From Gemmatimonadota bacterium (lineage in GTDB: Bacteria > Gemmatimonadota > Gemmatimonadetes > Gemmatimonadales > GWC2-71-9), in contig SHZU01000004.1 of assembly GCA_009692115.1 (NCBI GenBank), positions 62,001 to 126,000 of the forward strand: a stretch of 64,000 bases of DNA. The letters run 5' to 3'. Each line of letters starts with the position of its first letter. Within the stretch, counting starts at the first letter, position 1. The position numbers were made by a program, and so were the translations under genes. Positions 1-64,000 of the stretch are shown in pieces. Below the pieces are notes generated by a model. That model did no database searches. It was given only the letters and a program-made list of their open reading frames with translations, and had not been told where the DNA came from.

Positions 1-1
1 C

Positions 2-517
2 CTGATGGCCGAGCGGGGCACCTGGTTGGTGGCCGACATTTACAACGGTGACTATATCAAGGTCATCGGCCGGCGGGACCATTGGCCCGAGGAAACCCTC
101 CGGAAGAACGACGAAACCACGGAGACCCAGCGGGCCACCTCCCGGAAAGCGGTAGCGGCGGGCGTCAGAATCGGGTATGATGCCGACGTCGGCGGATATC
201 CTCACGGGGAGAACGCCAAACAATTCCAGTACATGGTACGCTACGGCATGACTCCAATGCAGGCCATCCAGTCCGCGACCATCGAGGCCGCGCGACCGAT
301 GGGGTGGGAGGAACGGGTCGGGTCGATGGCCGTCGGCAAGTGGGCCGATCTTGTTGCAGTCCGCGGGCATCCTATTCAAGACATTTCGATTCAAGACATT
401 TCGACTCTCGAGCAGGTCGATATCGTCATCAAGGGTCGGTCAATCCCTCGAAACGGGGAAACAAGCGATGAGCAGTGCACGGCGAGTATTCGGTCTGGCG
501 GCGGGGTTGTGGCTTAG
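2..517 (+). CDS. Amidohydrolase, C-terminal part (gene enters from the left edge)
   Basis: The frame is open from the left edge, so only about the last 170 residues are present. They look like the C-terminal third of an imidazolonepropionase/Xaa-Pro-dipeptidase-like amidohydrolase: an IGYDADVGG segment, where the family carries its last metal-binding Asp, then GMTPMQAIQSAT and GSMAVGKWADLVAV, the hallmark end of these TIM-barrel metal hydrolases. The final 25 or so residues after DIVIKGR are not family-like and overlap the next short gene. The HxH metal motif lies outside the window, so the substrate cannot be judged. A relative lies at 36661-37881. Confidence 0.85.
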   Translation: MMAERGTWLVADIYNGDYIKVIGRRDHWPEETLRKNDETTETQRATSRKAVAAGVRIGYDADVGGYPHGENAKQFQYMVRYGMTPMQAIQSATIEAARPMGWEERVGSMAVGKWADLVAVRGHPIQDISIQDISTLEQVDIVIKGRSIPRNGETSDEQCTASIRSGGGVVA

Positions 518-641
518 CTTGGCGTCGGGTGCGGTGGCGCAGGCGGGTCTGATTCGCGGCAAGGTGGTCGACTCGGTCGGCGCCAGCGTGAGCGGCGTGA
601 TCATCTCGGACGTCCGCGCCGAAGTGCTGCTCGGCCGGTAG
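468..641 (+). pseudogene. Truncated secreted carboxypeptidase-regulatory-like gene (5' remnant)
   Basis: This short frame encodes 57 residues. A clear signal peptide (basic start, hydrophobic core, cleavage after AVAQA) is followed by about 20 residues, LIRGKVVDSVGASVSGVII, that match the first strands of a carboxypeptidase-regulatory-like (CarboxypepD_reg) domain. Reading then stops. Related proteins elsewhere in the window (7064-8803, 51911-52657, 52654-53469) run to 250-580 residues, so I read this as the 5' end of such a gene whose remainder was lost. It overlaps the amidohydrolase tail by 50 bases. A genuine tiny secreted protein cannot be excluded. Confidence 0.5.
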
Positions 642-643
642 CA

Positions 644-1507
644 ATGCCCAAGTCGTTTGGGGGCCAGACCATGTGGGGCCCCCTCAAGCGAGTCGTCGTC
701 AGACGGCCGGATCAGGCGTTCGGCAACGCCGATCCGGCCCGATGGCATTACACCGCCCGCCCGGAGATGGTGGCGGCCTGCGCCGAACATCAGGCGTTCG
801 TTGAGACGCTGATGCGAAGCGGCGCCGAGATCATCTGGCACGATGAACCGCTGGCCGATCACGCCGATGCCATCTTCTGCCACGACCCGGTGCTGGTGGC
901 GGATGTGGGCGCCATCCAGCTCCGGATGGGCAAGCCGCTCCGCCGCGGCGAAGAAGCGGCCCTCGGGCTGACCCTCAAGAAAGCCGGCGTTCCGACGGTG
1001 GCCCGGCTCGAGGGCGATGCCCTGGCCGAGTCGGGCGATTTGATGTGGATCGACGAGAAAACCCTGGCGGTCGGCATCGGATACCGGACCAACTACGCCG
1101 GAGTGGCCGCGCTCCGGCACGCGCTCGGTGCTGGGGTCGCCATCATAAACGTCGAGCTGCCCTACTACACCGGGCCGGATGCCTGCCTCCACTTGATGTC
1201 GATGATCAGCATGGTCGACCGCGACTTGGCAGTGGCCTATCCGGGTCTCTTGCCGGTCTCGTTTGTTCAAATACTCGAACGCCGGAACATCCGGCTGGTC
1301 GAAGTGCCCGACTCCGAGTTTCGGACCATGGGCACCAATGTGCTGGCGCTGGCCCCTCGCCAGTGCCTGATGCTCGAAGACAATCCGGTCACTAAGAACC
1401 GGCTCGAAGCCGCAGGGTGCACGGTGTCGACCTATCGCGGCCGTGAGTTGTCTCTGAAGGCCGAGGGAGGCGCTACCTGTCTTACCCGGCCGTTGTTGCG
1501 GCTCTAG
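644..1507 (+). CDS. Dimethylarginine dimethylaminohydrolase / arginine deiminase family protein
   Basis: The 287-residue protein belongs to the guanidino-group hydrolase superfamily (DDAH, arginine deiminase, amidinotransferase), which cleaves arginine or methylarginine side chains through a Cys-His-acid site. Visible elements are the N-terminal LKRVVVRRP strand, an acidic SGDLMW segment, a CLHLMSMISM segment carrying the catalytic His, and a C-terminal GGATCLTRP that supplies the nucleophilic Cys. Length and motif order fit DDAH best, but citrulline- or ornithine-forming relatives share them. An internal ATG at 671 is an alternative start. The gene stands alone between the truncated secreted ORF and the VPS10 gene. 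Confidence 0.85.
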   Translation: MPKSFGGQTMWGPLKRVVVRRPDQAFGNADPARWHYTARPEMVAACAEHQAFVETLMRSGAEIIWHDEPLADHADAIFCHDPVLVADVGAIQLRMGKPLRRGEEAALGLTLKKAGVPTVARLEGDALAESGDLMWIDEKTLAVGIGYRTNYAGVAALRHALGAGVAIINVELPYYTGPDACLHLMSMISMVDRDLAVAYPGLLPVSFVQILERRNIRLVEVPDSEFRTMGTNVLALAPRQCLMLEDNPVTKNRLEAAGCTVSTYRGRELSLKAEGGATCLTRPLLRL

Positions 1508-1538
1508 TTGCCCGATGAACCTCCTCCAGGGTAATTCG

Positions 1539-4500
1539 ATGGACCTCATCCGCACGATCCCAGTCCTGTTGGTTGCCCTCGCTCCCCTGACCGTGTCGGC
1601 CCAAGCCCGCCGGGCTCCCGTGCCGCCGCCAGTACCGGCACCGCTCGAGCAACCGGCGGCGTTCAAGGCCCTCAAGTTTCGGTCGGTGGGCCCCTTCGAC
1701 GGCGGGCGGGCATCGCGGGCCGTCGGTGTCCCGGACGATCCGACGACGTACTACATGGCCACCGCGTCGGGCGGCGTGTGGAAGTCGGTCGATGGCGGCA
1801 TCAGCTGGGCGCCGATCTTCGACGATCAATCGACGGCGTCGATCGGGTCGATCTCCGTGGCGCCGAGCGATCGGAACGTCGTCTATGTCGGGTCGGGTGA
1901 GGCCAATGTTCGGGGCAACACCACCCCGGGTAACGGGATCTACAAGTCGACGGATGCCGGCAAGACTTGGAGCCACGTGTGGAAGCAGGAGGGCCAGATC
2001 GGGACCATGGCCGTCCATCCGCGGAATCCTGATATTGCCTATGCCGCGGTGCTCGGGCGGGCGTTTGTGGCCAATCCGGAACGCGGCGTCTACCGGACCC
2101 GGGACGGCGGCGTCACCTGGCAGCAGGTCCTCAAGAAAGACGACCGGGCCGGCGCATCCGACGTCGCGATCGATCCGAGCAATCCCAATATCCTCTACGC
2201 CGGGTTCTGGGAAATGCGCCGGTATCCGTGGGACATGACCAGCGGCGGTCCCGGGAGCGGGCTCTACCAGTCCCGGGACGGCGGCGATACCTGGAAACAA
2301 CTCACCGGATCCGGACTGCCTAACGGAACCTGGGGCAAAGTCGGGGTGGCTGTGGCGCCGTCGGACGGCCGCCGGGTCTATGCCCTGATCGAGGCCGATA
2401 GCGGCGGCCTGTTCCGGTCCGACAACGGGGGCGACTCCTGGACCCGGATCAGCGCCTCTCGTCTGGTCCGGCAGCGGGCCTGGTACTACTCCACCTTGAC
2501 CGTGAACCCGACGAACCCCGACGAGGTCTGGTTTCCCCAGGTTCCGATGGTCAAGACCATTGACGGCGGCAAGACCCTCACGTTGGTGGACGGGATTCCC
2601 CACGGAGACAATCACGATCTCTGGTTCGACCCGACCAACCCCAAGCGGATGATCGTGGCCAACGACGGCGGCGTCGCCATCAGTGTCAACGGAGGCGATT
2701 CATGGTTGGGCGTCCGGCCGGCCATTGGCCAGTGCTACCACATTGCCGCCGATAACCGCGACCCATATCACGTCGCTTGTGCTCAACAAGATCTTGGCAC
2801 GGCCCAAGGACCCAGCAATAGTCTGAGCCGGGGCGGCATCGGCGCCAGCCTCTGGCATGACGTCGGGGGTGGCGAAGCCGGTCATATCGTGTCGAAGGCG
2901 GACGATCCGGACGTCGTGTTTGCCGGAGAATACCTCGGCATCATCACCTACTACGATCACAAGACCGGCCAATCGCGAAACGTCTCGGCCTACCCCGAGA
3001 ACCCGAGCGGACACGGCCCCGCCGATTTCCAGTACCGGTTCCAATGGACGGCGCCGATCGCCCCGTCGCCCAACGATCCGAACGTGATCTATCATGCCGC
3101 GCAGGTCTTGTTCAAGACCGCCGACGGCGGCCAATCGTGGACCGCCATCAGCGGCGACCTGACCCGGAACGACAAGTCGAAGCAACAATGGGCCGGCGGC
3201 CCGATTACCGGAGACAATACCGGCGTCGAATTCTACTCGACCATTTTCGCGGTGGCCGAGTCGCCCAAGGAAAAGGGACTGATTTGGACCGGCAGCGACG
3301 ATGGCTTGGTCCAGGTGACGCGGGATGGCGGGAAAACTTGGAAAAACGTGACCGCCGCCATGTCCGGATTCCCCGAGTGGGGCACCGTCAGCATCATCGA
3401 ACCCTCGCCGCATGACGCCGCGACGGCCTACGTGGTCGTGAAGAAGTACCGCTTGGGCGACAACGCGCCCTACCTCTACAAGACCTCCGACTACGGCACC
3501 ACCTGGAACCGACTCGACGGCTCGCTCGCCCGCGACATCTTCCTCCATTCCGTCCGGGAGGACCCCGCCAAGCGAGGATTGCTCTATCTCGGTACCGAAA
3601 AGGGCGTGATGTTCTCGTGGGACGACGGGGCCACCTGGCGCCCCCTCCGGCTCAACCTCCCGACCGTTCAAGTCGCCGACCTCGTGGTCAAGGACAACGA
3701 CCTGGTGCTCGGGACCCACGGCCGGGGGATCTGGATCCTCGATGACCTGACCCCGATCCGGCAGTGGACCGATGCCATTGCGGCCAAGTCGCTTTACCTG
3801 TTCCCTCCGGTTGCCGGGACCGCCTGGCGGCGACGGGGCGGCACCGGTGAGCGACAAGCCGGCCAGAATCCCCCGGCCGGCGTGGTCCTGACGTACTACC
3901 AGAAGGACGAGGCCAAGCTTCCCGTCACCCTGCAGATTCTCGATAGCCGGGGGACCGTGGTTCGGTCGATGAGCAGCGTCCCGAAGCTGAAGGACGACCA
4001 CAGCGAGTACGAGTCAGCACCCAAAGGCGAACTCGAAACCGGCGCTGGTTTCCACCGGGTGGCGTGGGACTTCTCGATGGAAGGGGCCCGCCGGATCAAA
4101 GGCGGGAAGATCGACACCGGCGATCCGGCGATTCCTCCGCAGGCGCCACCGGGAACCTACACGGCCCGCCTGACCGCCAATGGAGTGACCGAGACCACGT
4201 CGATCACGTTCCGGCCCGACCCCCGGGTCAAGGTAAAAGACGCCGATCGGAACGCGCAGTTGGCCTTCGGCAATGAGCTCCGCGATGCCCTCAACCGAAT
4301 GGCTGACGCGGTCAATCAGCTCAAGGACCTTCGAACCCAGCTCGGGGATCGGAACGCTGCGCTCGCCGGCAACAACGCCGCGAAAGATCTGGTCGGTCTG
4401 GCCGGTGCGCTGATCACCAAGTTCGACTCCCTCGAGGCCCGGATCCACAACCCCGCCGCCGAAGTGACCTACGACATCCTAGCCTTCCGAGGCGGAGCCC

Positions 4501-4730
4501 GCCTCTACTCGAGGCTCGTGCCCCTCTACATGTGGGCCGTCGACGGCGACGGCGCCCCAACCCAAGGCATGAAGGACGTCTACGCCGGCCAGCGCCAGGA
4601 ACTCGACGGCTACCTCGCCGAGCTCCGCGTCCTGATCGACCGCGACCTAGCCGCCGTCAACGCCCGCGCCGCCCAACTCGGCATCACCCACATCATCCCC
4701 CCCACCCCCACTCCCACCCCCGTCCCCTAA
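1539..4730 (+). CDS. Secreted VPS10/sortilin-type beta-propeller protein with BNR Asp-boxes
   Basis: About 1063 residues with a signal peptide (MDLIRTIPVLLVALAPLTVSA). At least ten Asp-box repeats of the form S-x-D-x-G-x-T-W are visible (SVDGGISW, STDAGKTW, TRDGGVTW, TSDYGTTW, SWDDGATW), which place it among the sortilin/VPS10 ten-bladed propellers annotated as glycosyl hydrolases in many soil bacteria. The last 300 residues form a beta-rich and then helical C-terminal region, ending in a Pro-Thr tail (PTPTPTPVP). The ATG at 1539 is preferred over 1515 because it has an AGGG at 1528-1531 and begins the signal peptide directly. No catalytic residues are evident, so hydrolase activity is not claimed. 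Confidence 0.85.
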   Translation: MDLIRTIPVLLVALAPLTVSAQARRAPVPPPVPAPLEQPAAFKALKFRSVGPFDGGRASRAVGVPDDPTTYYMATASGGVWKSVDGGISWAPIFDDQSTASIGSISVAPSDRNVVYVGSGEANVRGNTTPGNGIYKSTDAGKTWSHVWKQEGQIGTMAVHPRNPDIAYAAVLGRAFVANPERGVYRTRDGGVTWQQVLKKDDRAGASDVAIDPSNPNILYAGFWEMRRYPWDMTSGGPGSGLYQSRDGGDTWKQLTGSGLPNGTWGKVGVAVAPSDGRRVYALIEADSGGLFRSDNGGDSWTRISASRLVRQRAWYYSTLTVNPTNPDEVWFPQVPMVKTIDGGKTLTLVDGIPHGDNHDLWFDPTNPKRMIVANDGGVAISVNGGDSWLGVRPAIGQCYHIAADNRDPYHVACAQQDLGTAQGPSNSLSRGGIGASLWHDVGGGEAGHIVSKADDPDVVFAGEYLGIITYYDHKTGQSRNVSAYPENPSGHGPADFQYRFQWTAPIAPSPNDPNVIYHAAQVLFKTADGGQSWTAISGDLTRNDKSKQQWAGGPITGDNTGVEFYSTIFAVAESPKEKGLIWTGSDDGLVQVTRDGGKTWKNVTAAMSGFPEWGTVSIIEPSPHDAATAYVVVKKYRLGDNAPYLYKTSDYGTTWNRLDGSLARDIFLHSVREDPAKRGLLYLGTEKGVMFSWDDGATWRPLRLNLPTVQVADLVVKDNDLVLGTHGRGIWILDDLTPIRQWTDAIAAKSLYLFPPVAGTAWRRRGGTGERQAGQNPPAGVVLTYYQKDEAKLPVTLQILDSRGTVVRSMSSVPKLKDDHSEYESAPKGELETGAGFHRVAWDFSMEGARRIKGGKIDTGDPAIPPQAPPGTYTARLTANGVTETTSITFRPDPRVKVKDADRNAQLAFGNELRDALNRMADAVNQLKDLRTQLGDRNAALAGNNAAKDLVGLAGALITKFDSLEARIHNPAAEVTYDILAFRGGARLYSRLVPLYMWAVDGDGAPTQGMKDVYAGQRQELDGYLAELRVLIDRDLAAVNARAAQLGITHIIPPTPTPTPVP

Positions 4731-4765
4731 GCCGAGCGCCGAGCGCCGAGAGCCGAGTGCCAAGT
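4731..4765 (+). repeat. Heptamer array 1: five GCCGAGN units
   Basis: Five consecutive 7-base units (gccgagc, gccgagc, gccgaga, gccgagt, gccaagt) fill exactly the space between the VPS10 stop codon (4730) and the ATG of the next gene (4766), leaving no recognisable ribosome-binding site there. It is one of five related arrays in the window (see 10742, 25884, 47395, 61732). Confidence 0.95.
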
Positions 4766-5329
4766 ATGTGGATCACCACCGTCCCGATGACCGAAGCGAG
4801 CGCCGAACTCCAACGCGCCGTCGAAGACCAGATGGGCCTCTACCCTGCCGAATACAACCGCCCGGTCCACCCGACCGGCGGCGGCACCTCCGGCATCGTC
4901 GCGTCGCATAGCCTGATTCCGGGGGCGTTGAAACACGCGTTCTCAACGTTCGGGGCGCTGATGGATCCCGAGCTGCCGCTCAGCCGGCGTCACCACGAAC
5001 TGATCGCCACCATGGTGTCGGTCACCAATCGGTGCCGGTATTGAATTGACTCGCACGCAGAGTTTCTGCGTCGGGTTACCCTGGATGAGAGCCTGATCGC
5101 CGCGGTCACCGCCGACTACACGACGGCGCCGCTCACCGATGCCGAGCGGGTGATGGTCGATTACGTCGTGCAGATCACCAAGGACGCCACCAAGGTGACG
5201 CCCTCGCACCACGAGCAGCTTCGGGCGGCTGGATTCGATGACCGAGGCATTCTTCAAATCACCCTGATCGCGTCCTGGTTCAACTACATCAACCGGGTGG
5301 CGGATGCCCTCGGCTTGGGACGAGACTAG
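4766..5329 (+). CDS. AhpD-like / peroxidase-related selenoprotein, UGA read as selenocysteine at residue 93
   Basis: Reading from ATG 4766 gives 92 residues ending NRCRY, then TGA at 5042-5044, then a further 94 codons in the same frame ([10 protein letters not shown] to LGLGRD) to TAG at 5327. Both halves belong to the alkylhydroperoxidase/carboxymuconolactone-decarboxylase (peroxidase-related) family. The UGA falls at the second cysteine of the CxxC active site, giving C90-R-Y-U93, with the conserved His four residues later (H97). Total length of 187 aa is normal for the family. A SECIS-like hairpin follows directly. The start WITTVP matches the usual family N-terminus. Likely role: thiol/selenol-dependent peroxide reduction. 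It converges with a glutathione peroxidase, their ends overlapping by 4 nt. A nonsense mutation of an ordinary Cys codon is the alternative. Confidence 0.85.
5047..5078 (+). promoter_or_regulatory. Bacterial SECIS-like stem-loop downstream of the UGA
   Basis: Seven lower pairs (5047-5053 with 5072-5078, two of them G-U) and, after one bulged C at 5054, six perfect pairs (ACGCAG 5055-5060 with CTGCGT 5066-5071) close a five-base loop, AGTTT, at 5061-5065. The loop starts 16 nt after the UGA and has G at its second position. Both fit published criteria for bacterial SECIS elements bound by SelB (loop 16-37 nt from UGA, G in the first two loop bases). The fold was made by eye and its energy was not computed. 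Confidence 0.75.
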
Positions 5330-5805
5330 CCGAGGAGGGGCGTGATATCCGCTTCGATCTCCTCGGGCGTCTGCTTCGAGGCGTAACGCTCGAGCACCGT
5401 GCCGTCCGCGTCGACGAGGAACTTGGTGAAGTTCCACTTGATCGATTCGGTGCCCAGAATCCCCTTCTGGGCCGACTTGAGATACTGAAAGAGCGGATGG
5501 GCCTGGTCGCCGTTGACGTCGATCTTGGCGAACATCGGGAACGTCACGTCGTATTTGGTCCCGCAGAACTGCATGATCTCCGCATCGGTTCCCGGCTCTT
5601 GATTGGCAAACTGGTCCGACGGGAAGCCGAGGACGGAAAAGTTCTGGCCCTTGTACCGGCGGTAGAGGGCTTCGAGTCCCTTGTATTGGGGTGTGAAGCC
5701 GCACTTGCTGGCCACATTCACGATCAGCAGCACCCGGCCCTTGAAGTCGGCCATGGAGCGTTCCTTCCCATCGATCGTCGTGGCGGTATAGTCGTACACT
5801 GACAT
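5326..5805 (-). CDS. Glutathione peroxidase family protein (Cys form)
   Basis: The 159-residue protein has the standard GPx motifs: NVASKCGFT with the peroxidatic Cys at residue 35 (a Cys, not Sec), [14 protein letters not shown] with the catalytic Gln, and [10 protein letters not shown] with the catalytic Trp/Asn. Most bacterial members of this type use thioredoxin rather than glutathione. It has no signal peptide and is likely cytosolic. Its start is only 3 nt from the stop of the upstream creatininase-family gene, so the two are probably co-transcribed. Its stop overlaps the stop of the convergent AhpD-like selenoprotein. Confidence 0.93.
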
Positions 5806-5808
5806 CGG

Positions 5809-6585
5809 TCATCCTTCTCGAGTGGTGAGATACAAATCCGTTCGGGCGGTTCCGGCAAGCTCCACCAGAAACGCGGCCAATCGTTCCGTCACGGCCTCCA
5901 CAAACCGGACCCCTTTCGGTGCGGTTGCCGCCGCGGGGTTACCGGTCCCGGTGTCGTCGGTCACGGCTGTCCATTGCCGCGGGGTCCACGCCCACCCCTC
6001 CCGAAACGCCTGAATCGCCGATGGCCGGGCGATGCCGGGGCCGGCCGTCTTGAGCGGCTGCACCAACCCGGGCGCCAGGTGCAGCATGACGCTGGTCTCG
6101 AGTTCACCGGCGTGATCGCCCGGCTCGACGAAGAACGGTCGGGGATCGACGACCGCATACCAATTGACCTGACACAGCAGGACCGAAGTGCCCGCCGAAA
6201 GCTCCCGAATGATCTGCCGAAAATCGTTGCCCCCGTGCCCGTTCAAGATCACCAGCTTCTCGATCCCGTGCTGCTCGAGACTTGGCAAGAGGTCCCGGAG
6301 GATCGCGGCTTGCGTGCTGGGATTGAGGTTCAAACAGAACGGAATATCACGCTGACCGGACTGGACCCCGAACGGGACGGTCGGGAGTACCAGGACCTTG
6401 GCGCCGGCCTCGGACGCCCGGCCCGCGGCGAGCGCGGCAATGGCCTCGCATTGGATGGTGTCGGTGGCGTAGGGAAGGTGCCGGTTATGAGCCTCGGTGG
6501 CTCCCCACGGTAGCACTGCCACCTGATACCGGGTGGTTTTGACGGTTGCCCAAGTGGAATCGGCGAGGAGGTACGGTCGGCTCAT
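5809..6585 (-). CDS. Creatininase family amidohydrolase
   Basis: The 258-residue protein shows the metal-binding motifs of the creatininase fold: LPWGATEAHNRHLPYATD near the N-terminus (Glu, His, Asp ligands), NGHGGND in the middle, and an acidic GELETSVML stretch. Members hydrolyse creatinine, formamides in riboflavin/F420 pathways, or mycofactocin intermediates; nothing here points to one substrate. The ATG at 6585 (MSRPYLLADS) is chosen because the longer frame to 6672 adds a low-complexity, non-conserved leader. It is the first gene of a pair with the glutathione peroxidase. Confidence 0.85.
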   Translation of the reverse strand: MSRPYLLADSTWATVKTTRYQVAVLPWGATEAHNRHLPYATDTIQCEAIAALAAGRASEAGAKVLVLPTVPFGVQSGQRDIPFCLNLNPSTQAAILRDLLPSLEQHGIEKLVILNGHGGNDFRQIIRELSAGTSVLLCQVNWYAVVDPRPFFVEPGDHAGELETSVMLHLAPGLVQPLKTAGPGIARPSAIQAFREGWAWTPRQWTAVTDDTGTGNPAAATAPKGVRFVEAVTERLAAFLVELAGTARTDLYLTTREG

Positions 6586-6735
6586 GGCCCGCCAAGATCG
6601 CCGCTTGGGGCTGCTCGGGCAACTCGGACCAAATTGGACGGGGGGCCCGAAAGTTGCATAATGGCCGGTCAAAACCAGGCTAGTCTAGGGGCATGCGGCC
6701 CCAAGATCCAGTGCGAACGAGGAGGACAACTCCGT

Positions 6736-7067
6736 TTGCGACGTCGAGGTGCGCGGCTGAAAGTTGCTGTTCTTGTTGGGATTGCGCTGCTAAGCGTCGG
6801 CTCGGCATCGGCCCTGTCCGGCCAGGCCAGCTCGTTCGAGTCATACTTCCATCGCGTCATTGATCGGGACGCCGGTTTACCGGAAACCCAGATCAATGCG
6901 GTGGCCCAAACCGCCGACGGCTACCTCTGGCTCGGCACCCGCCGGGGGCCGGTGAGGATGCGCTCCTCGGCCCGACGTTGGCCAAGCCCTTTACGAGAGC
7001 CGACCTGGCGGACGCCGTCCGCCGCCGCTTGGACCGGGCCCCGTCACCCCCGACCGCGTCGCGCTAG
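6736..7067 (+). pseudogene. Hybrid sensor kinase remnant: propeller N-terminus joined to receiver C-terminus
   Basis: From a TTG at 6736, with GGAGGA at 6721-6726, the sequence reads a signal/anchor peptide and then DAGLPETQINAVAQT and DGYLWLGTRRG, the first repeat of a two-component regulator propeller (Reg_prop). Around 6945-6956 the frame changes, and 6954-7067 reads EDALLGPTLAKPFTRADL and DAVRRRLDR, the typical last strand and helix of a response-regulator receiver domain, ending at TAG 7065. These are the two extreme ends of a hybrid two-component protein normally over 1000 residues long, so several kilobases appear to be missing. The stop shares its CTAG with the stop of the convergent gene. 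Confidence 0.75.
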
Positions 7068-8803
7068 CGGGTCCACATCACGATCGCACCGCAGCTGTTG
7101 TCCCGGTACTCCGGGGGAATCAACGTCTGCCGCTGGTACACTTCGATGGCTTCGATGTCCGATGGCGTGATCAGCGGCAGCACCTCGCCGACGTTGCCGG
7201 TCATCTTCTGCCCGTCGATCCAGACACTCACGTTGAACGACGGGCAGTTGAGGAACGACACGTTCTCGGGCTCTCCCGGCGCGATAAAGCTCGACCGGAC
7301 GCCGGGAATTCCCCGCAGCAGTTCGGAAATCCTCCCGGCCGCGAGCTTGTCGATCTCTTCGCGGGTCAGGAACTTGCCGACCCGTTTGGACCGCCTCCGG
7401 TAGAACTCATCGTACTTGGCCGTGTTGGCGTACTGGGGCGGCTTGCCGTACTTCCCGATGACCAGGATATCCCCGAGGAACTGAGGCAACCGGCGAATCG
7501 CGATCTTGCCGTCCCACTGCTGGCCCCCCGCCAGCCGGATCGTGAAGTACTGGGCCTTGTATCCCACCTTCCGGACCCGTGCGATCTGAAGCCCCGGCGG
7601 CAGGCCGTCCATGAAGAACCGGCCGGTGCGGTCGCTTTGGGTCTGGAACTCCGTGCCCATGATCAGGACTTCGGCCTCCGGCACCGGATAGCCCAGGGTG
7701 TCGGTGACCTGCCCTTCGATCCGGGCGACTCGTTCGCGGATCGCCCGTTCTTGGACGACGATCGCCTGGGCGGTGGCCACCCGGTCCGTCGTGTCGACGG
7801 TGGGTGTGACCCCGACGACCTCCGCGCCAACCTCGCGAAAGTGGCGAAACCTCCCGCGGGCCGGATCGACGACCGGCGTTCGTTGGTACCAGAACCGGGT
7901 GACCCAGAATCCGGCTTCCGACCGATGGAACTCCGCCGAGCCGCCCAGACGATCCGGGCGCCACTCGGCCGGGGCGCCGGTGAACCGATAGTCGATGACC
8001 TTGAGCTCTCGAGAGAGCGGATCGAGCCACATCGTCCCGGCCACGTCGACCCGGTCGGATGCCGCCGGCTCGAAGCGGAGGCCGACGAATCCGGACCGGT
8101 TGTCGATCCCGCTGACGATGCCAAAACAATGAGAGGTCGTGAACTCGGGCGACAGGAATACCGTGAGGTCCGGCGTGGACCAGAGGTTCTCAGCCCGGAC
8201 CAGGTAACCAACCCGGGCTCGCTCGGCAGGTGATGCCGTCTGGGCCGGCCGGTTGGCTGAGTCGAGGAGGGTGTTGAGTTCCTCCGACTCGATTTTGAGC
8301 GAACCGGACACCACCCGTTCGAAGGCGGCCAGGCTTTGGGTCGTCACGGCCCGGTCTTCGGTCGCCTCCACGGTCCGGAGCATCACCCTGGCCTGGGCCC
8401 AGTGAAGGGCGACGGCCTCGGTGATGCCGGGAGTCCGGCACGACGCGGGCACCGGCACCAGCCGGGTCGGGAATCCGGCCCGGCGGGCCGCGTGGCCGAT
8501 CGTTAGGCTGTCGAGAACCGGAGTGACGGCAACCGTGGCGGTCGTGTCGGCAAAACCGGGCCGTTCGACCCGAAGGAGGTAGGACCCCGCTGGCGCCATC
8601 AGCCGGACCCGGCCGAAATCGCTGGTGACTCCGCGGGCGGCGTTGGACCCATCGGCCCGTTCGAGCGACACCAGGACCCCGACGGCCAGGTTCGGCCCGC
8701 CGGGCTCAGAAACCCGGACCCGGATTTCTTGGGCTGATAACCAGCCGGCGCCCCCGAGAACGGCAAAGGCGACTCGGGCGGCTCGAACGATTGCGGGGTT
8801 CAT
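7064..8803 (-). CDS. Secreted carboxypeptidase-regulatory-like protein with C-terminal TonB-plug-like domain
   Basis: The 579-residue protein has a signal peptide (cleavage after WLSAQ), an N-terminal beta-sandwich, a central region with weak outer-membrane-receptor character, a carboxypeptidase-regulatory domain (IEGQVTDTLGYPVPEAEVLI, about residues 370-440) and a C-terminal plug-like segment (FLTREEIDKL, ISELLRGIPGVR, SVWIDGQKM, DIEAIEVYQRQ). It ends in CGAIVMWTR, with no beta-barrel afterwards. This layout recurs at 51911 and 52654 and is common in Gemmatimonadota. The function is unknown. Its ATG overlaps the stop of the lipid kinase by 4 nt, so they form an operon. Confidence 0.8.
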   Translation of the reverse strand: MNPAIVRAARVAFAVLGGAGWLSAQEIRVRVSEPGGPNLAVGVLVSLERADGSNAARGVTSDFGRVRLMAPAGSYLLRVERPGFADTTATVAVTPVLDSLTIGHAARRAGFPTRLVPVPASCRTPGITEAVALHWAQARVMLRTVEATEDRAVTTQSLAAFERVVSGSLKIESEELNTLLDSANRPAQTASPAERARVGYLVRAENLWSTPDLTVFLSPEFTTSHCFGIVSGIDNRSGFVGLRFEPAASDRVDVAGTMWLDPLSRELKVIDYRFTGAPAEWRPDRLGGSAEFHRSEAGFWVTRFWYQRTPVVDPARGRFRHFREVGAEVVGVTPTVDTTDRVATAQAIVVQERAIRERVARIEGQVTDTLGYPVPEAEVLIMGTEFQTQSDRTGRFFMDGLPPGLQIARVRKVGYKAQYFTIRLAGGQQWDGKIAIRRLPQFLGDILVIGKYGKPPQYANTAKYDEFYRRRSKRVGKFLTREEIDKLAAGRISELLRGIPGVRSSFIAPGEPENVSFLNCPSFNVSVWIDGQKMTGNVGEVLPLITPSDIEAIEVYQRQTLIPPEYRDNSCGAIVMWTR

Positions 8804-9720
8804 GGCGTTCCGAATCTAGCCACCCGAAGGCCCTGCGGCGCGATCCCGATTCGAAACGGCGGAAACCCAAAGCCGAGCTCGCCGTCGATCTCGAAATGCT
8901 GCGGGCCGTCGGTCTGAATCTCGAGCCGCTGGACCGGCCGGCTGGTCACCGCCGGGTGGTTGAGGTGCCCGCCCCAGTAGATCTTCGGGAAGACTCCGAG
9001 CATCCCCAGCCGGGACACCCGGCTGAACCACACCAGATCGAGGTGCCCGTCGTCGACCTTGGCCGCCGGCGAAATCCGCATCCCGGCACCGAAGGTCGGG
9101 CCGTTGGTGACCGAGATCAGTCGGCACGGCCCCGGATCGACGGTGTCATTATCAATCGTGAACCGGGCCCCGATTGCGTGGTGGCGAGCCATGGCGCGAA
9201 GGGCGCCAAGGCAATAGCTGAGGGGGCCGCCGAGCCGTTTCCCTTCCCGGACCACGATCCCGAGGACGTCGGCGCTGACCCCGAGGGTGAACGAGTTGCC
9301 GAACCAGACGCTCCGCGCTCGTCCGTCCGCATCGCGATATTCGAGGCGGCCGACATCGATCGCGACCGGCCGATAGCTCCGGTAGGCGGCAACCGGACCC
9401 GTTCCGGTCCGCGGAACGCCCATCGTTCGCGCCAAGTCGTTGCCCGATCCGATCGGAATCCACCCCATCGTCGCCACGGCGGGTCCGTCCTCCAGTAGGC
9501 CGTTCAAGACCTCGTGCGAGGTTCCGTCCCCGCCGGCCGCCAAGACCAGCCCGTCGTGACGGCGGAGCTCGGCCGCGATTCGCCGGAGGTCGCCCGCGGC
9601 TCGGCTTTCGTGAACCTGGAGCGCGGGGAAGATCTCCCGGACCGCCGGCCCGAGCTCCCGCCACCGCCTCCGGCCCCGGCCATCGCCGCTCGCGGGGTTG
9701 AGCAGGACATGGACTTCCAT
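8800..9720 (-). CDS. Diacylglycerol kinase family lipid kinase (YegS/BmrU type)
   Basis: The 306-residue protein carries the DAGK catalytic signature GGDGT at residues 63-67, an N-terminal LLNPASGDGRG phosphate-binding segment, and a C-terminal beta-sandwich with DGHLDLVWFS and FEIDGE, as in YegS and BmrU. These soluble enzymes phosphorylate diacylglycerol or related lipids with ATP. It lies between the ogt remnant (upstream, 13 nt) and the secreted plug protein (downstream, ATGA overlap), and probably shares a transcript with both. Confidence 0.92.
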   Translation of the reverse strand: MEVHVLLNPASGDGRGRRRWRELGPAVREIFPALQVHESRAAGDLRRIAAELRRHDGLVLAAGGDGTSHEVLNGLLEDGPAVATMGWIPIGSGNDLARTMGVPRTGTGPVAAYRSYRPVAIDVGRLEYRDADGRARSVWFGNSFTLGVSADVLGIVVREGKRLGGPLSYCLGALRAMARHHAIGARFTIDNDTVDPGPCRLISVTNGPTFGAGMRISPAAKVDDGHLDLVWFSRVSRLGMLGVFPKIYWGGHLNHPAVTSRPVQRLEIQTDGPQHFEIDGELGFGFPPFRIGIAPQGLRVARFGTP

Positions 9721-9733
9721 GGCTCCGATCCGC

Positions 9734-10104
9734 CTAACGTCCGAGCTCGAGATCGAGGAGAACCTTCTTTCGCTCGAGCCCGCCTCCGTATCCCCGGAGC
9801 CCGCCCGCCCGTTCGATGACCCGGTGGCAGGGAATCATGAGGGGGTCCCCCGGATCACCAAGGGGATCTCGAACCGGCGCCGGGTTCCCGCGAAGTACTC
9901 CGCCAGTTCGGCGGTGATCCGGTCGAGCATCGAATGGCGGCCGAACTCGGTCGCTCCGAATAATCGCCGCAGGGCGGCCAGTTGGGGATCGAGCCGCGCG
10001 GGGTCGCTGAATTCGAGCAACACCAGCCCCGCGTCCGTCACGCCGGCGGTCAACGGGCCGACGGTGGAGTCGATGACCGTTACGGTGACGGGGGAAGAAC
10101 CCAT
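9734..10104 (-). pseudogene. ogt: Methylated-DNA--protein-cysteine methyltransferase remnant with internal deletion
   Basis: The first frame (10104 to 9835) gives the N-terminal domain of an O6-alkylguanine-DNA alkyltransferase, ending FEIPLVIRGTP. It then switches frame and reads LMIPCHRVIERAGGLRGYGG and LERKKVLLDLE to 9734. In intact enzymes about 45 residues containing the DNA-binding helix-turn-helix lie between GTP(F) and NPLMIPCHRV; here they are missing. The join falls in a run of C where the two ends share CCCC. The acceptor Cys (PCHR) survives, but the reading frame and the HTH do not, so the gene should be inactive. Confidence 0.85.
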
Positions 10105-10192
10105 GGCTCAAATCTAGTCGGCTATCTAGCTTCTGATCGGCTCTCCCCGGTTCTCAGTTGCCACTGCTTCTCGTCGATTGGACAATCCCCGC

Positions 10193-11005
10193 ATGAGGGC
10201 AACGAAGGCGGTCGTCTTGGCCCGCGGACTCGGCAGTCGGATGCGCCGCCCGACCCCTGACGTCGTCCTGACACCGGACCAGGACCTCATCGCAAACCAA
10301 GGCCTCAAAGGCCTGGTGTCGGTCGGGCGCCCGCTGCTCGACTACGCCCTGTCGAGCCTGGCCGACGCCGGGATCGAACAGGTCTGCCTAGTGGTTGGCC
10401 CCGAGCACGACCCCATCGTCCATCGCTACCGCGACACCATCCGTCCCATCCGCCTGACCCTCACCTTCGCCATTCAGGCCAAGCCCCAAGGCACCGCCGA
10501 CGCCGTCCTCGCCGCCGCCGCTTTTGTCGGTCAAGACCCGTTCCTGGTCGTCAACTCGGACAACATCTACCCGGTCGCCGCCCTGTCCGCCCTCGTATCA
10601 TTAGGTGCCCCAGGCCTCATCGGCTATGCCGCCGAAGCCTTGATCGCCGAGAGCAACATCGACCCCCGGCGAATCGCCCAATTCGCCCAAATCCAAACTA
10701 CCCCCGACACCTTCCTCTCCGACATCCTCGAAAAACCACCCGCCGAGCGCCGAGCGCCGAGTGCCGAGTGCCGAGTCTCAATGAACTCCTGGCGTTTCGG
10801 CCCCAAGATCTTCGATGCCTGCCAGCTCGTTACCCCGTCGCCCCGCGGTGAATTGGAACTGCAGGACGCCGTCATGATCGCGATGGCCCGGTTCGGGGAA
10901 CGATTCCAAGTGGTTCCGTTTGCCGGGGGCGTGCTCGACCTGTCGAGCCGCGCCGACATTGCCGCGGTCACGGATCGGCTCCGGGACCGAGAGGTTCACC
11001 TCTGA
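10193..11005 (+). CDS. Sugar-1-phosphate nucleotidyltransferase
   Basis: The 270-residue protein has the NTP-transferase fold: a modified glycine-rich N-terminus (VVLARGLGSRMRR), a PQGTADAV segment and the VVNSDNIYP Asp motif. The most likely reaction is NTP + sugar-1-phosphate giving NDP-sugar + PPi. Its TGA overlaps the ATG of a galactokinase-like kinase by one base, so the pair probably activates one salvaged sugar. Residues near EKPPAERRAPSAECRVSMNS are unusual because they are encoded by a five-unit GCCGAGN array inside the gene, in a variable linker before the conserved SMNSWRF strand. The frame stays open, so the protein may still work. Confidence 0.82.
   Translation: MRATKAVVLARGLGSRMRRPTPDVVLTPDQDLIANQGLKGLVSVGRPLLDYALSSLADAGIEQVCLVVGPEHDPIVHRYRDTIRPIRLTLTFAIQAKPQGTADAVLAAAAFVGQDPFLVVNSDNIYPVAALSALVSLGAPGLIGYAAEALIAESNIDPRRIAQFAQIQTTPDTFLSDILEKPPAERRAPSAECRVSMNSWRFGPKIFDACQLVTPSPRGELELQDAVMIAMARFGERFQVVPFAGGVLDLSSRADIAAVTDRLRDREVHL
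10742..10776 (+). repeat. Heptamer array 2: five GCCGAGN units, inside a coding region
   Basis: Units read gccgagc, gccgagc, gccgagt, gccgagt, gccgagt. The array lies inside the nucleotidyltransferase gene on its coding strand and is translated as part of a linker. It has the same length (35 bp) and type as the arrays at 4731, 25884 and 61732. Confidence 0.95.
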
Positions 11006-12324
11006 TGTCTCTCCGGGCGTCCCTCACCTGCCACGGATTCGATGCCGCCGAGGTGGCGCGGCGCCTCCCGCTGTTCACGATGACCCGGTCGGCCGGGTTC
11101 CAGGGCCGCAATTGGTATCATGTGCCGGGCCGGATCGAGGTCCTGGGCAAGCACACCGACTATGCCGGCGGCCGGAGTTTGGTCTGCGCCACCGAGCAAG
11201 GCTTCGCGGTTGGAGCGGCCCCCCGCGCCGATGGTACCGTTCGGATCATTGATGCCGTGGCCCAGGAAGTCCGGGAATTTCCGGCTGCACCCGCACTGGT
11301 TCCTCCCCGAGGCGATTGGGCCAACTATCCGATGACGGTCGTGTCCCGTCTGGTCCGGGATTTTGGCCCGAGAGTCAGCGGGTTTGATCTCGCCTTTGCC
11401 GGTGACATCCCTATCGCCGCGGGGGTCAGCAGTTCCTCGGCCCTCGTGGTCGCCGTCGCGTTGGCCGCCATCGACCTTTTTCAGTTGGAAGCGACTGAAG
11501 CATACCGGGCCAACATTGCCTCACTAGAGGACCTGGCCGGCTATCTCGGGGCGGTTGAAAACGGCCGCCCCTTTCGAGCGTTTGGTGCCACCGCCGGCGT
11601 TGGGACGGTGGGCGGGAACCAGGACCACACGTCGATTCTTTGCTCCACAGAGAATGCCCTGACTCAGGTTCGCTTTGATCCGGTCATGGTCGAGAAGCGG
11701 GTGGCCTGGCCTGACAGTTTCCGGTTCGTGATCGCCTCGAGCGGGGTCGCGGCGGAAAAGACCGGGCCCGCGTTGGAGCACTACAACGACTTGGCCCGGA
11801 TGACGGAGCGGCTCCGGGTGCTGGTGGTGGGGCCCGACTCTCACTCGACGTTGGGACGGGCCATCATCGAGGGCTCTGTCGCGGGCTTGCCGGCCGGGGC
11901 CGGCGCCGATCCGGCCGACGCCCTCCGCCTCGCCCGGCGACTGACCCAACTCACCACCGAGTGCCGGTGGCTGATTCCCGGCGTGGTCGACGCGCTCGCC
12001 AAGGGGCAGTTCGGCCGGCTCGGTGAACTGGTGGCCGCGTCGCAGCACGGCGCGGAACTCGGGCTCGAAAACCAGATTCCGGAAACGATCGAGTTGGTCG
12101 AGTCAGCCCGGCGGCTGGGCGCGGTGGCCGCCTCGGCCTTTGGCGCCGGGTTCGGCGGGAGCGTCTGGGCCATGGTTCCGGTGAGCGGGGTCGAGCGGTT
12201 TACCGAAGGATGGAACGCCGAGTACCGGCGGGCGTTTCCGGACCGGGAGCTGGCCCGCTTCATCAATACCAGGCCGGCCCCCGCGGCCGGGCGGCTCGCG
12301 GGGGAAGCCTCGAGTCCTGCCTAA
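11005..12324 (+). CDS. GHMP family sugar kinase (galactokinase-like)
   Basis: The 439-residue protein has the galactokinase signature near the N-terminus (PGRIEVLGKHTDYAGGRSL), the GHMP ATP-binding loop IAAGVSSSSALVVA, and the C-terminal AFGAGFGGSVWAMV loop. The length is typical of GalK. It is translationally coupled (TGATG) to the nucleotidyltransferase upstream, which suggests a two-step salvage: kinase makes the sugar-1-phosphate, transferase makes the NDP-sugar. No galT or galE is nearby, so the sugar need not be galactose. The stop overlaps that of the convergent Bax-inhibitor gene. Confidence 0.88.
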   Translation: MSLRASLTCHGFDAAEVARRLPLFTMTRSAGFQGRNWYHVPGRIEVLGKHTDYAGGRSLVCATEQGFAVGAAPRADGTVRIIDAVAQEVREFPAAPALVPPRGDWANYPMTVVSRLVRDFGPRVSGFDLAFAGDIPIAAGVSSSSALVVAVALAAIDLFQLEATEAYRANIASLEDLAGYLGAVENGRPFRAFGATAGVGTVGGNQDHTSILCSTENALTQVRFDPVMVEKRVAWPDSFRFVIASSGVAAEKTGPALEHYNDLARMTERLRVLVVGPDSHSTLGRAIIEGSVAGLPAGAGADPADALRLARRLTQLTTECRWLIPGVVDALAKGQFGRLGELVAASQHGAELGLENQIPETIELVESARRLGAVAASAFGAGFGGSVWAMVPVSGVERFTEGWNAEYRRAFPDRELARFINTRPAPAAGRLAGEASSPA

Positions 12325-13073
12325 CGTCGCAGCTTGCGGAGCAGGCGGAGGATCTCGAGATAGAGCCAGACCAGCGTGACCGTGACCGCCGTTGCAAACG
12401 CCCACTCATACGCCGCCGGAGCCCCGGCGGCGACCCCGTCTTCAATCGAACGGAAGTCGAGCAGCAAGTTCACGGCCGCCAGGCCGGTGACGAACAGACT
12501 GAACCCGATGCCGAGGGGACCACTCTCGACCAGGAACGGAATGGTGTAACCCCCGAAGAACTGGACCCCGAGCGAAATCAGGTAGAACACGAAGACGCCG
12601 CCGGTCAGTCCGACGACGATAGCCTTGAACCGGTCGGTGACCTTGATCAGGCCGGTTCGGTAGGCACCCAGCATGACCCAGAACGTTCCGGTCGTGAGCC
12701 CCACCGCCAGCATCGGCAGTCCCTTGTACTGAGTGTTGATGGCGGCCGAAATCAGGCCGAGGGCGGTCCCTTGGCACACCGCATAGAGCGGCCCGGCCCA
12801 GCTCGCCGTCAGTGGCCGAAAGGCTACCAGCAGGCTCAAACCCAAGCCCACCACCACCGAACCGATCATCGCCGGCATGAGCATCTCGACCGGGAAACGG
12901 CCGGTGCCCAACGACCACCACGCCGCGGCGCCGGTTGCCACCACCAATCCAAGGAGGATCGCGGTCTTCCGGACCGTACCGGCCACGGTCATGGGAACGG
13001 CGGATGCGACGGCCCCGGCCGAGGCCTCGATGCGGCGGAGCATCGGGTTGTGGGATGCTGTGGTGCTCGACAT
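12321..13073 (-). CDS. Bax inhibitor-1 / YccA family membrane protein
   Basis: The 250-residue, very hydrophobic protein has about seven predicted membrane helices and the family features: a short N-terminal tail beginning SSTTASHNPMLRR, a central block with FWVMLGAYRTGLIKVTDRFK, and a final helix ending LVWLYLEILRLLRKL. Members are inner-membrane proteins implicated in stress tolerance and, for some, calcium leak. It is the last gene of a probable sulfatase-amidase-BI-1 transcript; the gap to the amidase is 29 nt. Confidence 0.88.
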   Translation of the reverse strand: MSSTTASHNPMLRRIEASAGAVASAVPMTVAGTVRKTAILLGLVVATGAAAWWSLGTGRFPVEMLMPAMIGSVVVGLGLSLLVAFRPLTASWAGPLYAVCQGTALGLISAAINTQYKGLPMLAVGLTTGTFWVMLGAYRTGLIKVTDRFKAIVVGLTGGVFVFYLISLGVQFFGGYTIPFLVESGPLGIGFSLFVTGLAAVNLLLDFRSIEDGVAAGAPAAYEWAFATAVTVTLVWLYLEILRLLRKLRR

Positions 13074-13102
13074 TGAACCACCCAGCTAGAGAATGGTGAA
13101 AA

Positions 13103-14488
13103 CTAAGTCCGCGCTTCCCCAAAGGCATGGGCCAGTTGCAATACCCCGAAATCATCCCGGTGCCGGCCGACGATCTGGAGGCCGATCGGGTGCCCGCCCG
13201 GCCCGAAACCCGCCGGGACCGAAATTGCCGGACATCCGGTGGCCGAAATCAAGTAACAGGACTTCATCCAGTCGATATACGTGGTCATCGGAACCCCGGC
13301 GATCTCCCGGGGGTACTCGGTCTCGATGTCGAACGGCATGACCTGGGTGACCGGCAAGACCAGGAAATCGTACCGTTCGAAAAACTTCCGAACCCGGTGG
13401 TAGAGGGTCGTTCGCTGGAGCTCAGCCCGGCCGAGGTCCGGCCCCGATAAGGCCAGGCCCCGCTCGATGTTCCAGGCCACGGTGTCCTTCAACTCGGCCT
13501 TGTGCCGGGCCCAGGCGTCGTGATGGGTGGTGGCGAAGTGCCACGCCCGCAGGGTCTTGAACACGTCGTCGGCCTCGTCGACATTCGGCTCGGCCTCCTC
13601 GACCACGCATCCCAAGGCCTCGAATCGGGGTCGTTGGGCCTCGATCTGGGCGGGAATCTCCGGTTCGTAGGGCAATCCCCCAAACCGGGGCGCCCAGGCA
13701 ATTCGGACCCCGTGCCAATCCCTGCCTAACGGCTCCGCGAACCGCGATCCCGGTGCCTCCAGCGCAATCGGCGACCGGGGGTCCGGGCCTGCAATGGCCG
13801 CCAGCATCAAGGCCGTGTCGGCCGCAGTTCGGGCCATCGGCCCGGGAACGCCGAGCCCCAAACCGGCCAGGCGGTCGGGCCAACTCGGCACCCGCCCCGG
13901 CGATGGCCGGAGCCCCACCACGTTGCAGAACGCGGCCGGGTTCCGGAGCGATCCCCCCATGTCGCTGCCATCGGCGATCGGGACCATGCCCGCCGCGAGC
14001 GCGACGGCTGAGCCGCCGCTTGAACCGCCGCAGGTCTTGGTCCGATCGTACGGATTCCGGGTGGCGCCGAACACCGGATTGAAGGTGTGAGACCCGGCTC
14101 CCCATTCCGGCGTGTTGGTCTTGCCGACCGAAATGGCGCCGGCCGCCTTCAAACGCTCGACGATCAACGCGTCCGCCGCCGGGATCTGGGTCGCGTAGAG
14201 TGGCGAGCCATAGGTCGTGCGGATCCCGCGGGTGTCGAACAAGTCCTTGTGAGCCACCGGCAGTCCGTGCAACAACCCCAGGGGCTCGTCCCGAGCTTGC
14301 CGTTCGTCCGCCAAGGCGGCCGCCGTCATCGCCGACTCGGCCACGAGGGTCACGATCGCATTCAGGTCCGGATTGGTCCGTTCGATCCGGGCGAGGTGAG
14401 CGGCCATCACGTCTCGCGCTGAGAGTTCGCGGCGGGCGATCCGGTTGCGAAGCTCAATCGCGGTTAGATCACAGAGCGGCTCGGTCAT
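13103..14488 (-). CDS. Amidase (amidase signature family)
   Basis: The 461-residue enzyme has the Ser-cisSer-Lys triad of amidase-signature hydrolases: Lys in GLPVAHKD, the Gly/Ser loop GGSSGGSAVALAAG, and the nucleophile in GSDMGGSLRNPA. Substrates range from indoleacetamide to peptide amides; without gatB/gatC nearby, a role in Gln-tRNA formation is unlikely. Its ATG overlaps the stop of the upstream sulfatase-type gene (ATGA), so translation is coupled. Confidence 0.9.
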   Translation of the reverse strand: MTEPLCDLTAIELRNRIARRELSARDVMAAHLARIERTNPDLNAIVTLVAESAMTAAALADERQARDEPLGLLHGLPVAHKDLFDTRGIRTTYGSPLYATQIPAADALIVERLKAAGAISVGKTNTPEWGAGSHTFNPVFGATRNPYDRTKTCGGSSGGSAVALAAGMVPIADGSDMGGSLRNPAAFCNVVGLRPSPGRVPSWPDRLAGLGLGVPGPMARTAADTALMLAAIAGPDPRSPIALEAPGSRFAEPLGRDWHGVRIAWAPRFGGLPYEPEIPAQIEAQRPRFEALGCVVEEAEPNVDEADDVFKTLRAWHFATTHHDAWARHKAELKDTVAWNIERGLALSGPDLGRAELQRTTLYHRVRKFFERYDFLVLPVTQVMPFDIETEYPREIAGVPMTTYIDWMKSCYLISATGCPAISVPAGFGPGGHPIGLQIVGRHRDDFGVLQLAHAFGEART

Positions 14489-16332
14489 CGGTCGAGATAC
14501 TCCTGATAGGTCAATTGCGACAACGCCCGGCCGAGCGCGAGATCGCGATCGGTTGTCGAGCCCCGGGTCGAGATCAGTCGGCGGGCCAAATGGTCGTACA
14601 TCAGAGCTCCCCTGTCGGTTACGAGGCCAAAACCGGTTTCGAAGCCGTAGTAAGCAAAGGGTGCCGGATTGGGGTCGATCAGCGAACCGCCGTACGGATA
14701 GGGACGCCGCGGCGTGAGCCCGGCCGCGCCGATCAACGTCGGGGCGATATCGGTTTGCGACCCGACTCGATCGGACACCGAGTCGGCGACCGCCAGGGCG
14801 CCGCCGAGCCAGAGCATGGGAATCCTGAACTTGGCGTGGTCGTCACGCTCGGGTCGCGCATCCTCGAGCGGAACGACTCGCCGCCCGTGGTCGGCGACGA
14901 TGACCACCAAGGTCCGGCTCCACCACGGGCTGGCCCGCGCCTGATCGATGAAACGGCCGATCACTTGGTCGGTATAGGCCATCGAGTTGAAATACCGGCT
15001 TTGCCAGTCGGTGCCGGCGATGCGAGGGGGGTCGGGCGTCTCGAACGGCTCGTGGCTTGACAAGGTGAGCCAGACGGAAAAAAACGGCTTCCTCTCGTGG
15101 TTGAGGTCAGCCAAGACCCGGTCGGCGACCGCCCCGTCGTGGGCGCCCCATTTGGAGAGCCAGCTGGCGGGCGCAAAATCGTCTTTGCCGACGACCCGCT
15201 GGTATCCGGCGTTCACCAAATAGGCCTTGAGCGAGGCGAACTCGAGTTCCCCGCCATAATAGAACGACGATCGGTACCCGACCGCCTCGAAGTCTGCATT
15301 GAGGAACGGCAACGCTCGCGTCTTGTCTTTCACTTCGAGGATCGAACCGCGGGGCAGGCCGGGAAAGCCGCTCAGCACCGCGGCGACGCCCTTGTCGGTG
15401 CGATCGCCGGCCGCATACATCCGGCGGAACAACAACCCCTGCCGGGTCAGGCTGTCGGTGCGGGGCGTGATACCGGGCTGTCCACCTAACGACTCAAACG
15501 CGCTGGCGCTCGCGCTCTCCCAGAGAATGATCAGCACGTTCGGCCGCGGGGTCGTCAGGAGCCCGGTCGGGCCGCCACCCGTCGGCCGGGCCGCGACCCG
15601 GGCGGCCTCTGTCGGGTCGATGGTCACGAACGGATTGGTCCGGTCGTAAAGCCCCCGGTACACCGAGTCGAAGAAGCCCCACGGTGCGTTTTCCGCGGAT
15701 CGATTGACGAACGGGTCGGCGGACCGGTACGCGCTGCTGCCCGTCAACGGCCAGGTCTGGATTCCGCCGCGCGCTGGAATGACCAAGACGCCGAGCAACA
15801 GCACCAGCGGGCCGGCCAGCCAGACCGAAGCCGGTGCGAGGCGGTCGAGGTCACGGCCCACGAACCGACGGCAGGCCACGACCGCGGCGGTGGCCAAGAC
15901 AACGGCAATCGTCACGAGCAACAGGCGCGGGGCGCCCCCGGTCGAGGCCCACGCCTCCGCTGGTGTGGCCAGATACCAGAGCACGGAAGCGTCGATTCGC
16001 TTGTCCCACTGACCAAAGAGCCCGAGATCGGCCGCCACCAGCACCGACAACGCCACCACCGCGACCACGATCCAGGCGACGATCGCCCTTCGGGTCCAGG
16101 GGAGCAGCACCCGAATCGGCGAGGCAACCAGGAGGGTTGCCGGGACCGCCGTCAGATAGGCCGCCGCGGAGAGGTCGAGCCGGAGCCCGGATCCGAAGGT
16201 GCCCAGCAGGTCGGTGAGTGAGAGGGTTGCCGCCCGGTCGGCGTGATACCCGAGAAAGAGCGCTCTGGCCACCCAGGAGTAGAGCAGCCAGAACCCGAAG
16301 ATCTTGAGGCAAACCCTGACGCGGTGGAGCAT
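14485..16332 (-). CDS. Membrane-anchored sulfatase / LTA-synthase family protein
   Basis: The 615-residue protein has five or so N-terminal membrane helices (first 220 residues) followed by an extracytoplasmic alkaline-phosphatase-fold domain. Metal-site features are visible: WESAS (Glu ligand), GDRTDKG (probable Thr nucleophile, as in LtaS and OpgB types) and VIVADHGRR (Asp-His ligands). Such enzymes transfer phosphoglycerol or phosphoethanolamine to envelope polymers; a periplasmic glucan or lipid modification is likely in a diderm. Only 14 nt separate its start from the divergent aminotransferase gene. Confidence 0.87.
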   Translation of the reverse strand: MLHRVRVCLKIFGFWLLYSWVARALFLGYHADRAATLSLTDLLGTFGSGLRLDLSAAAYLTAVPATLLVASPIRVLLPWTRRAIVAWIVVAVVALSVLVAADLGLFGQWDKRIDASVLWYLATPAEAWASTGGAPRLLLVTIAVVLATAAVVACRRFVGRDLDRLAPASVWLAGPLVLLLGVLVIPARGGIQTWPLTGSSAYRSADPFVNRSAENAPWGFFDSVYRGLYDRTNPFVTIDPTEAARVAARPTGGGPTGLLTTPRPNVLIILWESASASAFESLGGQPGITPRTDSLTRQGLLFRRMYAAGDRTDKGVAAVLSGFPGLPRGSILEVKDKTRALPFLNADFEAVGYRSSFYYGGELEFASLKAYLVNAGYQRVVGKDDFAPASWLSKWGAHDGAVADRVLADLNHERKPFFSVWLTLSSHEPFETPDPPRIAGTDWQSRYFNSMAYTDQVIGRFIDQARASPWWSRTLVVIVADHGRRVVPLEDARPERDDHAKFRIPMLWLGGALAVADSVSDRVGSQTDIAPTLIGAAGLTPRRPYPYGGSLIDPNPAPFAYYGFETGFGLVTDRGALMYDHLARRLISTRGSTTDRDLALGRALSQLTYQEYLDR

Positions 16333-16346
16333 TCTGGAGCTAAACT

Positions 16347-17495
16347 ATGGGGGTGACGACAACTTTGCTCGGCCTTGACGGGGAATTCCCGATCGTCGGT
16401 TCCGCCGCCTACCTGAACCATGCGGCCTCCTCGCCGTTACCCCGTCGGTCCGCCGACGCCCTCAGGCGATATGTCGAGGACCGCGAACGGCTCGTCCACC
16501 TCTATCAGACCGGGCGGCAAGACTACGATTGCCGGCCGCTCGAGGCCAAACTCGGCCGGCTCCTCGGTGCTCCGACTGGATCGGTCGGGTTTGCCCCGAC
16601 CACCACCGACGGCGTGTCGGGCATCCTCAACAGCATCACCTGGGCGCCCGGCGACAACGTGCTGGTCCCGGCCAACGAGTTTCCCGGGGTTCTCTATGCG
16701 TGCCAGAACCTGGCCCGCCGGGGAGTCGAGGTCCGGCAGGCGCCGGTCGGAGGTCACCTAGCGTTAGGTTCGTTGTTTGCCCACGCCGACCGCCGGACCC
16801 GGGCCGTCGTCGTGAGTCATGTCCATTGGCAATCCGGCCACCGGATCGACTTGGCCCGCCTGGCCGAGGAATGCCGGGCGGTTGGTGCCCTCTCAATCGT
16901 CGATGCGATTCAGAGCGCCGGCGCGGTGCCGATCGATGCCACCGCCGGCGGTGTGGATGTCCTCGTCGCCGGCACCTACAAATGGCTGATGGGAATTCCG
17001 GGCGCGGCGGTGCTCTATGTCGGCCCGGCGGCGCTCGCCACCCTGGTCCCCGACCGGGCCGGCTGGACCAGCATGGCCACGTCGGTGCACGACGAACCGA
17101 AACTTGAATGGGCCGCGGGGGCGGGGCGGTTCTTGGTTGGAGGCCGGCCCGATCCAATCTTGATCGCGCTCGAACAGTCGGTCGACCTCCTGCTCGAATT
17201 GGGGGTCGGTACCATCGCGGGCCACACCGGCCGGTTGATCGACCGCCTGATCGCCGGGGCCGGGGCGGCCGGTGTGGTCGTCCGTTCCAGCACCGACCCC
17301 GCGCACCGATCGTCGATCGTTTCCATCACGACCGGGAACCCCTCCCGAGATGCGTCCTTAGTCGGCGACCTTGCCGCCCGAGAAATTATCGTCGCCCGTC
17401 GGGGCGACGGGATCCGGGTGTCGCCTCATTGTTACAACACGGCCGGTCACATCGACCGACTCCTCGAGGCGATCGCGTCTTCACCGAGGACTTGA
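16347..17495 (+). CDS. Class V PLP aminotransferase / cysteine-desulfurase-like
   Basis: The 382-residue fold-type I PLP enzyme has the phosphate-binding TTTDGVSGIL region, the cofactor Asp in SIVDAIQSAG and the Schiff-base Lys in AGTYKWLMG. No conserved SH-active cysteine loop of IscS or SufS is evident, so a desulfurase role is not supported; isopenicillin-epimerase-like or kynureninase-like relatives are alternatives. It is transcribed away from the sulfatase operon and its end overlaps the convergent three-domain fusion gene by 49 nt. Confidence 0.85.
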   Translation: MGVTTTLLGLDGEFPIVGSAAYLNHAASSPLPRRSADALRRYVEDRERLVHLYQTGRQDYDCRPLEAKLGRLLGAPTGSVGFAPTTTDGVSGILNSITWAPGDNVLVPANEFPGVLYACQNLARRGVEVRQAPVGGHLALGSLFAHADRRTRAVVVSHVHWQSGHRIDLARLAEECRAVGALSIVDAIQSAGAVPIDATAGGVDVLVAGTYKWLMGIPGAAVLYVGPAALATLVPDRAGWTSMATSVHDEPKLEWAAGAGRFLVGGRPDPILIALEQSVDLLLELGVGTIAGHTGRLIDRLIAGAGAAGVVVRSSTDPAHRSSIVSITTGNPSRDASLVGDLAAREIIVARRGDGIRVSPHCYNTAGHIDRLLEAIASSPRT

Positions 17496-20400
17496 TCGAG
17501 TCCGTCGACCAGGGCGTCGGCATCCTCGGCCGAGAAGCAGAGCGGCGGCTTGATCTTGAGGACGTTGTGGTCCGGACCATCGGTGCTGATCAGAAACCCG
17601 CGATCGCGCATCCGGTTGGACAGGTAGGTCGCGGCCTCCGGGTCGGGGGTTCTGGTCTCCCGGTCGGTGACCAATTCGAGGCCGACGAAGAGACCGAGAC
17701 CCCGGGCGTCTCCCGCGGCGGGGTGCCGGTCGACCAGCCCCTTGAGTCCGGTCAGGAGCCGATGACCGGTGGCGAGCGCCCGGGCCTGGAGGTCTTCATC
17801 GAAAATGACGTCGAGGACCGCCAGCCCAATGGCGGCCGACACCGGGTTCCCGCCGAAGGTGCTGAAGAACTCCATCCCGTTAGCGAACGAACGGGCGATC
17901 TCCGGGGTGGTGACGACGATGCCTAACGGGTGCCCGTTGCCGGCCGGCTTCCCCATGACGACGATGTCCGGCACCACGTTCTGGGTTTCGAATCCCCAGA
18001 AGTGACTGCCGACCCGCCCAAACCCAACTTGGACCTCGTCGGCAATCGCGACCCCGCCGGCCCGCCGCACCCGCCGGTAGACGCCGGCCAAATAGCCGGG
18101 CGGCAGCACGATCTGCCCGCCGCAGCTGAGAATCGATTCGGCCATAAAGGCCGCTATCGGATGCCCCGATCGCTCGAGGTCGGCGATCTCGGCCTCGACC
18201 AACGCGGCATATCGCTCGCCCAATCCGGGATCCTCGCCGCGGAAGCGGCCCCGGTAGCGATCCGGCAGGGCCACTTTGCGGGCAAAGGGTGCCAAGCCAT
18301 GACCGCCGGCGCCCTCGCATTTGTACGGGCTCAGGCCTACCAGGGTCGCGGTGTTGCCGTGATAGGCGCTGTCGACCACGATCGTGCCGCGCCGGCCGGT
18401 GTGGGTTGAGGCCAGCCGAAGAGCCAGTTCATTGGCCTCGGTACCCGAGTTCACGAAGAAGCACACCCGCAGGGGGTCCGGCAACAACTGACCGAGTCGC
18501 TCCGCGTAGCGGACCACCGTTTCGTGGAGATACCGGGTGTTGGTGTTGAGCACTGCCATCTGCCGCTGTCCGGCCCGGACCACCCGCGGGTGGGAATGCC
18601 CGACATGGGGCACGTTGTTGACGGCATCGAGATAGCGCCGGCCCTCGGTATCGTAGAGGTGCTGCATCCAGCCGCGGACGATGTGCAGCGGCCGCCGGTA
18701 CGAAACACTGAGGTTGCCCCCCAACACGCGTGCCCGCCGGTCGAGGATGGCGACCCCGTCGAGGAGGGGTTTCGTCCGGGTGTTGGGCACCCCGGCCAGC
18801 CGATGCGGCGCGGGTGACAGGCTGGTCCAAACCTCCCGCTCGCTTGGCCGGGCCACCCCGGGGAACTCCCCAGAACGGTCGAGGAGATCGACCACGACTT
18901 GAAAATGAACGTGCGGGGGCCAGCCGCCGTTGATCGAGGCGGCGCCTAACCGGCCCACGGTCGCTCCGGCCTGGAGCGGTTGGCCGGGATGAAGACTGGC
19001 CAGCGTCTCGAGATCGAGGTGACCGTAGAGCGTGTAGAAGGTGAGTGGCAACCCCTCATGGTCGGTGACGTGGTGTTCCACCACCACCGTCGGGCCGTAG
19101 TCCCGGGGCCCCGCGTTGTGCCGGACGCTCTTGACCCGCCCCGCGATCGGAGTTCGCACCGGACAGCCGGCCTCCGCGAAGAGATCGAGGCCAATGTGGA
19201 CCGTCCGCCATTCCGGTCCGTCGAATCCCTCGGTCCGGAACAATTCGCTGGTGTAGAGCAGCCGGGCCTCGTCGTACTCGCCGATCGCGACCCGGGCGCC
19301 CACCGATTGTCGGAGCCAGTTGATCCGCCGCTCCAGCGCGGCATCGTCGTCGATCAGGCGGAAGTCGTCGAGGAATTCACTGCCGATCGAGAGATCGACG
19401 CGGGGTGGCAGGATGCCGGGGTCGGTCCCGATGATCGGAATGAACCCGGCCTCGTGATCGGTGATCCACCGGCTCACCCGGTGGCTGCCTGGACACGGCT
19501 CCCGGCCGGCCGCGGCGCGCAACCGGTAGGTGGCCAGACGGGGATGGGTGGCCCCGAGCCGGTCGAGGAGCCGCCAAATCGGGGCTTCGCTGACGAAGAG
19601 GTAGTCGTGGTCCGGCGTCGTGGCCCGCTGGAGCGCCGAGTTCACGACGCTCACCACCAGCCGGGCCAGGATCGAAGGATAGAGGGCGTCGAGTTCCCGG
19701 TCGGTGAGAGGACGGACCGCGGTATAGCCTTCGACCAAAGCGGCCGCACCGGCCAGCGGATCGTCAATGTCGAGCATCCCGTACGCGGCCGCGATCGCGA
19801 CGTCCGCCACCGTGGCCGACCACACCATATCGCCAAAATCGATGAGCCCGACTGACCGGCCGTCGATCAAGACGTTGTGGTCGTTGGCGTCACCGAAGAT
19901 GACTCGGCTGGGCAAGGTGTCCCAGTGCGGCAGGACCTGCTCCTTGAACGGCCGGTAGAGCCGCTCGGCGAGCCCCCGCCGATTGGTCTGGTCCAGCAGG
20001 CCGAAATGGCCTGCGATCCAGTGCGCCCCGCCAAGGTCCCACTTGAGGGCCCGTCGGGCCGAGGGATGGTCGAACCCTTCGAGCCCGCGATGCATCCGCG
20101 CCAGGAGCTCACCGAGTCCGCGAAGCTGCTCTCGGGTTCGGGGCCGAACCTCGGCCAAGGGAGCTCCCGTCACCCACGTCAACACCCGCATCAGGTAAGG
20201 CCCACCCTCGGCCTCCAGGGTGACCAATGACCGCCCTTCGAGCGACGGCACCACGGTCGGCAACGCCAACCCGGGTTCGTGATCGGCAATCCGAATCAAC
20301 GCCGCGTTCTGGAGGTCGAGGACCCCGGGGTCCTCGAGTCGGTTGGCAACCTTGACGACGTATCGCCCGCCGTCGGTGGCGTCGAGCCGGTAGTTCCGAT

Positions 20401-20515
20401 CCCGCTCACCCGGCAACGCTGAAAACTCTCCCGTCAGGCCAAACGCCTTCGCGACACCCGCTCGCACGGTCTCCAGCGCCACCTCGGGAACTTCGAAACT
20501 CAGGGTCCGGTTCAT
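17447..20515 (-). CDS. Three-domain fusion: APH-type kinase, M23 peptidase-like, AGXT2L-type class III aminotransferase
   Basis: This 1022-residue protein has three modules. Residues about 1-340 are an aminoglycoside-phosphotransferase-fold kinase ([15 protein letters not shown] catalytic loop, GLIDFGDM metal Asp), resembling hydroxylysine kinase. Residues about 400-590 are a peptidase M23-like domain with both zinc motifs kept (HIGLD and PHVHFQ). Residues about 620-1015 are a class III PLP enzyme ([24 protein letters not shown] with the PLP Lys), closest to the AGXT2L phospho-lyases. Known AGXT2L enzymes eliminate phosphate and ammonia from phosphoethanolamine or 5-phosphohydroxylysine, so kinase plus lyase could degrade a hydroxy-amine in one chain. 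Start ATG 20515 overlaps the upstream methyltransferase stop (ATGA). Confidence 0.88.
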
Positions 20516-21186
20516 TGCCGGGTCCCCACCAGCACGGTGGACGGGCCAAAACTCCACTGGCAGCGGGCCTCGAGTCCGGCTGCTTCCATGGCTCCGATCT
20601 CCTCGTCGAGTGAGAAATAGCGGTCTTCGCCGGACCACTCCTCAAAGTGCTGCCAGGCCCGGCGCTCCTCGATCCCCGCGGCCACCAATTGGTCGGCCCA
20701 GAACCGGTAGGTGGCGGCATTACGCGGGGCTTCCCGCGGAATCGTGATGTCGGCGGTGACCAACACGCCACCCCGCCGGAGCGCCGCTGCCGCCCGCGTA
20801 TACAGCCCGGACTTTGCTTCGAGGTTCCGGATGTGGTGCAGCGACAGCGAGCCCATGATGGCGTCAGCCGGCGGAAACGGCTCGTCGAACGACCGGTGAA
20901 CCGGCGCTGCCCTGGCGCCGAACCGGGCCAGCCTGGTTCGAGCCACGGCCAGCATCGCATCATCCACGTCCCAGAGCTCCACCACCGCGGCGTTGGTCCG
21001 GTCGAGCACCCGCTCGGCCAAGCTCCCGGTGCCGGCGCCCAGATCAATGACCCGATCCGGTTGGGCGAGGGCCACGGCGGCGGCCGCTTGGTCGAGCATC
21101 TCGTCGTACCGGGGCAGGAACCGGCGGATCGTCTCGTCGTAGGCCCCGATTTCGAGCCGGAGGTGCTGTTGGACTGAATGGGTCAT
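20512..21186 (-). CDS. Class I SAM-dependent methyltransferase
   Basis: The 224-residue protein has the SAM-binding motif I VIDLGAGTGSLAER, an acidic loop (LWDVDDAML) and motif IV-like GSLSLHHI. The substrate is unknown. The ATG at 21186 (MTHSVQQHLRLE) is preferred over the frame opening at 21255, which adds a non-conserved leader. It is the first gene of a pair with the kinase-M23-aminotransferase fusion and is divergent from gabT across 97 bp. Confidence 0.87.
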   Translation of the reverse strand: MTHSVQQHLRLEIGAYDETIRRFLPRYDEMLDQAAAAVALAQPDRVIDLGAGTGSLAERVLDRTNAAVVELWDVDDAMLAVARTRLARFGARAAPVHRSFDEPFPPADAIMGSLSLHHIRNLEAKSGLYTRAAAALRRGGVLVTADITIPREAPRNAATYRFWADQLVAAGIEERRAWQHFEEWSGEDRYFSLDEEIGAMEAAGLEARCQWSFGPSTVLVGTRQ

Positions 21187-21283
21187 TGCGAAGTGGGCGA
21201 TTGCCGCTTGCAGAAGGAAGCGAAGAACGTACACTTCGGATCGGATTCCCGGCACCCCTCAACCCGTAACCCAGAGCCCGACC

Positions 21284-22615
21284 ATGAATTCCGTCATTCG
21301 GTTAACCACCCCGCTGCCGGGCCCGAAGAGCCTGGCGTTGGGCGCCCGTCGGGCCGCCGCTGTTCCCAAAGGGGTCGCGATCTCGAGCGGCCTGGCCGTG
21401 GTTCGGGCCGAAAACGCCATGATCGAAGATGCCGACGGCAACCGGCTCATCGACTTTGCCGGCGGCATCGGGGTCATGAATGCGGGCCACCGTCACCCGG
21501 CGATGGTCGACGCGGTCCGAGCCCAGCTCGACCAACTGACCCACGCCTGCTTCGCGGTGTCCAGTTACCAGGGATATGTCGAAGTGGCCGAACGGCTCAA
21601 CGCGCTGACGCCAGGCTCCCATGCCAAGCGGACCCTGCTCGTCAATACCGGCGCGGAGGCCATCGAGAACGCCGTCAAGATTGCCCGATACGCGACCGGG
21701 CGGGGCGCGGTGGTGGCGCTCGAGCATGCCTTCCACGGCCGCACCAATCTCACCATGGCCCTCACCGCCAAGCCGATGCCCTATAAAAAAGGCTTCGGCC
21801 CCTTCGCGCCTGAGGTCTACCGGATTCCGTACTCCTATTGCTATCGCTGCGACCGGGGCGCGGGTTCCGGTTGCTGCCAGGCGGCGCCAGGGTATTGGGA
21901 CCGGATCTTCACGGGACTCGTCGAGCCGACGCACGTGGCCGCGATTGTCATGGAGCTGCAGTCCGGCGAAGGCGGCTTCATTCCGGCGGCCCCCGACGCG
22001 GTGACCGCGTTGGCCGCGTTCGCCAAGCACCATGGCATCCTGTTGATCATCGATGAAATCCAGACCGGGTTCGGCCGGACCGGCAAGATGTTCGCGTGTG
22101 AACACTACGGCATCGTGCCCGACCTGATCGCCACGGCCAAATCCCTGGCCGGAGGGCTGCCCCTGGCCGCCGTGACCGGCCGGGCCGAGATCATGGATTC
22201 GGTCCATCCCGGCGGGCTCGGCGGTACCTACGGCGGGAACCCCCTGGCCTGTGCCGCCGCCTTGGCGGTCATGGACGTGATGGCTCGGGAGCATCTCTCC
22301 GAGCGAGGCGTGGTGGTCGGCGACGCCGTGCGATCCCGGTTCCACCAAATGGCCACCCGCTTCCCGGTCATCGGCGACGTTCGTGGACTCGGGGCCATGA
22401 TGGCCCTCGAACTGGTCAAAGACCGGACCACCAAAGAGCCGGACAAAGAACGAACCGCTCGGGTCCAGGCCGAGGCACTCAAACGCGGGCTGTTGTTGCT
22501 GACCGCGGGAACCTACGGCAACGTGGTTCGGGTGCTCGTGCCATTAACCATCGATGATGCGGCGCTGGCCGAAGGCCTGGCCGTGCTCGAACAGGCATTC
22601 GAGGCTACCCAGTAG
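21284..22615 (+). CDS. gabT: 4-aminobutyrate aminotransferase
   Basis: The 443-residue class III aminotransferase has VNTGAEAIENAVKIAR, EHAFHGRTNLTMALT, IIDEIQTGFGRTGKMFA (PLP Asp) and TAKSLAGGLPL (Schiff-base Lys), the typical set of GABA transaminases that convert GABA and 2-oxoglutarate to succinic semialdehyde and glutamate. A short Cys-rich insert (YCYRCDRGAGSGCC) is also found in some actinobacterial GabT. The next gene, potA, starts within its stop codon, tying GABA catabolism to polyamine uptake. Confidence 0.9.
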   Translation: MNSVIRLTTPLPGPKSLALGARRAAAVPKGVAISSGLAVVRAENAMIEDADGNRLIDFAGGIGVMNAGHRHPAMVDAVRAQLDQLTHACFAVSSYQGYVEVAERLNALTPGSHAKRTLLVNTGAEAIENAVKIARYATGRGAVVALEHAFHGRTNLTMALTAKPMPYKKGFGPFAPEVYRIPYSYCYRCDRGAGSGCCQAAPGYWDRIFTGLVEPTHVAAIVMELQSGEGGFIPAAPDAVTALAAFAKHHGILLIIDEIQTGFGRTGKMFACEHYGIVPDLIATAKSLAGGLPLAAVTGRAEIMDSVHPGGLGGTYGGNPLACAAALAVMDVMAREHLSERGVVVGDAVRSRFHQMATRFPVIGDVRGLGAMMALELVKDRTTKEPDKERTARVQAEALKRGLLLLTAGTYGNVVRVLVPLTIDDAALAEGLAVLEQAFEATQ

Positions 22616-23730
22616 TGGGAGCTGGCCGGGCGGTCGTCGAACTCGATGCCGTCACCAAGAGCTTCGGAGCGGCCAAGGCGGTCGATCGAGTCTCGCTCGC
22701 CATTCACGAGGGCGAGTTCTTCTCCCTCCTCGGCCCGTCGGGTTGCGGCAAGACGACCACGCTTCGGCTCATCGCCGGCTTCGAGACCCCCGATCCTGCG
22801 GGTGGCGAGGTCCGGATCGGCGGTGTTCGCGTCAACGAAAAACGTCCCTACGATCGCGGTGTCGGGATGGTGTTCCAGAGTTACGCCCTGTTTCCCCACC
22901 TCGATGTCCGCCGAAATGTCGGGTTCGGCCTCCAGCAGCGCGGCACGGCCCGGGCCGACATGGCCGGCCGGGTCGATCGGGCGCTGGAGTTGGTCCGGCT
23001 CGATCCCGGCACCTACGCCGCTCGGATGCCGGCGGAACTTTCGGGAGGCCAGCGGCAGCGGGTTGCGCTGGCCCGGGCCTTGGTCCTCGAACCCAAGATA
23101 TTGCTCCTCGATGAGCCGTTAGGGGCCCTCGATCTGAAACTCCGGAAGGAAATGCAACTCGAGCTGAAGGCCCTCAACCGGTCGCTCGGGATCACCTTCA
23201 TCTACGTCACTCACGACCAAGAAGAAGCGCTCACCATGTCGGACCGGATCGCCGTCATGGACTTGGCTCGGGTGGCCCAGCTCGGGACCCCGGCCGATGT
23301 CTACGAGAATCCCCGGACCGGGTTCGTCGCATCCTTCATTGGCGAGTCGAACTTTCTCGAGGGGCGCGCCGTGGCGACCGATAGTGGCTTGGTCGACGTG
23401 GTCGGCGCCAATGTCAGATTCCGAATCCGGCCAGAGCAGGCTGTTGCCGCCGGCCAAGTCGTCAGGATCGCCGTCCGGCCCGAGTGGATGGACCTGTATC
23501 CGGTCGGCGCGGTGCCCGCCGGCGAGAACGCGCTGCCTGGGGCGGTCGATGAAGTGATCTATCTCGGCGAGACGATCCACGTCATCGTAGCCCTCGACGC
23601 GGGCCTGAAGGTCACCGTGGCCCTCCGGAACGAGGGACAGCTGATCAAGCCGCTGCCCTGGACCCGGGGCGCCCGGGTCGCGGCGGCGTGGCTTCCCGAG
23701 GACGCCCAGATTCTCGAGGACGATCGATGA
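22615..23730 (+). CDS. potA: Spermidine/putrescine ABC transporter ATP-binding protein
   Basis: The 371-residue ABC ATPase has Walker A GPSGCGKTTT, signature LSGGQRQRVALARAL, Walker B ILLLDEPLGALD and switch His in YVTHDQEEALTMSDR, followed by a C-terminal TOBE domain of the polyamine/sulfate type. The start is a GTG at 22615 that overlaps the TAG of gabT by one base. It is followed by two permeases with ATGA-type or immediate coupling. The DEPLG Leu is encoded by the rare TTA codon within a CGTTAGG word. Confidence 0.93.
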   Translation: MGAGRAVVELDAVTKSFGAAKAVDRVSLAIHEGEFFSLLGPSGCGKTTTLRLIAGFETPDPAGGEVRIGGVRVNEKRPYDRGVGMVFQSYALFPHLDVRRNVGFGLQQRGTARADMAGRVDRALELVRLDPGTYAARMPAELSGGQRQRVALARALVLEPKILLLDEPLGALDLKLRKEMQLELKALNRSLGITFIYVTHDQEEALTMSDRIAVMDLARVAQLGTPADVYENPRTGFVASFIGESNFLEGRAVATDSGLVDVVGANVRFRIRPEQAVAAGQVVRIAVRPEWMDLYPVGAVPAGENALPGAVDEVIYLGETIHVIVALDAGLKVTVALRNEGQLIKPLPWTRGARVAAAWLPEDAQILEDDR

Positions 23731-24605
23731 TCGGTCGCCGCCGCCTCTTGGTCTGGTTTGCCCGGCGGCCAACCGCAACCGCCGCGGCCTTCTTGGCCCC
23801 GGGGCTCGCCTGGCTATTGCTCTTCTTCCTGGTGCCGATCGGCCTGATGCTGGCCTACAGCACCATGCGGCGCGGGACCTACGGCGGCGTCATACCAGGA
23901 TTCACGCTCGACCACTACCGGCGGTTCTTTGATCCGTTGTATCTGGACATCCTCCGCCGGACCGTCGGGTGGTCGCTTGGGTGCACGGTGGCGTGCTTAA
24001 TCGTGGGCTACCCGGTGGCCTATGTGATCGCCCGGGCCGGGCGATGGCGACAGTTGCTCCTCTTCCTGGTGGTGCTGCCGTTCTGGACCAGCTTTCTGGT
24101 CCGGACCTTCGCGATGATCTTCCTCCTCCGTGACAGCGGGCTGGTCAACGGGATATTACTTCGACTTGGCCTCATCGATGAGCCGCTCGCCCTGCTGTAT
24201 ACGCCGCTGGCGGTCACTCTTGGGCTGGTCTACGGCTTCTTGCCGCTGATGATCCTCCCGATCTACGCGTCCCTCGAGAAGCTCGACAACTCACTCCTCG
24301 AAGCGGCCGAAGCTCTCGGCGCCCGGCCGAGGGCTCGGTTCTTCCAGGTCATCTTCCCGCTGTCGCTGCCCGGCGTCGTCGCCGGCTGTCTGCTGACCTT
24401 TATCCCGGCCCTGGGGTCGTTCCTCACCTCCGACCTGCTCGGCGGGGCCAAGCAGGTCATGATCGGCAACCTGATCCAGAATCAGTTTACCGCGGCCCGG
24501 AACTGGCCGTTTGGGTCGGCGGCGGCGTTCGTCGTCATGGGCCTCGTGTTGCTGGCGGTGCTGGGGTATCTCCGCCGGCGGGATGCTGGGGAGTTGGTTC
24601 GCTGA
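23727..24605 (+). CDS. potB: Polyamine ABC transporter permease PotB
   Basis: The 292-residue inner-membrane protein has six predicted helices and the permease EAA loop (LEAAEALGARPRARFFQV IFP region) that contacts PotA. The ATG at 23727 overlaps the potA stop (ATGA). Its position between potA and potC supports the PotB role over other type I permeases. Confidence 0.9.
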   Translation: MIGRRRLLVWFARRPTATAAAFLAPGLAWLLLFFLVPIGLMLAYSTMRRGTYGGVIPGFTLDHYRRFFDPLYLDILRRTVGWSLGCTVACLIVGYPVAYVIARAGRWRQLLLFLVVLPFWTSFLVRTFAMIFLLRDSGLVNGILLRLGLIDEPLALLYTPLAVTLGLVYGFLPLMILPIYASLEKLDNSLLEAAEALGARPRARFFQVIFPLSLPGVVAGCLLTFIPALGSFLTSDLLGGAKQVMIGNLIQNQFTAARNWPFGSAAAFVVMGLVLLAVLGYLRRRDAGELVR

Positions 24606-25403
24606 ATGCGACGGGTACCTCGTGGGGTCATGGTGGCGGCGGGACTGGTCTACGTCTTTCTCCACGCCCCGCTGGTGGCCTTGATGGTGTTCTCGTTCAA
24701 TGATTCCAAGTTCGCCGCCACGTGGACTGGGTTCACGCTGGAGTGGTATCGGCGGCTATTCGAGCGAGAAGATATCCTCGAGGGGCTTCGGCGGAGCCTC
24801 GTGGTCGGCCTGGTCGCGACGGCCGTCGCCACCGTGTTCGGTACCCTGATCGCCCTGGCGCTTTCCCGCCACCGGTTTCGGGGCCGCCGTGCGGTCGAAA
24901 GCGTGCTTTACCTTCCGTTGGTCACGCCCGAAATCATTATGGGGATTTCGCTGCTGATCCTGTTCGGATTGGTCGGCTTCCCCCTTGGTATTGGGTCGGT
25001 CACGGTGGCGCACATCGCGTTCTGTATTTCCTTCGTGACGGTGGTCGTCGGGGCCCGGCTTCGGGGTATGGACCGCCACCTCGAGGAGGCGGCCATGATG
25101 TTGGGCGCCGATGAATGGGCCGCGTTTTGGAAAGTCACCGTGCCGCAGCTACTTCCCGGCATCGTGGCGGGGGCGTTGTTGGCCTTCACGATGTCGTTCG
25201 ACGACTACGTCATTACCTCGTTTGTTTCGGGGACCGGGGCGGCCACCTTGCCGGTAGTGGTGTACGGGATGGTCAGGCGGAACATCGAACCCTCGATCAA
25301 CGCCATCAGCACCATCATTATTGTGGTGACCTCGTTGTTGCTCTATCTGGCGGACCGGCTCCAGGCCGACCGAAAGCCGGTGTCGCAAGCGCCGCCGGCC
25401 TGA
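24606..25403 (+). CDS. potC: Polyamine ABC transporter permease PotC
   Basis: The 265-residue protein has about six membrane helices, a first helix followed by FSFNDSKFAATWTGFTLEWY (a PotC/YdcV-like segment), and the EAA motif LEEAAMMLGADEWAAFWKV. It starts directly after the potB stop. The operon is interrupted here: potD does not follow for another 532 bp. Confidence 0.92.
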   Translation: MRRVPRGVMVAAGLVYVFLHAPLVALMVFSFNDSKFAATWTGFTLEWYRRLFEREDILEGLRRSLVVGLVATAVATVFGTLIALALSRHRFRGRRAVESVLYLPLVTPEIIMGISLLILFGLVGFPLGIGSVTVAHIAFCISFVTVVVGARLRGMDRHLEEAAMMLGADEWAAFWKVTVPQLLPGIVAGALLAFTMSFDDYVITSFVSGTGAATLPVVVYGMVRRNIEPSINAISTIIIVVTSLLLYLADRLQADRKPVSQAPPA

Positions 25404-25883
25404 GCCGCAACCGGGTAAGGCTGCCGACATCGGTACGCCTGCAAGCGCCGGCAGCGCGATCGGACGCTAGGGTGGAAAACTGGCGCGCCGCGCGGGTGTA
25501 AGCACGCTGAAGTGGGGACCCCGCCGCTTGCGAGAGGGCGGCGCAGTTTTGGTGGGACTGGACCGGGGTCCGTTCTTGCTGAGGGAGCCAAACGAGGCGG
25601 GCGGGGCCTGGGGTTGCCCGGGGGGCTCCTCCTCGATAGGCGGAGGGCACCGAGGCGGGGATAAAGCGTTATTTTGCTTGAGACGCGGTGTTTGGGGAGT
25701 CGAAAGCACCGCCCGCCGCATACAATAAAGTTAGGCGCACAGACCTGGCAACACGACGCTCACGTAGGTCCACGTTCAAGTCGTTGTTGGCGGTATCACA
25801 TTTGTCGCGGCCTGGCCGCTCCTGGTTGCCTTGGCCCTCTTGGCATTCGGTTCCTGACGAGCCCCCCGCTTTTCGTTCCACCC
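25404..25883 (+). other. ORF-free interval in the pot operon, rich in inverted repeats
   Basis: No convincing gene is present on either strand. Several inverted repeats suggest a folded transcript: GGACCCCG (25516-25523) with CGGGGTCC (25564-25571) enclosing a GCCGC/GCGGC hairpin; GGAGCC with GGCTCC around 25585-25628 enclosing CGGGC/GCCCG; and GCGGTG/CACCGC at 25685-25711. A TACAAT at 25721-25726 could be a -10 box for potD. I found no signatures of RNase P RNA, tmRNA, 6S, SRP RNA or a known riboswitch. Confidence 0.4.
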
Positions 25884-25918
25884 GCCGAGTGCCGAGTGCC
25901 GAGCGCCGAGTGCCGAGC
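25884..25918 (+). repeat. Heptamer array 3: five GCCGAGN units
   Basis: Units read gccgagt, gccgagt, gccgagc, gccgagt, gccgagc, on the strand of potD and ending 17 nt before its GTG start. It is the same 35-bp type as the arrays at 4731, 10742 and 61732. Confidence 0.95.
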
Positions 25919-25935
25919 CCAAATACCTTTACCCC

Positions 25936-27036
25936 GTGACCTTCACCCCCTCGAACCCCTGGCCCCGCCGCGAATTCCTCCGCCGGACCCTGGCCACCGG
26001 CACCGGACTGGCGGCCCTGAACCTTGCCGCCTGCGGAAAAACACCGCCCGACCAATCGGGCGCCGTCGACGGCGATCTCGGGCCGGTCGAGCCCGAGCTC
26101 AATCTGTACCTCTGGTCGGACTACGTCGCGGACCGGACGATCCCGGATTTTGAAACGGAGTTCAGGGTCAAGGTGACCCTCGACACCTTCGAGAGCAACG
26201 AAGAGATGATCGCCAAGCTCATGGCCGGGGCGAGCGGATACGATCTCATCCTTCCCACCAGCAACATCTTCGCGGCCCTGTTCGCCAACGACTTGATTGC
26301 CCCCCTCACCAAACGCTACCTGACCAATTGGGGGAACCTGTCGCCGTTGTTCGTCGATCCGCCCTGGGACCCCGGGAATGCCCACTCGGTGCCATGGGCC
26401 TGGGGTACGACCGGCCTCGCCTATCGCAAAGACAAAATCGCCCGTCCGCCTGAGAGCTGGTCGGTGTTCTTCGATCCGGCCTATCGGGGCAAGATGACGA
26501 TGCTGGACGACAGTCGGGATGTGATCGGGACCTTCCTCAAGTACCGCGGAAAGTCCCTCAACTCGAGTGCCCCGGCCGATCTGGCCGCGGCCAAAGTCGA
26601 TGCGCTGGCCGCCAAGGCCAATCTCAAGGCCTATGTCTCGGCCCCGGTCAAAGCCCAGCTGATTGCCGGTGATGTCTGGGTGGCGCAGTTGTGGAGCGGC
26701 GACGCGGCCCAAGCCATGGCGGAACAACCCGGCATCGGATTCGTCATCCCGCAGGAAGGCAGCATGATCTTCACCGATGGGCTCGCCATTCCGAAGACCG
26801 CCCGGCATCGGCGGGCGGCCCATGAATTCATGAACTACGTGCTCCGCCCCGAGGTCGCCGCCGCCATTGCCGACAAGACCGGCTATGGGACCCCGAACCA
26901 GGCCGCCGTGCCGCTGACCCGGGCCCAGATCCCCTATCCCACGACTCTGGAGTTGGCCCGCCTCGAATACCAGGTGGATTTGGGGCCGGCGGCCGAGGCC
27001 TGGGACCGGCTCTGGACCGAGATCAAGTCGGCCTGA
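25936..27036 (+). CDS. potD: Polyamine-binding lipoprotein PotD
   Basis: The 366-residue extracytoplasmic solute-binding protein starts with GTG at 25936. It carries a twin-arginine-like signal (PRREFLRR) and a lipobox (LNLAAC), so it is an exported lipoprotein. Motifs ELNLYLWSDYVADRTI, GYDLILPTSN, VPWAWGTTGLAYRKD and the C-terminal TGYGTPNQAA fit PotD/PotF. It would deliver putrescine or spermidine to PotABC encoded just upstream. Confidence 0.9.
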   Translation: MTFTPSNPWPRREFLRRTLATGTGLAALNLAACGKTPPDQSGAVDGDLGPVEPELNLYLWSDYVADRTIPDFETEFRVKVTLDTFESNEEMIAKLMAGASGYDLILPTSNIFAALFANDLIAPLTKRYLTNWGNLSPLFVDPPWDPGNAHSVPWAWGTTGLAYRKDKIARPPESWSVFFDPAYRGKMTMLDDSRDVIGTFLKYRGKSLNSSAPADLAAAKVDALAAKANLKAYVSAPVKAQLIAGDVWVAQLWSGDAAQAMAEQPGIGFVIPQEGSMIFTDGLAIPKTARHRRAAHEFMNYVLRPEVAAAIADKTGYGTPNQAAVPLTRAQIPYPTTLELARLEYQVDLGPAAEAWDRLWTEIKSA

Positions 27037-27104
27037 TCGCCCGCCGGTTGCCGCCTCGAGGCCCGAGTCTTACATTGCCTTCGCCTTTTGACCCGGGACC
27101 CCCC

Positions 27105-27263
27105 ATGCTCGACAACGTCGGTCGGTTCTTCGCTTTCCTTGGCGCCGCTGGGATCCTCGCGGCCCTGACCTTCGTGACCTTGCTCATCGGGGTGCTCGTC
27201 AACGCCATGGCGGCCCTGATGACCGGTCCGATCATCGACAAGTTCGTCAAGGACAAAGACTAA
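27105..27263 (+). CDS. Small single-helix membrane protein
   Basis: The 52-residue peptide begins MLDNVGRFFAFLG, has one long hydrophobic stretch (about residues 8-40) and a charged tail, DKFVKDKD. Codon usage is like its neighbours. I do not recognise a family. Its stop overlaps the stop of the convergent gene by 3-4 nt, as with several real gene pairs here, which supports it being a gene. It could be co-transcribed with potD (68 nt upstream). Confidence 0.5.
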   Translation: MLDNVGRFFAFLGAAGILAALTFVTLLIGVLVNAMAALMTGPIIDKFVKDKD

Positions 27264-27634
27264 AGCACTGCCGGGAGGTCGCCGACAACCTCCGCCACCG
27301 CCTCCGGCTTGCTCGCTGCCTTGACCGCGCCTTCGAAGTTGATCTTCAACCCGGTAAACCCTTCGCGAAGCCCCCGAGCCCTGGTCTGGATCCCACCGGT
27401 CCGCCGCCCCAGGGTGGCCAACGCGCCCAGGGCGTCTGCCAGTCCAACTTGCCCCACCGACTGGGCCCCGATCTTCATTTCGTCGAGCGTCCGGGTCAGC
27501 CGCCGTTGCACCGATACGTCGACGTGCGGCGACGCCATCTCCTCGATGAGTCGGTGGATCATGGCGAACTTGGCCGGAAAGGTCTCCAACGCCGCCAGCA
27601 TGGCCTGTTGCCGGGCACTGAGCTTGACTGCCAT
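27260..27634 (-). CDS. Hypothetical protein, mostly helical
   Basis: The protein has 124 residues from ATG 27634 (MAVKLSARQQAMLAALETFP). It is predicted largely alpha-helical, with no signal peptide, cysteines or recognisable catalytic motif. I cannot name a family. It faces the small membrane ORF tail to tail and is divergent from the RND operon, with 114 bp between. Confidence 0.65.
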   Translation of the reverse strand: MAVKLSARQQAMLAALETFPAKFAMIHRLIEEMASPHVDVSVQRRLTRTLDEMKIGAQSVGQVGLADALGALATLGRRTGGIQTRARGLREGFTGLKINFEGAVKAASKPEAVAEVVGDLPAVL

Positions 27635-27748
27635 CGAGATTTCCCGAGTGAATGAGTACCAAAAGCTACCCTGTAACGTCCCCACGAGGGTAAGCGTACC
27701 GTAGGGACTGGCTTCCCGAGCGATCGTCGCTCCCCAAAGGCGTCTTCA

Positions 27749-30700
27749 ATGATTCTCTCCGATCTCTCGATCCGGCGGCCCGTCCTGGCCACCATGCTCA
27801 GTTTGGCATTGGTGCTGTTCGGCGTCATTGGCTACCGCCAACTGACCATTCGCGAATACCCGGACGTCGATCCGCCGATCGTGTCGGTCAGCGTCTTCCT
27901 CCGGGGCGCCAACCCGCGGGTCATGGAATCCGCCGTCACCGACGTCCTCGAAGAAGAGCTGTCCGCGGCCGAGGGGCTCCGCACCATGACGAGCGTCAGC
28001 TCGGAGCAATCGGCCAACGTCACCCTCGAGTTCAATCTTGATCGGGACGTCGAAGTGGCCGCCCAGGACGTTCGGGACTTGGTGTCCCGGGTCCGTCGCC
28101 GCCTCCCCGAGGAGGTCGAAGAGCCGGTGGTCTCCAAGCAGGATGCCGACGCCCGCCCTTTCATGTTCATCTCGCTGACCGGCGACAACTACAACCTTCT
28201 CCAGTTGACCGAGATCGCCGACCGGTACGTGAAGACCCCGCTCCAGACCGTGGCCGGGATCGGCCGGGCCGATATCCGCGGGGAACGTCGCTATGCCATG
28301 CGAGTGTGGCTCAAGGCCCCGGAGTTGGCGTCACGGGGACTCACGACCACCGAAGTGATTAGCGCCATCCGGAGCCGGAACGTCGAGATTCCCGCCGGCC
28401 GGATCGAATCGAACCAACGCGAGTTCACGGTCCGGTCTCTGGGCGAACTCAAGACCCCCGAAGAGTTCTCCGGCCTCGTCGTCGCCAATATGGACGGCCA
28501 GCTCGTCAAGCTCGGCGACGTGGCCCGCGTCGAGCTGGGCCCCGAAGACGACCGGAGCCGGTTCCGATTCAATCGCCAGCAGGCCATCGGCGTCTCCCTG
28601 ACCCGGCAGTCCAAGGCCAACCTCGTCGAGGTAGCCGACGCCATCCACGCCCTGGTCCCCAAGCTCCAGGTGCCTCCCGGCATCGAGCTGACCATCGGAT
28701 ATGACAACTCGATCTACGTCAAACGGTCGATCAAGGAAGCCCAGGAGACGCTGGTGCTGGCCGGCGGTCTCGTCATCCTCATCATCTTCGTATTTCTCCG
28801 AAACCTCCGGGCCACCATCATTCCGGGCCTCGCGATTCCGACCTCCATTATCGCGACCTTCGCGGTCATGTATTTCCTCGATTTCTCGATCAACAACTTG
28901 ACCCTGCTGGCCCTGATTCTGGCCATCGGGATCGTGGTCGATGACGCCATCATCGTGCTCGAGAACGCCTACCGGCGGCAAGAAGAACTGCACGAAGACC
29001 CCGAAACGGCCGCCATCAACGGCACCCGAGAAATCGCCTTCGCCGTGATTGCCACGACCATCTCGCTGGTCGCGGTGTTCGTGCCCCTCGCCTTCCTCAA
29101 AGGCTCGACCGGACGGCTCTTCAACGAGTTCGGGATTTCGGTCGCCGCCGCCGTGGCGATTTCCGGTTTCGTGGCCCTGACGCTGACCCCGATGCTGTGC
29201 GCCAAGATCCTCCGGGTGCCGGAGCGGCACGGCGCCTTGTTCGGATTCCTCGAACGCGGCTTCGATGGGTTGACTGGCGGGTACCAGTTCCTCCTCGCCG
29301 CCACCCTCCGCCACCGGGGCATGGCCATGGCTGGCACCGGGGCCATGCTGGTGCTGGCCTGGTTCACCTTCAAGGCCCTGAAGACCGAGTTCGTCCCGCC
29401 GGAAGACCGCGGCATGATCATGGTCAACGTCGTGGCCCCGGAAGGCGCCTCGATCGGGTACACCGACGAGTATCAGAAACAGGTCGAGAAGATCCTGTCC
29501 GACGTGCCCGAGATCTACACCATGAACAGCATGGTCGCCTTCGGCGGCGGCGGCGGTGGCGGCGGGCGAGTCAATACCGGGATGTTGTTCATTCGGATGA
29601 TCGACTGGTCCGACCGGGAGCGGTCGGTCCAGGACGTACTCGCTGAACTACAGCCCAAACTGTCGGCCGTGCCTGGCGTCCTGGCCTTCGGCAGCAATCC
29701 CCCCGCGTTCGGCGGCTTTGGCCAACCGGTCCAATTTGTCGTCCGGCACCCGGATTTTGACTCGCTGGTGACGTCGATGGACACCCTGATTCGCCGGGCT
29801 CGGCAGATCAAGGGCCTCATCAACATCGACACCGACCTTCGGGTCAATAAGCCGGAACTGACCGTGCGCTACGAGCGCGACCGGATGGAGGACCTCGGCG
29901 TGCCGGTCCGGGATGTGGCCACCACGATGCAAACCCTGCTCGGTGGTCAACGGGTCAGCACGTTCACCCGTGACAACGAACTCTACGATGTGGTGGTCCA
30001 ACTCGATCCCGCGGCCCGAGCCACCCCGTCCGACATGAGTGATCTAACGGTCAAGGGCCGGGGCGGTCAGTTGATCAAACTCGACCAGCTGGCCCGGGTC
30101 ACCGAGAACGTTGGTCCCCGCCAGCTCAACCACTTCAATCGGATTCGCGCGGCCACCCTGAATGCCAGCTTGGCGCCGGGCTTTACCCTCGGCGAAGCCG
30201 TCGATTCGCTCCGGGCCTTGGCCACGGAGGTCTTGCCCGCGGGCGCCACGGTGGCGCTTTCCGGCGAGTCGCGCGAGCTTGAAGAAAGCGGCGGTGCCCT
30301 CTACTTCGCCTTCGTCTTGGCCCTTATCGTCGTGTTCATGGTGCTCGCGGCCCAGTTCGAGTCTATCGTCCACCCGTTCACGGTATTGCTCGCGGTGCCG
30401 CCGGCGGTTACCGGCGCTGTTTTTACGCTATTTATCGCCAAGTCGACCATCAATCTCTACAGTCAGATCGGGATGATCCTCTTGATCGGACTGGTCACCA
30501 AGAACTCGATCCTGCTGGTTGAGTATGCCAATCAGCTGAAGGAGCGGGGTCAGGACACCTTGAGCGCGCTCCTTGAAGCCGGCCGGATCCGGCTTCGCCC
30601 GATCTTGATGACCTCGGTGGCCACGGTGGTTGGGGCGGTGCCGATCGCGCTGGGTCTCGGTGCCGGCTCCTCGAGCCGCCGCCCGCTTGGCTACGCGATC

Positions 30701-30841
30701 GTCGGCGGAGTGATTCTCTCGACCGCCATGACGCTGTTTCTCGTGCCGGTCGTCTACTCGCTGCTCGACCAGGTGCTCGGCCGGGTTCGCAAACCGAAAG
30801 TCGCCGAGTCGGCGGTCGCCATGACGGGAGACGCTCCATGA
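27749..30841 (+). CDS. RND (HAE1 family) efflux pump, inner-membrane subunit
   Basis: The 1030-residue pump has the AcrB/MexB architecture: a first helix after ILSDLSIRRPVLATM, two large periplasmic loops, and twelve membrane helices. Proton-relay residues are kept: VVDDAIIVLEN in TM4 (two Asp) and GLVTKNSILLVEYANQ in TM10 (Lys). A Gly-run insert (FGGGGGGGGRVN) lies in the second periplasmic loop. It would form a tripartite drug or metabolite exporter with the TolC-like and adaptor proteins encoded next (ATGA overlap with the TolC gene). Confidence 0.95.
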   Translation: MILSDLSIRRPVLATMLSLALVLFGVIGYRQLTIREYPDVDPPIVSVSVFLRGANPRVMESAVTDVLEEELSAAEGLRTMTSVSSEQSANVTLEFNLDRDVEVAAQDVRDLVSRVRRRLPEEVEEPVVSKQDADARPFMFISLTGDNYNLLQLTEIADRYVKTPLQTVAGIGRADIRGERRYAMRVWLKAPELASRGLTTTEVISAIRSRNVEIPAGRIESNQREFTVRSLGELKTPEEFSGLVVANMDGQLVKLGDVARVELGPEDDRSRFRFNRQQAIGVSLTRQSKANLVEVADAIHALVPKLQVPPGIELTIGYDNSIYVKRSIKEAQETLVLAGGLVILIIFVFLRNLRATIIPGLAIPTSIIATFAVMYFLDFSINNLTLLALILAIGIVVDDAIIVLENAYRRQEELHEDPETAAINGTREIAFAVIATTISLVAVFVPLAFLKGSTGRLFNEFGISVAAAVAISGFVALTLTPMLCAKILRVPERHGALFGFLERGFDGLTGGYQFLLAATLRHRGMAMAGTGAMLVLAWFTFKALKTEFVPPEDRGMIMVNVVAPEGASIGYTDEYQKQVEKILSDVPEIYTMNSMVAFGGGGGGGGRVNTGMLFIRMIDWSDRERSVQDVLAELQPKLSAVPGVLAFGSNPPAFGGFGQPVQFVVRHPDFDSLVTSMDTLIRRARQIKGLINIDTDLRVNKPELTVRYERDRMEDLGVPVRDVATTMQTLLGGQRVSTFTRDNELYDVVVQLDPAARATPSDMSDLTVKGRGGQLIKLDQLARVTENVGPRQLNHFNRIRAATLNASLAPGFTLGEAVDSLRALATEVLPAGATVALSGESRELEESGGALYFAFVLALIVVFMVLAAQFESIVHPFTVLLAVPPAVTGAVFTLFIAKSTINLYSQIGMILLIGLVTKNSILLVEYANQLKERGQDTLSALLEAGRIRLRPILMTSVATVVGAVPIALGLGAGSSSRRPLGYAIVGGVILSTAMTLFLVPVVYSLLDQVLGRVRKPKVAESAVAMTGDAP

Positions 30842-32112
30842 TCGGCGGAGCTCTGTTCTGGCTCTCGTTGGTGGCCGCCGATTCGCTTCCGCAAGTCACC
30901 CTGACCCAGGCCATCGAGCGCGCCACCCGGCTCGATCCGAATTATGTCCGCGCGCTTGGCCAAGTCGGCAGCGCGGAGTGGGCCCGAAAAGCGGCCCTGT
31001 CCACCTTCGTGCTTCCCTCGTTGAGCGTCAGTACCGATCTCGCCAACTACTCCGTTGAGATCTTCAATACCGGCACCGGTCAGCGGGCGAAAACCATCGT
31101 CAACGCCCGAGCCGATGTGCGCTACGAGTTGTTTACCGGCGGCCGGAAGCTGGCCGAGATAAACCGGGTCAAGGCCGAGCTCGAGACCGCCCGGGCCACC
31201 CAAGCCCAGGCCCAATTCTTAGCCGCGCTCGGCACCGAGGTCGACTACTACGCAGTGTTGGGGAGCCGCGAACTTGCCGACGTGGCCCGAGACCGCCTCC
31301 GCCGGGCCGAGGAGCAGCTGGTGGTCGCTCGGGCTCGGGTGGTGAGCGGCGCGGTGGTCCAGACCGATTCGCTCCAGTTGTTGCTCGAAGTCAATCGGGC
31401 CCGGGTGTCCTTGCTCCGGGAGGAAACCCGACTTTCCGTGGCCCGGCTTCAGTTGGGTCGCCGGGTCGGCACCCGGGGGCCGGTCGATGCGTTCCCGCTC
31501 GACACGACCGTGCCGCCCGATCCGCCGATCACGTTGCCCGCGGCGGTGGCCTTGGCGCTCGAACAAGGGCCGGAGTATCGAATCGCCCGGGGCAATGAGC
31601 GAGCGGCCGCGGCCACGGTCAAATCCCGAACCGGCGCCTATTTCCCCCAGGCCACGCTGAGCGCCAACGTCTCCAAGTTTGGCGACCGGTTCTTCCCCCA
31701 GGGCCTCAGCCGGTCGTCCGTCAGCTTGGGTGTGGCGTTTCCGCTTTGGGACAACTTCAATCGCGAGCTCAATCTGAGCCGGGCCCGGGTGGCTCGAGAC
31801 GTGGCCGTCGCGGTCCGCCAGGATCTGGAACTTGCCGCCGAAGCTGACGTAACCGAGGCGTATCAGGCCCACGCCAACTCGTTGATCGCGGCCCGGTACT
31901 CCGAAATCGGGGTTCGGGTGGCCCAGGAAAACTTTCGGGTCCAGCAGGCCCGGTATCGGGCCGGCGCGAGCACGATTCTCGATCTCCTCGATGCCCAATC
32001 GCAACTCACCGTGGCCCAGGCTGATTTGGTCCAGGCCCGCTACGCCACCCGACTGGCCTTGGCCGGGCTCGAGGCACTGATCGGACGGCGTTTCCATGAT
32101 CTCGAGGACTAG
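30838..32112 (+). CDS. TolC family outer-membrane efflux protein
   Basis: The 424-residue protein has a signal peptide and the duplicated helical-barrel pattern of outer-membrane efflux proteins (VTLTQAIERATRLDPNYVRA; later AVALALEQGPEYRIARGNE; GASTILDLLDAQSQLTVAQ). It forms the outer-membrane duct for the RND pump. Overlaps with the upstream pump gene (ATGA) and 2-nt spacing to the adaptor gene indicate one transcript. The order RND-TolC-adaptor is less usual than adaptor-first. Confidence 0.92.
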   Translation: MIGGALFWLSLVAADSLPQVTLTQAIERATRLDPNYVRALGQVGSAEWARKAALSTFVLPSLSVSTDLANYSVEIFNTGTGQRAKTIVNARADVRYELFTGGRKLAEINRVKAELETARATQAQAQFLAALGTEVDYYAVLGSRELADVARDRLRRAEEQLVVARARVVSGAVVQTDSLQLLLEVNRARVSLLREETRLSVARLQLGRRVGTRGPVDAFPLDTTVPPDPPITLPAAVALALEQGPEYRIARGNERAAAATVKSRTGAYFPQATLSANVSKFGDRFFPQGLSRSSVSLGVAFPLWDNFNRELNLSRARVARDVAVAVRQDLELAAEADVTEAYQAHANSLIAARYSEIGVRVAQENFRVQQARYRAGASTILDLLDAQSQLTVAQADLVQARYATRLALAGLEALIGRRFHDLED

Positions 32113-32113
32113 C

Positions 32114-33187
32114 GTGAAATCAGCGTTGCTTGCCTTGGCGGTGCTCGCCGCCGGTTGTGCCAAGTCTGACGCCCCCTCACCCCAAGCAGGCGGGGCCCGC
32201 CCGAGCGGGCCGGTCTCGGTGGAGGTTCGAGCCGCGACCATCGATACCGTGATCGACGCGATCACGGCCACCGGCCAGATCGAATCGCTCCAATCGATCG
32301 AGCTCCGCCCCGACGTCGACGGCCGGCTGGTCGAGATCTATGTCCGGGAGGGGGCTCGAGTCGAAAAGGGCGCCCCGCTTTTCAAGGTCGACGACGCCGA
32401 ACTCAAGGCCCAAGTGGCTCGGGCCGAAGCCGATCGCGATCTCTCGGAGCAGGCGTTGACCCGGACTCAACAGCTGCTGGCCGAAAAAGCCGCCGCCCAA
32501 GCCGATGTGGAACGGGCCGAGGCCAGTGCCCGAAGCACCCGGGCGGGCCTGGCCTTGCTGGTGGTACGGCTCGACCGGACCGTGGTGCGGTCCCCATGGA
32601 CCGGGGTCGCCGGGGCCCGATTCGTAAGCTTGGGCGACTATGTCACCCAGAACACCCGCCTGATCACCCTGCAGACGGTGAATCCGCAACGCGCCTCGTT
32701 CCAGGTCCCGGAGCGGTATGCCGAGCGCCTTAAGGTAGGTCAGACCGTGAGCCTTCGGGTCGCCGCGCTGGAAGGGCGTGATTTCATCGGGCGCGTCGAT
32801 TTCGTGGATCCCCGGGTTCAGTTGCCGGCTCGAACCATCACCGTCAAAGCTGTGGTGCCGAACCCGGCCCATCTGCTTCAGGCCGGGATGTTCATCGAGG
32901 CTCGGCTGGAAACCACCCGCCGGCTCACGGCCGTCGTGGTGCCGGAGGAGGGAATCCTCCAGCTGCCGGCGGGAAACTTCGTTTGGGTGGTCGTCGGGGA
33001 TAAGCCGGAACGCCGGAAGGTCGCACTCGGGGTCCGGAAGCCTGGGTCGGTCGAAGTGCTGAGCGGCGTGGTCGCCGGCGATCTCATCGTCACCGGCGGG
33101 GCCGAACGACTCAATCCCCAGTCGAAGGTTCGGGTGGCGGGGAATCAGCCCGCCCCGGCCGCCGGGCCGCCGCCGGGTCCGAAATGA
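32114..33187 (+). CDS. RND efflux periplasmic adaptor (MFP), lipoprotein
   Basis: The protein has about 357 residues from a GTG at 32114, which has GAGGA at 32104-32108 and begins the lipoprotein signal directly (KSALLALAVLAAGC). An ATG at 32096 would overlap the TolC gene and lacks a binding site. The order is barrel-sandwich hybrid (GRLVEIYVREGARVEKG), alpha-hairpin with coiled-coil, return half of the lipoyl-like fold (VVRSPWTGVAGARFVSLGD), then beta-barrel. It links the RND pump to TolC. Confidence 0.92.
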   Translation: MKSALLALAVLAAGCAKSDAPSPQAGGARPSGPVSVEVRAATIDTVIDAITATGQIESLQSIELRPDVDGRLVEIYVREGARVEKGAPLFKVDDAELKAQVARAEADRDLSEQALTRTQQLLAEKAAAQADVERAEASARSTRAGLALLVVRLDRTVVRSPWTGVAGARFVSLGDYVTQNTRLITLQTVNPQRASFQVPERYAERLKVGQTVSLRVAALEGRDFIGRVDFVDPRVQLPARTITVKAVVPNPAHLLQAGMFIEARLETTRRLTAVVVPEEGILQLPAGNFVWVVVGDKPERRKVALGVRKPGSVEVLSGVVAGDLIVTGGAERLNPQSKVRVAGNQPAPAAGPPPGPK

Positions 33188-33584
33188 GATCCGGTTCGAC
33201 CCACTTGGCCCGGGCCGCCGCCGAGCGGAGCCGGGCCTCGCTGTAGTACCGCAGGGGAATCCGCCGGTCGTCCAGCGCCGCCACCACCGCGACCGCCATC
33301 GTCGGGTCGTCGGTCGGTCCGGTCTATTCCCGCACCAGTTCATCGATCAAACTCAGATACAACTGCGTCAGGGTTTCGTGATACCCGCTGGTCGGGGTGT
33401 CCACGGTTCCGACGGCCGCGTTGTGGTGCCGAATAGCGGCGGGAACCAAGATCCGGGCTGCGTCAATCCCGTGGTGCCACACAAACCACAGGCCCGCCGC
33501 CACGTGGGCTTGATGGGTCCGGGCCGCTTTGGGGAGGCGGACGTCCCGGAATGCCGCGGTTATGGCTTCATAGTCGTAATGCAA
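33111..33584 (-). pseudogene. Conserved hypothetical gene interrupted by an in-frame amber codon
   Basis: The first 86 codons (YDYEAITAAFRDVRLPKAAR, then SGYHETLTQLYLSLIDELVRE) run into TAG at 33326-33324. The same frame continues TGPTDDPTMAVAVVAAL and IPLRYYSEARL, SAAARAKWVEPDL. Both parts match successive regions of one small protein family of unknown function, in which the His-rich first half and the YYS/WVEPDL end belong together. One base change (for example CAG to TAG) would explain it. The 3' end overlaps the adaptor gene by 77 nt. Either a recent nonsense mutation, readthrough or a sequence error is possible. Confidence 0.7.
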
Positions 33585-33704
33585 TTGCAGGTCTTTTAGG
33601 TATAATTATCTGCGCCTGTACAATAATATTCGATGATTTTATATTAATTCATCGCTATTATACGACGTAACAGTAACGCCATGTCCTGATTGGAGATAGC
33701 CCCC
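33585..33704 (+). promoter_or_regulatory. AT-rich divergent promoter region upstream of glnA
   Basis: These 120 bases are markedly AT-rich compared with the rest of the window and separate glnA from the divergent interrupted gene. TATAAT at 33601-33606 and TATTAT at 33656-33661 are candidate -10 boxes; no good -35 partner is obvious. A GGAG at 33692-33695 is the glnA ribosome-binding site. Confidence 0.55.
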
Positions 33705-35141
33705 ATGACCGCCGTCCTTCGCGATTTTCTCGAAATCCCGTACGACGAACTCGAGGCCATGAACCTCGAAGCCAAGGCCGAGCGGCTGAACCGGGTCAGC
33801 CCGGACAAGATCCGCGACAAGCGGATGAAGTACCTGGCCGAGGAAAAGCGAATCAAGGCCGTGACCGTGTGCTTCACCGACCTCGAGGGCCGGATGCACA
33901 TGCTCGACTACGACAAGAAGTTCCTGCTCAAGTCGGCCGACAACCTGACCTTTGATGGCTCTTCGATCCGCGGGTTCTCGGCTCAGGCTGAATCCGATCT
34001 CCGCTTGCTCATCGATTGGCCGGCCTTTTACTGGTTGCCGAGTGATATCTTCGGCCCCGGCAAAGTTCTGGTCTTCGGCGAAGTACTCGAGAAGGACGGC
34101 ACCCCCTACGTGGCCGACTTGCGCGCCAAGCTCAAGGCGTACCTCGCCAAGCTCTACGCCAAGGAAGGCTTCGTCTGCAACGCGGCCAACGAGGTCGAAG
34201 GCTTCCTGTTCCAAGGGCGGGAGGCCGAGCGCCATTACCACGAAACCGGCCAGTTTGAGTTTATCTCAACCGGCGGCTACTACCACGCGCTCCCGACCGA
34301 TCCGCTGCGGATCTTCATCGATACGGCCGCCGAGGTCCAGCGGGCCATGGGCTTCGCCAACGAGAAGGACCACCCGGAAGTGGCGCCCTCTCAGTTCGAG
34401 ATGAACTACAGCTACACCGAAGCGAGCATCGCGGCCGATCAGGTCCAACTCTACAAGCTGATCTGCCGGCAGGTCGCGGCCAAGCTCGAGATGACGGCGA
34501 GCTTTCTTCCGAAGCCGGTGACCGGGGTCAATGGCTCCGGCATGCACACCAATCTGTCGATCAGTCAAAAGGGCAAGAATCTCTTCTTCGATGCCAAGGG
34601 ACAGGATCAATTGTCGAAGATGGGGTGGAAGTTCATTGACCGGATCCTGACCAGCGGGCAGGACCTCTGTCTGATCTTCAATCCGTCCGTCAATGCCTAC
34701 CGGCGGCTCGACCCGCATTTCGAGGCGCCGAACCAGATCAAGGCTTCGGCGGTCGATCGCGGCTCGATGGTCCGGATTCCGCTCGGCAACGCGAAGTCCG
34801 CCCGCGTTGAAGTTCGCTCGGTGGGTCCCGACGCCAACCCGTACATGGCGATCTACTCCATGTTCAAGGTCGGCCTCGAAGGCCCGATCGAAGCGGCCAA
34901 CAGCGACAAGAAGCGCGACCGAACCAAGTTCCTGCCTGATAACATCTATGATGCCATCCGGTTGTTCAAAGGCTCCAAGGTGGCCACCGATCTGCTCGGC
35001 GAAACCGTCCACAAGAAGTACGCCGACCTGAAATTGATTCAGGCCGAACGATGCCCCAAGGCGCTCGGCAGCCTCATCAAGATTCCGGAAATTCAGTTCC
35101 ACCACGAAGTGACGAACCAGTATCTCTGGTCCAAGTTCTAG
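33705..35141 (+). CDS. glnA: Glutamine synthetase, type I
   Basis: The 478-residue enzyme makes glutamine from glutamate, ammonia and ATP. Motifs present are LTFDGSSIRGF, VNGSGMHTNLS (ATP/ammonia region) and the substrate-binding DRGSMVRIPLGNAKSARVEV. The ATG at 33705 follows GGAG at 33692. A Tyr in the DNIYDA segment sits near the adenylylation position of GSI-beta enzymes, but the flanks differ, so adenylylation control is uncertain. It is preceded by an AT-rich promoter region. Confidence 0.95.
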   Translation: MTAVLRDFLEIPYDELEAMNLEAKAERLNRVSPDKIRDKRMKYLAEEKRIKAVTVCFTDLEGRMHMLDYDKKFLLKSADNLTFDGSSIRGFSAQAESDLRLLIDWPAFYWLPSDIFGPGKVLVFGEVLEKDGTPYVADLRAKLKAYLAKLYAKEGFVCNAANEVEGFLFQGREAERHYHETGQFEFISTGGYYHALPTDPLRIFIDTAAEVQRAMGFANEKDHPEVAPSQFEMNYSYTEASIAADQVQLYKLICRQVAAKLEMTASFLPKPVTGVNGSGMHTNLSISQKGKNLFFDAKGQDQLSKMGWKFIDRILTSGQDLCLIFNPSVNAYRRLDPHFEAPNQIKASAVDRGSMVRIPLGNAKSARVEVRSVGPDANPYMAIYSMFKVGLEGPIEAANSDKKRDRTKFLPDNIYDAIRLFKGSKVATDLLGETVHKKYADLKLIQAERCPKALGSLIKIPEIQFHHEVTNQYLWSKF

Positions 35142-35152
35142 ACTAGTAACCG

Positions 35153-35184
35153 ATCGGTGGCGGCTGTAGTTTGCCGTCACCGAT
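35153..35184 (+). other. Hairpin covering the start of the PLP decarboxylase gene
   Basis: ATCGGTGGCGGC (35153-35164) pairs with GCCGTCACCGAT (35173-35184), 11 of 12 positions, across the 8-base loop TGTAGTTT. The 3' arm includes the A and T of the ATG at 35183. No U-run follows, so it is not a standard terminator for glnA; it may restrict translation initiation. Confidence 0.55.
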
Positions 35185-36667
35185 GCCTCTCTCGACTAGT
35201 GGGTCAGAACCGTCAGAATTGCTCGAGCGGCTGGCGGCGCTCGAGCGGCAAGCCCGGGCCCTCGACCCCGGCACCTCCCGGCGGAAAGCGGTTCGGGGCC
35301 CGGTCATGGCCTCGGCCGAACGGTTTCTTCGCCAGGTCGAGAACCTCAAGGCCTACGACGACACCGGTGGTCAGGGCGAGGGTCTCCTGGACTCGCCGAT
35401 TGCCGAACGCGGCCTCCCGATCGCCGACGTGATCGGCCTGCTCGAGGAAGAAGTCGTGCGGCCCGGTCTCAATCCGGCCTCCGGGGGCCACTTGGCCTAC
35501 GTTCCGGGCGGCGGGATCTACTATTCCGCGTTAGGCGACTACCTCGCGGCGGTCTCCAACAAATACGCCGGCATTTTCTTTACGGGCCCGGGCCCGGTCC
35601 GGATGGAAAACCAACTGCTCCGCTGGGTGGCCGATTTGGTGGGCTACCCGGCCGGGGCGGTCGGGAACTTGGCCTCGGGCGGGAGTATCGCCAACCTCGT
35701 GGCCATCGCCACCGCCCGTGAGGCCCATGGACTGAAGGGCGCCGATTTTCACCGGGCCGTCGTGTACCTGACCAGCCAAGCCCACCATTGCATCGAGAAG
35801 GCGCTCCGGATCGCCGGCCTCGGCGAGGTCGTGGTTCGCCATGTCCCGATCGATGACCGCTGGCGGATGCGGCCGGATGGGCTGGCCACGGCGATCGCGG
35901 CCGATCGGGCCGCCGGGCTCAAACCGTGGTTGGTGGTCGCGGCCGCCGGCACCACCGACACCGGGGCCGTCGATCCGCTCGATCAGATCGGGCAGGTGGC
36001 CAAGGAGGCAGGGTGCTGGTTTCACGTCGACGCGGCCTATGGCGGGTTCTTCTTGCTGACCGACGAGGGCCGGGCCAAACTGGCCGGGATCGAGCGATCA
36101 GATTCGGTCGTCCTCGATCCGCACAAGAGCTTGTTCCTGCCGTATGGGATTGGCCTGGTGCTCGTCAAGGATCCAGCCCCGATGCTGGCCACCCACCACT
36201 ACTTCGGCAACTACATGCAGGATGCGATGCGGGCCCCGGGTGAGGTATCGCCGGCCGATGTGTCGCCGGAACTCACCAAGCACTTCCGGGCGCTCCGGAT
36301 GTGGCTGCCGCTCAAATTGATCGGCGTGGCGCCGTTTCGGGCCGCCCTCGAGGAAAAGCTGTTGCTCGCCCGGTATTTCCGGCAGAAAGCGGCAGCCCTC
36401 GGGTTCGAGGTCGGACCCGAGCCCGACCTTTCCATTGTCACCTTTCGGTGGGCGCCGGCGGGGGCTAGTCTGGAAACCGCCAATCGGCAGAACCAACAGA
36501 TCGTCGAAGGGGTGCGAAAGGACGGCCGGGTGTTCCTTTCCTCGACCATGATCGATGGCCGGTTCACCCTTCGCCTGGTGGCCCTGTCGTTCCGAACCCA
36601 TCGAAAGACGATTGATCTGGCTCTCCGAGTGCTGCGTGAGCAGGTCGAGGCGCTCAAGCCATGTTGA
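35183..36667 (+). CDS. PLP-dependent amino-acid decarboxylase (group II)
   Basis: The 494-residue enzyme of the DOPA/tyrosine/glutamate decarboxylase family has ASGGSIANLVAIATAR (PLP phosphate), VVAAAGTTDTGAVDP, FHVDAAYGGFF (cofactor Asp) and VLDPHKSLFLPYG (Schiff-base Lys). The substrate is probably an aromatic or acidic amino acid and cannot be fixed by reading. The amidohydrolase downstream starts 7 nt inside this gene, so they are co-translated. Its ATG is embedded in a strong hairpin. Confidence 0.9.
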   Translation: MPLSTSGSEPSELLERLAALERQARALDPGTSRRKAVRGPVMASAERFLRQVENLKAYDDTGGQGEGLLDSPIAERGLPIADVIGLLEEEVVRPGLNPASGGHLAYVPGGGIYYSALGDYLAAVSNKYAGIFFTGPGPVRMENQLLRWVADLVGYPAGAVGNLASGGSIANLVAIATAREAHGLKGADFHRAVVYLTSQAHHCIEKALRIAGLGEVVVRHVPIDDRWRMRPDGLATAIAADRAAGLKPWLVVAAAGTTDTGAVDPLDQIGQVAKEAGCWFHVDAAYGGFFLLTDEGRAKLAGIERSDSVVLDPHKSLFLPYGIGLVLVKDPAPMLATHHYFGNYMQDAMRAPGEVSPADVSPELTKHFRALRMWLPLKLIGVAPFRAALEEKLLLARYFRQKAAALGFEVGPEPDLSIVTFRWAPAGASLETANRQNQQIVEGVRKDGRVFLSSTMIDGRFTLRLVALSFRTHRKTIDLALRVLREQVEALKPC

Positions 36668-37881
36668 TGACGCTGGTGACCGCGATCGCGCTGCAGACCC
36701 TGGACCAACCGATCTCGGTGTATGCCGGCCGAGTGCTCGATGGCAAAGGTGGCCAGTTTCGGAATGCCACCGTGGTGATCGACCGCGGCCGGATCCTCCG
36801 GATCGAACCCCGGAAAGTCGCCCGGCCCACGTTCGAGTTTCCGAACGGGACCCTGATGCCGGGGCTGATCGACGTCCACGTCCACGCCACCGCCTATGTG
36901 AATCGGCAGGGGCGGATGCACACCACCGCGGACGGCGACACCCCGACCCAAGTGGCGTTGTCGGCCGCGGCCAACGCCGGTCGGACGATTCAGGCCGGCT
37001 TCACCACGGTTGCGAGCATTGGTAGGGCCGATGACCTCGATCTCCGCGATTGGATTGCCCGGGGTGAGGTGTCCGGTCCCCGGATTCTGACGAGCCTTGA
37101 CCCGATTACCGACGCCACGCTCTCGCCCGATCAGTTGAAGGCCCTCGTGGAGCAGCGACTGGCGGCTGGTGCCAACCTGATCAAACTGTTTGCGTCCCGG
37201 AGCATCCGCGAAGGCGGAACCCAGACGATGTCGGAGGCCCAGCTCAAGGCGGCCTGCGACGCGGCCCGTCGCGGCGGAGTGCCCTCGATCGTGCATGCCC
37301 ATAGCCCCGAGAGCATTCGCGCGGCCGCCCTGGCCGGATGTCACCAAGTCGAACACGGGGTCTTTGCGACCCAAGAGGTGCTCGATCTGATGGCAAAGCT
37401 GGGGACATATTTCGACCCCCAATGCGGCCTCATTTTCCGGAACTACCTGGACAATCGGCGTTGGTTCCAAGGCATCGGCAATTTCACCGCCGAGGGATTC
37501 GCGGCGATGGAGCAGGCCATCCCGTTGGCCGTGGCTACGGTCCGGAACGCATCGCTGACGCCAGGACTCAAGCTGGTGTACGGCACTGATGCAATGGAAG
37601 GCACACACGGACGGAACGCGGAGGACCTGGTCTGCCGGGTCCGCCAGGCCGGGCAACGACCGATGGATGTCATCATCGCCGCCACATCCCGGAATGCCGA
37701 GGCGCTCGGAATCGAGAAGGAGACGGGGTCCCTCGTTCCAGGGCTGGCGGCTGACCTGATTGCCGTCGCCGGCAATCCCCTCGATGATATTGGTGCGGTA
37801 GGACGGGTCGTGTTCGTCATGAAAGCCGGCATCGTGGTTCGGCACGACCCGACCCTGGCCTCTCTCGGGAGTCTCCGGTGA
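36661..37881 (+). CDS. Metal-dependent amidohydrolase (imidazolonepropionase-like)
   Basis: The 406-residue TIM-barrel hydrolase has the HxH site (PGLIDVHVHAT), a likely carboxylated Lys in ANLIKLFAS, two further His (VHAHS, QVEHGVF) and the Asp in YGTDAMEG, a full binuclear set. The C-terminus LVPGLAADLIAVAGNPL is typical of prolidase-like and imidazolonepropionase-like members. A hydrophobic start may be a weak signal peptide. It overlaps the decarboxylase and its stop overlaps the next start (GTGA). Confidence 0.9.
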   Translation: MLMTLVTAIALQTLDQPISVYAGRVLDGKGGQFRNATVVIDRGRILRIEPRKVARPTFEFPNGTLMPGLIDVHVHATAYVNRQGRMHTTADGDTPTQVALSAAANAGRTIQAGFTTVASIGRADDLDLRDWIARGEVSGPRILTSLDPITDATLSPDQLKALVEQRLAAGANLIKLFASRSIREGGTQTMSEAQLKAACDAARRGGVPSIVHAHSPESIRAAALAGCHQVEHGVFATQEVLDLMAKLGTYFDPQCGLIFRNYLDNRRWFQGIGNFTAEGFAAMEQAIPLAVATVRNASLTPGLKLVYGTDAMEGTHGRNAEDLVCRVRQAGQRPMDVIIAATSRNAEALGIEKETGSLVPGLAADLIAVAGNPLDDIGAVGRVVFVMKAGIVVRHDPTLASLGSLR

Positions 37882-39018
37882 ATGGTGAAGTGTGGTTGGC
37901 GGCCCTGGGTGGGTTGATCCTTGGGTGGCTGGGTCGCGCCTTGGTGGCCGCTCGGGCCCGCGACGTGGGCGCGGCGACGCAGACCATCGAGTTGCTGCGG
38001 ATCGAATCTGAAGCCCATCTTCGGGCCCTCGAGGAGGCCCGGGCCAACGGGGACCGGTCGGCGGTCCGAAGAAACCTTGCCGTCGCCGAGAGCTCGGCTC
38101 TGGCCGATCGGGTGGTGGAACTCGAGTCGGTGGTCGCGGAAATCGAAGACCGCCGGCGGGAGGGCCGCGCGTTGTCGGCAGAGCGGGCCCGTCTGGCGGA
38201 ACGGTTGGAGCAGCTGACCCTTCAATACCATCGGCTCGAAAGCGAGCGGACTCGCTCGGTGTTGATGGCGGATGCCGTGGAGAGTCAGCTCAAGCAGTTG
38301 GCTGAATCGGCCCAAGCCTCGCGGTCGCTCCAGGCCACCGAACTCCTCGACGTGAAACGACACCTCGCGGGAGCCGTCGCCGAGGCCGATCAGTTCCGGC
38401 GCGAACTCGCCGCCCTCCAAGCCGAACTCGGGAGCGGTCCACGCGCTGGCCGAGCGGGTCGAGCCGCTTCGCCGGCAACTGGAGGATCGCGAGGGCCTGA
38501 TCCGATCACTCGCCGGAGAGCGCGACGAGGCCACCCGGAGCTCTATTCGACAGGAGCGGGCGTCGGTCACGCTGCGGGCTGATTTGGAGCGAGAGGTGGC
38601 GCGGCTGCAGGCCGCCGCGACGGATTCCCTGGCTCAGGCCCGGCAGACCCGGGCCGAGGTCGAAAGCTTCCGGTCCGAGCTCAAGGATCGGGACCTCCGG
38701 TTCCGGACGCTGCTCAACGACCGGCGGCATTTCGCCGAGCAAAACCAGGACTAGATCGCCCGGCTCCGGGAGGACATAGTCCGGGCTCGGTTGGCCGGTG
38801 GCGACGATCTCCAGCGGATCACCGGGATCGGACCGAGCCTCGAACGGAGGCTGAAGCAGCCTGGTATTACGACCTTCCAGCAGATCGCCAGCTGGAGCGA
38901 AATCGACATTGAGCGGATTTCGAAAGAACTCGGCCCTTTCTCCCACCGGATTCGGCGGGACCGCTGGATCGAACAGGCCCGGCAGGTCGGCTCGCTCGAG
39001 GGCGAGCCGGCGGCTTGA
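37878..39018 (+). pseudogene. Coiled-coil protein with C-terminal helix-hairpin-helix domain, frameshifted and amber-interrupted
   Basis: The GTG start overlaps the amidohydrolase stop. A membrane-anchor-like N-terminus (VWLAALGGLILGWLGRAL) leads into a long Arg/Glu/Ala coiled coil. At 38430-38432 a run of three G carries one extra base: removing it joins QAELG to AVHALAERVEPLRRQLE. Reading then meets TAG at 38752-38754 (EQNQD-stop-IARLRED) and continues in frame to LQRITGIGPSLERRLKQ, an HhH domain like those at the ends of many coiled-coil proteins, ending at 39018. Two independent lesions make it a pseudogene unless they are sequence errors. Confidence 0.75.
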
Positions 39019-39050
39019 ATCGTCCGCTCGGCGTATGTTTAAGGATGGAC

Positions 39051-40115
39051 ATGGATTGGAGGACGTGGGTCATCGGGATGGCGGGAGTAGTCCTGGCCGG
39101 GGCGTGCAGCGCCCGCGGTGGTTCAGGGGCCAGCCGGGTCGTACTTCAACCGGAAAACGGCGAGCGCCACCTCAAGAACGTGCGGCAACTGACCTTCGGC
39201 GGCAACAACGCCGAGTCGTATTTTTCCCGGAATGGAAAGATGCTGATTTTTCAGCGTCAGGAAAAAGCCGACAGCGGGTGCGATCAGCAGTACGTCATGA
39301 ACGTCGATGGGTCGGGCATGCGGCGGGTTTCGAACGGGTGGGGCCGAACCACCTGCGGGTTCTTCTACGCCAACGACCAACGGGTACTCTACAGTTCGAC
39401 GTTCAAACACGACAAGGCGTGTCCGGCCCCACTCGACCAATCGATGGGCTATGTCTGGCCGCTGGGGCAACTCGAGATCTACACCTCGAAACGCGACGGC
39501 AGCGATCTCCAGCAACTCACCAACAACGGGGTCTACAATGCCGAATCAACCGTATCGCCCGATGGGAAAAGCCTCATTTTCACGTCGACGAAAGACGGTG
39601 ATATCGAGCTCTACGCCATGAATGTCGACGGCACCAACGTGCGGCGGATCACCAATCGAGTCGGCTATGACGGCGGGGCGTTCTATTCGCCCGACGGGAC
39701 GATGATCGTCTGGCGGGCCGGTTATCCCGCCACCGCCAAGGATACAGCGGACTATCGGAACCTTCTGGCGCAACGAGCGGTCCGGCCGAGCCGAGTGGAA
39801 GTCTGGGTTGCCAACGCCGACGGGTCGAACCCCCGGCAAGTCACTCGGCTCGGCGGCGCGAATTTCGCCCCGTTTTTTCACCCCGACGGGAAACGGATCA
39901 TTTTCAGCTCCAATCATCCGAGCCCCCGAAGCGGGAAGTTCGACCTCTACCTCGTGAACATTGATGGGACCGGCCTCGAACAGATCACCACGTACGAGGA
40001 TTTCGACAGCTTTCCGATGTGGAGCCCTGACGGGAAGAAACTCGCCTGGGCTTCGAACCGTAACGGCAAGCGCGAGCGTGACACCAACCTGTTCATTGCC
40101 GACTGGGTAGACTGA
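39051..40115 (+). CDS. TolB-like PD40 beta-propeller lipoprotein
   Basis: The protein has about 354 residues with a lipoprotein signal (MAGVVLAGAC). Repeats of the PD40/TolB type are visible: VSPDGKSLIFTSTKDG, YSPDGTMIVWRAG, HPDGKRIIFSSN, WSPDGKKLAWASN, alternating with IDGTGLEQIT-type strands. This gives a six-bladed propeller on the periplasmic side. ATG 39051 is preferred for its AAGGA at 39041. It sits 6 nt upstream of lepB. Confidence 0.88.
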   Translation: MDWRTWVIGMAGVVLAGACSARGGSGASRVVLQPENGERHLKNVRQLTFGGNNAESYFSRNGKMLIFQRQEKADSGCDQQYVMNVDGSGMRRVSNGWGRTTCGFFYANDQRVLYSSTFKHDKACPAPLDQSMGYVWPLGQLEIYTSKRDGSDLQQLTNNGVYNAESTVSPDGKSLIFTSTKDGDIELYAMNVDGTNVRRITNRVGYDGGAFYSPDGTMIVWRAGYPATAKDTADYRNLLAQRAVRPSRVEVWVANADGSNPRQVTRLGGANFAPFFHPDGKRIIFSSNHPSPRSGKFDLYLVNIDGTGLEQITTYEDFDSFPMWSPDGKKLAWASNRNGKRERDTNLFIADWVD

Positions 40116-40121
40116 GGCCGC

Positions 40122-40820
40122 ATGAAATCGATGCTCCGGTGGTTGTGGGATTGGACCAAGTCGATCGCCGTGGCACTGGTGGTGTGGTTCTTCCTGCGGA
40201 CGTTTCTGGTCGAGGCCTTTCGGATCCCCTCCGGCAGCATGGAGAACACCCTGCTGATCGGCGACTTTCTCTTTGTGAACAAACTGATGTACGGCGCCGA
40301 GGTTCCCCTGATCAAGAAGCGGTTGCCGGCGGTTCGGGAACCGAAGCGTGGCGAGATTCTCGTCTTCGATTCCGTCGAAGAGGAGGGCCTCAAGGTCGTT
40401 AAGCGGCTGATCGGCGTTCCGGGAGACACCCTGTCGATGGAAAGCGGCGCCCTGTTTCGCAACGGGGCCAAGGTCGATGAACCCTGGGCCATTCGGACCG
40501 ACCCCACGGCCAACGCCGATCCGGCGGGCCGGGCCCAGATGCGGCGGTGGCAGGTCAAGCACTACGTCGGGGGCGACGCCGACCGCTATGCCCCCGACCT
40601 CAATAACTGGGGCCCGATCGTGGTGCCGGTTGATTCGTTCTTCATGATGGGCGATAATCGCGATGGTTCGTACGACGGCCGCTATTGGGGCTTTCTCCCC
40701 CGGTTGAACGTTCGGGGCACCCCGGTCGTCGTCTACTTCAGCTACAATCCGGACACCTACAAACCGATTCCCTTCGTCACCAACGTCCGGTGGGGCCGTC
40801 TCCTCACGTTGCCCCACTAA
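40122..40820 (+). CDS. lepB: Signal peptidase I
   Basis: The 232-residue membrane protease has one N-terminal helix, the catalytic Ser in IPSGSMENTL (Ser39) and the general-base Lys in VVKRLIGVPGD, then the box E sequence MMGDNRDGSYDGRYWG. It removes signal peptides from exported proteins at the outer face of the inner membrane. It closely follows the PD40 lipoprotein gene. Confidence 0.95.
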   Translation: MKSMLRWLWDWTKSIAVALVVWFFLRTFLVEAFRIPSGSMENTLLIGDFLFVNKLMYGAEVPLIKKRLPAVREPKRGEILVFDSVEEEGLKVVKRLIGVPGDTLSMESGALFRNGAKVDEPWAIRTDPTANADPAGRAQMRRWQVKHYVGGDADRYAPDLNNWGPIVVPVDSFFMMGDNRDGSYDGRYWGFLPRLNVRGTPVVVYFSYNPDTYKPIPFVTNVRWGRLLTLPH

Positions 40821-40828
40821 CGTGCGGC

Positions 40829-41245
40829 GCCTCGAGTAGCGGCCAAGACCGCCCCGGCAATCGGATTATCGCCGAGGTTGGCGGGGTGACGCCGGTTGGC
40901 CGTTCGGGCGAGCTCTCGATCCACGGGTGGCACTATCTCCGGGTCAACGGCGATTCCAGCCGGGTTGTGGCCGTCAATCGGGAACGGATCACGTCGATCG
41001 GCACCCGGCTCGGTGTCCCGCTCCGGGCCGGGGTCGACCTCAATCTGGGCTTGGATGGCCGGATGGCGAAAATGGGTCCGGCACCCGGCCGGGCGGTTGG
41101 GGCGGAGGCCGGGTTGGGGCTTTCGCTCGGTCGCCGGGCGCGGCTATTCCCATCGGTCCGCTATGACATCGGGAGTTTGGACGAGGGTGTGAACCAGCGG
41201 GACATCCGGGGTTTTTCGATGACGGTTTTTGTTCGGAGTAAATAA
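40829..41245 (+). pseudogene. C-terminal remnant of an outer-membrane beta-barrel protein
   Basis: An open frame of about 138 codons runs from within the lepB 3' region to 41245 and reads amphipathic beta-strands (GELSIHGWHYLRV, LRAGVDLNLGLDG, AVGAEAGLGLSLGR, LFPSVRYDIG, GFSMTVFVRSK). This looks like the last strands of an outer-membrane barrel. There is no ATG, ribosome-binding site or signal peptide at the front, so it seems to have lost its 5' half. A GTG at 40887 could start a short protein, but without an export signal. Confidence 0.5.
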
Positions 41246-41347
41246 TAGTACTACTAAAGCGCCTAACGCTGTTTCTTGACGGAGGAGCCCGGTTCGGGTA
41301 CGTTGACGCCGTTCTGACCCTAACGGTCGGATTGACGAGGAGCTGGC

Positions 41348-41773
41348 GTGGCAACCGAACTAGGTGGGATGCAGGTCACATCGTTGCTGGAGGCGTTGCC
41401 GGGCATCGCCGCGGTGTTGCGGAACCCGGTGGCGGACGCCTTCGTTGGCTTGATCCGGGCCGGCGCCCGGCTCAGCGAGTTCAACGTGGCGGATGCCGAG
41501 GAGATCCTCCGGTATGCGGTTCGCCGGACGCTGATGACCCAGGACGAGACCGACCGGATCCTCGCCGACGTCAAAGAAGCCAATGAGCGCCGGGCGGAGC
41601 GGGCCTTGGAGCGCGAGAAGGGCAAAGCCGCCAAGAAAGCCGCGGCCGTCGCACCGAAGCCCAAGCCCAAGCCCAAGCCCAAGCCCAAGCCCAAGCCCAA
41701 GCCCAAGCCCAAGCCGGTTCTTGCCAAGAAAGCACCGGCCAAAGCCACCAAGCCGGCCAAGAAGAAGAAATAG
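41348..41773 (+). CDS. Hypothetical protein with Lys-Pro repeat tail
   Basis: The protein has 141 residues from GTG 41348. Residues 1-80 are a helical domain (TSLLEALPGIAAVLRNPVAD, then EEILRYAVRRTLMTQDETDR) followed by a charged helix, ten Lys-Pro dipeptides and a Lys-rich tail ending PAKKKK. The basic tail could bind nucleic acid or membranes. I do not recognise the family. A perfect inverted repeat follows the stop. Confidence 0.7.
   Translation: MATELGGMQVTSLLEALPGIAAVLRNPVADAFVGLIRAGARLSEFNVADAEEILRYAVRRTLMTQDETDRILADVKEANERRAERALEREKGKAAKKAAAVAPKPKPKPKPKPKPKPKPKPKPVLAKKAPAKATKPAKKKK
41657..41716 (+). repeat. Hexanucleotide tandem repeat, ten AAGCCC units
   Basis: Ten units of AAGCCC (the last AAGCCG) in the coding frame encode (Lys-Pro)x10. 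Such near-perfect repeats are prone to slippage in steps of two residues without breaking the frame. Confidence 0.97.
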
Positions 41774-41794
41774 GGCGCGCCGCTCGGCGCGCCC
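41773..41794. terminator. Perfect GC-rich inverted repeat between convergent genes
   Basis: GGGCGCGCC (41773-41781) and GGCGCGCCC (41786-41794) pair perfectly around GCTC, directly at the stop of the Lys-Pro protein and 20 bp before the end of the convergent csp remnant. There is no T-run, so it may act as a bidirectional stem-type terminator. Confidence 0.55.
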
Positions 41795-41814
41795 CCCCGA
41801 TGCCTCGGGCTGGT

Positions 41815-41944
41815 TCAGCTCGCTTTTCGGACGTTCGAGGCCTGCAATCCCTTCGGTCCGTCCGCGATTTCAAACTCGACGTGGTCGCCTTCGGCCAGCG
41901 ACCGGAACCCGTTCATCGAACCACTTGACGGTACCTTTCGCCAT
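41815..41944 (-). pseudogene. Cold-shock protein gene with internal deletion
   Basis: From ATG 41944, with GAGG upstream, the sequence reads MAKGTVKWFD, the invariant cold-shock-domain start. It then changes frame and reads MNGFRSLAEGDHVEFEIADG and PKGLQASNVRKAS to the stop at 41815. An intact cold-shock protein is about 67 residues (about 204 nt); this locus is 130 nt, so about 74 nt holding both RNA-binding motifs (GFGFI, DVFVH) are missing, with a frame change. The join lies in the stretch TTCGATGAAC. Confidence 0.85.
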
Positions 41945-42088
41945 CGCTGGTAACCTCGTACGCTGGGAGCCTGATCGGCTCGGGGAATCGCCCGGCTCGA
42001 AACCGCAGCCAGGCTGACCAGCGATATTCTCAGGTCCGGTCCCGATTTTGTCAATATGACCGCCGAACCCCTATCCCGGAGTCCGAAC

Positions 42089-44065
42089 ATGCTCCCCATG
42101 CTTTTCTTGCTCACCTTGGTTCAGCAACCGGCTCCGGTCGTTACCCGGGTGGCCGTTGAACCGGCCAATCCCAAGATCTCGATCGGCGATACGGTCCGGC
42201 TCCGGGCCACGGCGTACGACGGATCCGGTCAGGTCGTGACGGCAGTCGCCGTTCGCTGGCTCCAATCCGGTGGGAACTTCGAGGGGCAGGTTGACTCCAC
42301 GGGTCTGGTCACTGGCGGGGCTACCGGGACCATCGTTGCGACCGCGATGGTGCGGCACGCGGGGTCGGCTCGCCCGATCATCGCGGTGACCGAAATAACG
42401 GTGTTGCCGCTCCCGGCCCGCCGAGTCGCGCTTGAACCGGAGCCGTCATCGATGGTGGTTGGACAGAGCCTTACGATCCGGGCCACCTCATTTGCCGCCA
42501 ACGACGACCAACGTTCCGATCCGGTGGTGTGGACGAGCGAGAGCCCCAAGGTGCTGACGGTGTCCCCTTCCGGCCGGGTAACGGCCCATCAGGTTGGGCA
42601 AGGCACGGTGGTGGCCCGGGTCGGCAGAATCGAACGGGCCCTTCGGATAACCGTGAGTGCCAATCCGGTCCGGTCCCTGGTGATCGCGCCGGCTCGGACC
42701 CCGGCCCGCACCGGCGATGTGATTCGATTCACCGTGACCGGCCGGAGCGCGGCGGGAACGGCGAGCGGCAAGCTGGCACCGGAATGGTCCCTCACGCCCG
42801 GCAACGCCCAGATCGACCCGGACGGAGTGTTCGTCGCCGATCTACCGGGTACCTACCAAGTGTTTGCCTCGTACGCCGGCCAGACGGTGGAAGCGTTGGT
42901 CGACGTGGCGCCCCGGGACGCGATTCGTCCCATCACAGTCTTGGGGCGGCTGCCGCTCGGCATGATGACGACCGAGTTCTGGCTTCACCCGAACGGCAAG
43001 AACGGGTATCTCGCTACGGCCGGGCTGACCGGCGTCGGCGGCGACAAACTGTATGCCGTGGATGTGAGTGACCCGGCCAAGCCCCGGATCACCGACTCGG
43101 TAACGGTAGACGCCCGGATCATCAATGACGTGATGGCCACCGAGGATGGGAAGTACGCCGTCATGACACGGGAACAGGCCTCGAGTCGGAAGAACGGGAT
43201 CGTGATCCTGAGCCTCGAGGACCCGGCCCATCCCAAACCGATTGCCGAGTTTACCGAAACGGTGAGCGGCGGGGTCCACAGCACCTACGTCTATCGCGGA
43301 TACGTGTACCTGACCGACGACGCCACCGGGTCGATGCGGGTCATCGACATCCGCGACCCGCTCCATCCCAAGCAGGTGGCGCGATGGGAGACGCCGCCGC
43401 CGGTGGAGGGCCGGACCCTGCATGATATCGACGTGAAGGAAGGCCTCGCGTATCTGAGCTACTGGAACGACGGCCTGATCATCCTGGATGTCGGCAATGG
43501 CGTGAAGGGCGGCAGTCCGGAGAATCCGGTGTTCGTCTCCCAGTTCAAGTACGACCTCAATGCGCTCTACCGCGAGGTCGAGGCGGTCGGCGGGCCGGGG
43601 TTCATCCGGGGCACCCACACTGCATGGCGGGCCGGCAAGTACGTCTACGTGGCCGACGAAGTGTTTCCGGCCAAGGCCGTGGGCCAGGGGGTCCCGGGTT
43701 TCGGCCGGGCCTATGGCCGGCTCCAAGTCGTCGATGTGTCGGATATCACCAAGCCAAAGAGCGTGGCCTGGTACGAATCGAAGGACGGCGGTAGCCACAA
43801 TATCTGGGTTGCCGGGGACACCTTGTTTTTGGGCGACTACCAGGGCGGGCTCCGGATCATCGACGTCAGCGGGGAGCTCCGAGGCGATCTGCTCCGACAG
43901 GGCCGGGTGATCGGGAACGTCTCAACCGGTGACAAGGCCGGCCATATTCCCAACATCCCGGGGGCCTGGGGCGCGGTCTACCAGAACGGCCGGATTTACG
44001 TTCCGGATGTGAATTCGGGGCTTTGGATCCTCCAAATCGAGCCCAAGCGGCAACTTACGCCATAA
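42089..44065 (+). CDS. Secreted protein with Ig-like (BIG2) domains and LVIVD beta-propeller
   Basis: The 658-residue protein starts at ATG 42089 (GGAG at 42078). After a signal peptide (LPMLFLLTLVQQ) come two or three bacterial Ig-like modules (VAVEPANPKISIGDTVRLRA, GRVTAHQVGQGTVVARVG), then LVIVD repeats (LYAVDVSDPAKPRITDSV, MRVIDIRDPLHPKQVARWE, LIILDVGNG, LQVVDVSDITKPKSVAWY, LRIIDVSGEL) forming a propeller. It is likely a surface or periplasmic binding protein; no enzyme motif is seen. Confidence 0.87.
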   Translation: MLPMLFLLTLVQQPAPVVTRVAVEPANPKISIGDTVRLRATAYDGSGQVVTAVAVRWLQSGGNFEGQVDSTGLVTGGATGTIVATAMVRHAGSARPIIAVTEITVLPLPARRVALEPEPSSMVVGQSLTIRATSFAANDDQRSDPVVWTSESPKVLTVSPSGRVTAHQVGQGTVVARVGRIERALRITVSANPVRSLVIAPARTPARTGDVIRFTVTGRSAAGTASGKLAPEWSLTPGNAQIDPDGVFVADLPGTYQVFASYAGQTVEALVDVAPRDAIRPITVLGRLPLGMMTTEFWLHPNGKNGYLATAGLTGVGGDKLYAVDVSDPAKPRITDSVTVDARIINDVMATEDGKYAVMTREQASSRKNGIVILSLEDPAHPKPIAEFTETVSGGVHSTYVYRGYVYLTDDATGSMRVIDIRDPLHPKQVARWETPPPVEGRTLHDIDVKEGLAYLSYWNDGLIILDVGNGVKGGSPENPVFVSQFKYDLNALYREVEAVGGPGFIRGTHTAWRAGKYVYVADEVFPAKAVGQGVPGFGRAYGRLQVVDVSDITKPKSVAWYESKDGGSHNIWVAGDTLFLGDYQGGLRIIDVSGELRGDLLRQGRVIGNVSTGDKAGHIPNIPGAWGAVYQNGRIYVPDVNSGLWILQIEPKRQLTP

Positions 44066-44090
44066 GCCTAACGAAGGTATCTTCGCCGGT

Positions 44091-44705
44091 ATGTCGACCC
44101 CGCCACCGAGTCTCGTGATCCGCTCGTTCCTCGACCGGGCGGAGGGACTGTCGCACTTCCTCCTTCGAGCGGGCGAGGCGCCACGGCTCTTGGCGTTCGA
44201 CGATGCCGCCGGCTGTCCGGTCGAGACCGCGCTCGCCGCGCTCGAATGGACCGGGGCGGTCGGGATCCTCAAGGAAGAGGACATGGTCCAAGCGGTTCGG
44301 CTGACGAGCGAGACCGCCGCCGCCGTGGTCGAGCGGCGGGTCGGCGGCAACCGGCAGTTCGTTTATCTGGGCCCTCGGCTCGATGCCCCGCCAATGGATG
44401 TCTTCGAGGGCCGGGTCCTGTTCGATGAACCCGGCGTCAAGGCGGTCGAGTTTTCGCAGCGTGGCCACGCGCTCGCGCACTTCCTCCGGGCAACGTCAGG
44501 TACCGGGTCCCTCCTCGCCATTCTGGGTCGCCGAGCTCCGGAGGTCCGCCATATCCGGCGCTGGCTTCGTTCGATCGTCGAGGAACTCGACGGGCAGAAA
44601 CTCTGGGTTGGGGGGTGGTTTGCGTCGAGCGCGGCAGGCGCTCTGTTCTGTACTTCGGAGCCCGAGCCGAACTTTCGTTACATTGAGGTTGGCCTGGAAT
44701 CCTGA
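44091..44705 (+). CDS. Hypothetical protein (204 aa)
   Basis: The soluble protein of mixed alpha/beta composition begins STPPPSLVIRSFLDRAEGLS and ends PEPNFRYIEVGLES, with a single Trp-rich segment (KLWVGGWFASS). It has no signal peptide, no metal or nucleotide motif, and no family I recognise. Codon usage matches the neighbours, and it follows the LVIVD gene by 25 nt, with a GCCTAACG word at the junction. Confidence 0.65.
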   Translation: MSTPPPSLVIRSFLDRAEGLSHFLLRAGEAPRLLAFDDAAGCPVETALAALEWTGAVGILKEEDMVQAVRLTSETAAAVVERRVGGNRQFVYLGPRLDAPPMDVFEGRVLFDEPGVKAVEFSQRGHALAHFLRATSGTGSLLAILGRRAPEVRHIRRWLRSIVEELDGQKLWVGGWFASSAAGALFCTSEPEPNFRYIEVGLES

Positions 44706-45120
44706 AAACCAGGCCAGTACGGTGTTGGTGATGTGGATACACAGTTTCCACATTCGTGGGTAACCGCCGCAATTGGTTGTCAACAATAGGCTTCTGCTTC
44801 AACAATCCCCCGGTCGATAATTCGTAACCCGAATAAAATCAGGCACTTGCGGGCTTGATCAACGATTCCGAGCTTGGTTTGAGGCTCGGAGCGATTGGTG
44901 GTGGGTTCCGAGTTTGATTGGGGGGCAAAACATGGTAGCCCACCCGCTCCGATTTGGCGCCTCGGAGTGCTTTGCAGGAAGATCCGCAGCGCCTGGGTCC
45001 CTCAGTTGCCTAGCGAACGGCCGCGACCGGCGAAAGCCGGTGCGGCCGTTTGCACGTCCAAGTCTTCGCCGCTCAGTCGTCTTATCTTTGTCTTAGCGTC
45101 TTAGCCTCCAGGGTGGCACC
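44706..45120. other. Intergenic region with two inverted repeats, no gene seen
   Basis: This stretch is less GC-rich than average. ATGTGGA (44731-44737) and TCCACAT (44747-44753) form a perfect inverted repeat. At 45016-45050 AACGGCCGC-G-ACCGGC pairs with GCCGGT-GCGGCCGTT around a GAAA tetraloop: 15 pairs with one bulged G, a very stable hairpin in the probable leader of the Fis-type gene. I see no match to a known riboswitch. Confidence 0.5.
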
Positions 45121-45525
45121 ATGCCGGTTTCCTATGCAGTTGCAACCGACCGGAAGATGAACCTACTGATTGCGAGTGAACGCGAGATCTTGGCCCGAAC
45201 CCTGGCGGATTCGGTTCGGGCCCAAGGGCACCAGGCGTTGGTCCAAGAGAACGCGGCCGGCGTGGCCGATGCGCTTGGGGTGCCGGGTCTTGATGCCGTG
45301 GTCCTTGATGCCGACTTGCCGGGCGTCGATTGGGAGCAGCTCCGTTCGGCGTTGATTCCGAGTCGCCCAGTCGTTCCGGAACCGCTCGACGCGGTGGAAC
45401 GCCGCCATATCGCAACGACCCTCCGCTACACCAACGGCAATCGGCGGAACGCGGCCCAGTTGCTCGGGATTGCCCGCTCGACGCTGCTGGCCAAGCTGAG
45501 AAAGTACAGCCTCGACAACGACTGA
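45121..45525 (+). CDS. Short receiver-like regulator with C-terminal Fis-type helix-turn-helix
   Basis: The 134-residue protein has an N-terminal part like the first half of a receiver domain (MNLLIASEREILARTLAD, AVVLDADLPGVDW, with an Asp in the phospho-acceptor region) and lacks the later strands with the conserved Lys. It ends in a Fis/NtrC-type HTH (ERRHIATTLRYTNGNRRNAA, GIARSTLLAKLRKY). ATG 45121 has AGGGTGG at 45110; ATG 45157 is an alternative start. It may be a natural mini-regulator or a shortened one. A strong hairpin lies 70 nt upstream. Confidence 0.75.
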   Translation: MPVSYAVATDRKMNLLIASEREILARTLADSVRAQGHQALVQENAAGVADALGVPGLDAVVLDADLPGVDWEQLRSALIPSRPVVPEPLDAVERRHIATTLRYTNGNRRNAAQLLGIARSTLLAKLRKYSLDND

Positions 45526-45531
45526 GGTTTC

Positions 45532-45975
45532 TCAGTTCAATCTCACCCGACCGAGTCTTGAGATGACGATTTGGCGGGTGACGGTCCCTCGGACGAGAAC
45601 GATCGTGATGTTCCCGGCCCCCATGGCCAGGCCGTTGGGGCCGTAGGTCGTTGCGGATCCGGCGGGCGTCAGCACCACCCCAGAGGCCCGGGGACCGGGC
45701 CGTCGCCGGATGCTCTGGGAATCGGGGCCGAGGGCCTGGACGACGAGTGAATCAGGGGCGAGCACGAGTTCGACGGGCTGGCCAAGAGCGCGGGCACTTG
45801 ATTGGGCTACCCGATAGGCCTGCACCACGGCACTCTGGACCTCGGCAACGGCGGCCCGGTCCGCCGTGGCGGACGCCCCGTGGACGACGCTTAGCGTCAG
45901 AATCGACATCACGGAGAGCACCACCGCGGTTTCGGGCAGGGTCATTGGGGCGATTTCGGGTTGAGAGAGTGCCAT
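45532..45975 (-). CDS. Pseudopilin-like (type II secretion / type IV pilin) protein
   Basis: The 147-residue protein has a short leader and a prepilin-like N-terminal helix, PMTLPETAVVLSVMSILTLS, with the Glu at about position 5 of the mature part, followed by a small beta domain (VELVLAPDSLVVQAL, GNITIVLVRGTVTRQIVI). It resembles GspH-type minor pseudopilins. The usual Gly before the cleavage site is not evident, so processing is uncertain. It stands alone, tail to tail with the Fis-type gene. Confidence 0.7.
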   Translation of the reverse strand: MALSQPEIAPMTLPETAVVLSVMSILTLSVVHGASATADRAAVAEVQSAVVQAYRVAQSSARALGQPVELVLAPDSLVVQALGPDSQSIRRRPGPRASGVVLTPAGSATTYGPNGLAMGAGNITIVLVRGTVTRQIVISRLGRVRLN

Positions 45976-46149
45976 AACGTATTGAAGCGGTTGGGTTTCC
46001 GATCATCGTTTTTTCTGGACTTGGGGCCAAGAACCGCGAATAGCCGGGGGGGGATCCTCCCCCCGGGGCTGGAGTGCCCCATCTTTCATCCGGTTCCGGG
46101 GTTCACCCTGGGGTAATCTGAGCTTTTCTTCCGACGGAGGTTGGGGCCA

Positions 46150-46716
46150 ATGGGAATGCTGATCTTTCTCGCGATCGCGGTGGTGGTAGCGCTCTGGGTC
46201 ATCGGCGCGTACAACGGCCTGATCGCGCTGAAGAACCGGGTCCTCAATGCCTGGAAGCAGATCGACGTGCAGCTCAAGCGGCGGCATGATTTGATTCCCA
46301 ACCTGATCGAGGCGGTCAAGGGTGCGATGAGCTTCGAGCGGGACACCCTCGAGGCGGTCATTGCCGCTCGCAACAAGGCGGTCGGGGTCCAAGGCGTGGC
46401 GGCGACCGCCAAGGCGGAAGGGGAGTTGTCCAGTGCGTTAGGCAGGCTCTTCGCCTTGACGGAGAATTATCCAGATCTCAAAGCCACGGCCAACATCGGC
46501 CAGCTGCAGGAAGAATTGACCAGCACCGAGAACAAGATCGCGTTCTCGCGGCAGCTCTACAACGATGAAGCGACGCTCTACAACACGAAGCAGATGCAGT
46601 TCCCGACCAACTTGGTCTCCGGTCTCGCCAAGGCAACGCCGGCGGAACTTTGGGAAATCGAGGATCCGGCCGAGCGAGCGGTACCGAAGGTCGATTTCGG
46701 GTTCAAGAAGTCATAG
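46150..46716 (+). CDS. lemA: LemA family protein
   Basis: The 188-residue protein has an N-terminal membrane helix (LIFLAIAVVVALWVIGAY) and the LemA signature: YNGLIALKNRVLNAWKQIDV, LKRRHDLIPNLIEAVKG, ALTENYPDLKA and AFSRQLYNDEATLYN. Start ATG 46150 has GGAGG at 46136-46140. LemA is often paired with an M48-type or TPM-domain protein; here the M48-like partner downstream is truncated. Confidence 0.93.
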   Translation: MGMLIFLAIAVVVALWVIGAYNGLIALKNRVLNAWKQIDVQLKRRHDLIPNLIEAVKGAMSFERDTLEAVIAARNKAVGVQGVAATAKAEGELSSALGRLFALTENYPDLKATANIGQLQEELTSTENKIAFSRQLYNDEATLYNTKQMQFPTNLVSGLAKATPAELWEIEDPAERAVPKVDFGFKKS

Positions 46717-46722
46717 ACACGA

Positions 46723-46922
46723 GTGAGCGAAGGCAATCTGTTCGAGCAGCAAGCTGCCAACAAACGGCGGTCCGTGTGGCTCACCGCCGGGTTCGTGGTG
46801 TGTACGGCCTGGGTTGGATTTGGCGGTGACTGCGGTTTTTATCTGTTGACCCGCGATGCGCCGGCCGGCGGGTATCATCACGTGGTACCCTGCATCGGCC
46901 TGACGGCTTTGGCCATTGCCGG
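46723..46922 (+). pseudogene. M48 (HtpX-like) protease gene, 5' remnant
   Basis: Directly after lemA, a GTG begins SEGNLFEQQAANKRRSVWL followed by two hydrophobic segments, the usual N-terminus of the M48 membrane metalloproteases that accompany LemA (the FxxQxANRRR motif). Homology stops near 46922, well before the HExxH zinc site, and the sequence passes into the opposite-strand receiver gene. The open frame runs on to 46974 in unrelated sequence. About the last three quarters of the gene are missing. Confidence 0.75.
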
Positions 46923-47317
46923 CGGGCCCGCTCTATGGCCCGGAGCAAATCGGTCAGGTCGACCGGTTTGGTGAGGTAATCCATGGCGCCGCGCTGCATG
47001 CACAGCGCGGCGCTGGCGGCGTCGTTGACGGCGGTGAGCATCAACACCGCGGCGTTGGGCTCGAGTTCGAGAATCTTGGGAACCAGGTCAACGCCGTTGG
47101 AGTCGGGCATCCGGACATCGAGGCGCACGCAGGCAATCTTCTGCCGCTGGAGGGCGTCGATCGCTTCGGCGCCGTTGCCGGCGGTGGCCACTTCGAAGCC
47201 CTGTTGGGTCAAGAACCGTTTCAGGACACTCCGGACCGGCTCGTCGTCATCGACGACGAGCAGGGAGGTCGGGCCTTTTGACGCGCTGTTAAACTGGTAA
47301 GGCGCGGCGTTTTCCAA
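46923..47317 (-). pseudogene. Response-regulator gene truncated after the receiver domain
   Basis: Reading from 47317, a complete receiver domain is present: SLLVVDDDEPVRSVLKRFL (acidic pocket), VRLDVRMPDSNGVDLV (phospho-acceptor Asp), LTAVNDAASA and YLTKPVDLTDLLRAIERA (conserved Lys). After about residue 130 homology ends and the frame runs through the antisense of the M48 remnant to 46781. The output domain is lost. A single deletion removing the 3' ends of two convergent genes would explain both truncations. The receiver itself could still be made. Confidence 0.75.
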
Positions 47318-47394
47318 GGAGTTCCCTTGGCGTAAGGGGCGGTCTTAAGTCAATGAATCTGTGAAGGATGAGCAGTCGGGGTAAGGCCTTGAGG

Positions 47395-47422
47395 GCTCGG
47401 CACTCGGCACTCGGCGCTCGGG
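47395..47422 (-). repeat. Heptamer array 4: four GCCGAGN units
   Basis: On the minus strand the units read cccgagc, gccgagt, gccgagt, gccgagc. The array lies 2 nt after the mqnD stop and 78 nt upstream of the truncated regulator gene, both also on the minus strand. It is one unit shorter than the other four arrays. Confidence 0.92.
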
Positions 47423-47424
47423 GG

Positions 47425-48261
47425 TTAGCCGATGAACTCGACTTGGACGGGGTGGGGGATGATCCCGGCGGCGTGGCCGCGGTCGAGGAGGAGTTGGACG
47501 GCCGCGCGTCCCCGGGGGCCGTAGTCGACGGTCCACTGATTGACGTACATGCCGACGAAAGTGTCGGTCCGTTCATCGGAGATCCCGCGGTTGTATTGCT
47601 TGGCGTGGGCCAAGGCGTTGGCGCGGTTGGCCAGGGAGAACTCGATCGAGGCCTTGAGGTCGCGGGCCACTTGGGCGGTGACGGTGGGGCCGAGGTCCCG
47701 GCGGACCACATTGCCGCCGAGCGGGAGCGGGAGTCCGGTTTCGCCGAGCCACCAGGCGCCCATGTCGTCCCAGAGCTCGAGGCCGATATCGGCATAGGTC
47801 AGCTGGCCTTCGTGGATCAGGAGACCGACCGGTACGTCGCCGCGGAGCACGGCGTCTTCGATCTGGTCAAACGGCATGACGACCGGCTCGAAGTCGGGTT
47901 GGTAGAGCCGGAGCGCCAAATAGGCGGTGGTCATGGTGCCGGGGATGGCGATGCGCATGCCCTTGATGGCGGCTCGCGGATCGGCCGGTTTCGGCGACTT
48001 CGACACCAAGCGAGGTCCGTAGCCGTCGCCCATCGAACTCCCGCTCGAGAGCAAGGCGTAGGTATCGGCCAGGTAGGCATAGGCGTGAATCGAGACGGCG
48101 GTGACCTCGAGTTCGCCCTTTAGGGCGCGGTGGTTGAGGGTCTCGATGTCCTGGAGTTCATGGACGTATTCGAGGTCACCGGTTTCGATCTGGCCCGATG
48201 CCAACGCGTAGAACATGAAGGCATCATCGGAGTCGGGCGAGTGGGCGACACGGATACGCAT
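47425..48261 (-). CDS. mqnD: 1,4-dihydroxy-6-naphthoate synthase (MqnD) of the futalosine menaquinone pathway
   Basis: The 278-residue protein has the MqnA/MqnD periplasmic-binding-like fold. Characteristic segments are VAHSPDSDDAFMFYAL, DIETLNHRALKGELEVTAVS, SGSSMGDGYGPRLVSK, IAIPGTMTTAYLALRL, VGLLIHEGQLTY and LPLPLGGNVVRRDLG, fitting MqnD, which opens the cyclic futalosine ring. Menaquinone is thus probably made by the futalosine route. Its start is 8 nt from the stop of the zinc-ribbon gene. No other mqn genes are in the window. Confidence 0.85.
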   Translation of the reverse strand: MRIRVAHSPDSDDAFMFYALASGQIETGDLEYVHELQDIETLNHRALKGELEVTAVSIHAYAYLADTYALLSSGSSMGDGYGPRLVSKSPKPADPRAAIKGMRIAIPGTMTTAYLALRLYQPDFEPVVMPFDQIEDAVLRGDVPVGLLIHEGQLTYADIGLELWDDMGAWWLGETGLPLPLGGNVVRRDLGPTVTAQVARDLKASIEFSLANRANALAHAKQYNRGISDERTDTFVGMYVNQWTVDYGPRGRAAVQLLLDRGHAAGIIPHPVQVEFIG

Positions 48262-48269
48262 GACGGTCT

Positions 48270-49043
48270 CTATTTGACGGCGCGGGCGCGGTTCTTGAAA
48301 TCGGTGAGCACCGGTTGGTGTTCGGAATATTCTTTGCGGCCGGCGGCGATCTCGGCGTCGTACGCCGCCAGGAACTGGCGATAGATTTTGGCCACGGCCG
48401 CCGAGTTGTTCTCCTGCAGGGCCACTTCGCCCTGAACCAAGAGTCCGAACAAGTGATTGGGCTGATTGGCCAAAATGGTGTCGGCCTTGGCCCGGGCTTC
48501 GGCGAATTCGCCGACCACCATGTGGATCATGGCGGCGTGATACCGGGCATCGGCGTCGAGTTCGGCCGGCAAGAGCTGGCGGTAAGCTTCCAGGGCCATC
48601 GGCGAGAACAACATCACAGTATCGGCGGCGTTGGCCTCGGCGGCCCGCATGATCCGGCCGAAGAGCCGGTCGAACCGTTCGCGCGGGGACATCTGGCTGA
48701 TATCCGGTGCCCGGCCGGCCGTCGTCGGGTTGGCGTTTCCGGCGTTCCCCATCGAGATACCCGTCGGAGCCGGCTGTTGGCCGCGTCCGAAGAAATAGGC
48801 CACGACGGCCACCGTGGCGATGACGCCGACGGCCACGGCGATCCAGGCGGTCCGTTCCTTCTTGACCCCTCCGCCCGGTACCGCCTCCGAACCACAGTGG
48901 TGGCAGAACCGGGCCCCGGGCGACAAGTCGACCGCGCAGGACCGGCACTTCCGGGGACCGGTTGGGGCGCCGCATTGGCTACAATACGGGCCGGAGACCG
49001 GGGTTTGGCAGGTGACGCAGGCGGTGATCGGAGGGGCGGTCAT
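48270..49043 (-). CDS. Double zinc-ribbon membrane protein with TPR-like C-terminus
   Basis: The 257-residue protein starts at ATG 49043 (MTAPPITACVTC). Two zinc ribbons come first (CVTCQTPVSGPYCSQCG; CRSCAVDLSPGARFCHHCG), then one membrane helix (TAWIAVAVGVIATVAVVAYFF), a linker and TPR-like helices (AAMIHMVVGEFAEARAKAD, GLLVQGEVALQENNSAAVAK). It is probably an inner-membrane scaffold; the partner is unknown. It lies upstream of mqnD on the same strand. Confidence 0.8.
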   Translation of the reverse strand: MTAPPITACVTCQTPVSGPYCSQCGAPTGPRKCRSCAVDLSPGARFCHHCGSEAVPGGGVKKERTAWIAVAVGVIATVAVVAYFFGRGQQPAPTGISMGNAGNANPTTAGRAPDISQMSPRERFDRLFGRIMRAAEANAADTVMLFSPMALEAYRQLLPAELDADARYHAAMIHMVVGEFAEARAKADTILANQPNHLFGLLVQGEVALQENNSAAVAKIYRQFLAAYDAEIAAGRKEYSEHQPVLTDFKNRARAVK

Positions 49044-49136
49044 CGCGGGGTAAAGTAGGGGGGCGTGGGACTCTGGGGTACTGGTGTGCGGCGGGGTCTC
49101 CAACTACCATCCTATGCCTACTTCCGCCAAGGACTT

Positions 49137-49403
49137 ATGAGTCAATCCTCGGCCCCCGAACTTGCCCAAGTTCCCGGAGCACAGCATCTCGGAGACCTGG
49201 CCCGCGGGGGGATTTGTTGGCGGGTCCTGTTCGAAACCAAACTCGATACCCGGCCGGTAAAGGGCCGAGTTCATTTCGTGACCGAGTCGGGGCAGCGTTC
49301 CACCGGATGGATCTTCATCGAGCCGACCGAAGCCGACCTGATGCGGCGCTTTCAGGATTTCAGCGCGATCGAATGGTGGAGGCTGCTCGAGAGCCTCGCC
49401 TGA
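49137..49403 (+). CDS. Hypothetical protein (88 aa)
   Basis: The small soluble protein starts at ATG 49137 with AAGGA eight bases upstream. It reads SQSSAPELAQVPGAQHLGDL, ICWRVLFETKLDTRPVKGRV, then RSTGWIFIEPTEADLMRRF and ends in a Trp-rich helix (EWWRLLESLA). I recognise no family. It precedes the BamA-like gene by 26 nt and may be co-transcribed with it. Confidence 0.6.
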   Translation: MSQSSAPELAQVPGAQHLGDLARGGICWRVLFETKLDTRPVKGRVHFVTESGQRSTGWIFIEPTEADLMRRFQDFSAIEWWRLLESLA

Positions 49404-49429
49404 CCGCGGGTTTTGTCTCGTAGTTCCTC

Positions 49430-51034
49430 ATGACATCACGTGCTCTGCTGGTGGGCGTCGGCTTGATGGTATCCGCCAGCCGGTTGGCGGCGCAGGCCGT
49501 TCCGGACTCCCTGGACGCCATTCGGCGCGTCAAGGCGGTGGTGATCCAAACGTCCGACGTCTACCCGCCGGGCCAAGACCGGGGCTTTCTTGCCAAGGCC
49601 TTCAACGGCCTTCATTTCACCACCCGCCCCGGGGTTGTCCGGCGGGAGATCCTGATTCGCCCCGGGGAACTCTACGACTCGGCGAAGGCCGCGGAATCGG
49701 AGCGAACCCTCCGGGCGATGCGGATTTTTCGCCAAGTCAAGGTCGACTCGATCCGAACCGACTCGGGTCTGGTGGTGCGGGCGGCGACGCAAGACGCGTT
49801 CACGACCCGGATCGAGGGCAGCATCGACGGTTCGGTCAAGAGCAACACCTGGTGGGTGGCGCTCAACGAGCTGAATCTTCTCGGGACCGCGACCCGGGTC
49901 GGGGTCCGGTACCGGAAGACTCCCGATCGGGATGCGGTGACCACCTCGTTCCAGCGCAATCGGTTGATCGACAACCGGATCGGGATCAGCGCCTTTTACG
50001 ACGCCCGCTCCGATGGCCGGGCCGTCTATGGCGTGACGTGGCTCCCGTTTTGGTCTTACGCCGCCCGAGCGAGCTGGTGGGTTTCCGGGGAGGAGCGTCG
50101 GGAGCGAGTGTTTCAATTCGTCGACGGGAACACCACCCCGCGCGACACCCTCCAGCGACGGTTCTGGATGGGCAAGCTGGGCGGGTCGTGGGCCACCCGA
50201 ACCTCGAGTACCGGCTACCTCCGCCTGGGGCTCGAGGGCCAGATTCGCCGGGACGATTTTGCCAGACAAAGCCGGGTGGATACCCTGGGCCGGTCGGTGT
50301 CCGGCGCGGTGACGGGCTCCCTCGAATGGCGGGCGGCCCGGTTCCTGGTCAGCCGCAATTTCGAGGGGTTTGGACGCCAAGAAGACGTCGATCTGAGCAC
50401 GGTGGTCCGGGTTGGATTGGGGTTGACGCCGAAATCGTTCGGCTATCGCGACCATGGAATTGTGCCCGGCCTGTCGGCCCGGACCGGCTTGGGTTGGCGG
50501 AACGGGTTTGTGATCCTGACCGGAGCGGCGCTCGCGCGGATCGGTGAAGCGGGTGCGGTCGATTCGGGTTCGGTCCATGTCGGGGGGACCGTCGTCCTTA
50601 AGCCGAAGCCGAGGCAAATGGCGGTCTTCCATGCCGCCCGAGGGTGGCAGAAGAACCCGATGCCGGCCGGGGAATTCGATCTTGGGCTGGGTCTCGGTCC
50701 CCGCGGATTTACGCAGCACGCCTTCACCGGCGACCGGGCGTTTCTGCTGGGCGCCGAGTACCGGTACACGGTTACCAGTGACTTCCTCAATACCGCCGGC
50801 CTCGGACTTGCGGCGTTTGCCGACTACGGCGGGGCCTGGTACTCCGGCAGCCCCCAGCGAACCGGCTATTCGGTCGGGCTCGGGCTTCGGTTCGGCCTTA
50901 CGGTGGCGAGCGACCTGGCGCCCGCCCGGGTCGACCTGGCCTATATCAACGGCACGGGGCTGACCAAAGGGGCGTGGCGGCTGGCTTTCGGCAAGGGGTT
51001 CGTCTTCAGTACCTCGGGTCGCCTGGACCGCTGA
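49430..51034 (+). CDS. Outer-membrane BamA/TamA-like protein (POTRA plus barrel)
   Basis: The 534-residue protein has a signal peptide (cleavage after RLAAQA), one POTRA-like domain (REILIRPGELYDSAKAAESE, TLRAMRIFRQVKVDS) and about 400 residues of alternating amphipathic beta-strands typical of a 16-stranded Omp85-family barrel (DYGGAWYSGS, YSVGLGLRFGLTVAS, ending WRLAFGKGFVF). The single POTRA and short length fit the TamA/surface-antigen group rather than BamA itself. Likely role: outer-membrane insertion or export. Confidence 0.8.
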   Translation: MTSRALLVGVGLMVSASRLAAQAVPDSLDAIRRVKAVVIQTSDVYPPGQDRGFLAKAFNGLHFTTRPGVVRREILIRPGELYDSAKAAESERTLRAMRIFRQVKVDSIRTDSGLVVRAATQDAFTTRIEGSIDGSVKSNTWWVALNELNLLGTATRVGVRYRKTPDRDAVTTSFQRNRLIDNRIGISAFYDARSDGRAVYGVTWLPFWSYAARASWWVSGEERRERVFQFVDGNTTPRDTLQRRFWMGKLGGSWATRTSSTGYLRLGLEGQIRRDDFARQSRVDTLGRSVSGAVTGSLEWRAARFLVSRNFEGFGRQEDVDLSTVVRVGLGLTPKSFGYRDHGIVPGLSARTGLGWRNGFVILTGAALARIGEAGAVDSGSVHVGGTVVLKPKPRQMAVFHAARGWQKNPMPAGEFDLGLGLGPRGFTQHAFTGDRAFLLGAEYRYTVTSDFLNTAGLGLAAFADYGGAWYSGSPQRTGYSVGLGLRFGLTVASDLAPARVDLAYINGTGLTKGAWRLAFGKGFVFSTSGRLDR

Positions 51035-51058
51035 CCGATCCAACCCTAGCTTCAAGGC

Positions 51059-51469
51059 ATGACTGAACCCCTTGGTACCCCGCCGGACCCCGTGGCTCCG
51101 CCGCGCCGCCGCCGTTGGAAGTTGATCATCGCCGGCGCCATTCTCCTTCCGATGGCGTTGTTCGTCCTTTACATCTCGGTGGCGTTGACGTGGAGTTATT
51201 CCGACGGCGACCGGGCCGGCCAACTCTTCAAGTTTTCCCACAAGGGCTGGCTCTGCAAAACCTGGGAGGGTGAGCTCAACATCACGCCCGGAGCCGCCGC
51301 GCCGACGATCTGGAAGTTCACCGTCCGGGACGATCAGGTGGCCCGCCGGATCAACGACGCCCTCGGTAAGCCGGTGGTGCTCCACTACAGCGAGCACTAC
51401 GGGCTCCCGACCAGCTGCTTCGGCGATACCAACTATTTCGTCGACGCGGCCCGCGTCTCCACCCCGTAA
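51059..51469 (+). CDS. Conserved membrane-anchored protein of unknown function
   Basis: The 136-residue protein has a Pro-rich cytoplasmic start, one membrane helix (LIIAGAILLPMALFVLYISV) and a conserved outer domain: YSDGDRAGQLFKFSHKGWLC, KTWEGEL, KFTVRDDQVARRINDALGK and SCFGDTNYFV. The WLCK and SCFG cysteines could form a disulfide outside the membrane. Similar proteins are widespread and often mislabelled as 6-phosphogluconate dehydrogenase; there is no dehydrogenase fold here. Confidence 0.75.
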   Translation: MTEPLGTPPDPVAPPRRRRWKLIIAGAILLPMALFVLYISVALTWSYSDGDRAGQLFKFSHKGWLCKTWEGELNITPGAAAPTIWKFTVRDDQVARRINDALGKPVVLHYSEHYGLPTSCFGDTNYFVDAARVSTP

Positions 51470-51474
51470 GTCCC

Positions 51475-51675
51475 GTGAAAAAAATCTGGCTGGTGCTGGC
51501 GGGCTACCTTTGGCCGGAGATTCCGGCCCGATTGGGCGATACGCCGTTCCTGTGGACGGAATCGGTGGGTCGAGGGCGAGTCATCTCGCTTGCCGGTGAT
51601 CCGAACTCTCGCGATCTGTGGCGTGGATTGCTCCCGATTTTCGCCAATGCGGTGTTCCTGGGTGGGGGTCGCTAA
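51475..51675 (+). pseudogene. C-terminal remnant of an M14-type carboxypeptidase
   Basis: A 66-codon frame from GTG 51475 reads VLAGYLWPEIPARLGDTPFL, WTESVGRGRVISLAGDP and DLWRGLLPIFANAVFLGGG, which in intact proteins is the last 60 or so residues of secreted zinc carboxypeptidase (M14)-like enzymes of this group. The catalytic domain is missing upstream; five bases separate it from the preceding gene. A short expressed peptide cannot be excluded, but a 5' deletion remnant is more likely. Confidence 0.6.
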
Positions 51676-51798
51676 GAGGGTTCAGGTTGGAACCAGCGAA
51701 ACCGATTCCAGTCGCGGTTTCGTAGTAAGAAGCAGGACTTGATCCCCCTGCTCGATCACTTGCGGTCAACTCTGGACGGTGCCAGTTTCCTCGACCCT

Positions 51799-51871
51799 GG
51801 CGCCGTAGCCAAGTTGGTAAGGCAGAGGTCTGCAAAACCTCCATGCGGCGGTTCGAATCCGCCCGGCGCCT
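51799..51871 (+). tRNA. tRNA-Cys (anticodon GCA)
   Basis: Acceptor arms GGCGCCG and CGGCGCC pair fully; D-arm GCC/GGC; anticodon arm GAGGT-CTGCAAA-ACCTC with anticodon GCA; T-arm GGCGG-TTCGAAT-CCGCC; discriminator base T (U in the RNA) as in tRNA-Cys. CCA is not encoded. Confidence 0.97.
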
Positions 51872-51910
51872 CTCGTTCCCTCGCTCCACGAGGGAGGTCT
51901 GCTCAGTTGG

Positions 51911-52657
51911 TTGCTGTCCCTTGCGGTCGTAGGTCCCTCCGTGGTCCCGGTTTCCTTTGGTGTGCCCCACGTCCAAGTCCAGTCGCCCAACGGCTCCATC
52001 GCCGGGCGGGTTGTGATGTCCAAGGAAGGCACCCCGGTTGCCGGGGCCAGAATATTCTTGACCAACCTCCGGAAACGCGCCGTCACCGATTCGGTCGGCC
52101 GGTTTGGGTTTGCGGACCTCAAACCGGGAGCCTATCGAATCGAGGCGAGTCTGATCGGCTTTGGCCCGCTGTCGGCCATGGTGGTCCTCGGTGCCCGGGA
52201 GAACAAGGAGATCGAGTTTCGAGCCGATACCTTGGGTCAGCTGTTGCCAACCATCTTTGTCGAGGGCGAGGCCGAACCGGTGCCGTTGCGGGTGCTGTCG
52301 ACCTTCGAACGGCGGATGTCGGTAGGGCAGGGACGTTTCATTACCCGGGATGACATTGTCAAGCGGAATCCGATCCGGCTGATCGACATGATTCGGTTTC
52401 TTCCGGGAGTTCGGAGCGACTGCCGGGGGGCGATCTGCCAGATTCTGCTCAACCACGATCGAAGCGGCTGTCCGCCCGCGATTTTCGTGGACGACCAGCG
52501 GACCAGTATGGCGGTGTTGGATATCACGCCGCCGGGTGACGTCGAGGGCGTGGAGGTGTACCGCGGCGCCGCGGAAACGCCGCCGGAACTCAACAACCAA
52601 ACCGCTCGGTGTGGTGGCGCCATCGCGATCTGGACTCGCCGGGGCCGGCGACCGTGA
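51911..52657 (+). CDS. Secreted carboxypeptidase-regulatory / TonB-plug-like protein without barrel (copy 1 of a tandem pair)
   Basis: The protein has about 248 residues from a TTG at 51911, 40 nt after tRNA-Cys. A hydrophobic leader is followed by a carboxypeptidase-regulatory domain (SIAGRVVMSKEGTPVAGARI, GRFGFADLKPGAYRIEA) and a plug-like domain (RFITRDDIVKRNPIRLIDMI, FLPGVRSDCRGAICQ, GCPPAIFVDDQRTS, DVEGVEVYRGAAETPPEL, RCGGAIAIWTR). Four cysteines in the plug part recur in the next gene. No TonB-dependent barrel follows. The start codon is the weakest point. Confidence 0.75.
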   Translation: MLSLAVVGPSVVPVSFGVPHVQVQSPNGSIAGRVVMSKEGTPVAGARIFLTNLRKRAVTDSVGRFGFADLKPGAYRIEASLIGFGPLSAMVVLGARENKEIEFRADTLGQLLPTIFVEGEAEPVPLRVLSTFERRMSVGQGRFITRDDIVKRNPIRLIDMIRFLPGVRSDCRGAICQILLNHDRSGCPPAIFVDDQRTSMAVLDITPPGDVEGVEVYRGAAETPPELNNQTARCGGAIAIWTRRGRRP

Positions 52658-53469
52658 GGACGGGTGCTACGGTGCTCTGGCTGTCGTTCGCCGCGCTGGC
52701 ATCGGCGTCGGCGCAGCCCCGTTCGGCGGCCATTCGAGGCATCATCAAGAACGTCCAAGTCGGGGTGCCGCTCGAAGGCGCCCGGATCAGTCTCGTCGGA
52801 ACCCCTCATTCCGCCACCAGCGATGCCCGGGGGCAGTTTCGGTTTATCGATCTCGATCCCGGGCAGTACGTGATTCGGGTCTCGGCCATCGGTTATGTCA
52901 TGATGACGTCGCCGTTGTTGCTGAAAGAATCCGAGACCCTCGAGGTCGAGTTCGAGGCCAATCCCGAAGCCGTGAATCTGCCGGAGTTGACGGTCGAGGA
53001 ACGAGCGAACCACGGGCCGGCGGATTGGCTCCGGCGGAAATCGGAAGGGCGGGGTCGTTACATCACCCGGAAGTACATCGAGGATCGTCGGGCCTTGACG
53101 GTGCCGGATGCGCTCGGGATGGTACCCGGCCTCAGGATCGAATGCCGGGGCTCTCAGATCTGCGTGGCCCGAATGGCCCGGGCCCCGCGGGGATGCTCCC
53201 CGGCCTTCTTCATGGACGGGATTCCGACGGACCCGGCCGTTCTTTGGCTGACCCCGGTCGGAGAAATCGAAGGCATCGAGGTCTATTCGGGCCCGGCTGA
53301 GACCCCGCCGGAGCTCGAAAGCGCCCAGGCCCGGTGCGGCGTCATCGCCATTTGGACCCGTCCGCCACCGCCCCGGCGTCCCAGGGAGAAAAAACCCAAG
53401 GCCGCCGACTCAACTCAGCGCCCGGCTAAGGCCCCCGCTTTGGACTCGATTCCGTTCAGCAACGACTGA
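52654..53469 (+). CDS. Secreted carboxypeptidase-regulatory / TonB-plug-like protein without barrel (copy 2 of a tandem pair)
   Basis: The protein has about 271 residues from a GTG at 52654 overlapping the previous stop (GTGA), with a good signal peptide (VLWLSFAALASASAQ). The order is regulatory domain (AIRGIIKNVQVGVPLEGARI, GQFRFIDLDPGQYVIRVS), then plug-like part (RYITRKYIEDRRALTVPDAL, GMVPGLRIECRGSQICV, RGCSPAFFMDGIP, EIEGIEVYSGPAETPPEL, RCGVIAIWTR) and a Pro/Lys-rich tail. The cysteine pattern matches copy 1, so the pair arose by duplication. Its 3' end overlaps the convergent tal gene by 55 nt. Confidence 0.8.
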   Translation: MRTGATVLWLSFAALASASAQPRSAAIRGIIKNVQVGVPLEGARISLVGTPHSATSDARGQFRFIDLDPGQYVIRVSAIGYVMMTSPLLLKESETLEVEFEANPEAVNLPELTVEERANHGPADWLRRKSEGRGRYITRKYIEDRRALTVPDALGMVPGLRIECRGSQICVARMARAPRGCSPAFFMDGIPTDPAVLWLTPVGEIEGIEVYSGPAETPPELESAQARCGVIAIWTRPPPPRRPREKKPKAADSTQRPAKAPALDSIPFSND

Positions 53470-54518
53470 TACGAGGCGGCGAACTTGGTGACGCCGTCGG
53501 TCTCCAGGAAATCCGTGACCTCGTCGAGGTGAATGCCGGCCGCTTTGAGTTGGGCGAGCCGGTCTGGCGCGGAGGCGACGGCCGCCCCGATCCGGATAGC
53601 CGGGTTGCCGTGATCCCGGTAGGCTAGGAAGGTGTCCGGCGGCAGGGTGTTGACGGTGTCCTTGGCCACCAAGGCTTCGACGTAATAGGTGTCCGGGTAC
53701 TTCGGGTCCTTGGTGCTGGTTGAAGCCCACAGCGGTCGCTGGGGGGTCGCACCCTTCTCTGCAAGAGCTTTCCACCGAGGGCTCGCGATCGAGCGTTCGA
53801 ACGCGGCGTAGGCGGCGGCAGCATTGGCGATGGCAATCGTCCCGCGAAGGCCTTTGGGGTCGCCCGCTTGGTCGAGCATGCCATCGATCCGTCCGTCGAC
53901 TCGGCTGACGAAGAAGCTGGCCACCGCACTGATCCCGGCGATCGGCAAACCCGCGGCGACCCGCCGTTCCAATCCCGTCAAATAGGCATCGATCACAGCC
54001 CCGTAGCGGGCCACCGCGAAGAGCAGGGTGACGTTCACGTTCAGCCCGGCCGCGATCGACTCGGTGATGGCCGGGAGCCCGGCTGCGGTGCCGGGAATCT
54101 TGATCATGGCGTTCGGCCGATTGACCGCCGTCCAGAGCCGCTTCGCTTCGGCCGCCGTGGCGGCCGCGTCGTGGGCCAGCGTTGGGGACACTTCGAGCGA
54201 CACGTGCCCGTCCCGTCCTCCGGTAGCCTCAAAGACCGGCCGAAACGCATCGCAGGCGGCTTGGACATCGGCGACCGCGAGGTGCTCGAAGATCGCCGCG
54301 GGCGCGAGGCCGGCGGCCGAGTAGCGGCGGATATCGGCGTCGTAATCGGCGCTCGAGGCGATGGCCTTTTCGAAGATCGTCGGGTTCGACGTCATCCCGA
54401 GCAATCCGTCGTTGGCAATCATTCTGGCCAGCGTGCCCGAGGCGATCAAATCGCGGGTGATGAAGTCGTACCACGGGCTTTGGCCCAAAGCGCCGAGTCG
54501 AACCAAGGGGTTGGTCAT
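53415..54518 (-). CDS. tal: Transaldolase
   Basis: The 367-residue pentose-phosphate enzyme moves a dihydroxyacetone unit from sedoheptulose-7-phosphate to glyceraldehyde-3-phosphate. Motifs are GMTSNPTIFEKAI at the N-terminus, the Schiff-base Lys in NAMIKIPGTAAGLPAI, and LWASTSTKDPKYPDTYYVE near the end, typical of the long actinobacterial-type transaldolase. It begins immediately after the tkt stop and is clearly co-transcribed with it. Confidence 0.95.
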   Translation of the reverse strand: MTNPLVRLGALGQSPWYDFITRDLIASGTLARMIANDGLLGMTSNPTIFEKAIASSADYDADIRRYSAAGLAPAAIFEHLAVADVQAACDAFRPVFEATGGRDGHVSLEVSPTLAHDAAATAAEAKRLWTAVNRPNAMIKIPGTAAGLPAITESIAAGLNVNVTLLFAVARYGAVIDAYLTGLERRVAAGLPIAGISAVASFFVSRVDGRIDGMLDQAGDPKGLRGTIAIANAAAAYAAFERSIASPRWKALAEKGATPQRPLWASTSTKDPKYPDTYYVEALVAKDTVNTLPPDTFLAYRDHGNPAIRIGAAVASAPDRLAQLKAAGIHLDEVTDFLETDGVTKFAASYQSLLNGIESKAGALAGR

Positions 54519-56627
54519 TCAGGTGCTCCGCTGATGGGATCGCCGGATCGCCTCGGCGATCAGATCGACCGTGAATCCGAACTCCTGGAACAGGCGTTCG
54601 GCCGGGGCCGAGGCGCCGAAGTGATCGATCCCGATCGACTCGCCGCGCTCGGTGACCCAGTTGAGCCAACCGAAGGTCGAGGCGGCTTCGACCGAGACGC
54701 GGGCCCGAATCGCCGCCGGCAGAACCTGTTCCCGGTATTGGGCCGGTTGGGCCCGGAACAACTCCCAGGAGGCGAGTGAGACCAGCCGAGTCGGGAGCCC
54801 TTGGTTGGTCAGTTGCTGGGCGGCGGCCAGACCGAGTCCGAGTTCCGAGCCATTGGCCAGGATGATGGCCTCAGGCAGGGTTGGGGGGTCGTAGAGCACG
54901 TACCCGCCGGCCCGGACGCCCTCGGCGTCGGCTTTGGAATGGTCGATGGGCGCGAGCTTCTGGCGGGACAGAATCAGGGCGGTCGGGCCGTCGCGCCGCT
55001 CGAGGGCGGTGCGCCACGCCTGGGCCGTTTCGTCAGGGCTTCCGGGCCGAAGCACAACGAGATTCGGAATTCCCCGGAGCATGGCCAGGTGCTCGATGGG
55101 CTGGTGGGTCGGGCCATCCTCGCCGACCCCGATCGAATCGTGGGTGAAAATGTAGATCGTCGGCAGGTGCATCAAGGCGGCTAGCCGGATCGCGGGCTTC
55201 ATGTAGTCGGAAAACACCAAGAAGGTGCTGCCGAACGGCCGAATCCCGCCGTGGGCCGCCATCCCGTTCATCGCGGAGCCCATGGCATGCTCGCGGATCC
55301 CCCAGGCCACGATTTGACCGGGGTGCTCGCGGCTGAAAGTCACGCCACCCTTGAGGTGGGTGCCGGTGCTCCCGGCCAGGTCGGCTGAGCCGCCCACCAG
55401 GTTTGGGATGACCGGGGCGAGGGCGTTCAGGGTAGTGGCGGATGCTACCCGGGTGGCCAACGAATCAGTTGGTTTGAAGGCCGGCAACGTGGCGTTCCAG
55501 TCCACGCGGAGGGTGCCCTGATTCCAGTCGTCGAGTTCGGCGGCGGCGGCAGGTTGGGCGGCTTTGAACGCGGCCAGCCGGGCGTCCCATTCGGTACACC
55601 AGGAGGTCCCCCGGTCCACCGACTCACCCATGTGGGCGGCGGCCTCTGGCGGCACATGGAACGGCTCGGCCGGCCAATTGAGGATCGCTTTGGTACGAGC
55701 GATTTCTTCGTTGCCGAAGGGAGCCCCGTGGGCCTCGGACGTGTTCCGTTTGGTCGGGGCCGGGTCCCCGATGACGGTCCGGAGTACGATCAGGGATGGC
55801 CGGGCCGACTCGGCGGCGGCGGCCGTGAGGGCCTGGTCGATCGCGTCGAGGTCGTTGCCGTCCGCGACGTGCAGCACGTGCCAGCCGTAGGCCTCGAACC
55901 GGCGACCGACGTCCTCCGAAAACGACCGGGAGGTGCTGCCGTCGATGGTGATCTTGTTGTCGTCGTAGATCAGCTTGAGCTTGCCCAAGCCGAGGTGGCC
56001 GGCCAGGGAAGCGGCCTCGCTGGCCACACCCTCCATCAGATCGCCGTCGCTGGCCAGGACCCAGGTCCGATGGTCGATGATCGAATGCCCGGGCTGATTG
56101 AACCGGGCCGCTAGGAACCGTTCGGCCATGGCCATGCCGACCGCGTTGCCGATCCCCTGGCCCAGGGGGCCGGTGGTCGTTTCGATGCCGGCGGTATGCC
56201 CCCGTTCCGGGTGGCCTGGCGTGTGGGAGCCCCACTGGCGGAAGTGCTTGATCTCTTCGAGCGAGAGATCGTAGCCGGACAGGTGGAGGAGCGAGTAGAG
56301 CAACATCGAGGCGTGGCCGCACGACAACACGAACCGGTCGCGATCGACCCAGTCGGGGCGGTGGGGTGCGTGACGGAGGTGCTTCGTCCACAGCACGTAG
56401 GCCACGGGAGCCAACGCCATCGGGGTGCCCGGATGACCGGAATTAGCCTGCTCGACCGCGTCCATCGAGAGGGTTCGGATCGTGTTGATGGCGGACCACG
56501 CCAGAGAATTCTTCGCTGAAACGGCGGAGACCGGCAGAGTGCGCTCCCTAATCCGGCACCGGATTGGAATATGGTGGGGTGGTGAAATCGGGTGCCACAA
56601 GTTTAGCGGAGGTGCCCGCGCCGCCAC
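54519..56627 (-). CDS. tkt: Transketolase
   Basis: The thiamine-diphosphate enzyme of the pentose-phosphate/Calvin steps has [42 protein letters not shown], the ThDP motif [16 protein letters not shown] with DDNKITIDG, and the Pyr-domain [17 protein letters not shown]-like region, [20 protein letters not shown]. The start is unclear: the frame opens at a GTG (56627), but the first 30 or so codons are not family-like, and no ATG precedes the conserved [19 protein letters not shown] segment. TTG 56600 or CTG 56537 (AGGGAG just upstream) are alternatives. It heads a tkt-tal operon. Confidence 0.93.
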
Positions 56628-56642
56628 TAGGCACCGGCCACC

Positions 56643-57053
56643 ATGTTAGATTTGTTCCCTGTGCGTAAACCTTCAAGTATTCGCCGCGCTCCCGCCCCGA
56701 CCCAGGCTCGTAGTTCCGAGACCCTCCGGCGGACCGGTAGCAAGTCCTACCAAGGCCACCGAGACCAGTTGATGGCCGTTCACGGCCCGGTCTGTGCCTA
56801 TTGTGGCCTGTCGTTCCCGGGCGAGGAAATCACCCTCGACCATGTCCAGCCCCGGAAGGGCAAAGTCGCCTACGACCGGGCGGACAATCTGGTCCTCGCC
56901 TGCAAGTCCTGCAACGCGGCCAAGGCGGACATGCCCTTCCTCGGATTCCTGTTGGCCCGCCGGGCTCGCGGGGTCTTCCTGCTCCACTACGGCGAACACC
57001 TCTCCGACGGCATCAAGCAGACGGTGCGGGGGTTGGTCGAAAAGCCCCTCTAA
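56643..57053 (+). CDS. HNH endonuclease family protein
   Basis: The 136-residue protein has a complete HNH fold with two zinc Cys pairs: [15 protein letters not shown] (catalytic His), [16 protein letters not shown] basic N-terminal tail precedes it. This small stand-alone type is often a nuclease of unknown target. It is divergent from tkt across 15 bp and is followed 4 nt later by the Old Yellow Enzyme gene. Confidence 0.88.
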
Positions 57054-57057
57054 GTCC

Positions 57058-58137
57058 GTGGGACTCTTCGATTCGCTGTCGATCCGGGATCTCGTCTTCC
57101 CGAACCGGATCGTGGTTTCCCCGATGTGCCAATACTCGAGTCACGATGGGTTTGCTACGGACTGGCATCTCGTGCATCTCGGGAGCCGGGCCATTGGCGG
57201 GGCGGGGACCGTCGTGTTCGAGGCCACCGCGGTGGTGCCTGAGGGCCGGATCAGCCCGAGCGATCTCGGGCTTTGGAAGGACGACCACATCGACCGGTTG
57301 GCGCCGATTACCCGGTTCGTCGCGGCGCACGGCGCGGTCCCGGCCATCCAGTTGGCCCACGCCGGCCGGAAAGCCAGCACCGCGGCCCCGTGGGCCGGTG
57401 GCGGAATGGTATCCGAGGCCGACGGGGGCTTCGAAGCGGTTGGTCCGAGCGCGATCCGGTTTGCGGAAGGCTATCCGATGCCTCGGGCGCTCGAGGGGTC
57501 GGAGCTGCCGGCGGTGGTACAGGCCTTCGCCGATGCGGCCCGCCGGTCACTCCAGGCCGGCTTCCAACTCATCGAACTCCACGCCGCCCACGGCTATTTG
57601 CTTCATGAGTTTCTCTCGCCGCTGAGCAACCGGCGGACCGACGAGTACGGTGGCGGATTCGAAGGACGGACTCGGCTGTTGCGCGAGGTGGTCATGGCGA
57701 TTCGAGCGGAGTGGCCGGATCGGCTCCCGCTCTTCGTCCGAATTTCAGCGACCGATTACGCGGAGGGTGGGTGGGATCTCGATCAATCGATCGAACTCGC
57801 CCGCCTCCTCAAGGGGCTGGGGGTCGATCTGCTCGACTGCTCCTCGGGGGGGAACGTCTCGGGTGTCCGGATTCCGCTCGGGCCGGGGTATCAAGTCCCC
57901 TTTGCCGAGCGAATCCGCCGCGACGCCGGGATCCTGACGGCGGCCGTGGGGTTGATCACCGATCCGGCTCAGGCCGATGAGATCATCCGCACCGGCCAAG
58001 CCGATCTGGTCATGCTGGCTCGCCAACTGCTCCGGGACCCGTATTGGCCACTCAAGGCTGCCCAGGCTCTTGGCGTGGCCACAAGTTGGCCGGGTCAGTA
58101 CCTCCGTGCCGCCCCGCCCGGGTCGCCGGCCCGGTAG
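57058..58137 (+). CDS. Old Yellow Enzyme family NADPH:flavin oxidoreductase (NamA/YqjM-like)
   Basis: The protein has about 359 residues from GTG 57058. The FMN-dependent TIM barrel has SPMCQYSS (redox-tuning Cys of the YqjM class), QLAHAGRKAS, the HAAHGYLLHEFLSPLSNRRT segment (active-site His pair) and DEYGGGFEGRTRLL. Members reduce activated C=C bonds of enones. It converges with kgd, with 3 bp between the stops. Confidence 0.92.
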   Translation: MGLFDSLSIRDLVFPNRIVVSPMCQYSSHDGFATDWHLVHLGSRAIGGAGTVVFEATAVVPEGRISPSDLGLWKDDHIDRLAPITRFVAAHGAVPAIQLAHAGRKASTAAPWAGGGMVSEADGGFEAVGPSAIRFAEGYPMPRALEGSELPAVVQAFADAARRSLQAGFQLIELHAAHGYLLHEFLSPLSNRRTDEYGGGFEGRTRLLREVVMAIRAEWPDRLPLFVRISATDYAEGGWDLDQSIELARLLKGLGVDLLDCSSGGNVSGVRIPLGPGYQVPFAERIRRDAGILTAAVGLITDPAQADEIIRTGQADLVMLARQLLRDPYWPLKAAQALGVATSWPGQYLRAAPPGSPAR

Positions 58138-58140
58138 GAG

Positions 58141-61100
58141 TCACCCGACCGCTTCCTTGACGATCCGGGCCTGCTCGACCGTATGGGCGTGGTGGGAGCC
58201 TTCGGCCGGGCTGGCCCGATCGGGGCGGCCGGCATACCGGAGCGACGCCTGGCCGGCCAGCAGCCCGCTCAGACGGGGAGCCACGAAGGTCCACGCGCCC
58301 ATGTTCTTAGGCTCTTCCTGACACCAGACGACTTCCCGAACATTGGGGTATCCCGCCAAGAGGGCCCGAAGCTCCTTCTCGGGGAACGAGTAGAGTTGTT
58401 CGAGCCGGACGAGCGCCGGCCGGGTGGCCGGGTTCCGGTCGGCCTCCGCCAGGATGTCGTAGTACACCTTGCCCGAACACATCACGATCCGGGTGACCTG
58501 GTCCGCTCGCGACCGGGCCGCCCGATCGTCGAGCACCGGGAAGAACTGGCCGCTCGACAACTCCGCGACGTTCGAGTTGGCTTGGGCGAGGCGGAGCAGA
58601 CTCTTCGGCGTGAAGACGATCAGCGGCCGCTGGCGGTTCCGGCGGGCTTGGCGCCGGATCAAGTGGAAGTACTGGGCCGCCGTCGTGCAGTTGGCGATCC
58701 GGATATTCTGTTCGGCCGCCAGTTGGAGGAACCGTTCCAGGCGGCCGCTCGAGTGCTCGGGGCCTTGGCCCTCATGCCCGTGGGGCAGCAGTAGGGTAAG
58801 CCGCGAGGTCACGCCCCATTTGGATAGGCCGGCCGCCAGGAATTGATCCACAATGACCTGTGCCCCATTGATGAAGTCGCCGAACTGGGCCTCCCAGAGG
58901 ACCAGCGCGTCGGAGGCCGCCACGGCATAACCGTACTCGAAGCCTAACGTCGCGAGCTCGGACAGCGGGCTGTTGTGCACTTCAAACGAGGCCAGGGCTC
59001 CCGGCAGCCGCTGCATCGAGCAGTGGGTCTGGCCGCTATTGGCGTCGTGGAGCACCAAGTGGCGGTGGCTGAAGGTGCCCCGTTCGGAATCCTGTCCGGT
59101 CAACCGGACCGGAACGCCTTCCGCGAGGAGCGTGGCAAACGCCAGGGACTCGGCGTGGCCCCAATCGATGCCGCCCTCGGGGCCCATCGAGGTCCGGCGC
59201 CGTTCGAGTTGGCGGGTGAGTTTCGGATGGACCGTGAAGCCGTCCGGGTAGGTCAGCAGTTGATCGTTCAGCGCCAGCAGGGTTTTGGCTTCGACGGCGG
59301 TGGCGGGGTCCTCGAACACCAGCTTGGCTGGCGCCGGTTCGGCCGGCGTGGGCTGGGAGTGCGAGGCCTTCAACCCCTGCTGCTGATCGATGAGGTGCTG
59401 GTAGACCGCCCCGTACCGGTGCTCGGCCTCCTCGGCGGTGAGGACGCCCTCGGCCACCAAGGTCCGGCTGTAGGCCTCGCGGACCGTCGGGTGCGACTTG
59501 ATCCGTTCGTACATCTGAGGCTGGGTGTAGCTCGGTTCGTCACCCTCGTTGTGGCCATGGCGGCGGTAGCCGACCAAATCGACCAAGGCATCTTCCCGGA
59601 ATCGCTCCCGGTACATCATGGCCAGCCGGACGGCGGCCAAGCAGGCCTCCGCGTCGTCGGCATTGACGTGAATGATCGGAATGTCGAACCCCTTGGCCAG
59701 GTCGCTGGCGTGCCGGGTTGACCGCGAGTCGATGGCGTCGGTCGTGAACCCGACCTGGTTGTTGGTGATGATGTGGATCGTGCCGCCGGTCCGGTACCCG
59801 CGGAGGGCGCCGAGGTTGAGCATTTCCTGGACGACGCCCTGGCCCGCGAAGGCGGCGTCGCCGTGGATCACCACCGGCAAGGCGGCTGTTGAGTCGTGGT
59901 ACGCCTCCGCGGCGCGGCGCTGGGTCTGGCGGGCGCGTGCCCGTCCGTCGACCACCGCCCCGACGAATTCCAAGTGGCTCGGGTTGTGGGCCAGGGCCAC
60001 GGTGATCGAACGGCCCGACTTGGTGATGACGGAGCCCTCTGCGCCGAGATGGTACTTCACGTCACCGGTGCCCTCGTCCTCGCCCTCTTTGCCGGGTTTC
60101 TTGCCCTCGAACTCGCCGAAGACCGTGACGTACGGCCGCCGCACCGTATGGACGAGGACGTTGAGCCGGCCGCGATGGGCCATGCCGAGGACGACATCGC
60201 GGGCGCCCTGATCGGCGGCCATGTCGATGACTTGGTCGAGCATCGGCACCAGCAGGTCGACGCCTTCGATCGAGAATCGTTTTTGGCCGAGGTACGCCTT
60301 GTGGAGGAACCGCTCGAAGGCCTCGACTTGGATCAAGCGATCGAGCAACTCGAGCTTCTCGTTGCGGTCGAGGGGCTGCCGGTGGGCCCCCGATTCGATC
60401 TGCTGGCGGAGCCAGACTCGCTCGTTGTGGTTCGAAATGTGTTCGACTTCGTAGGCAATCGTGCCACAGTACGTCGCGGTCAGGTTGGGCAGGGCCTCGG
60501 CCAGTGTCGCGCCCGGGACGGCCATCCGGAGGACTGCGGCAGGGAGGTGGGCCATCACCTCGGGAGTGAGTCCGAGCGGCCCGGGATCGAGAGCCGGATC
60601 ACCGGACGGCAACTTACCGAGCGGGTCCAGGTGCGCGGCAAGGTGGCCGTGGGTTCGATAGGCCTTGACCAGCGCCATGGCGGCCGCGACTTGCTCGAGG
60701 TCGCTAGTGGCGGCGATCCGGGCTGGGCTCGGATCGGCTGGCGGCCTCGGGGCCGGCGCGGTGCCCGTCGGGAGTCCGAGCGCGGCGGCCGCCTGCTCGT
60801 AAAACCGGTCTTCGCCTTGAAGCAGCCCTTCCATGGTGCGAAGAAACGCGCCGGATTCGGCCCCTTGGATTACCCGGTGGTCGTAGGTGCTGGTGATCAT
60901 CATCACCTTGCCGACCCCGAGCCCGGCGATCTGTTCGGGCGTCAGGCCGTGGTATTCGGGCGGGTAGCCGATTGCCCCGACGGCGATGATACTGCCCTGA
61001 CCGGCCATGAGCCTCGGCACCGAGGCCACCGTGCCCAGGCCACCCGGATTGGTCAGGGTCATCGTGGCCCCGGCAAAATCGTCGGGCAGCAACTTGTTGG

Positions 61101-61731
61101 TCCGGGCCTTGTCGATCAGCCCCTCATAGATCGCGTAGAAGGCCGCGAAGTCCAGTCGCTCGGCGTGCTTGATGACCGGGACCACGAGTCCCCGGCTCCC
61201 ATCTTTCCGCTCGGCGTCGACCGCGATGCCGAGATTGATCCCATCGGGATCGACCCGGTGGGGTACTCCGTCCGTCATGATGAACGTGGTGGCCATGGCC
61301 GGATGGGCGGCCGCTGCCCGGACCAGGGCGTATCCGATCAGGTGGGTAAACGAGACCTTCTCGATCCGTCCCGCGGCTTTCGCGGCCCGATTGAGTTCAG
61401 CCCGCCGGGACTCCAGCGTCCGGACCGAGATCTCCCGGAAGGTTGTCGCCGTCGGAACCGTCAGACTCTCGCTCATGTTGACGGCCAGACGGGCTGCCGG
61501 TCCCTTCAGGGCCTGGCGATTGGGCGGTGCCGCCGAGCCGTTGGTCGCTGCCGCTGGGGCGCTGGCGCCATTGGTCGGGGCCAGGACGACCGCGGGCCGC
61601 TCCCCGACGCGGCCGGATTCGAAGAGCCGGCGCCACTCGGGGGCAACGGTCGCGGGATCCTTGAGGTATTCCTCGTAGATCGCTTGGGCAAAACCGGCAT
61701 TAGCGGTTTCGAAGACGTTGGGATCGATCAT
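58141..61731 (-). CDS. kgd: Multifunctional 2-oxoglutarate dehydrogenase E1/E2 fusion (Kgd type)
   Basis: The 1196-residue fusion has the Kgd layout: a short N-terminal helix (ANAGFAQAIYEEYLKDP), an Ala-rich linker, an E2-type succinyltransferase domain (about 90-330, ending with the catalytic STYDHRVIQGAESGAFLR), then the ThDP-dependent E1 domain (FSIEGVDLLVPMLDQVI, VLGMAHRGRLNVL, GDAAFAGQGVVQEMLNLG, NNQVGFTT) and the transketolase-like C-terminal parts. There is no lipoyl domain, as in mycobacterial Kgd. It converts 2-oxoglutarate to succinyl-CoA in the TCA cycle. The ATG at 61731 directly abuts a GCCGAGN array where a ribosome-binding site is expected. Confidence 0.93.
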   Translation of the reverse strand: MIDPNVFETANAGFAQAIYEEYLKDPATVAPEWRRLFESGRVGERPAVVLAPTNGASAPAAATNGSAAPPNRQALKGPAARLAVNMSESLTVPTATTFREISVRTLESRRAELNRAAKAAGRIEKVSFTHLIGYALVRAAAAHPAMATTFIMTDGVPHRVDPDGINLGIAVDAERKDGSRGLVVPVIKHAERLDFAAFYAIYEGLIDKARTNKLLPDDFAGATMTLTNPGGLGTVASVPRLMAGQGSIIAVGAIGYPPEYHGLTPEQIAGLGVGKVMMITSTYDHRVIQGAESGAFLRTMEGLLQGEDRFYEQAAAALGLPTGTAPAPRPPADPSPARIAATSDLEQVAAAMALVKAYRTHGHLAAHLDPLGKLPSGDPALDPGPLGLTPEVMAHLPAAVLRMAVPGATLAEALPNLTATYCGTIAYEVEHISNHNERVWLRQQIESGAHRQPLDRNEKLELLDRLIQVEAFERFLHKAYLGQKRFSIEGVDLLVPMLDQVIDMAADQGARDVVLGMAHRGRLNVLVHTVRRPYVTVFGEFEGKKPGKEGEDEGTGDVKYHLGAEGSVITKSGRSITVALAHNPSHLEFVGAVVDGRARARQTQRRAAEAYHDSTAALPVVIHGDAAFAGQGVVQEMLNLGALRGYRTGGTIHIITNNQVGFTTDAIDSRSTRHASDLAKGFDIPIIHVNADDAEACLAAVRLAMMYRERFREDALVDLVGYRRHGHNEGDEPSYTQPQMYERIKSHPTVREAYSRTLVAEGVLTAEEAEHRYGAVYQHLIDQQQGLKASHSQPTPAEPAPAKLVFEDPATAVEAKTLLALNDQLLTYPDGFTVHPKLTRQLERRRTSMGPEGGIDWGHAESLAFATLLAEGVPVRLTGQDSERGTFSHRHLVLHDANSGQTHCSMQRLPGALASFEVHNSPLSELATLGFEYGYAVAASDALVLWEAQFGDFINGAQVIVDQFLAAGLSKWGVTSRLTLLLPHGHEGQGPEHSSGRLERFLQLAAEQNIRIANCTTAAQYFHLIRRQARRNRQRPLIVFTPKSLLRLAQANSNVAELSSGQFFPVLDDRAARSRADQVTRIVMCSGKVYYDILAEADRNPATRPALVRLEQLYSFPEKELRALLAGYPNVREVVWCQEEPKNMGAWTFVAPRLSGLLAGQASLRYAGRPDRASPAEGSHHAHTVEQARIVKEAVG

Positions 61732-61766
61732 GCTCGGCACTCGGCTCTCGGCACTCGGTACTCGGC
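61732..61766 (-). repeat. Heptamer array 5: five GCCGAGN units
   Basis: On the minus strand the units read gccgagt, accgagt, gccgaga, gccgagt, gccgagc and end exactly at the base before the kgd ATG. Array 1 abuts the selenoprotein ATG in the same way. Confidence 0.95.
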
Positions 61767-61789
61767 TGTGGGGACTGGGGTAAGGCGAC

Positions 61790-62975
61790 TTAAGATAAAC
61801 CGCGGCGTCTTGGGATGGCCTGGGCCAGGTCGCGGTAGCGGTTGGACTCCTCGCGTCGGCGGGTTTCGTCCCAGCCGAGTTCTTTGCCCATCAGTCGGGC
61901 CACCGGGTCCACGGCGGCGAGGCCGGCGTCGGGCGTTTCGTGGGCAATCGACAATCGGCGGAACATCACGTCATCGAGTCGGCGGGCATACTCGGTTCGG
62001 ACCGAGTGGACCACTTCGGCGCCGATCGCGCCATGATGGGGGTGGACCGGTTCTTTGAGGTGGGGCCATTCGTCGGCGATGCCGTAGAGATCCGGAACCT
62101 CGGACCCGTGCTGACCGACCAAATGGGCGACGACCGGCTCGGTCAATCCGCGGGCCACCCCGCGGGCGAACAAGGCCTCGATTTTGTACGCCTCTCCGCT
62201 GGGGGGCGGTTCGATGGCGCTTCGGGCTTTCATGAGGTCCGGATCGACGGCCCGGCCCCAGGATCTTCGAGCCGGTGGACGACGTCGACCCACGGACCGG
62301 TGGCGTTGATCACAACCCGGGCGCGGACGGCTCCCTGGGCGCCGGTCAGTTGGTCTTCGAGGATGGCGCCGGTAATCCCGCCGTTCTCCTGCTCGAACGC
62401 GGTCACCCAGGTATGGTTGGCCACCAGGGCGCCGTGGCTGGCGGCCGAACGGACGTTGGCGAGCGTCGATCGGGCGTCGTCGCATTGGGCGTCCCAGTCG
62501 AGCGCGCCCCCCGACAGCCCCGGTTCCTTGAGGAGCGGCTCGTGTTCCAGGACTCCTCGCTTGCCCAAGGGTCGATGGCGGCGCACATTACCGCCGTGAG
62601 CGAAGAGGGCATAGAGCGTCAGGCCGAGCTCGGTTTTCCAGCGGGACACCCGGTCGCCTCGGTAGACCGGGAACAGGAAGCCGAGGGGCCGGACGATGTG
62701 GGGGGCAGTCCGAAGCAGGACGCCCCGCTCGGCCAGTGACTCTCGAACCAGGCCGAAGCGCCGGTGCTCCAAGGAGCGGAGCCCGCCGTGAATCAGCCGG
62801 CTCGATCGGGAACTGGTGCCCGACCCGAATCGCCCCGTTCAATCAGGGCCATCGCGAGGCCGCGCCAGGCGGCTTCGCGGGCAATCCCTGCTCCGGTAGC
62901 CCCGCCACCGACTACCAAAAGGTCGCAGCGGCGGGCGGAGAGAACCCAAATGGTCGCACGAGTGGAAGGGTTCAT
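61790..62975 (-). pseudogene. glpD: Glycerol-3-phosphate dehydrogenase gene, frameshifted and internally deleted
   Basis: The first 50 codons give the FAD-binding start (CDLLVVGGGATGAGIAREAA, WRGLAMALIERGD). One base is missing near 62826-62830, shifting to the frame GTSSRSSRLIHGGLRSLEHR and on through FLFPVYRGD, LTLYALFAHGG, INATGPWVDVV. At about 62230, just after GPSIRTS, the frame changes again and jumps to the C-terminal helical domain (YKIEALFARGVARGLTEPVV, ELGWDETRRREESNRYRDLA). About 150 residues, including the substrate-binding GGKLTTYR region, are missing. Normal GlpD is over 500 residues. It should be inactive. Confidence 0.85.
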
Positions 62976-62978
62976 CGT

Positions 62979-63539
62979 CTGCCTATAAGTCCAACGGTAC
63001 CCGAGCTCGGATTCGAGCAACGTCCCAGTTATTGGTTCTCCGCGCACTCGGCGCTGATGCGCCGGGGTAACCGGGTCCTCGATCTTGCCTGCGGCGCCGG
63101 GCGGCATGCCTTGGCTGCCGCCCAACTCGGGGCCCAGGTCGTGGCCGTTGACCGCGACCCCGCCAAGATTCGTGAGGGCCGGGATGCCGCCAAGGGCTTC
63201 GGGCTCTCGGTCGAATGGGTCGAGGCCGACTTGGAGCGGACCTGGCCCCACCTCGGCCAGTTCGACGTGGTGCTGCTCTTCAACTACCTCGATCGCCCCC
63301 GGATGCCCCAGGTCACCCAATTGGTCGGCCCCGGCGGCGTCCTGATCTTCGAGACGTATCTCGAGATTCAGCGGCAGCTCGGCTGGGGCCCGCAGCAAGA
63401 AGCCCACTTGCTCAAATTTGGCGAGATCTCGGGCCTGGTTGCCCCGCTGGCCATGGTCCATGGCCGAGAAGCCTTCGAGCCGGCCGACAACGCTCAGTGG
63501 GCTGCGATGGCCAGCGTCCTCGCCCGCAATCCAAAGTAA
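62979..63539 (+). CDS. Class I SAM-dependent methyltransferase (TehB-like), start codon unclear
   Basis: The protein has about 187 residues with SAM motif I VLDLACGAGRHALAAAQLG, acidic loop VVAVDRDP, and LLFNYLDRPRMPQVTQLVGP, GGVLIFETYLEIQ, resembling tellurite-resistance/thiopurine-type small methyltransferases. Family-like residues (ELGFEQRPSYWFSAHSALM) precede the only nearby ATG (63057), so the true start must lie upstream; no ATG, GTG or TTG is available there in frame, only CTG 62979. It begins 4 nt from the divergent glpD remnant, so the start may have been damaged too. The thiolase gene follows by 4 nt. Confidence 0.7.
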   Translation: MPISPTVPELGFEQRPSYWFSAHSALMRRGNRVLDLACGAGRHALAAAQLGAQVVAVDRDPAKIREGRDAAKGFGLSVEWVEADLERTWPHLGQFDVVLLFNYLDRPRMPQVTQLVGPGGVLIFETYLEIQRQLGWGPQQEAHLLKFGEISGLVAPLAMVHGREAFEPADNAQWAAMASVLARNPK

Positions 63540-63543
63540 CGCC

Positions 63544-64000
63544 ATGACCCAGCGGCAGGCGGTCATCGTGGCCGGGGTGCGGACCCCGTTCGCCCGGGCC
63601 GGATCAGTGTTCAAGGACACCAATGCCGTCGCCATGGCGCGTTTCGCGACGCGGGAGCTGCTCTCTCGCAGCGGGATCGACGGGCGCGAGGTCGATGAAG
63701 TCATCTTCGGACAAGTCGTCCCGTCGGTCGTGACGCCTAACGTGGCCCGGGAAGTCAGCCTCCTGCCGCAGTTTCCTCGCACCATCCCGGCCTATTCGCT
63801 CAATCGGGCCTGCGCCTCCGCCGGCCAGGCCATTTCCGCGGCCCACGATCAGATCGTGCTCGGTCATGCCGACGTCGTCGTGGCGGGCGGGGTCGAATCG
63901 CTGTCGGATATTCCGATCCTTCATTCGCGCCGAATGAGCCAGCTCCTGGTTGCCGCCAGCCGGGCCAAGTCCTTGGGAGAGCGGGTCGGCATTTTCGCGA
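63544..64000 (+). CDS. Thiolase (acetyl-CoA acyltransferase), N-terminal part, runs off the right edge
   Basis: 152 residues are visible: TQRQAVIVAGVRTPFARAGS, then EVIFGQVVPSVVTPNVAREV, and the acyl-enzyme Cys in NRACASAGQAISAA, followed by ADVVVAGGVESLSDIPIL. This is the loading domain of a thiolase; the FadI-like TPNVAREV stretch suggests the beta-oxidation acyltransferase rather than a biosynthetic acetoacetyl-CoA thiolase. The rest lies outside the window. Confidence 0.92.
   Translation, partial: MTQRQAVIVAGVRTPFARAGSVFKDTNAVAMARFATRELLSRSGIDGREVDEVIFGQVVPSVVTPNVAREVSLLPQFPRTIPAYSLNRACASAGQAISAAHDQIVLGHADVVVAGGVESLSDIPILHSRRMSQLLVAASRAKSLGERVGIFA

Follow-up and report, generated by a model that had tools for sequence, protein, structure and literature searches.

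In the window, by which we mean the whole 64,000-nucleotide stretch of contig SHZU01000004.1 from a Gemmatimonadota bacterium analyzed here, the forward strand carries at positions 4766-5329 a frame that opens with an ATG at 4766, closes with a TAG at 5327-5329 and contains exactly one in-frame TGA, at 5042-5044. When this TGA is read as a residue, the frame specifies a 187-residue AhpD-like protein of the peroxidase-related CMD family, with selenocysteine (Sec) predicted at position 93; a gene caller reading UGA solely as a stop would split the gene. The choice of start codon fits the close orthologues, whose matches begin at residue 2 (a W). The read-through product is recovered both by the Pfam CMD profile (43.1 bits, cut-off 23) and by the NCBIfam family TIGR01926, 'peroxidase-related enzyme' (109.9 bits, cut-off 81.8), of which it is a member by score. 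An initial annotation made from the letters alone had joined the two family-matching halves in one frame across the single TGA, and the frame is as it described. Convergent with this gene, on the reverse strand at 5326-5805, lies a gene for a glutathione peroxidase (Pfam GSHPx) with Cys in its SKCGFT motif, which overlaps the end of the AhpD-like gene by four bases. A seven-base unit, GCCGAGN, is repeated in short runs at several places in the window (from 4731, 10742 and 25884 on the forward strand, and from 61752 and 47415 on the reverse strand), and one of these runs lies just ahead of the ATG of the AhpD-like gene.

The TGA takes the second position of a CxxU motif in the context C90-R-Y-U93-I-D-S-H97, which agrees with the earlier description of a TGA substituting for the second Cys in a CxxC motif (C-R-Y-U) with a His at +4. 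Sequence alignments set a Cys, likewise the second of a CxxC motif, opposite Sec93 in the proteins of known structure 2pfx, 2oyo and 3c1l. A predicted structure of the protein, computed with Cys in place of Sec (mean pLDDT 88.9), matches best, among the folds in the PDB, the alkyl hydroperoxide reductase 6k40 (TM 0.84).

A search of the source genome together with 60 relatives recovered matches to the gene in 44 of the 61 genomes, 66 in all. Codon 93 is TGA in 42 of the 65 homologues that cover it (our own included), TGC in 19 and TGT in four; one match, G013:C341, spans residues 126-184 only and was left out of these counts, and L064 and L065, each with one TGA away from codon 93, were counted among the 23 Cys homologues as they have TGC and TGT at that codon. 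A separate search, of named genomes, turned up 307 relatives, the best 80 of which all have TGA at the site (80/80). The two sets overlap, as several of the 80 (L102-L105, L107, L108 and L118) are, by length and range, the same contigs as loci of the 61 genomes; of the two peptide patterns used to retrieve the named relatives, one spans part of the protein sequence of the hairpin described below, back-translated in degenerate form. Judged by record title, the 80 comprise 58 Acidobacteriota, 16 Gemmatimonadota, four Planctomycetota, one Latescibacterota and one KSB1; most are metagenome bins, in which a contig may be misassigned. Among 395 genomes drawn from the phylum, 20 (our own included) have an orthologue at E<=1e-40, each with one TGA; this lies at the same codon in all 20, having been located in eight of them and then in the other 12. 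A tree places the window gene among Gemmatimonadota (smallest starred set of five rows, 100/99). A search for Cys orthologues in the acidobacterial phylum was unsuccessful, and among the close orthologues inspected there was no group with Cys codons and no hairpin. The initial annotation had held that close relatives with TGC or TGT and no hairpin would count against a selenoprotein; the close relatives instead keep the TGA along with a conserved hairpin. No relatives in viral contigs were confirmed, and the plasmid matches (205 records) were all below 60% identity.

Downstream of the TGA we find the predicted core of a bacterial SECIS hairpin at 5055-5071, in which a 6-bp stem (ACGCAG/CTGCGT) pairs 5055-5060 with 5066-5071 and encloses an apical loop, AGTTT, at 5061-5065, with a G at loop position 2. 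The loop begins 16 nt past the TGA, and stem length, loop, distance and G agree with the hairpin of the initial annotation. Folding of the window predicts an extended stem around the core (5047-5078), the lower part of which varies among the orthologues. The bSECIS model, as given in a 2026 review (PMC13188914), calls for an apical loop of 3-9 nt, an upper stem of 4-16 bp, a loop 16-37 nt after the UGA and a G within the first two loop positions; with its loop of 5 nt, stem of 6 bp, G at position 2 and distance of 16 nt, the window hairpin follows the model on every count, in keeping with the earlier appeal to bacterial SECIS spacing rules. By itself this loose model does not discriminate, as 14 of the 23 Cys homologues also have, 16-37 nt out, a stem of 4 or more pairs whose loop carries such a G. 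The hairpin does form in the minimum-energy fold, with one extra A-U pair and a GUU loop at 17 nt, although its energy is ordinary (z -1.15, with 26 of 200 shuffles as good); fold energy is thus weak on its own as proof of a SECIS. Random synonymous recoding of the window stretch yields an equally good hairpin in about 1% of cases (P 0.010). An Rfam search of the window at the gathering threshold reported nothing but a tRNA.

Stronger evidence for the hairpin comes from its conservation at the nucleotide level. In eight close orthologues (the window included), compared at 104 degenerate codons with an invariant amino acid, all six hairpin codons are identical, whereas outside the hairpin 7 of 98 are (Fisher P 1.1e-6); no invariant run of DNA in the compared stretch is longer than the 20 nt that span the hairpin core. 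Among 81 sequences (the window and the 80 named orthologues) the share of the commonest codon averages 98.8% over the six codons of the hairpin. Over 44 other conserved codons, located between 30 codons before and 59 codons after the TGA, it averages 61.2% and reaches at most 85.9%. Since shared descent would also freeze other codons, this pattern argues for selection on the hairpin and not for recent common descent, and these codon comparisons indicate that the hairpin is under selection as a nucleic acid. A template-free scan, in which a G was required at loop position 1 or 2, showed that the best stem has 6 or more contiguous pairs in 41 of the 42 Sec genes and in none of the 23 Cys homologues, with median scores of 18 and 9.5, respectively (P 4.5e-11). 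Four hairpin templates, picked after the folds had been seen, fit fully in 40 of the 42 Sec genes and in 0/23 Cys homologues; when they are shifted by codon steps at most 18 of the 42 fit, at -3. The recoding test reached P<0.05 in just 16 of the 42 Sec genes, and in none of the 23 Cys homologues. Compared with the next group of relatives, whose hairpin has the same spacing as that of the window, C-G is exchanged for G-C at one stem pair and A-U varies to G-U at another; the remaining four pairs never vary, so that just one of the six changes on both sides. We regard this exchange only as supporting evidence, as the pairs were counted in 18 of the 42 sequences that had been selected for forming the complete six-pair stem at the spacing of the window, and the 100% pairing among them is therefore by construction.

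The source genome (3.12 Mb in 23 contigs, 97.09% complete) encodes a tRNA-Sec, which scores 67.3 bits (cut-off 47) and is called tRNA-SeC with anticodon tca by ARAGORN, along with selB (303.5 bits), selA (525.5 bits) and selD (379.2 bits), all above their cut-offs. By these matches the genome can make selenocysteine, as the initial annotation had supposed from the gene itself when it proposed a search for selA, selB, selC and selD. The selD gene (L019:1501-2418, contig C8) contains an in-frame TGA at its 11th match residue, followed by a predicted hairpin, and is probably a second selenoprotein gene. With SelD beside the AhpD-like protein, the selenoproteins of this genome most likely number at least two. 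No stop interrupts the matches to selA, selB and prfB in this genome. In the wider set of genomes, co-occurrence with selA says little, given that selA is above its cut-off in 26 of the 32 genomes with a Sec-type gene versus 19 of the 29 without one; five of the six Sec-type-gene genomes in which it falls below the cut-off have a tRNA-Sec, and the sixth is 61% complete. A relative of the same genus (G002, 95% complete) yielded no match to the AhpD-like gene or to selA and no tRNA-Sec above the cut-off, its best tRNA-Sec match, at 46.6 bits, being a tRNA-Ser according to ARAGORN; this looks like a joint loss of the selenium trait.

These observations bear directly on two explanations that dispense with selenocysteine. 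In one of them the gene would be a decaying pseudogene whose Cys codon has mutated to a stop, or the TGA a sequencing error, and the hairpin a coincidence. A single base separates TGC or TGT from TGA, and the window by itself is compatible with such an event; however, the same TGA is shared by 42 of the 65 loci (our own included), by the 80 best named orthologues and by all 20 matches in the phylum, both halves of the gene are conserved, and the hairpin codons are near-invariant. On the strength of the conserved TGA, halves and hairpin codons we reject this explanation, to which we give practically no chance. The earlier argument, that a random nonsense mutation could hardly account for the coincidence of TGA, site and hairpin, is borne out by the recurrence of the TGA at the same codon in orthologues with near-invariant hairpin codons. 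The other explanation, under which the organism would decode UGA generally as Trp, Gly or Cys by reassignment or read-through, would account for no more than the presence of UGA within a conserved frame. Against it, RF2 is encoded in the genome (prfB, 504.2 bits), which means that UGA is not simply reassigned, the matches to selA, selB and prfB are stop-free and that to selD has its one TGA at the 11th match residue, and in the AhpD-like genes the TGA is confined to the position of a redox Cys, in a genome equipped with tRNA-Sec, selA, selB and selD. In view of RF2, the stop-free genes and the Sec machinery a code reassignment is likewise rejected, as very improbable, though a shade less so than a decaying gene. 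What comparison supplies is the family, the frame, the position of the UGA, the selection on the hairpin and the selenium machinery, and from these we infer the actual insertion of Sec. Taken as comparative evidence, they make a very strong case that 4766-5329 is a genuine selenoprotein gene, and it is highly probable that its product is a selenoprotein, namely an AhpD-like oxidoreductase with a Sec-Cys redox pair.

Under this selenoprotein reading, SelB bound to the hairpin downstream of the UGA would bring Sec-tRNA(Sec) to codon 93, and translation would continue to the TAG at 5327. The product would consist of an all-helical CMD/AhpD domain, with Sec93 and Cys90 as the redox pair and Glu78, Tyr92 and His97 as a proton relay. 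Cys90 (5033-5035), the presumed partner of Sec93, is conserved in 65 of 65 homologues and in all 81 sequences comprising the window and the 80 orthologues. Of the predicted relay residues, Glu78 (4997-4999) is present in 42/42 Sec homologues and 81/81 of the latter set, at a spacing like that of Glu36 in PA0269, and His97 (5054-5056) in 42/42 Sec homologues, 21/23 Cys homologues and 81/81; position 92 is Tyr in 32 and Phe in 10 of the 42 Sec homologues. E78, C90, Y92, U93 and H97 are thus found at the conserved spacing of an AhpD-type peroxidase relay. In M. tuberculosis AhpD the attacking residue is, as we presume, the Cys equivalent to Sec93. A five-residue relay of the form E-x11-C-x-(H/Y)-C-x3-H is described as common to PA0269 and M. 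tuberculosis AhpD in PMC3141380, and Glu78, Cys90, position 92 and His97, together with Sec93, fit this pattern. The initial annotation had designated the TGA site as that of the attacking residue; PMC3141380 credits the activity to both Cys residues. Sec93 would most likely attack a peroxide or a disulfide of a partner protein, upon which a Sec-Cys bridge to Cys90 would form, to be reopened by a cellular reductant. On this model, in which the order of attack, the substrate and the reductant are likewise inferred, we take the protein to be a selenol-thiol oxidoreductase in which Sec93 would attack and Cys90 would be the partner.

That its main activity is the reduction of peroxides or disulfides seems to us somewhat favored. 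The claim that the organism uses Sec for peroxide detoxification stands as regards the selenoprotein, while the use against peroxide is read from the family. A sizeable minority of our confidence goes to a genuine selenoprotein with a main role other than these reductions, such as a reductive dehalogenase like the debrominase Bmp8 or an enzyme of some other redox step. The AhpD-fold structures of Bmp8 itself (6ohi and 6ohj; TM 0.73) are among the fold matches, the related PA0269 is only a weak peroxidase according to PMC3141380, and no AhpC-like partner or reductase was recognized by eye among the 16 largest clusters of neighboring genes at the 81 loci, so that genomic context does not support the function. 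On the other hand, the nearest relatives in both sequence and fold belong to the peroxidase-related AhpD group, the relay residues are conserved, and the convergent glutathione peroxidase adjoins the gene not only in the window but also in the three nearest named relatives, i.e. in 3 of 80 loci (best 80 of 307). As to the remaining neighborhood, with cluster names assigned by eye from sequence for the 16 largest clusters, the largest cluster (64 of 81 loci) is on the minus strand, overlaps the AhpD-like gene and reads as its antisense; two others, an AMP-ligase-like ORF (28 of 81 loci) and a permease-like ORF (24 of 81), are absent from the window.

The family was already known to include selenoproteins, in line with the earlier statement that AhpD-like selenoproteins had been found in metagenomic surveys. 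A 2005 study of the Sargasso Sea reported 27 sequences of AhpD-like CxxU selenoproteins belonging to COG2128 (PMC1088965), and 'AhpD-like 1' is entered in Table 2 of the GOS survey with 299 sequences, as the fourth most numerous family (PMC2398784); one protein, MCB9421940.1, is placed under COG2128 in PMC9312934 and under TIGR01926 in PMC13188914. The window gene shares with these proteins the TIGR01926 match, Sec at the second CxxU position and a predicted SECIS past the UGA. By this link, which rests on TIGR01926 and the papers just cited, it is a member of the known AhpD-like CxxU selenoproteins (COG2128/TIGR01926). It differs in coming from Gemmatimonadota and in belonging to an orthologous group with no Cys member among those inspected. 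The Cys-type peroxidase-related AhpD structures (2pfx, 2oyo, 3c1l, 6k40 and 2prr) match it in sequence and fold, with TM up to 0.84, but have Cys instead of Sec and an identity of 22-31% in the fold alignments. Two related families whose names mark (seleno)proteins, NF041238 (AhpD_rel_CFYUT) and NF053654 (YciW-related (seleno)protein), do not include it, as it scores 55.9 bits against a cut-off of 175 and 37.6 bits against 310, respectively. M. tuberculosis AhpD (1gu9, 1knc) has the same relay pattern E-x11-C-x-(H/Y)-C-x3-H (PMC3141380), although the overall similarity is weak (TM about 0.5, E >0.05), and the score against canonical AhpD, TIGR00777, is 23.7 bits, far under the cut-off of 191.95. 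For Gemmatimonadota, none of the titles listed in the literature searched, with subscription journals mostly outside it, dealt with this gene or with the selenoproteome of the phylum, and the main texts of PMC13188914, PMC12013277, PMC5029168 and PMC9312934 do not mention Gemmatimonadota.

Two features may be new, the absence of Cys members from the orthologous group and its frozen hairpin; both rest on the genomes compared here. They raise the tentative, and in our estimate rather doubtful, possibility of an obligate-Sec orthologous group that spans Gemmatimonadota, Acidobacteriota and Planctomycetota and may extend to other lineages (one bin each of Latescibacterota and KSB1), with no Cys version and with a SECIS core kept near-frozen while the rest of the gene drifted. 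If this were the case, the enzyme would need selenium chemistry and the SelB proteins of distant phyla would read one common hairpin, in contrast to the usual easy exchange of Sec and Cys in bacteria. The relatives also offer a natural series in which to study Sec/Cys exchange: a single order includes 42 homologues with Sec and 23 with Cys, hairpins of several geometries serve the same enzyme fold, and in one group Sec alone is seen. Several groups of AhpD-fold selenoproteins (the Sec rows of L030-L063) differ from one another in hairpin sequence and spacing, and a single genome, G035, has three Sec genes (L042, L057 and L062).
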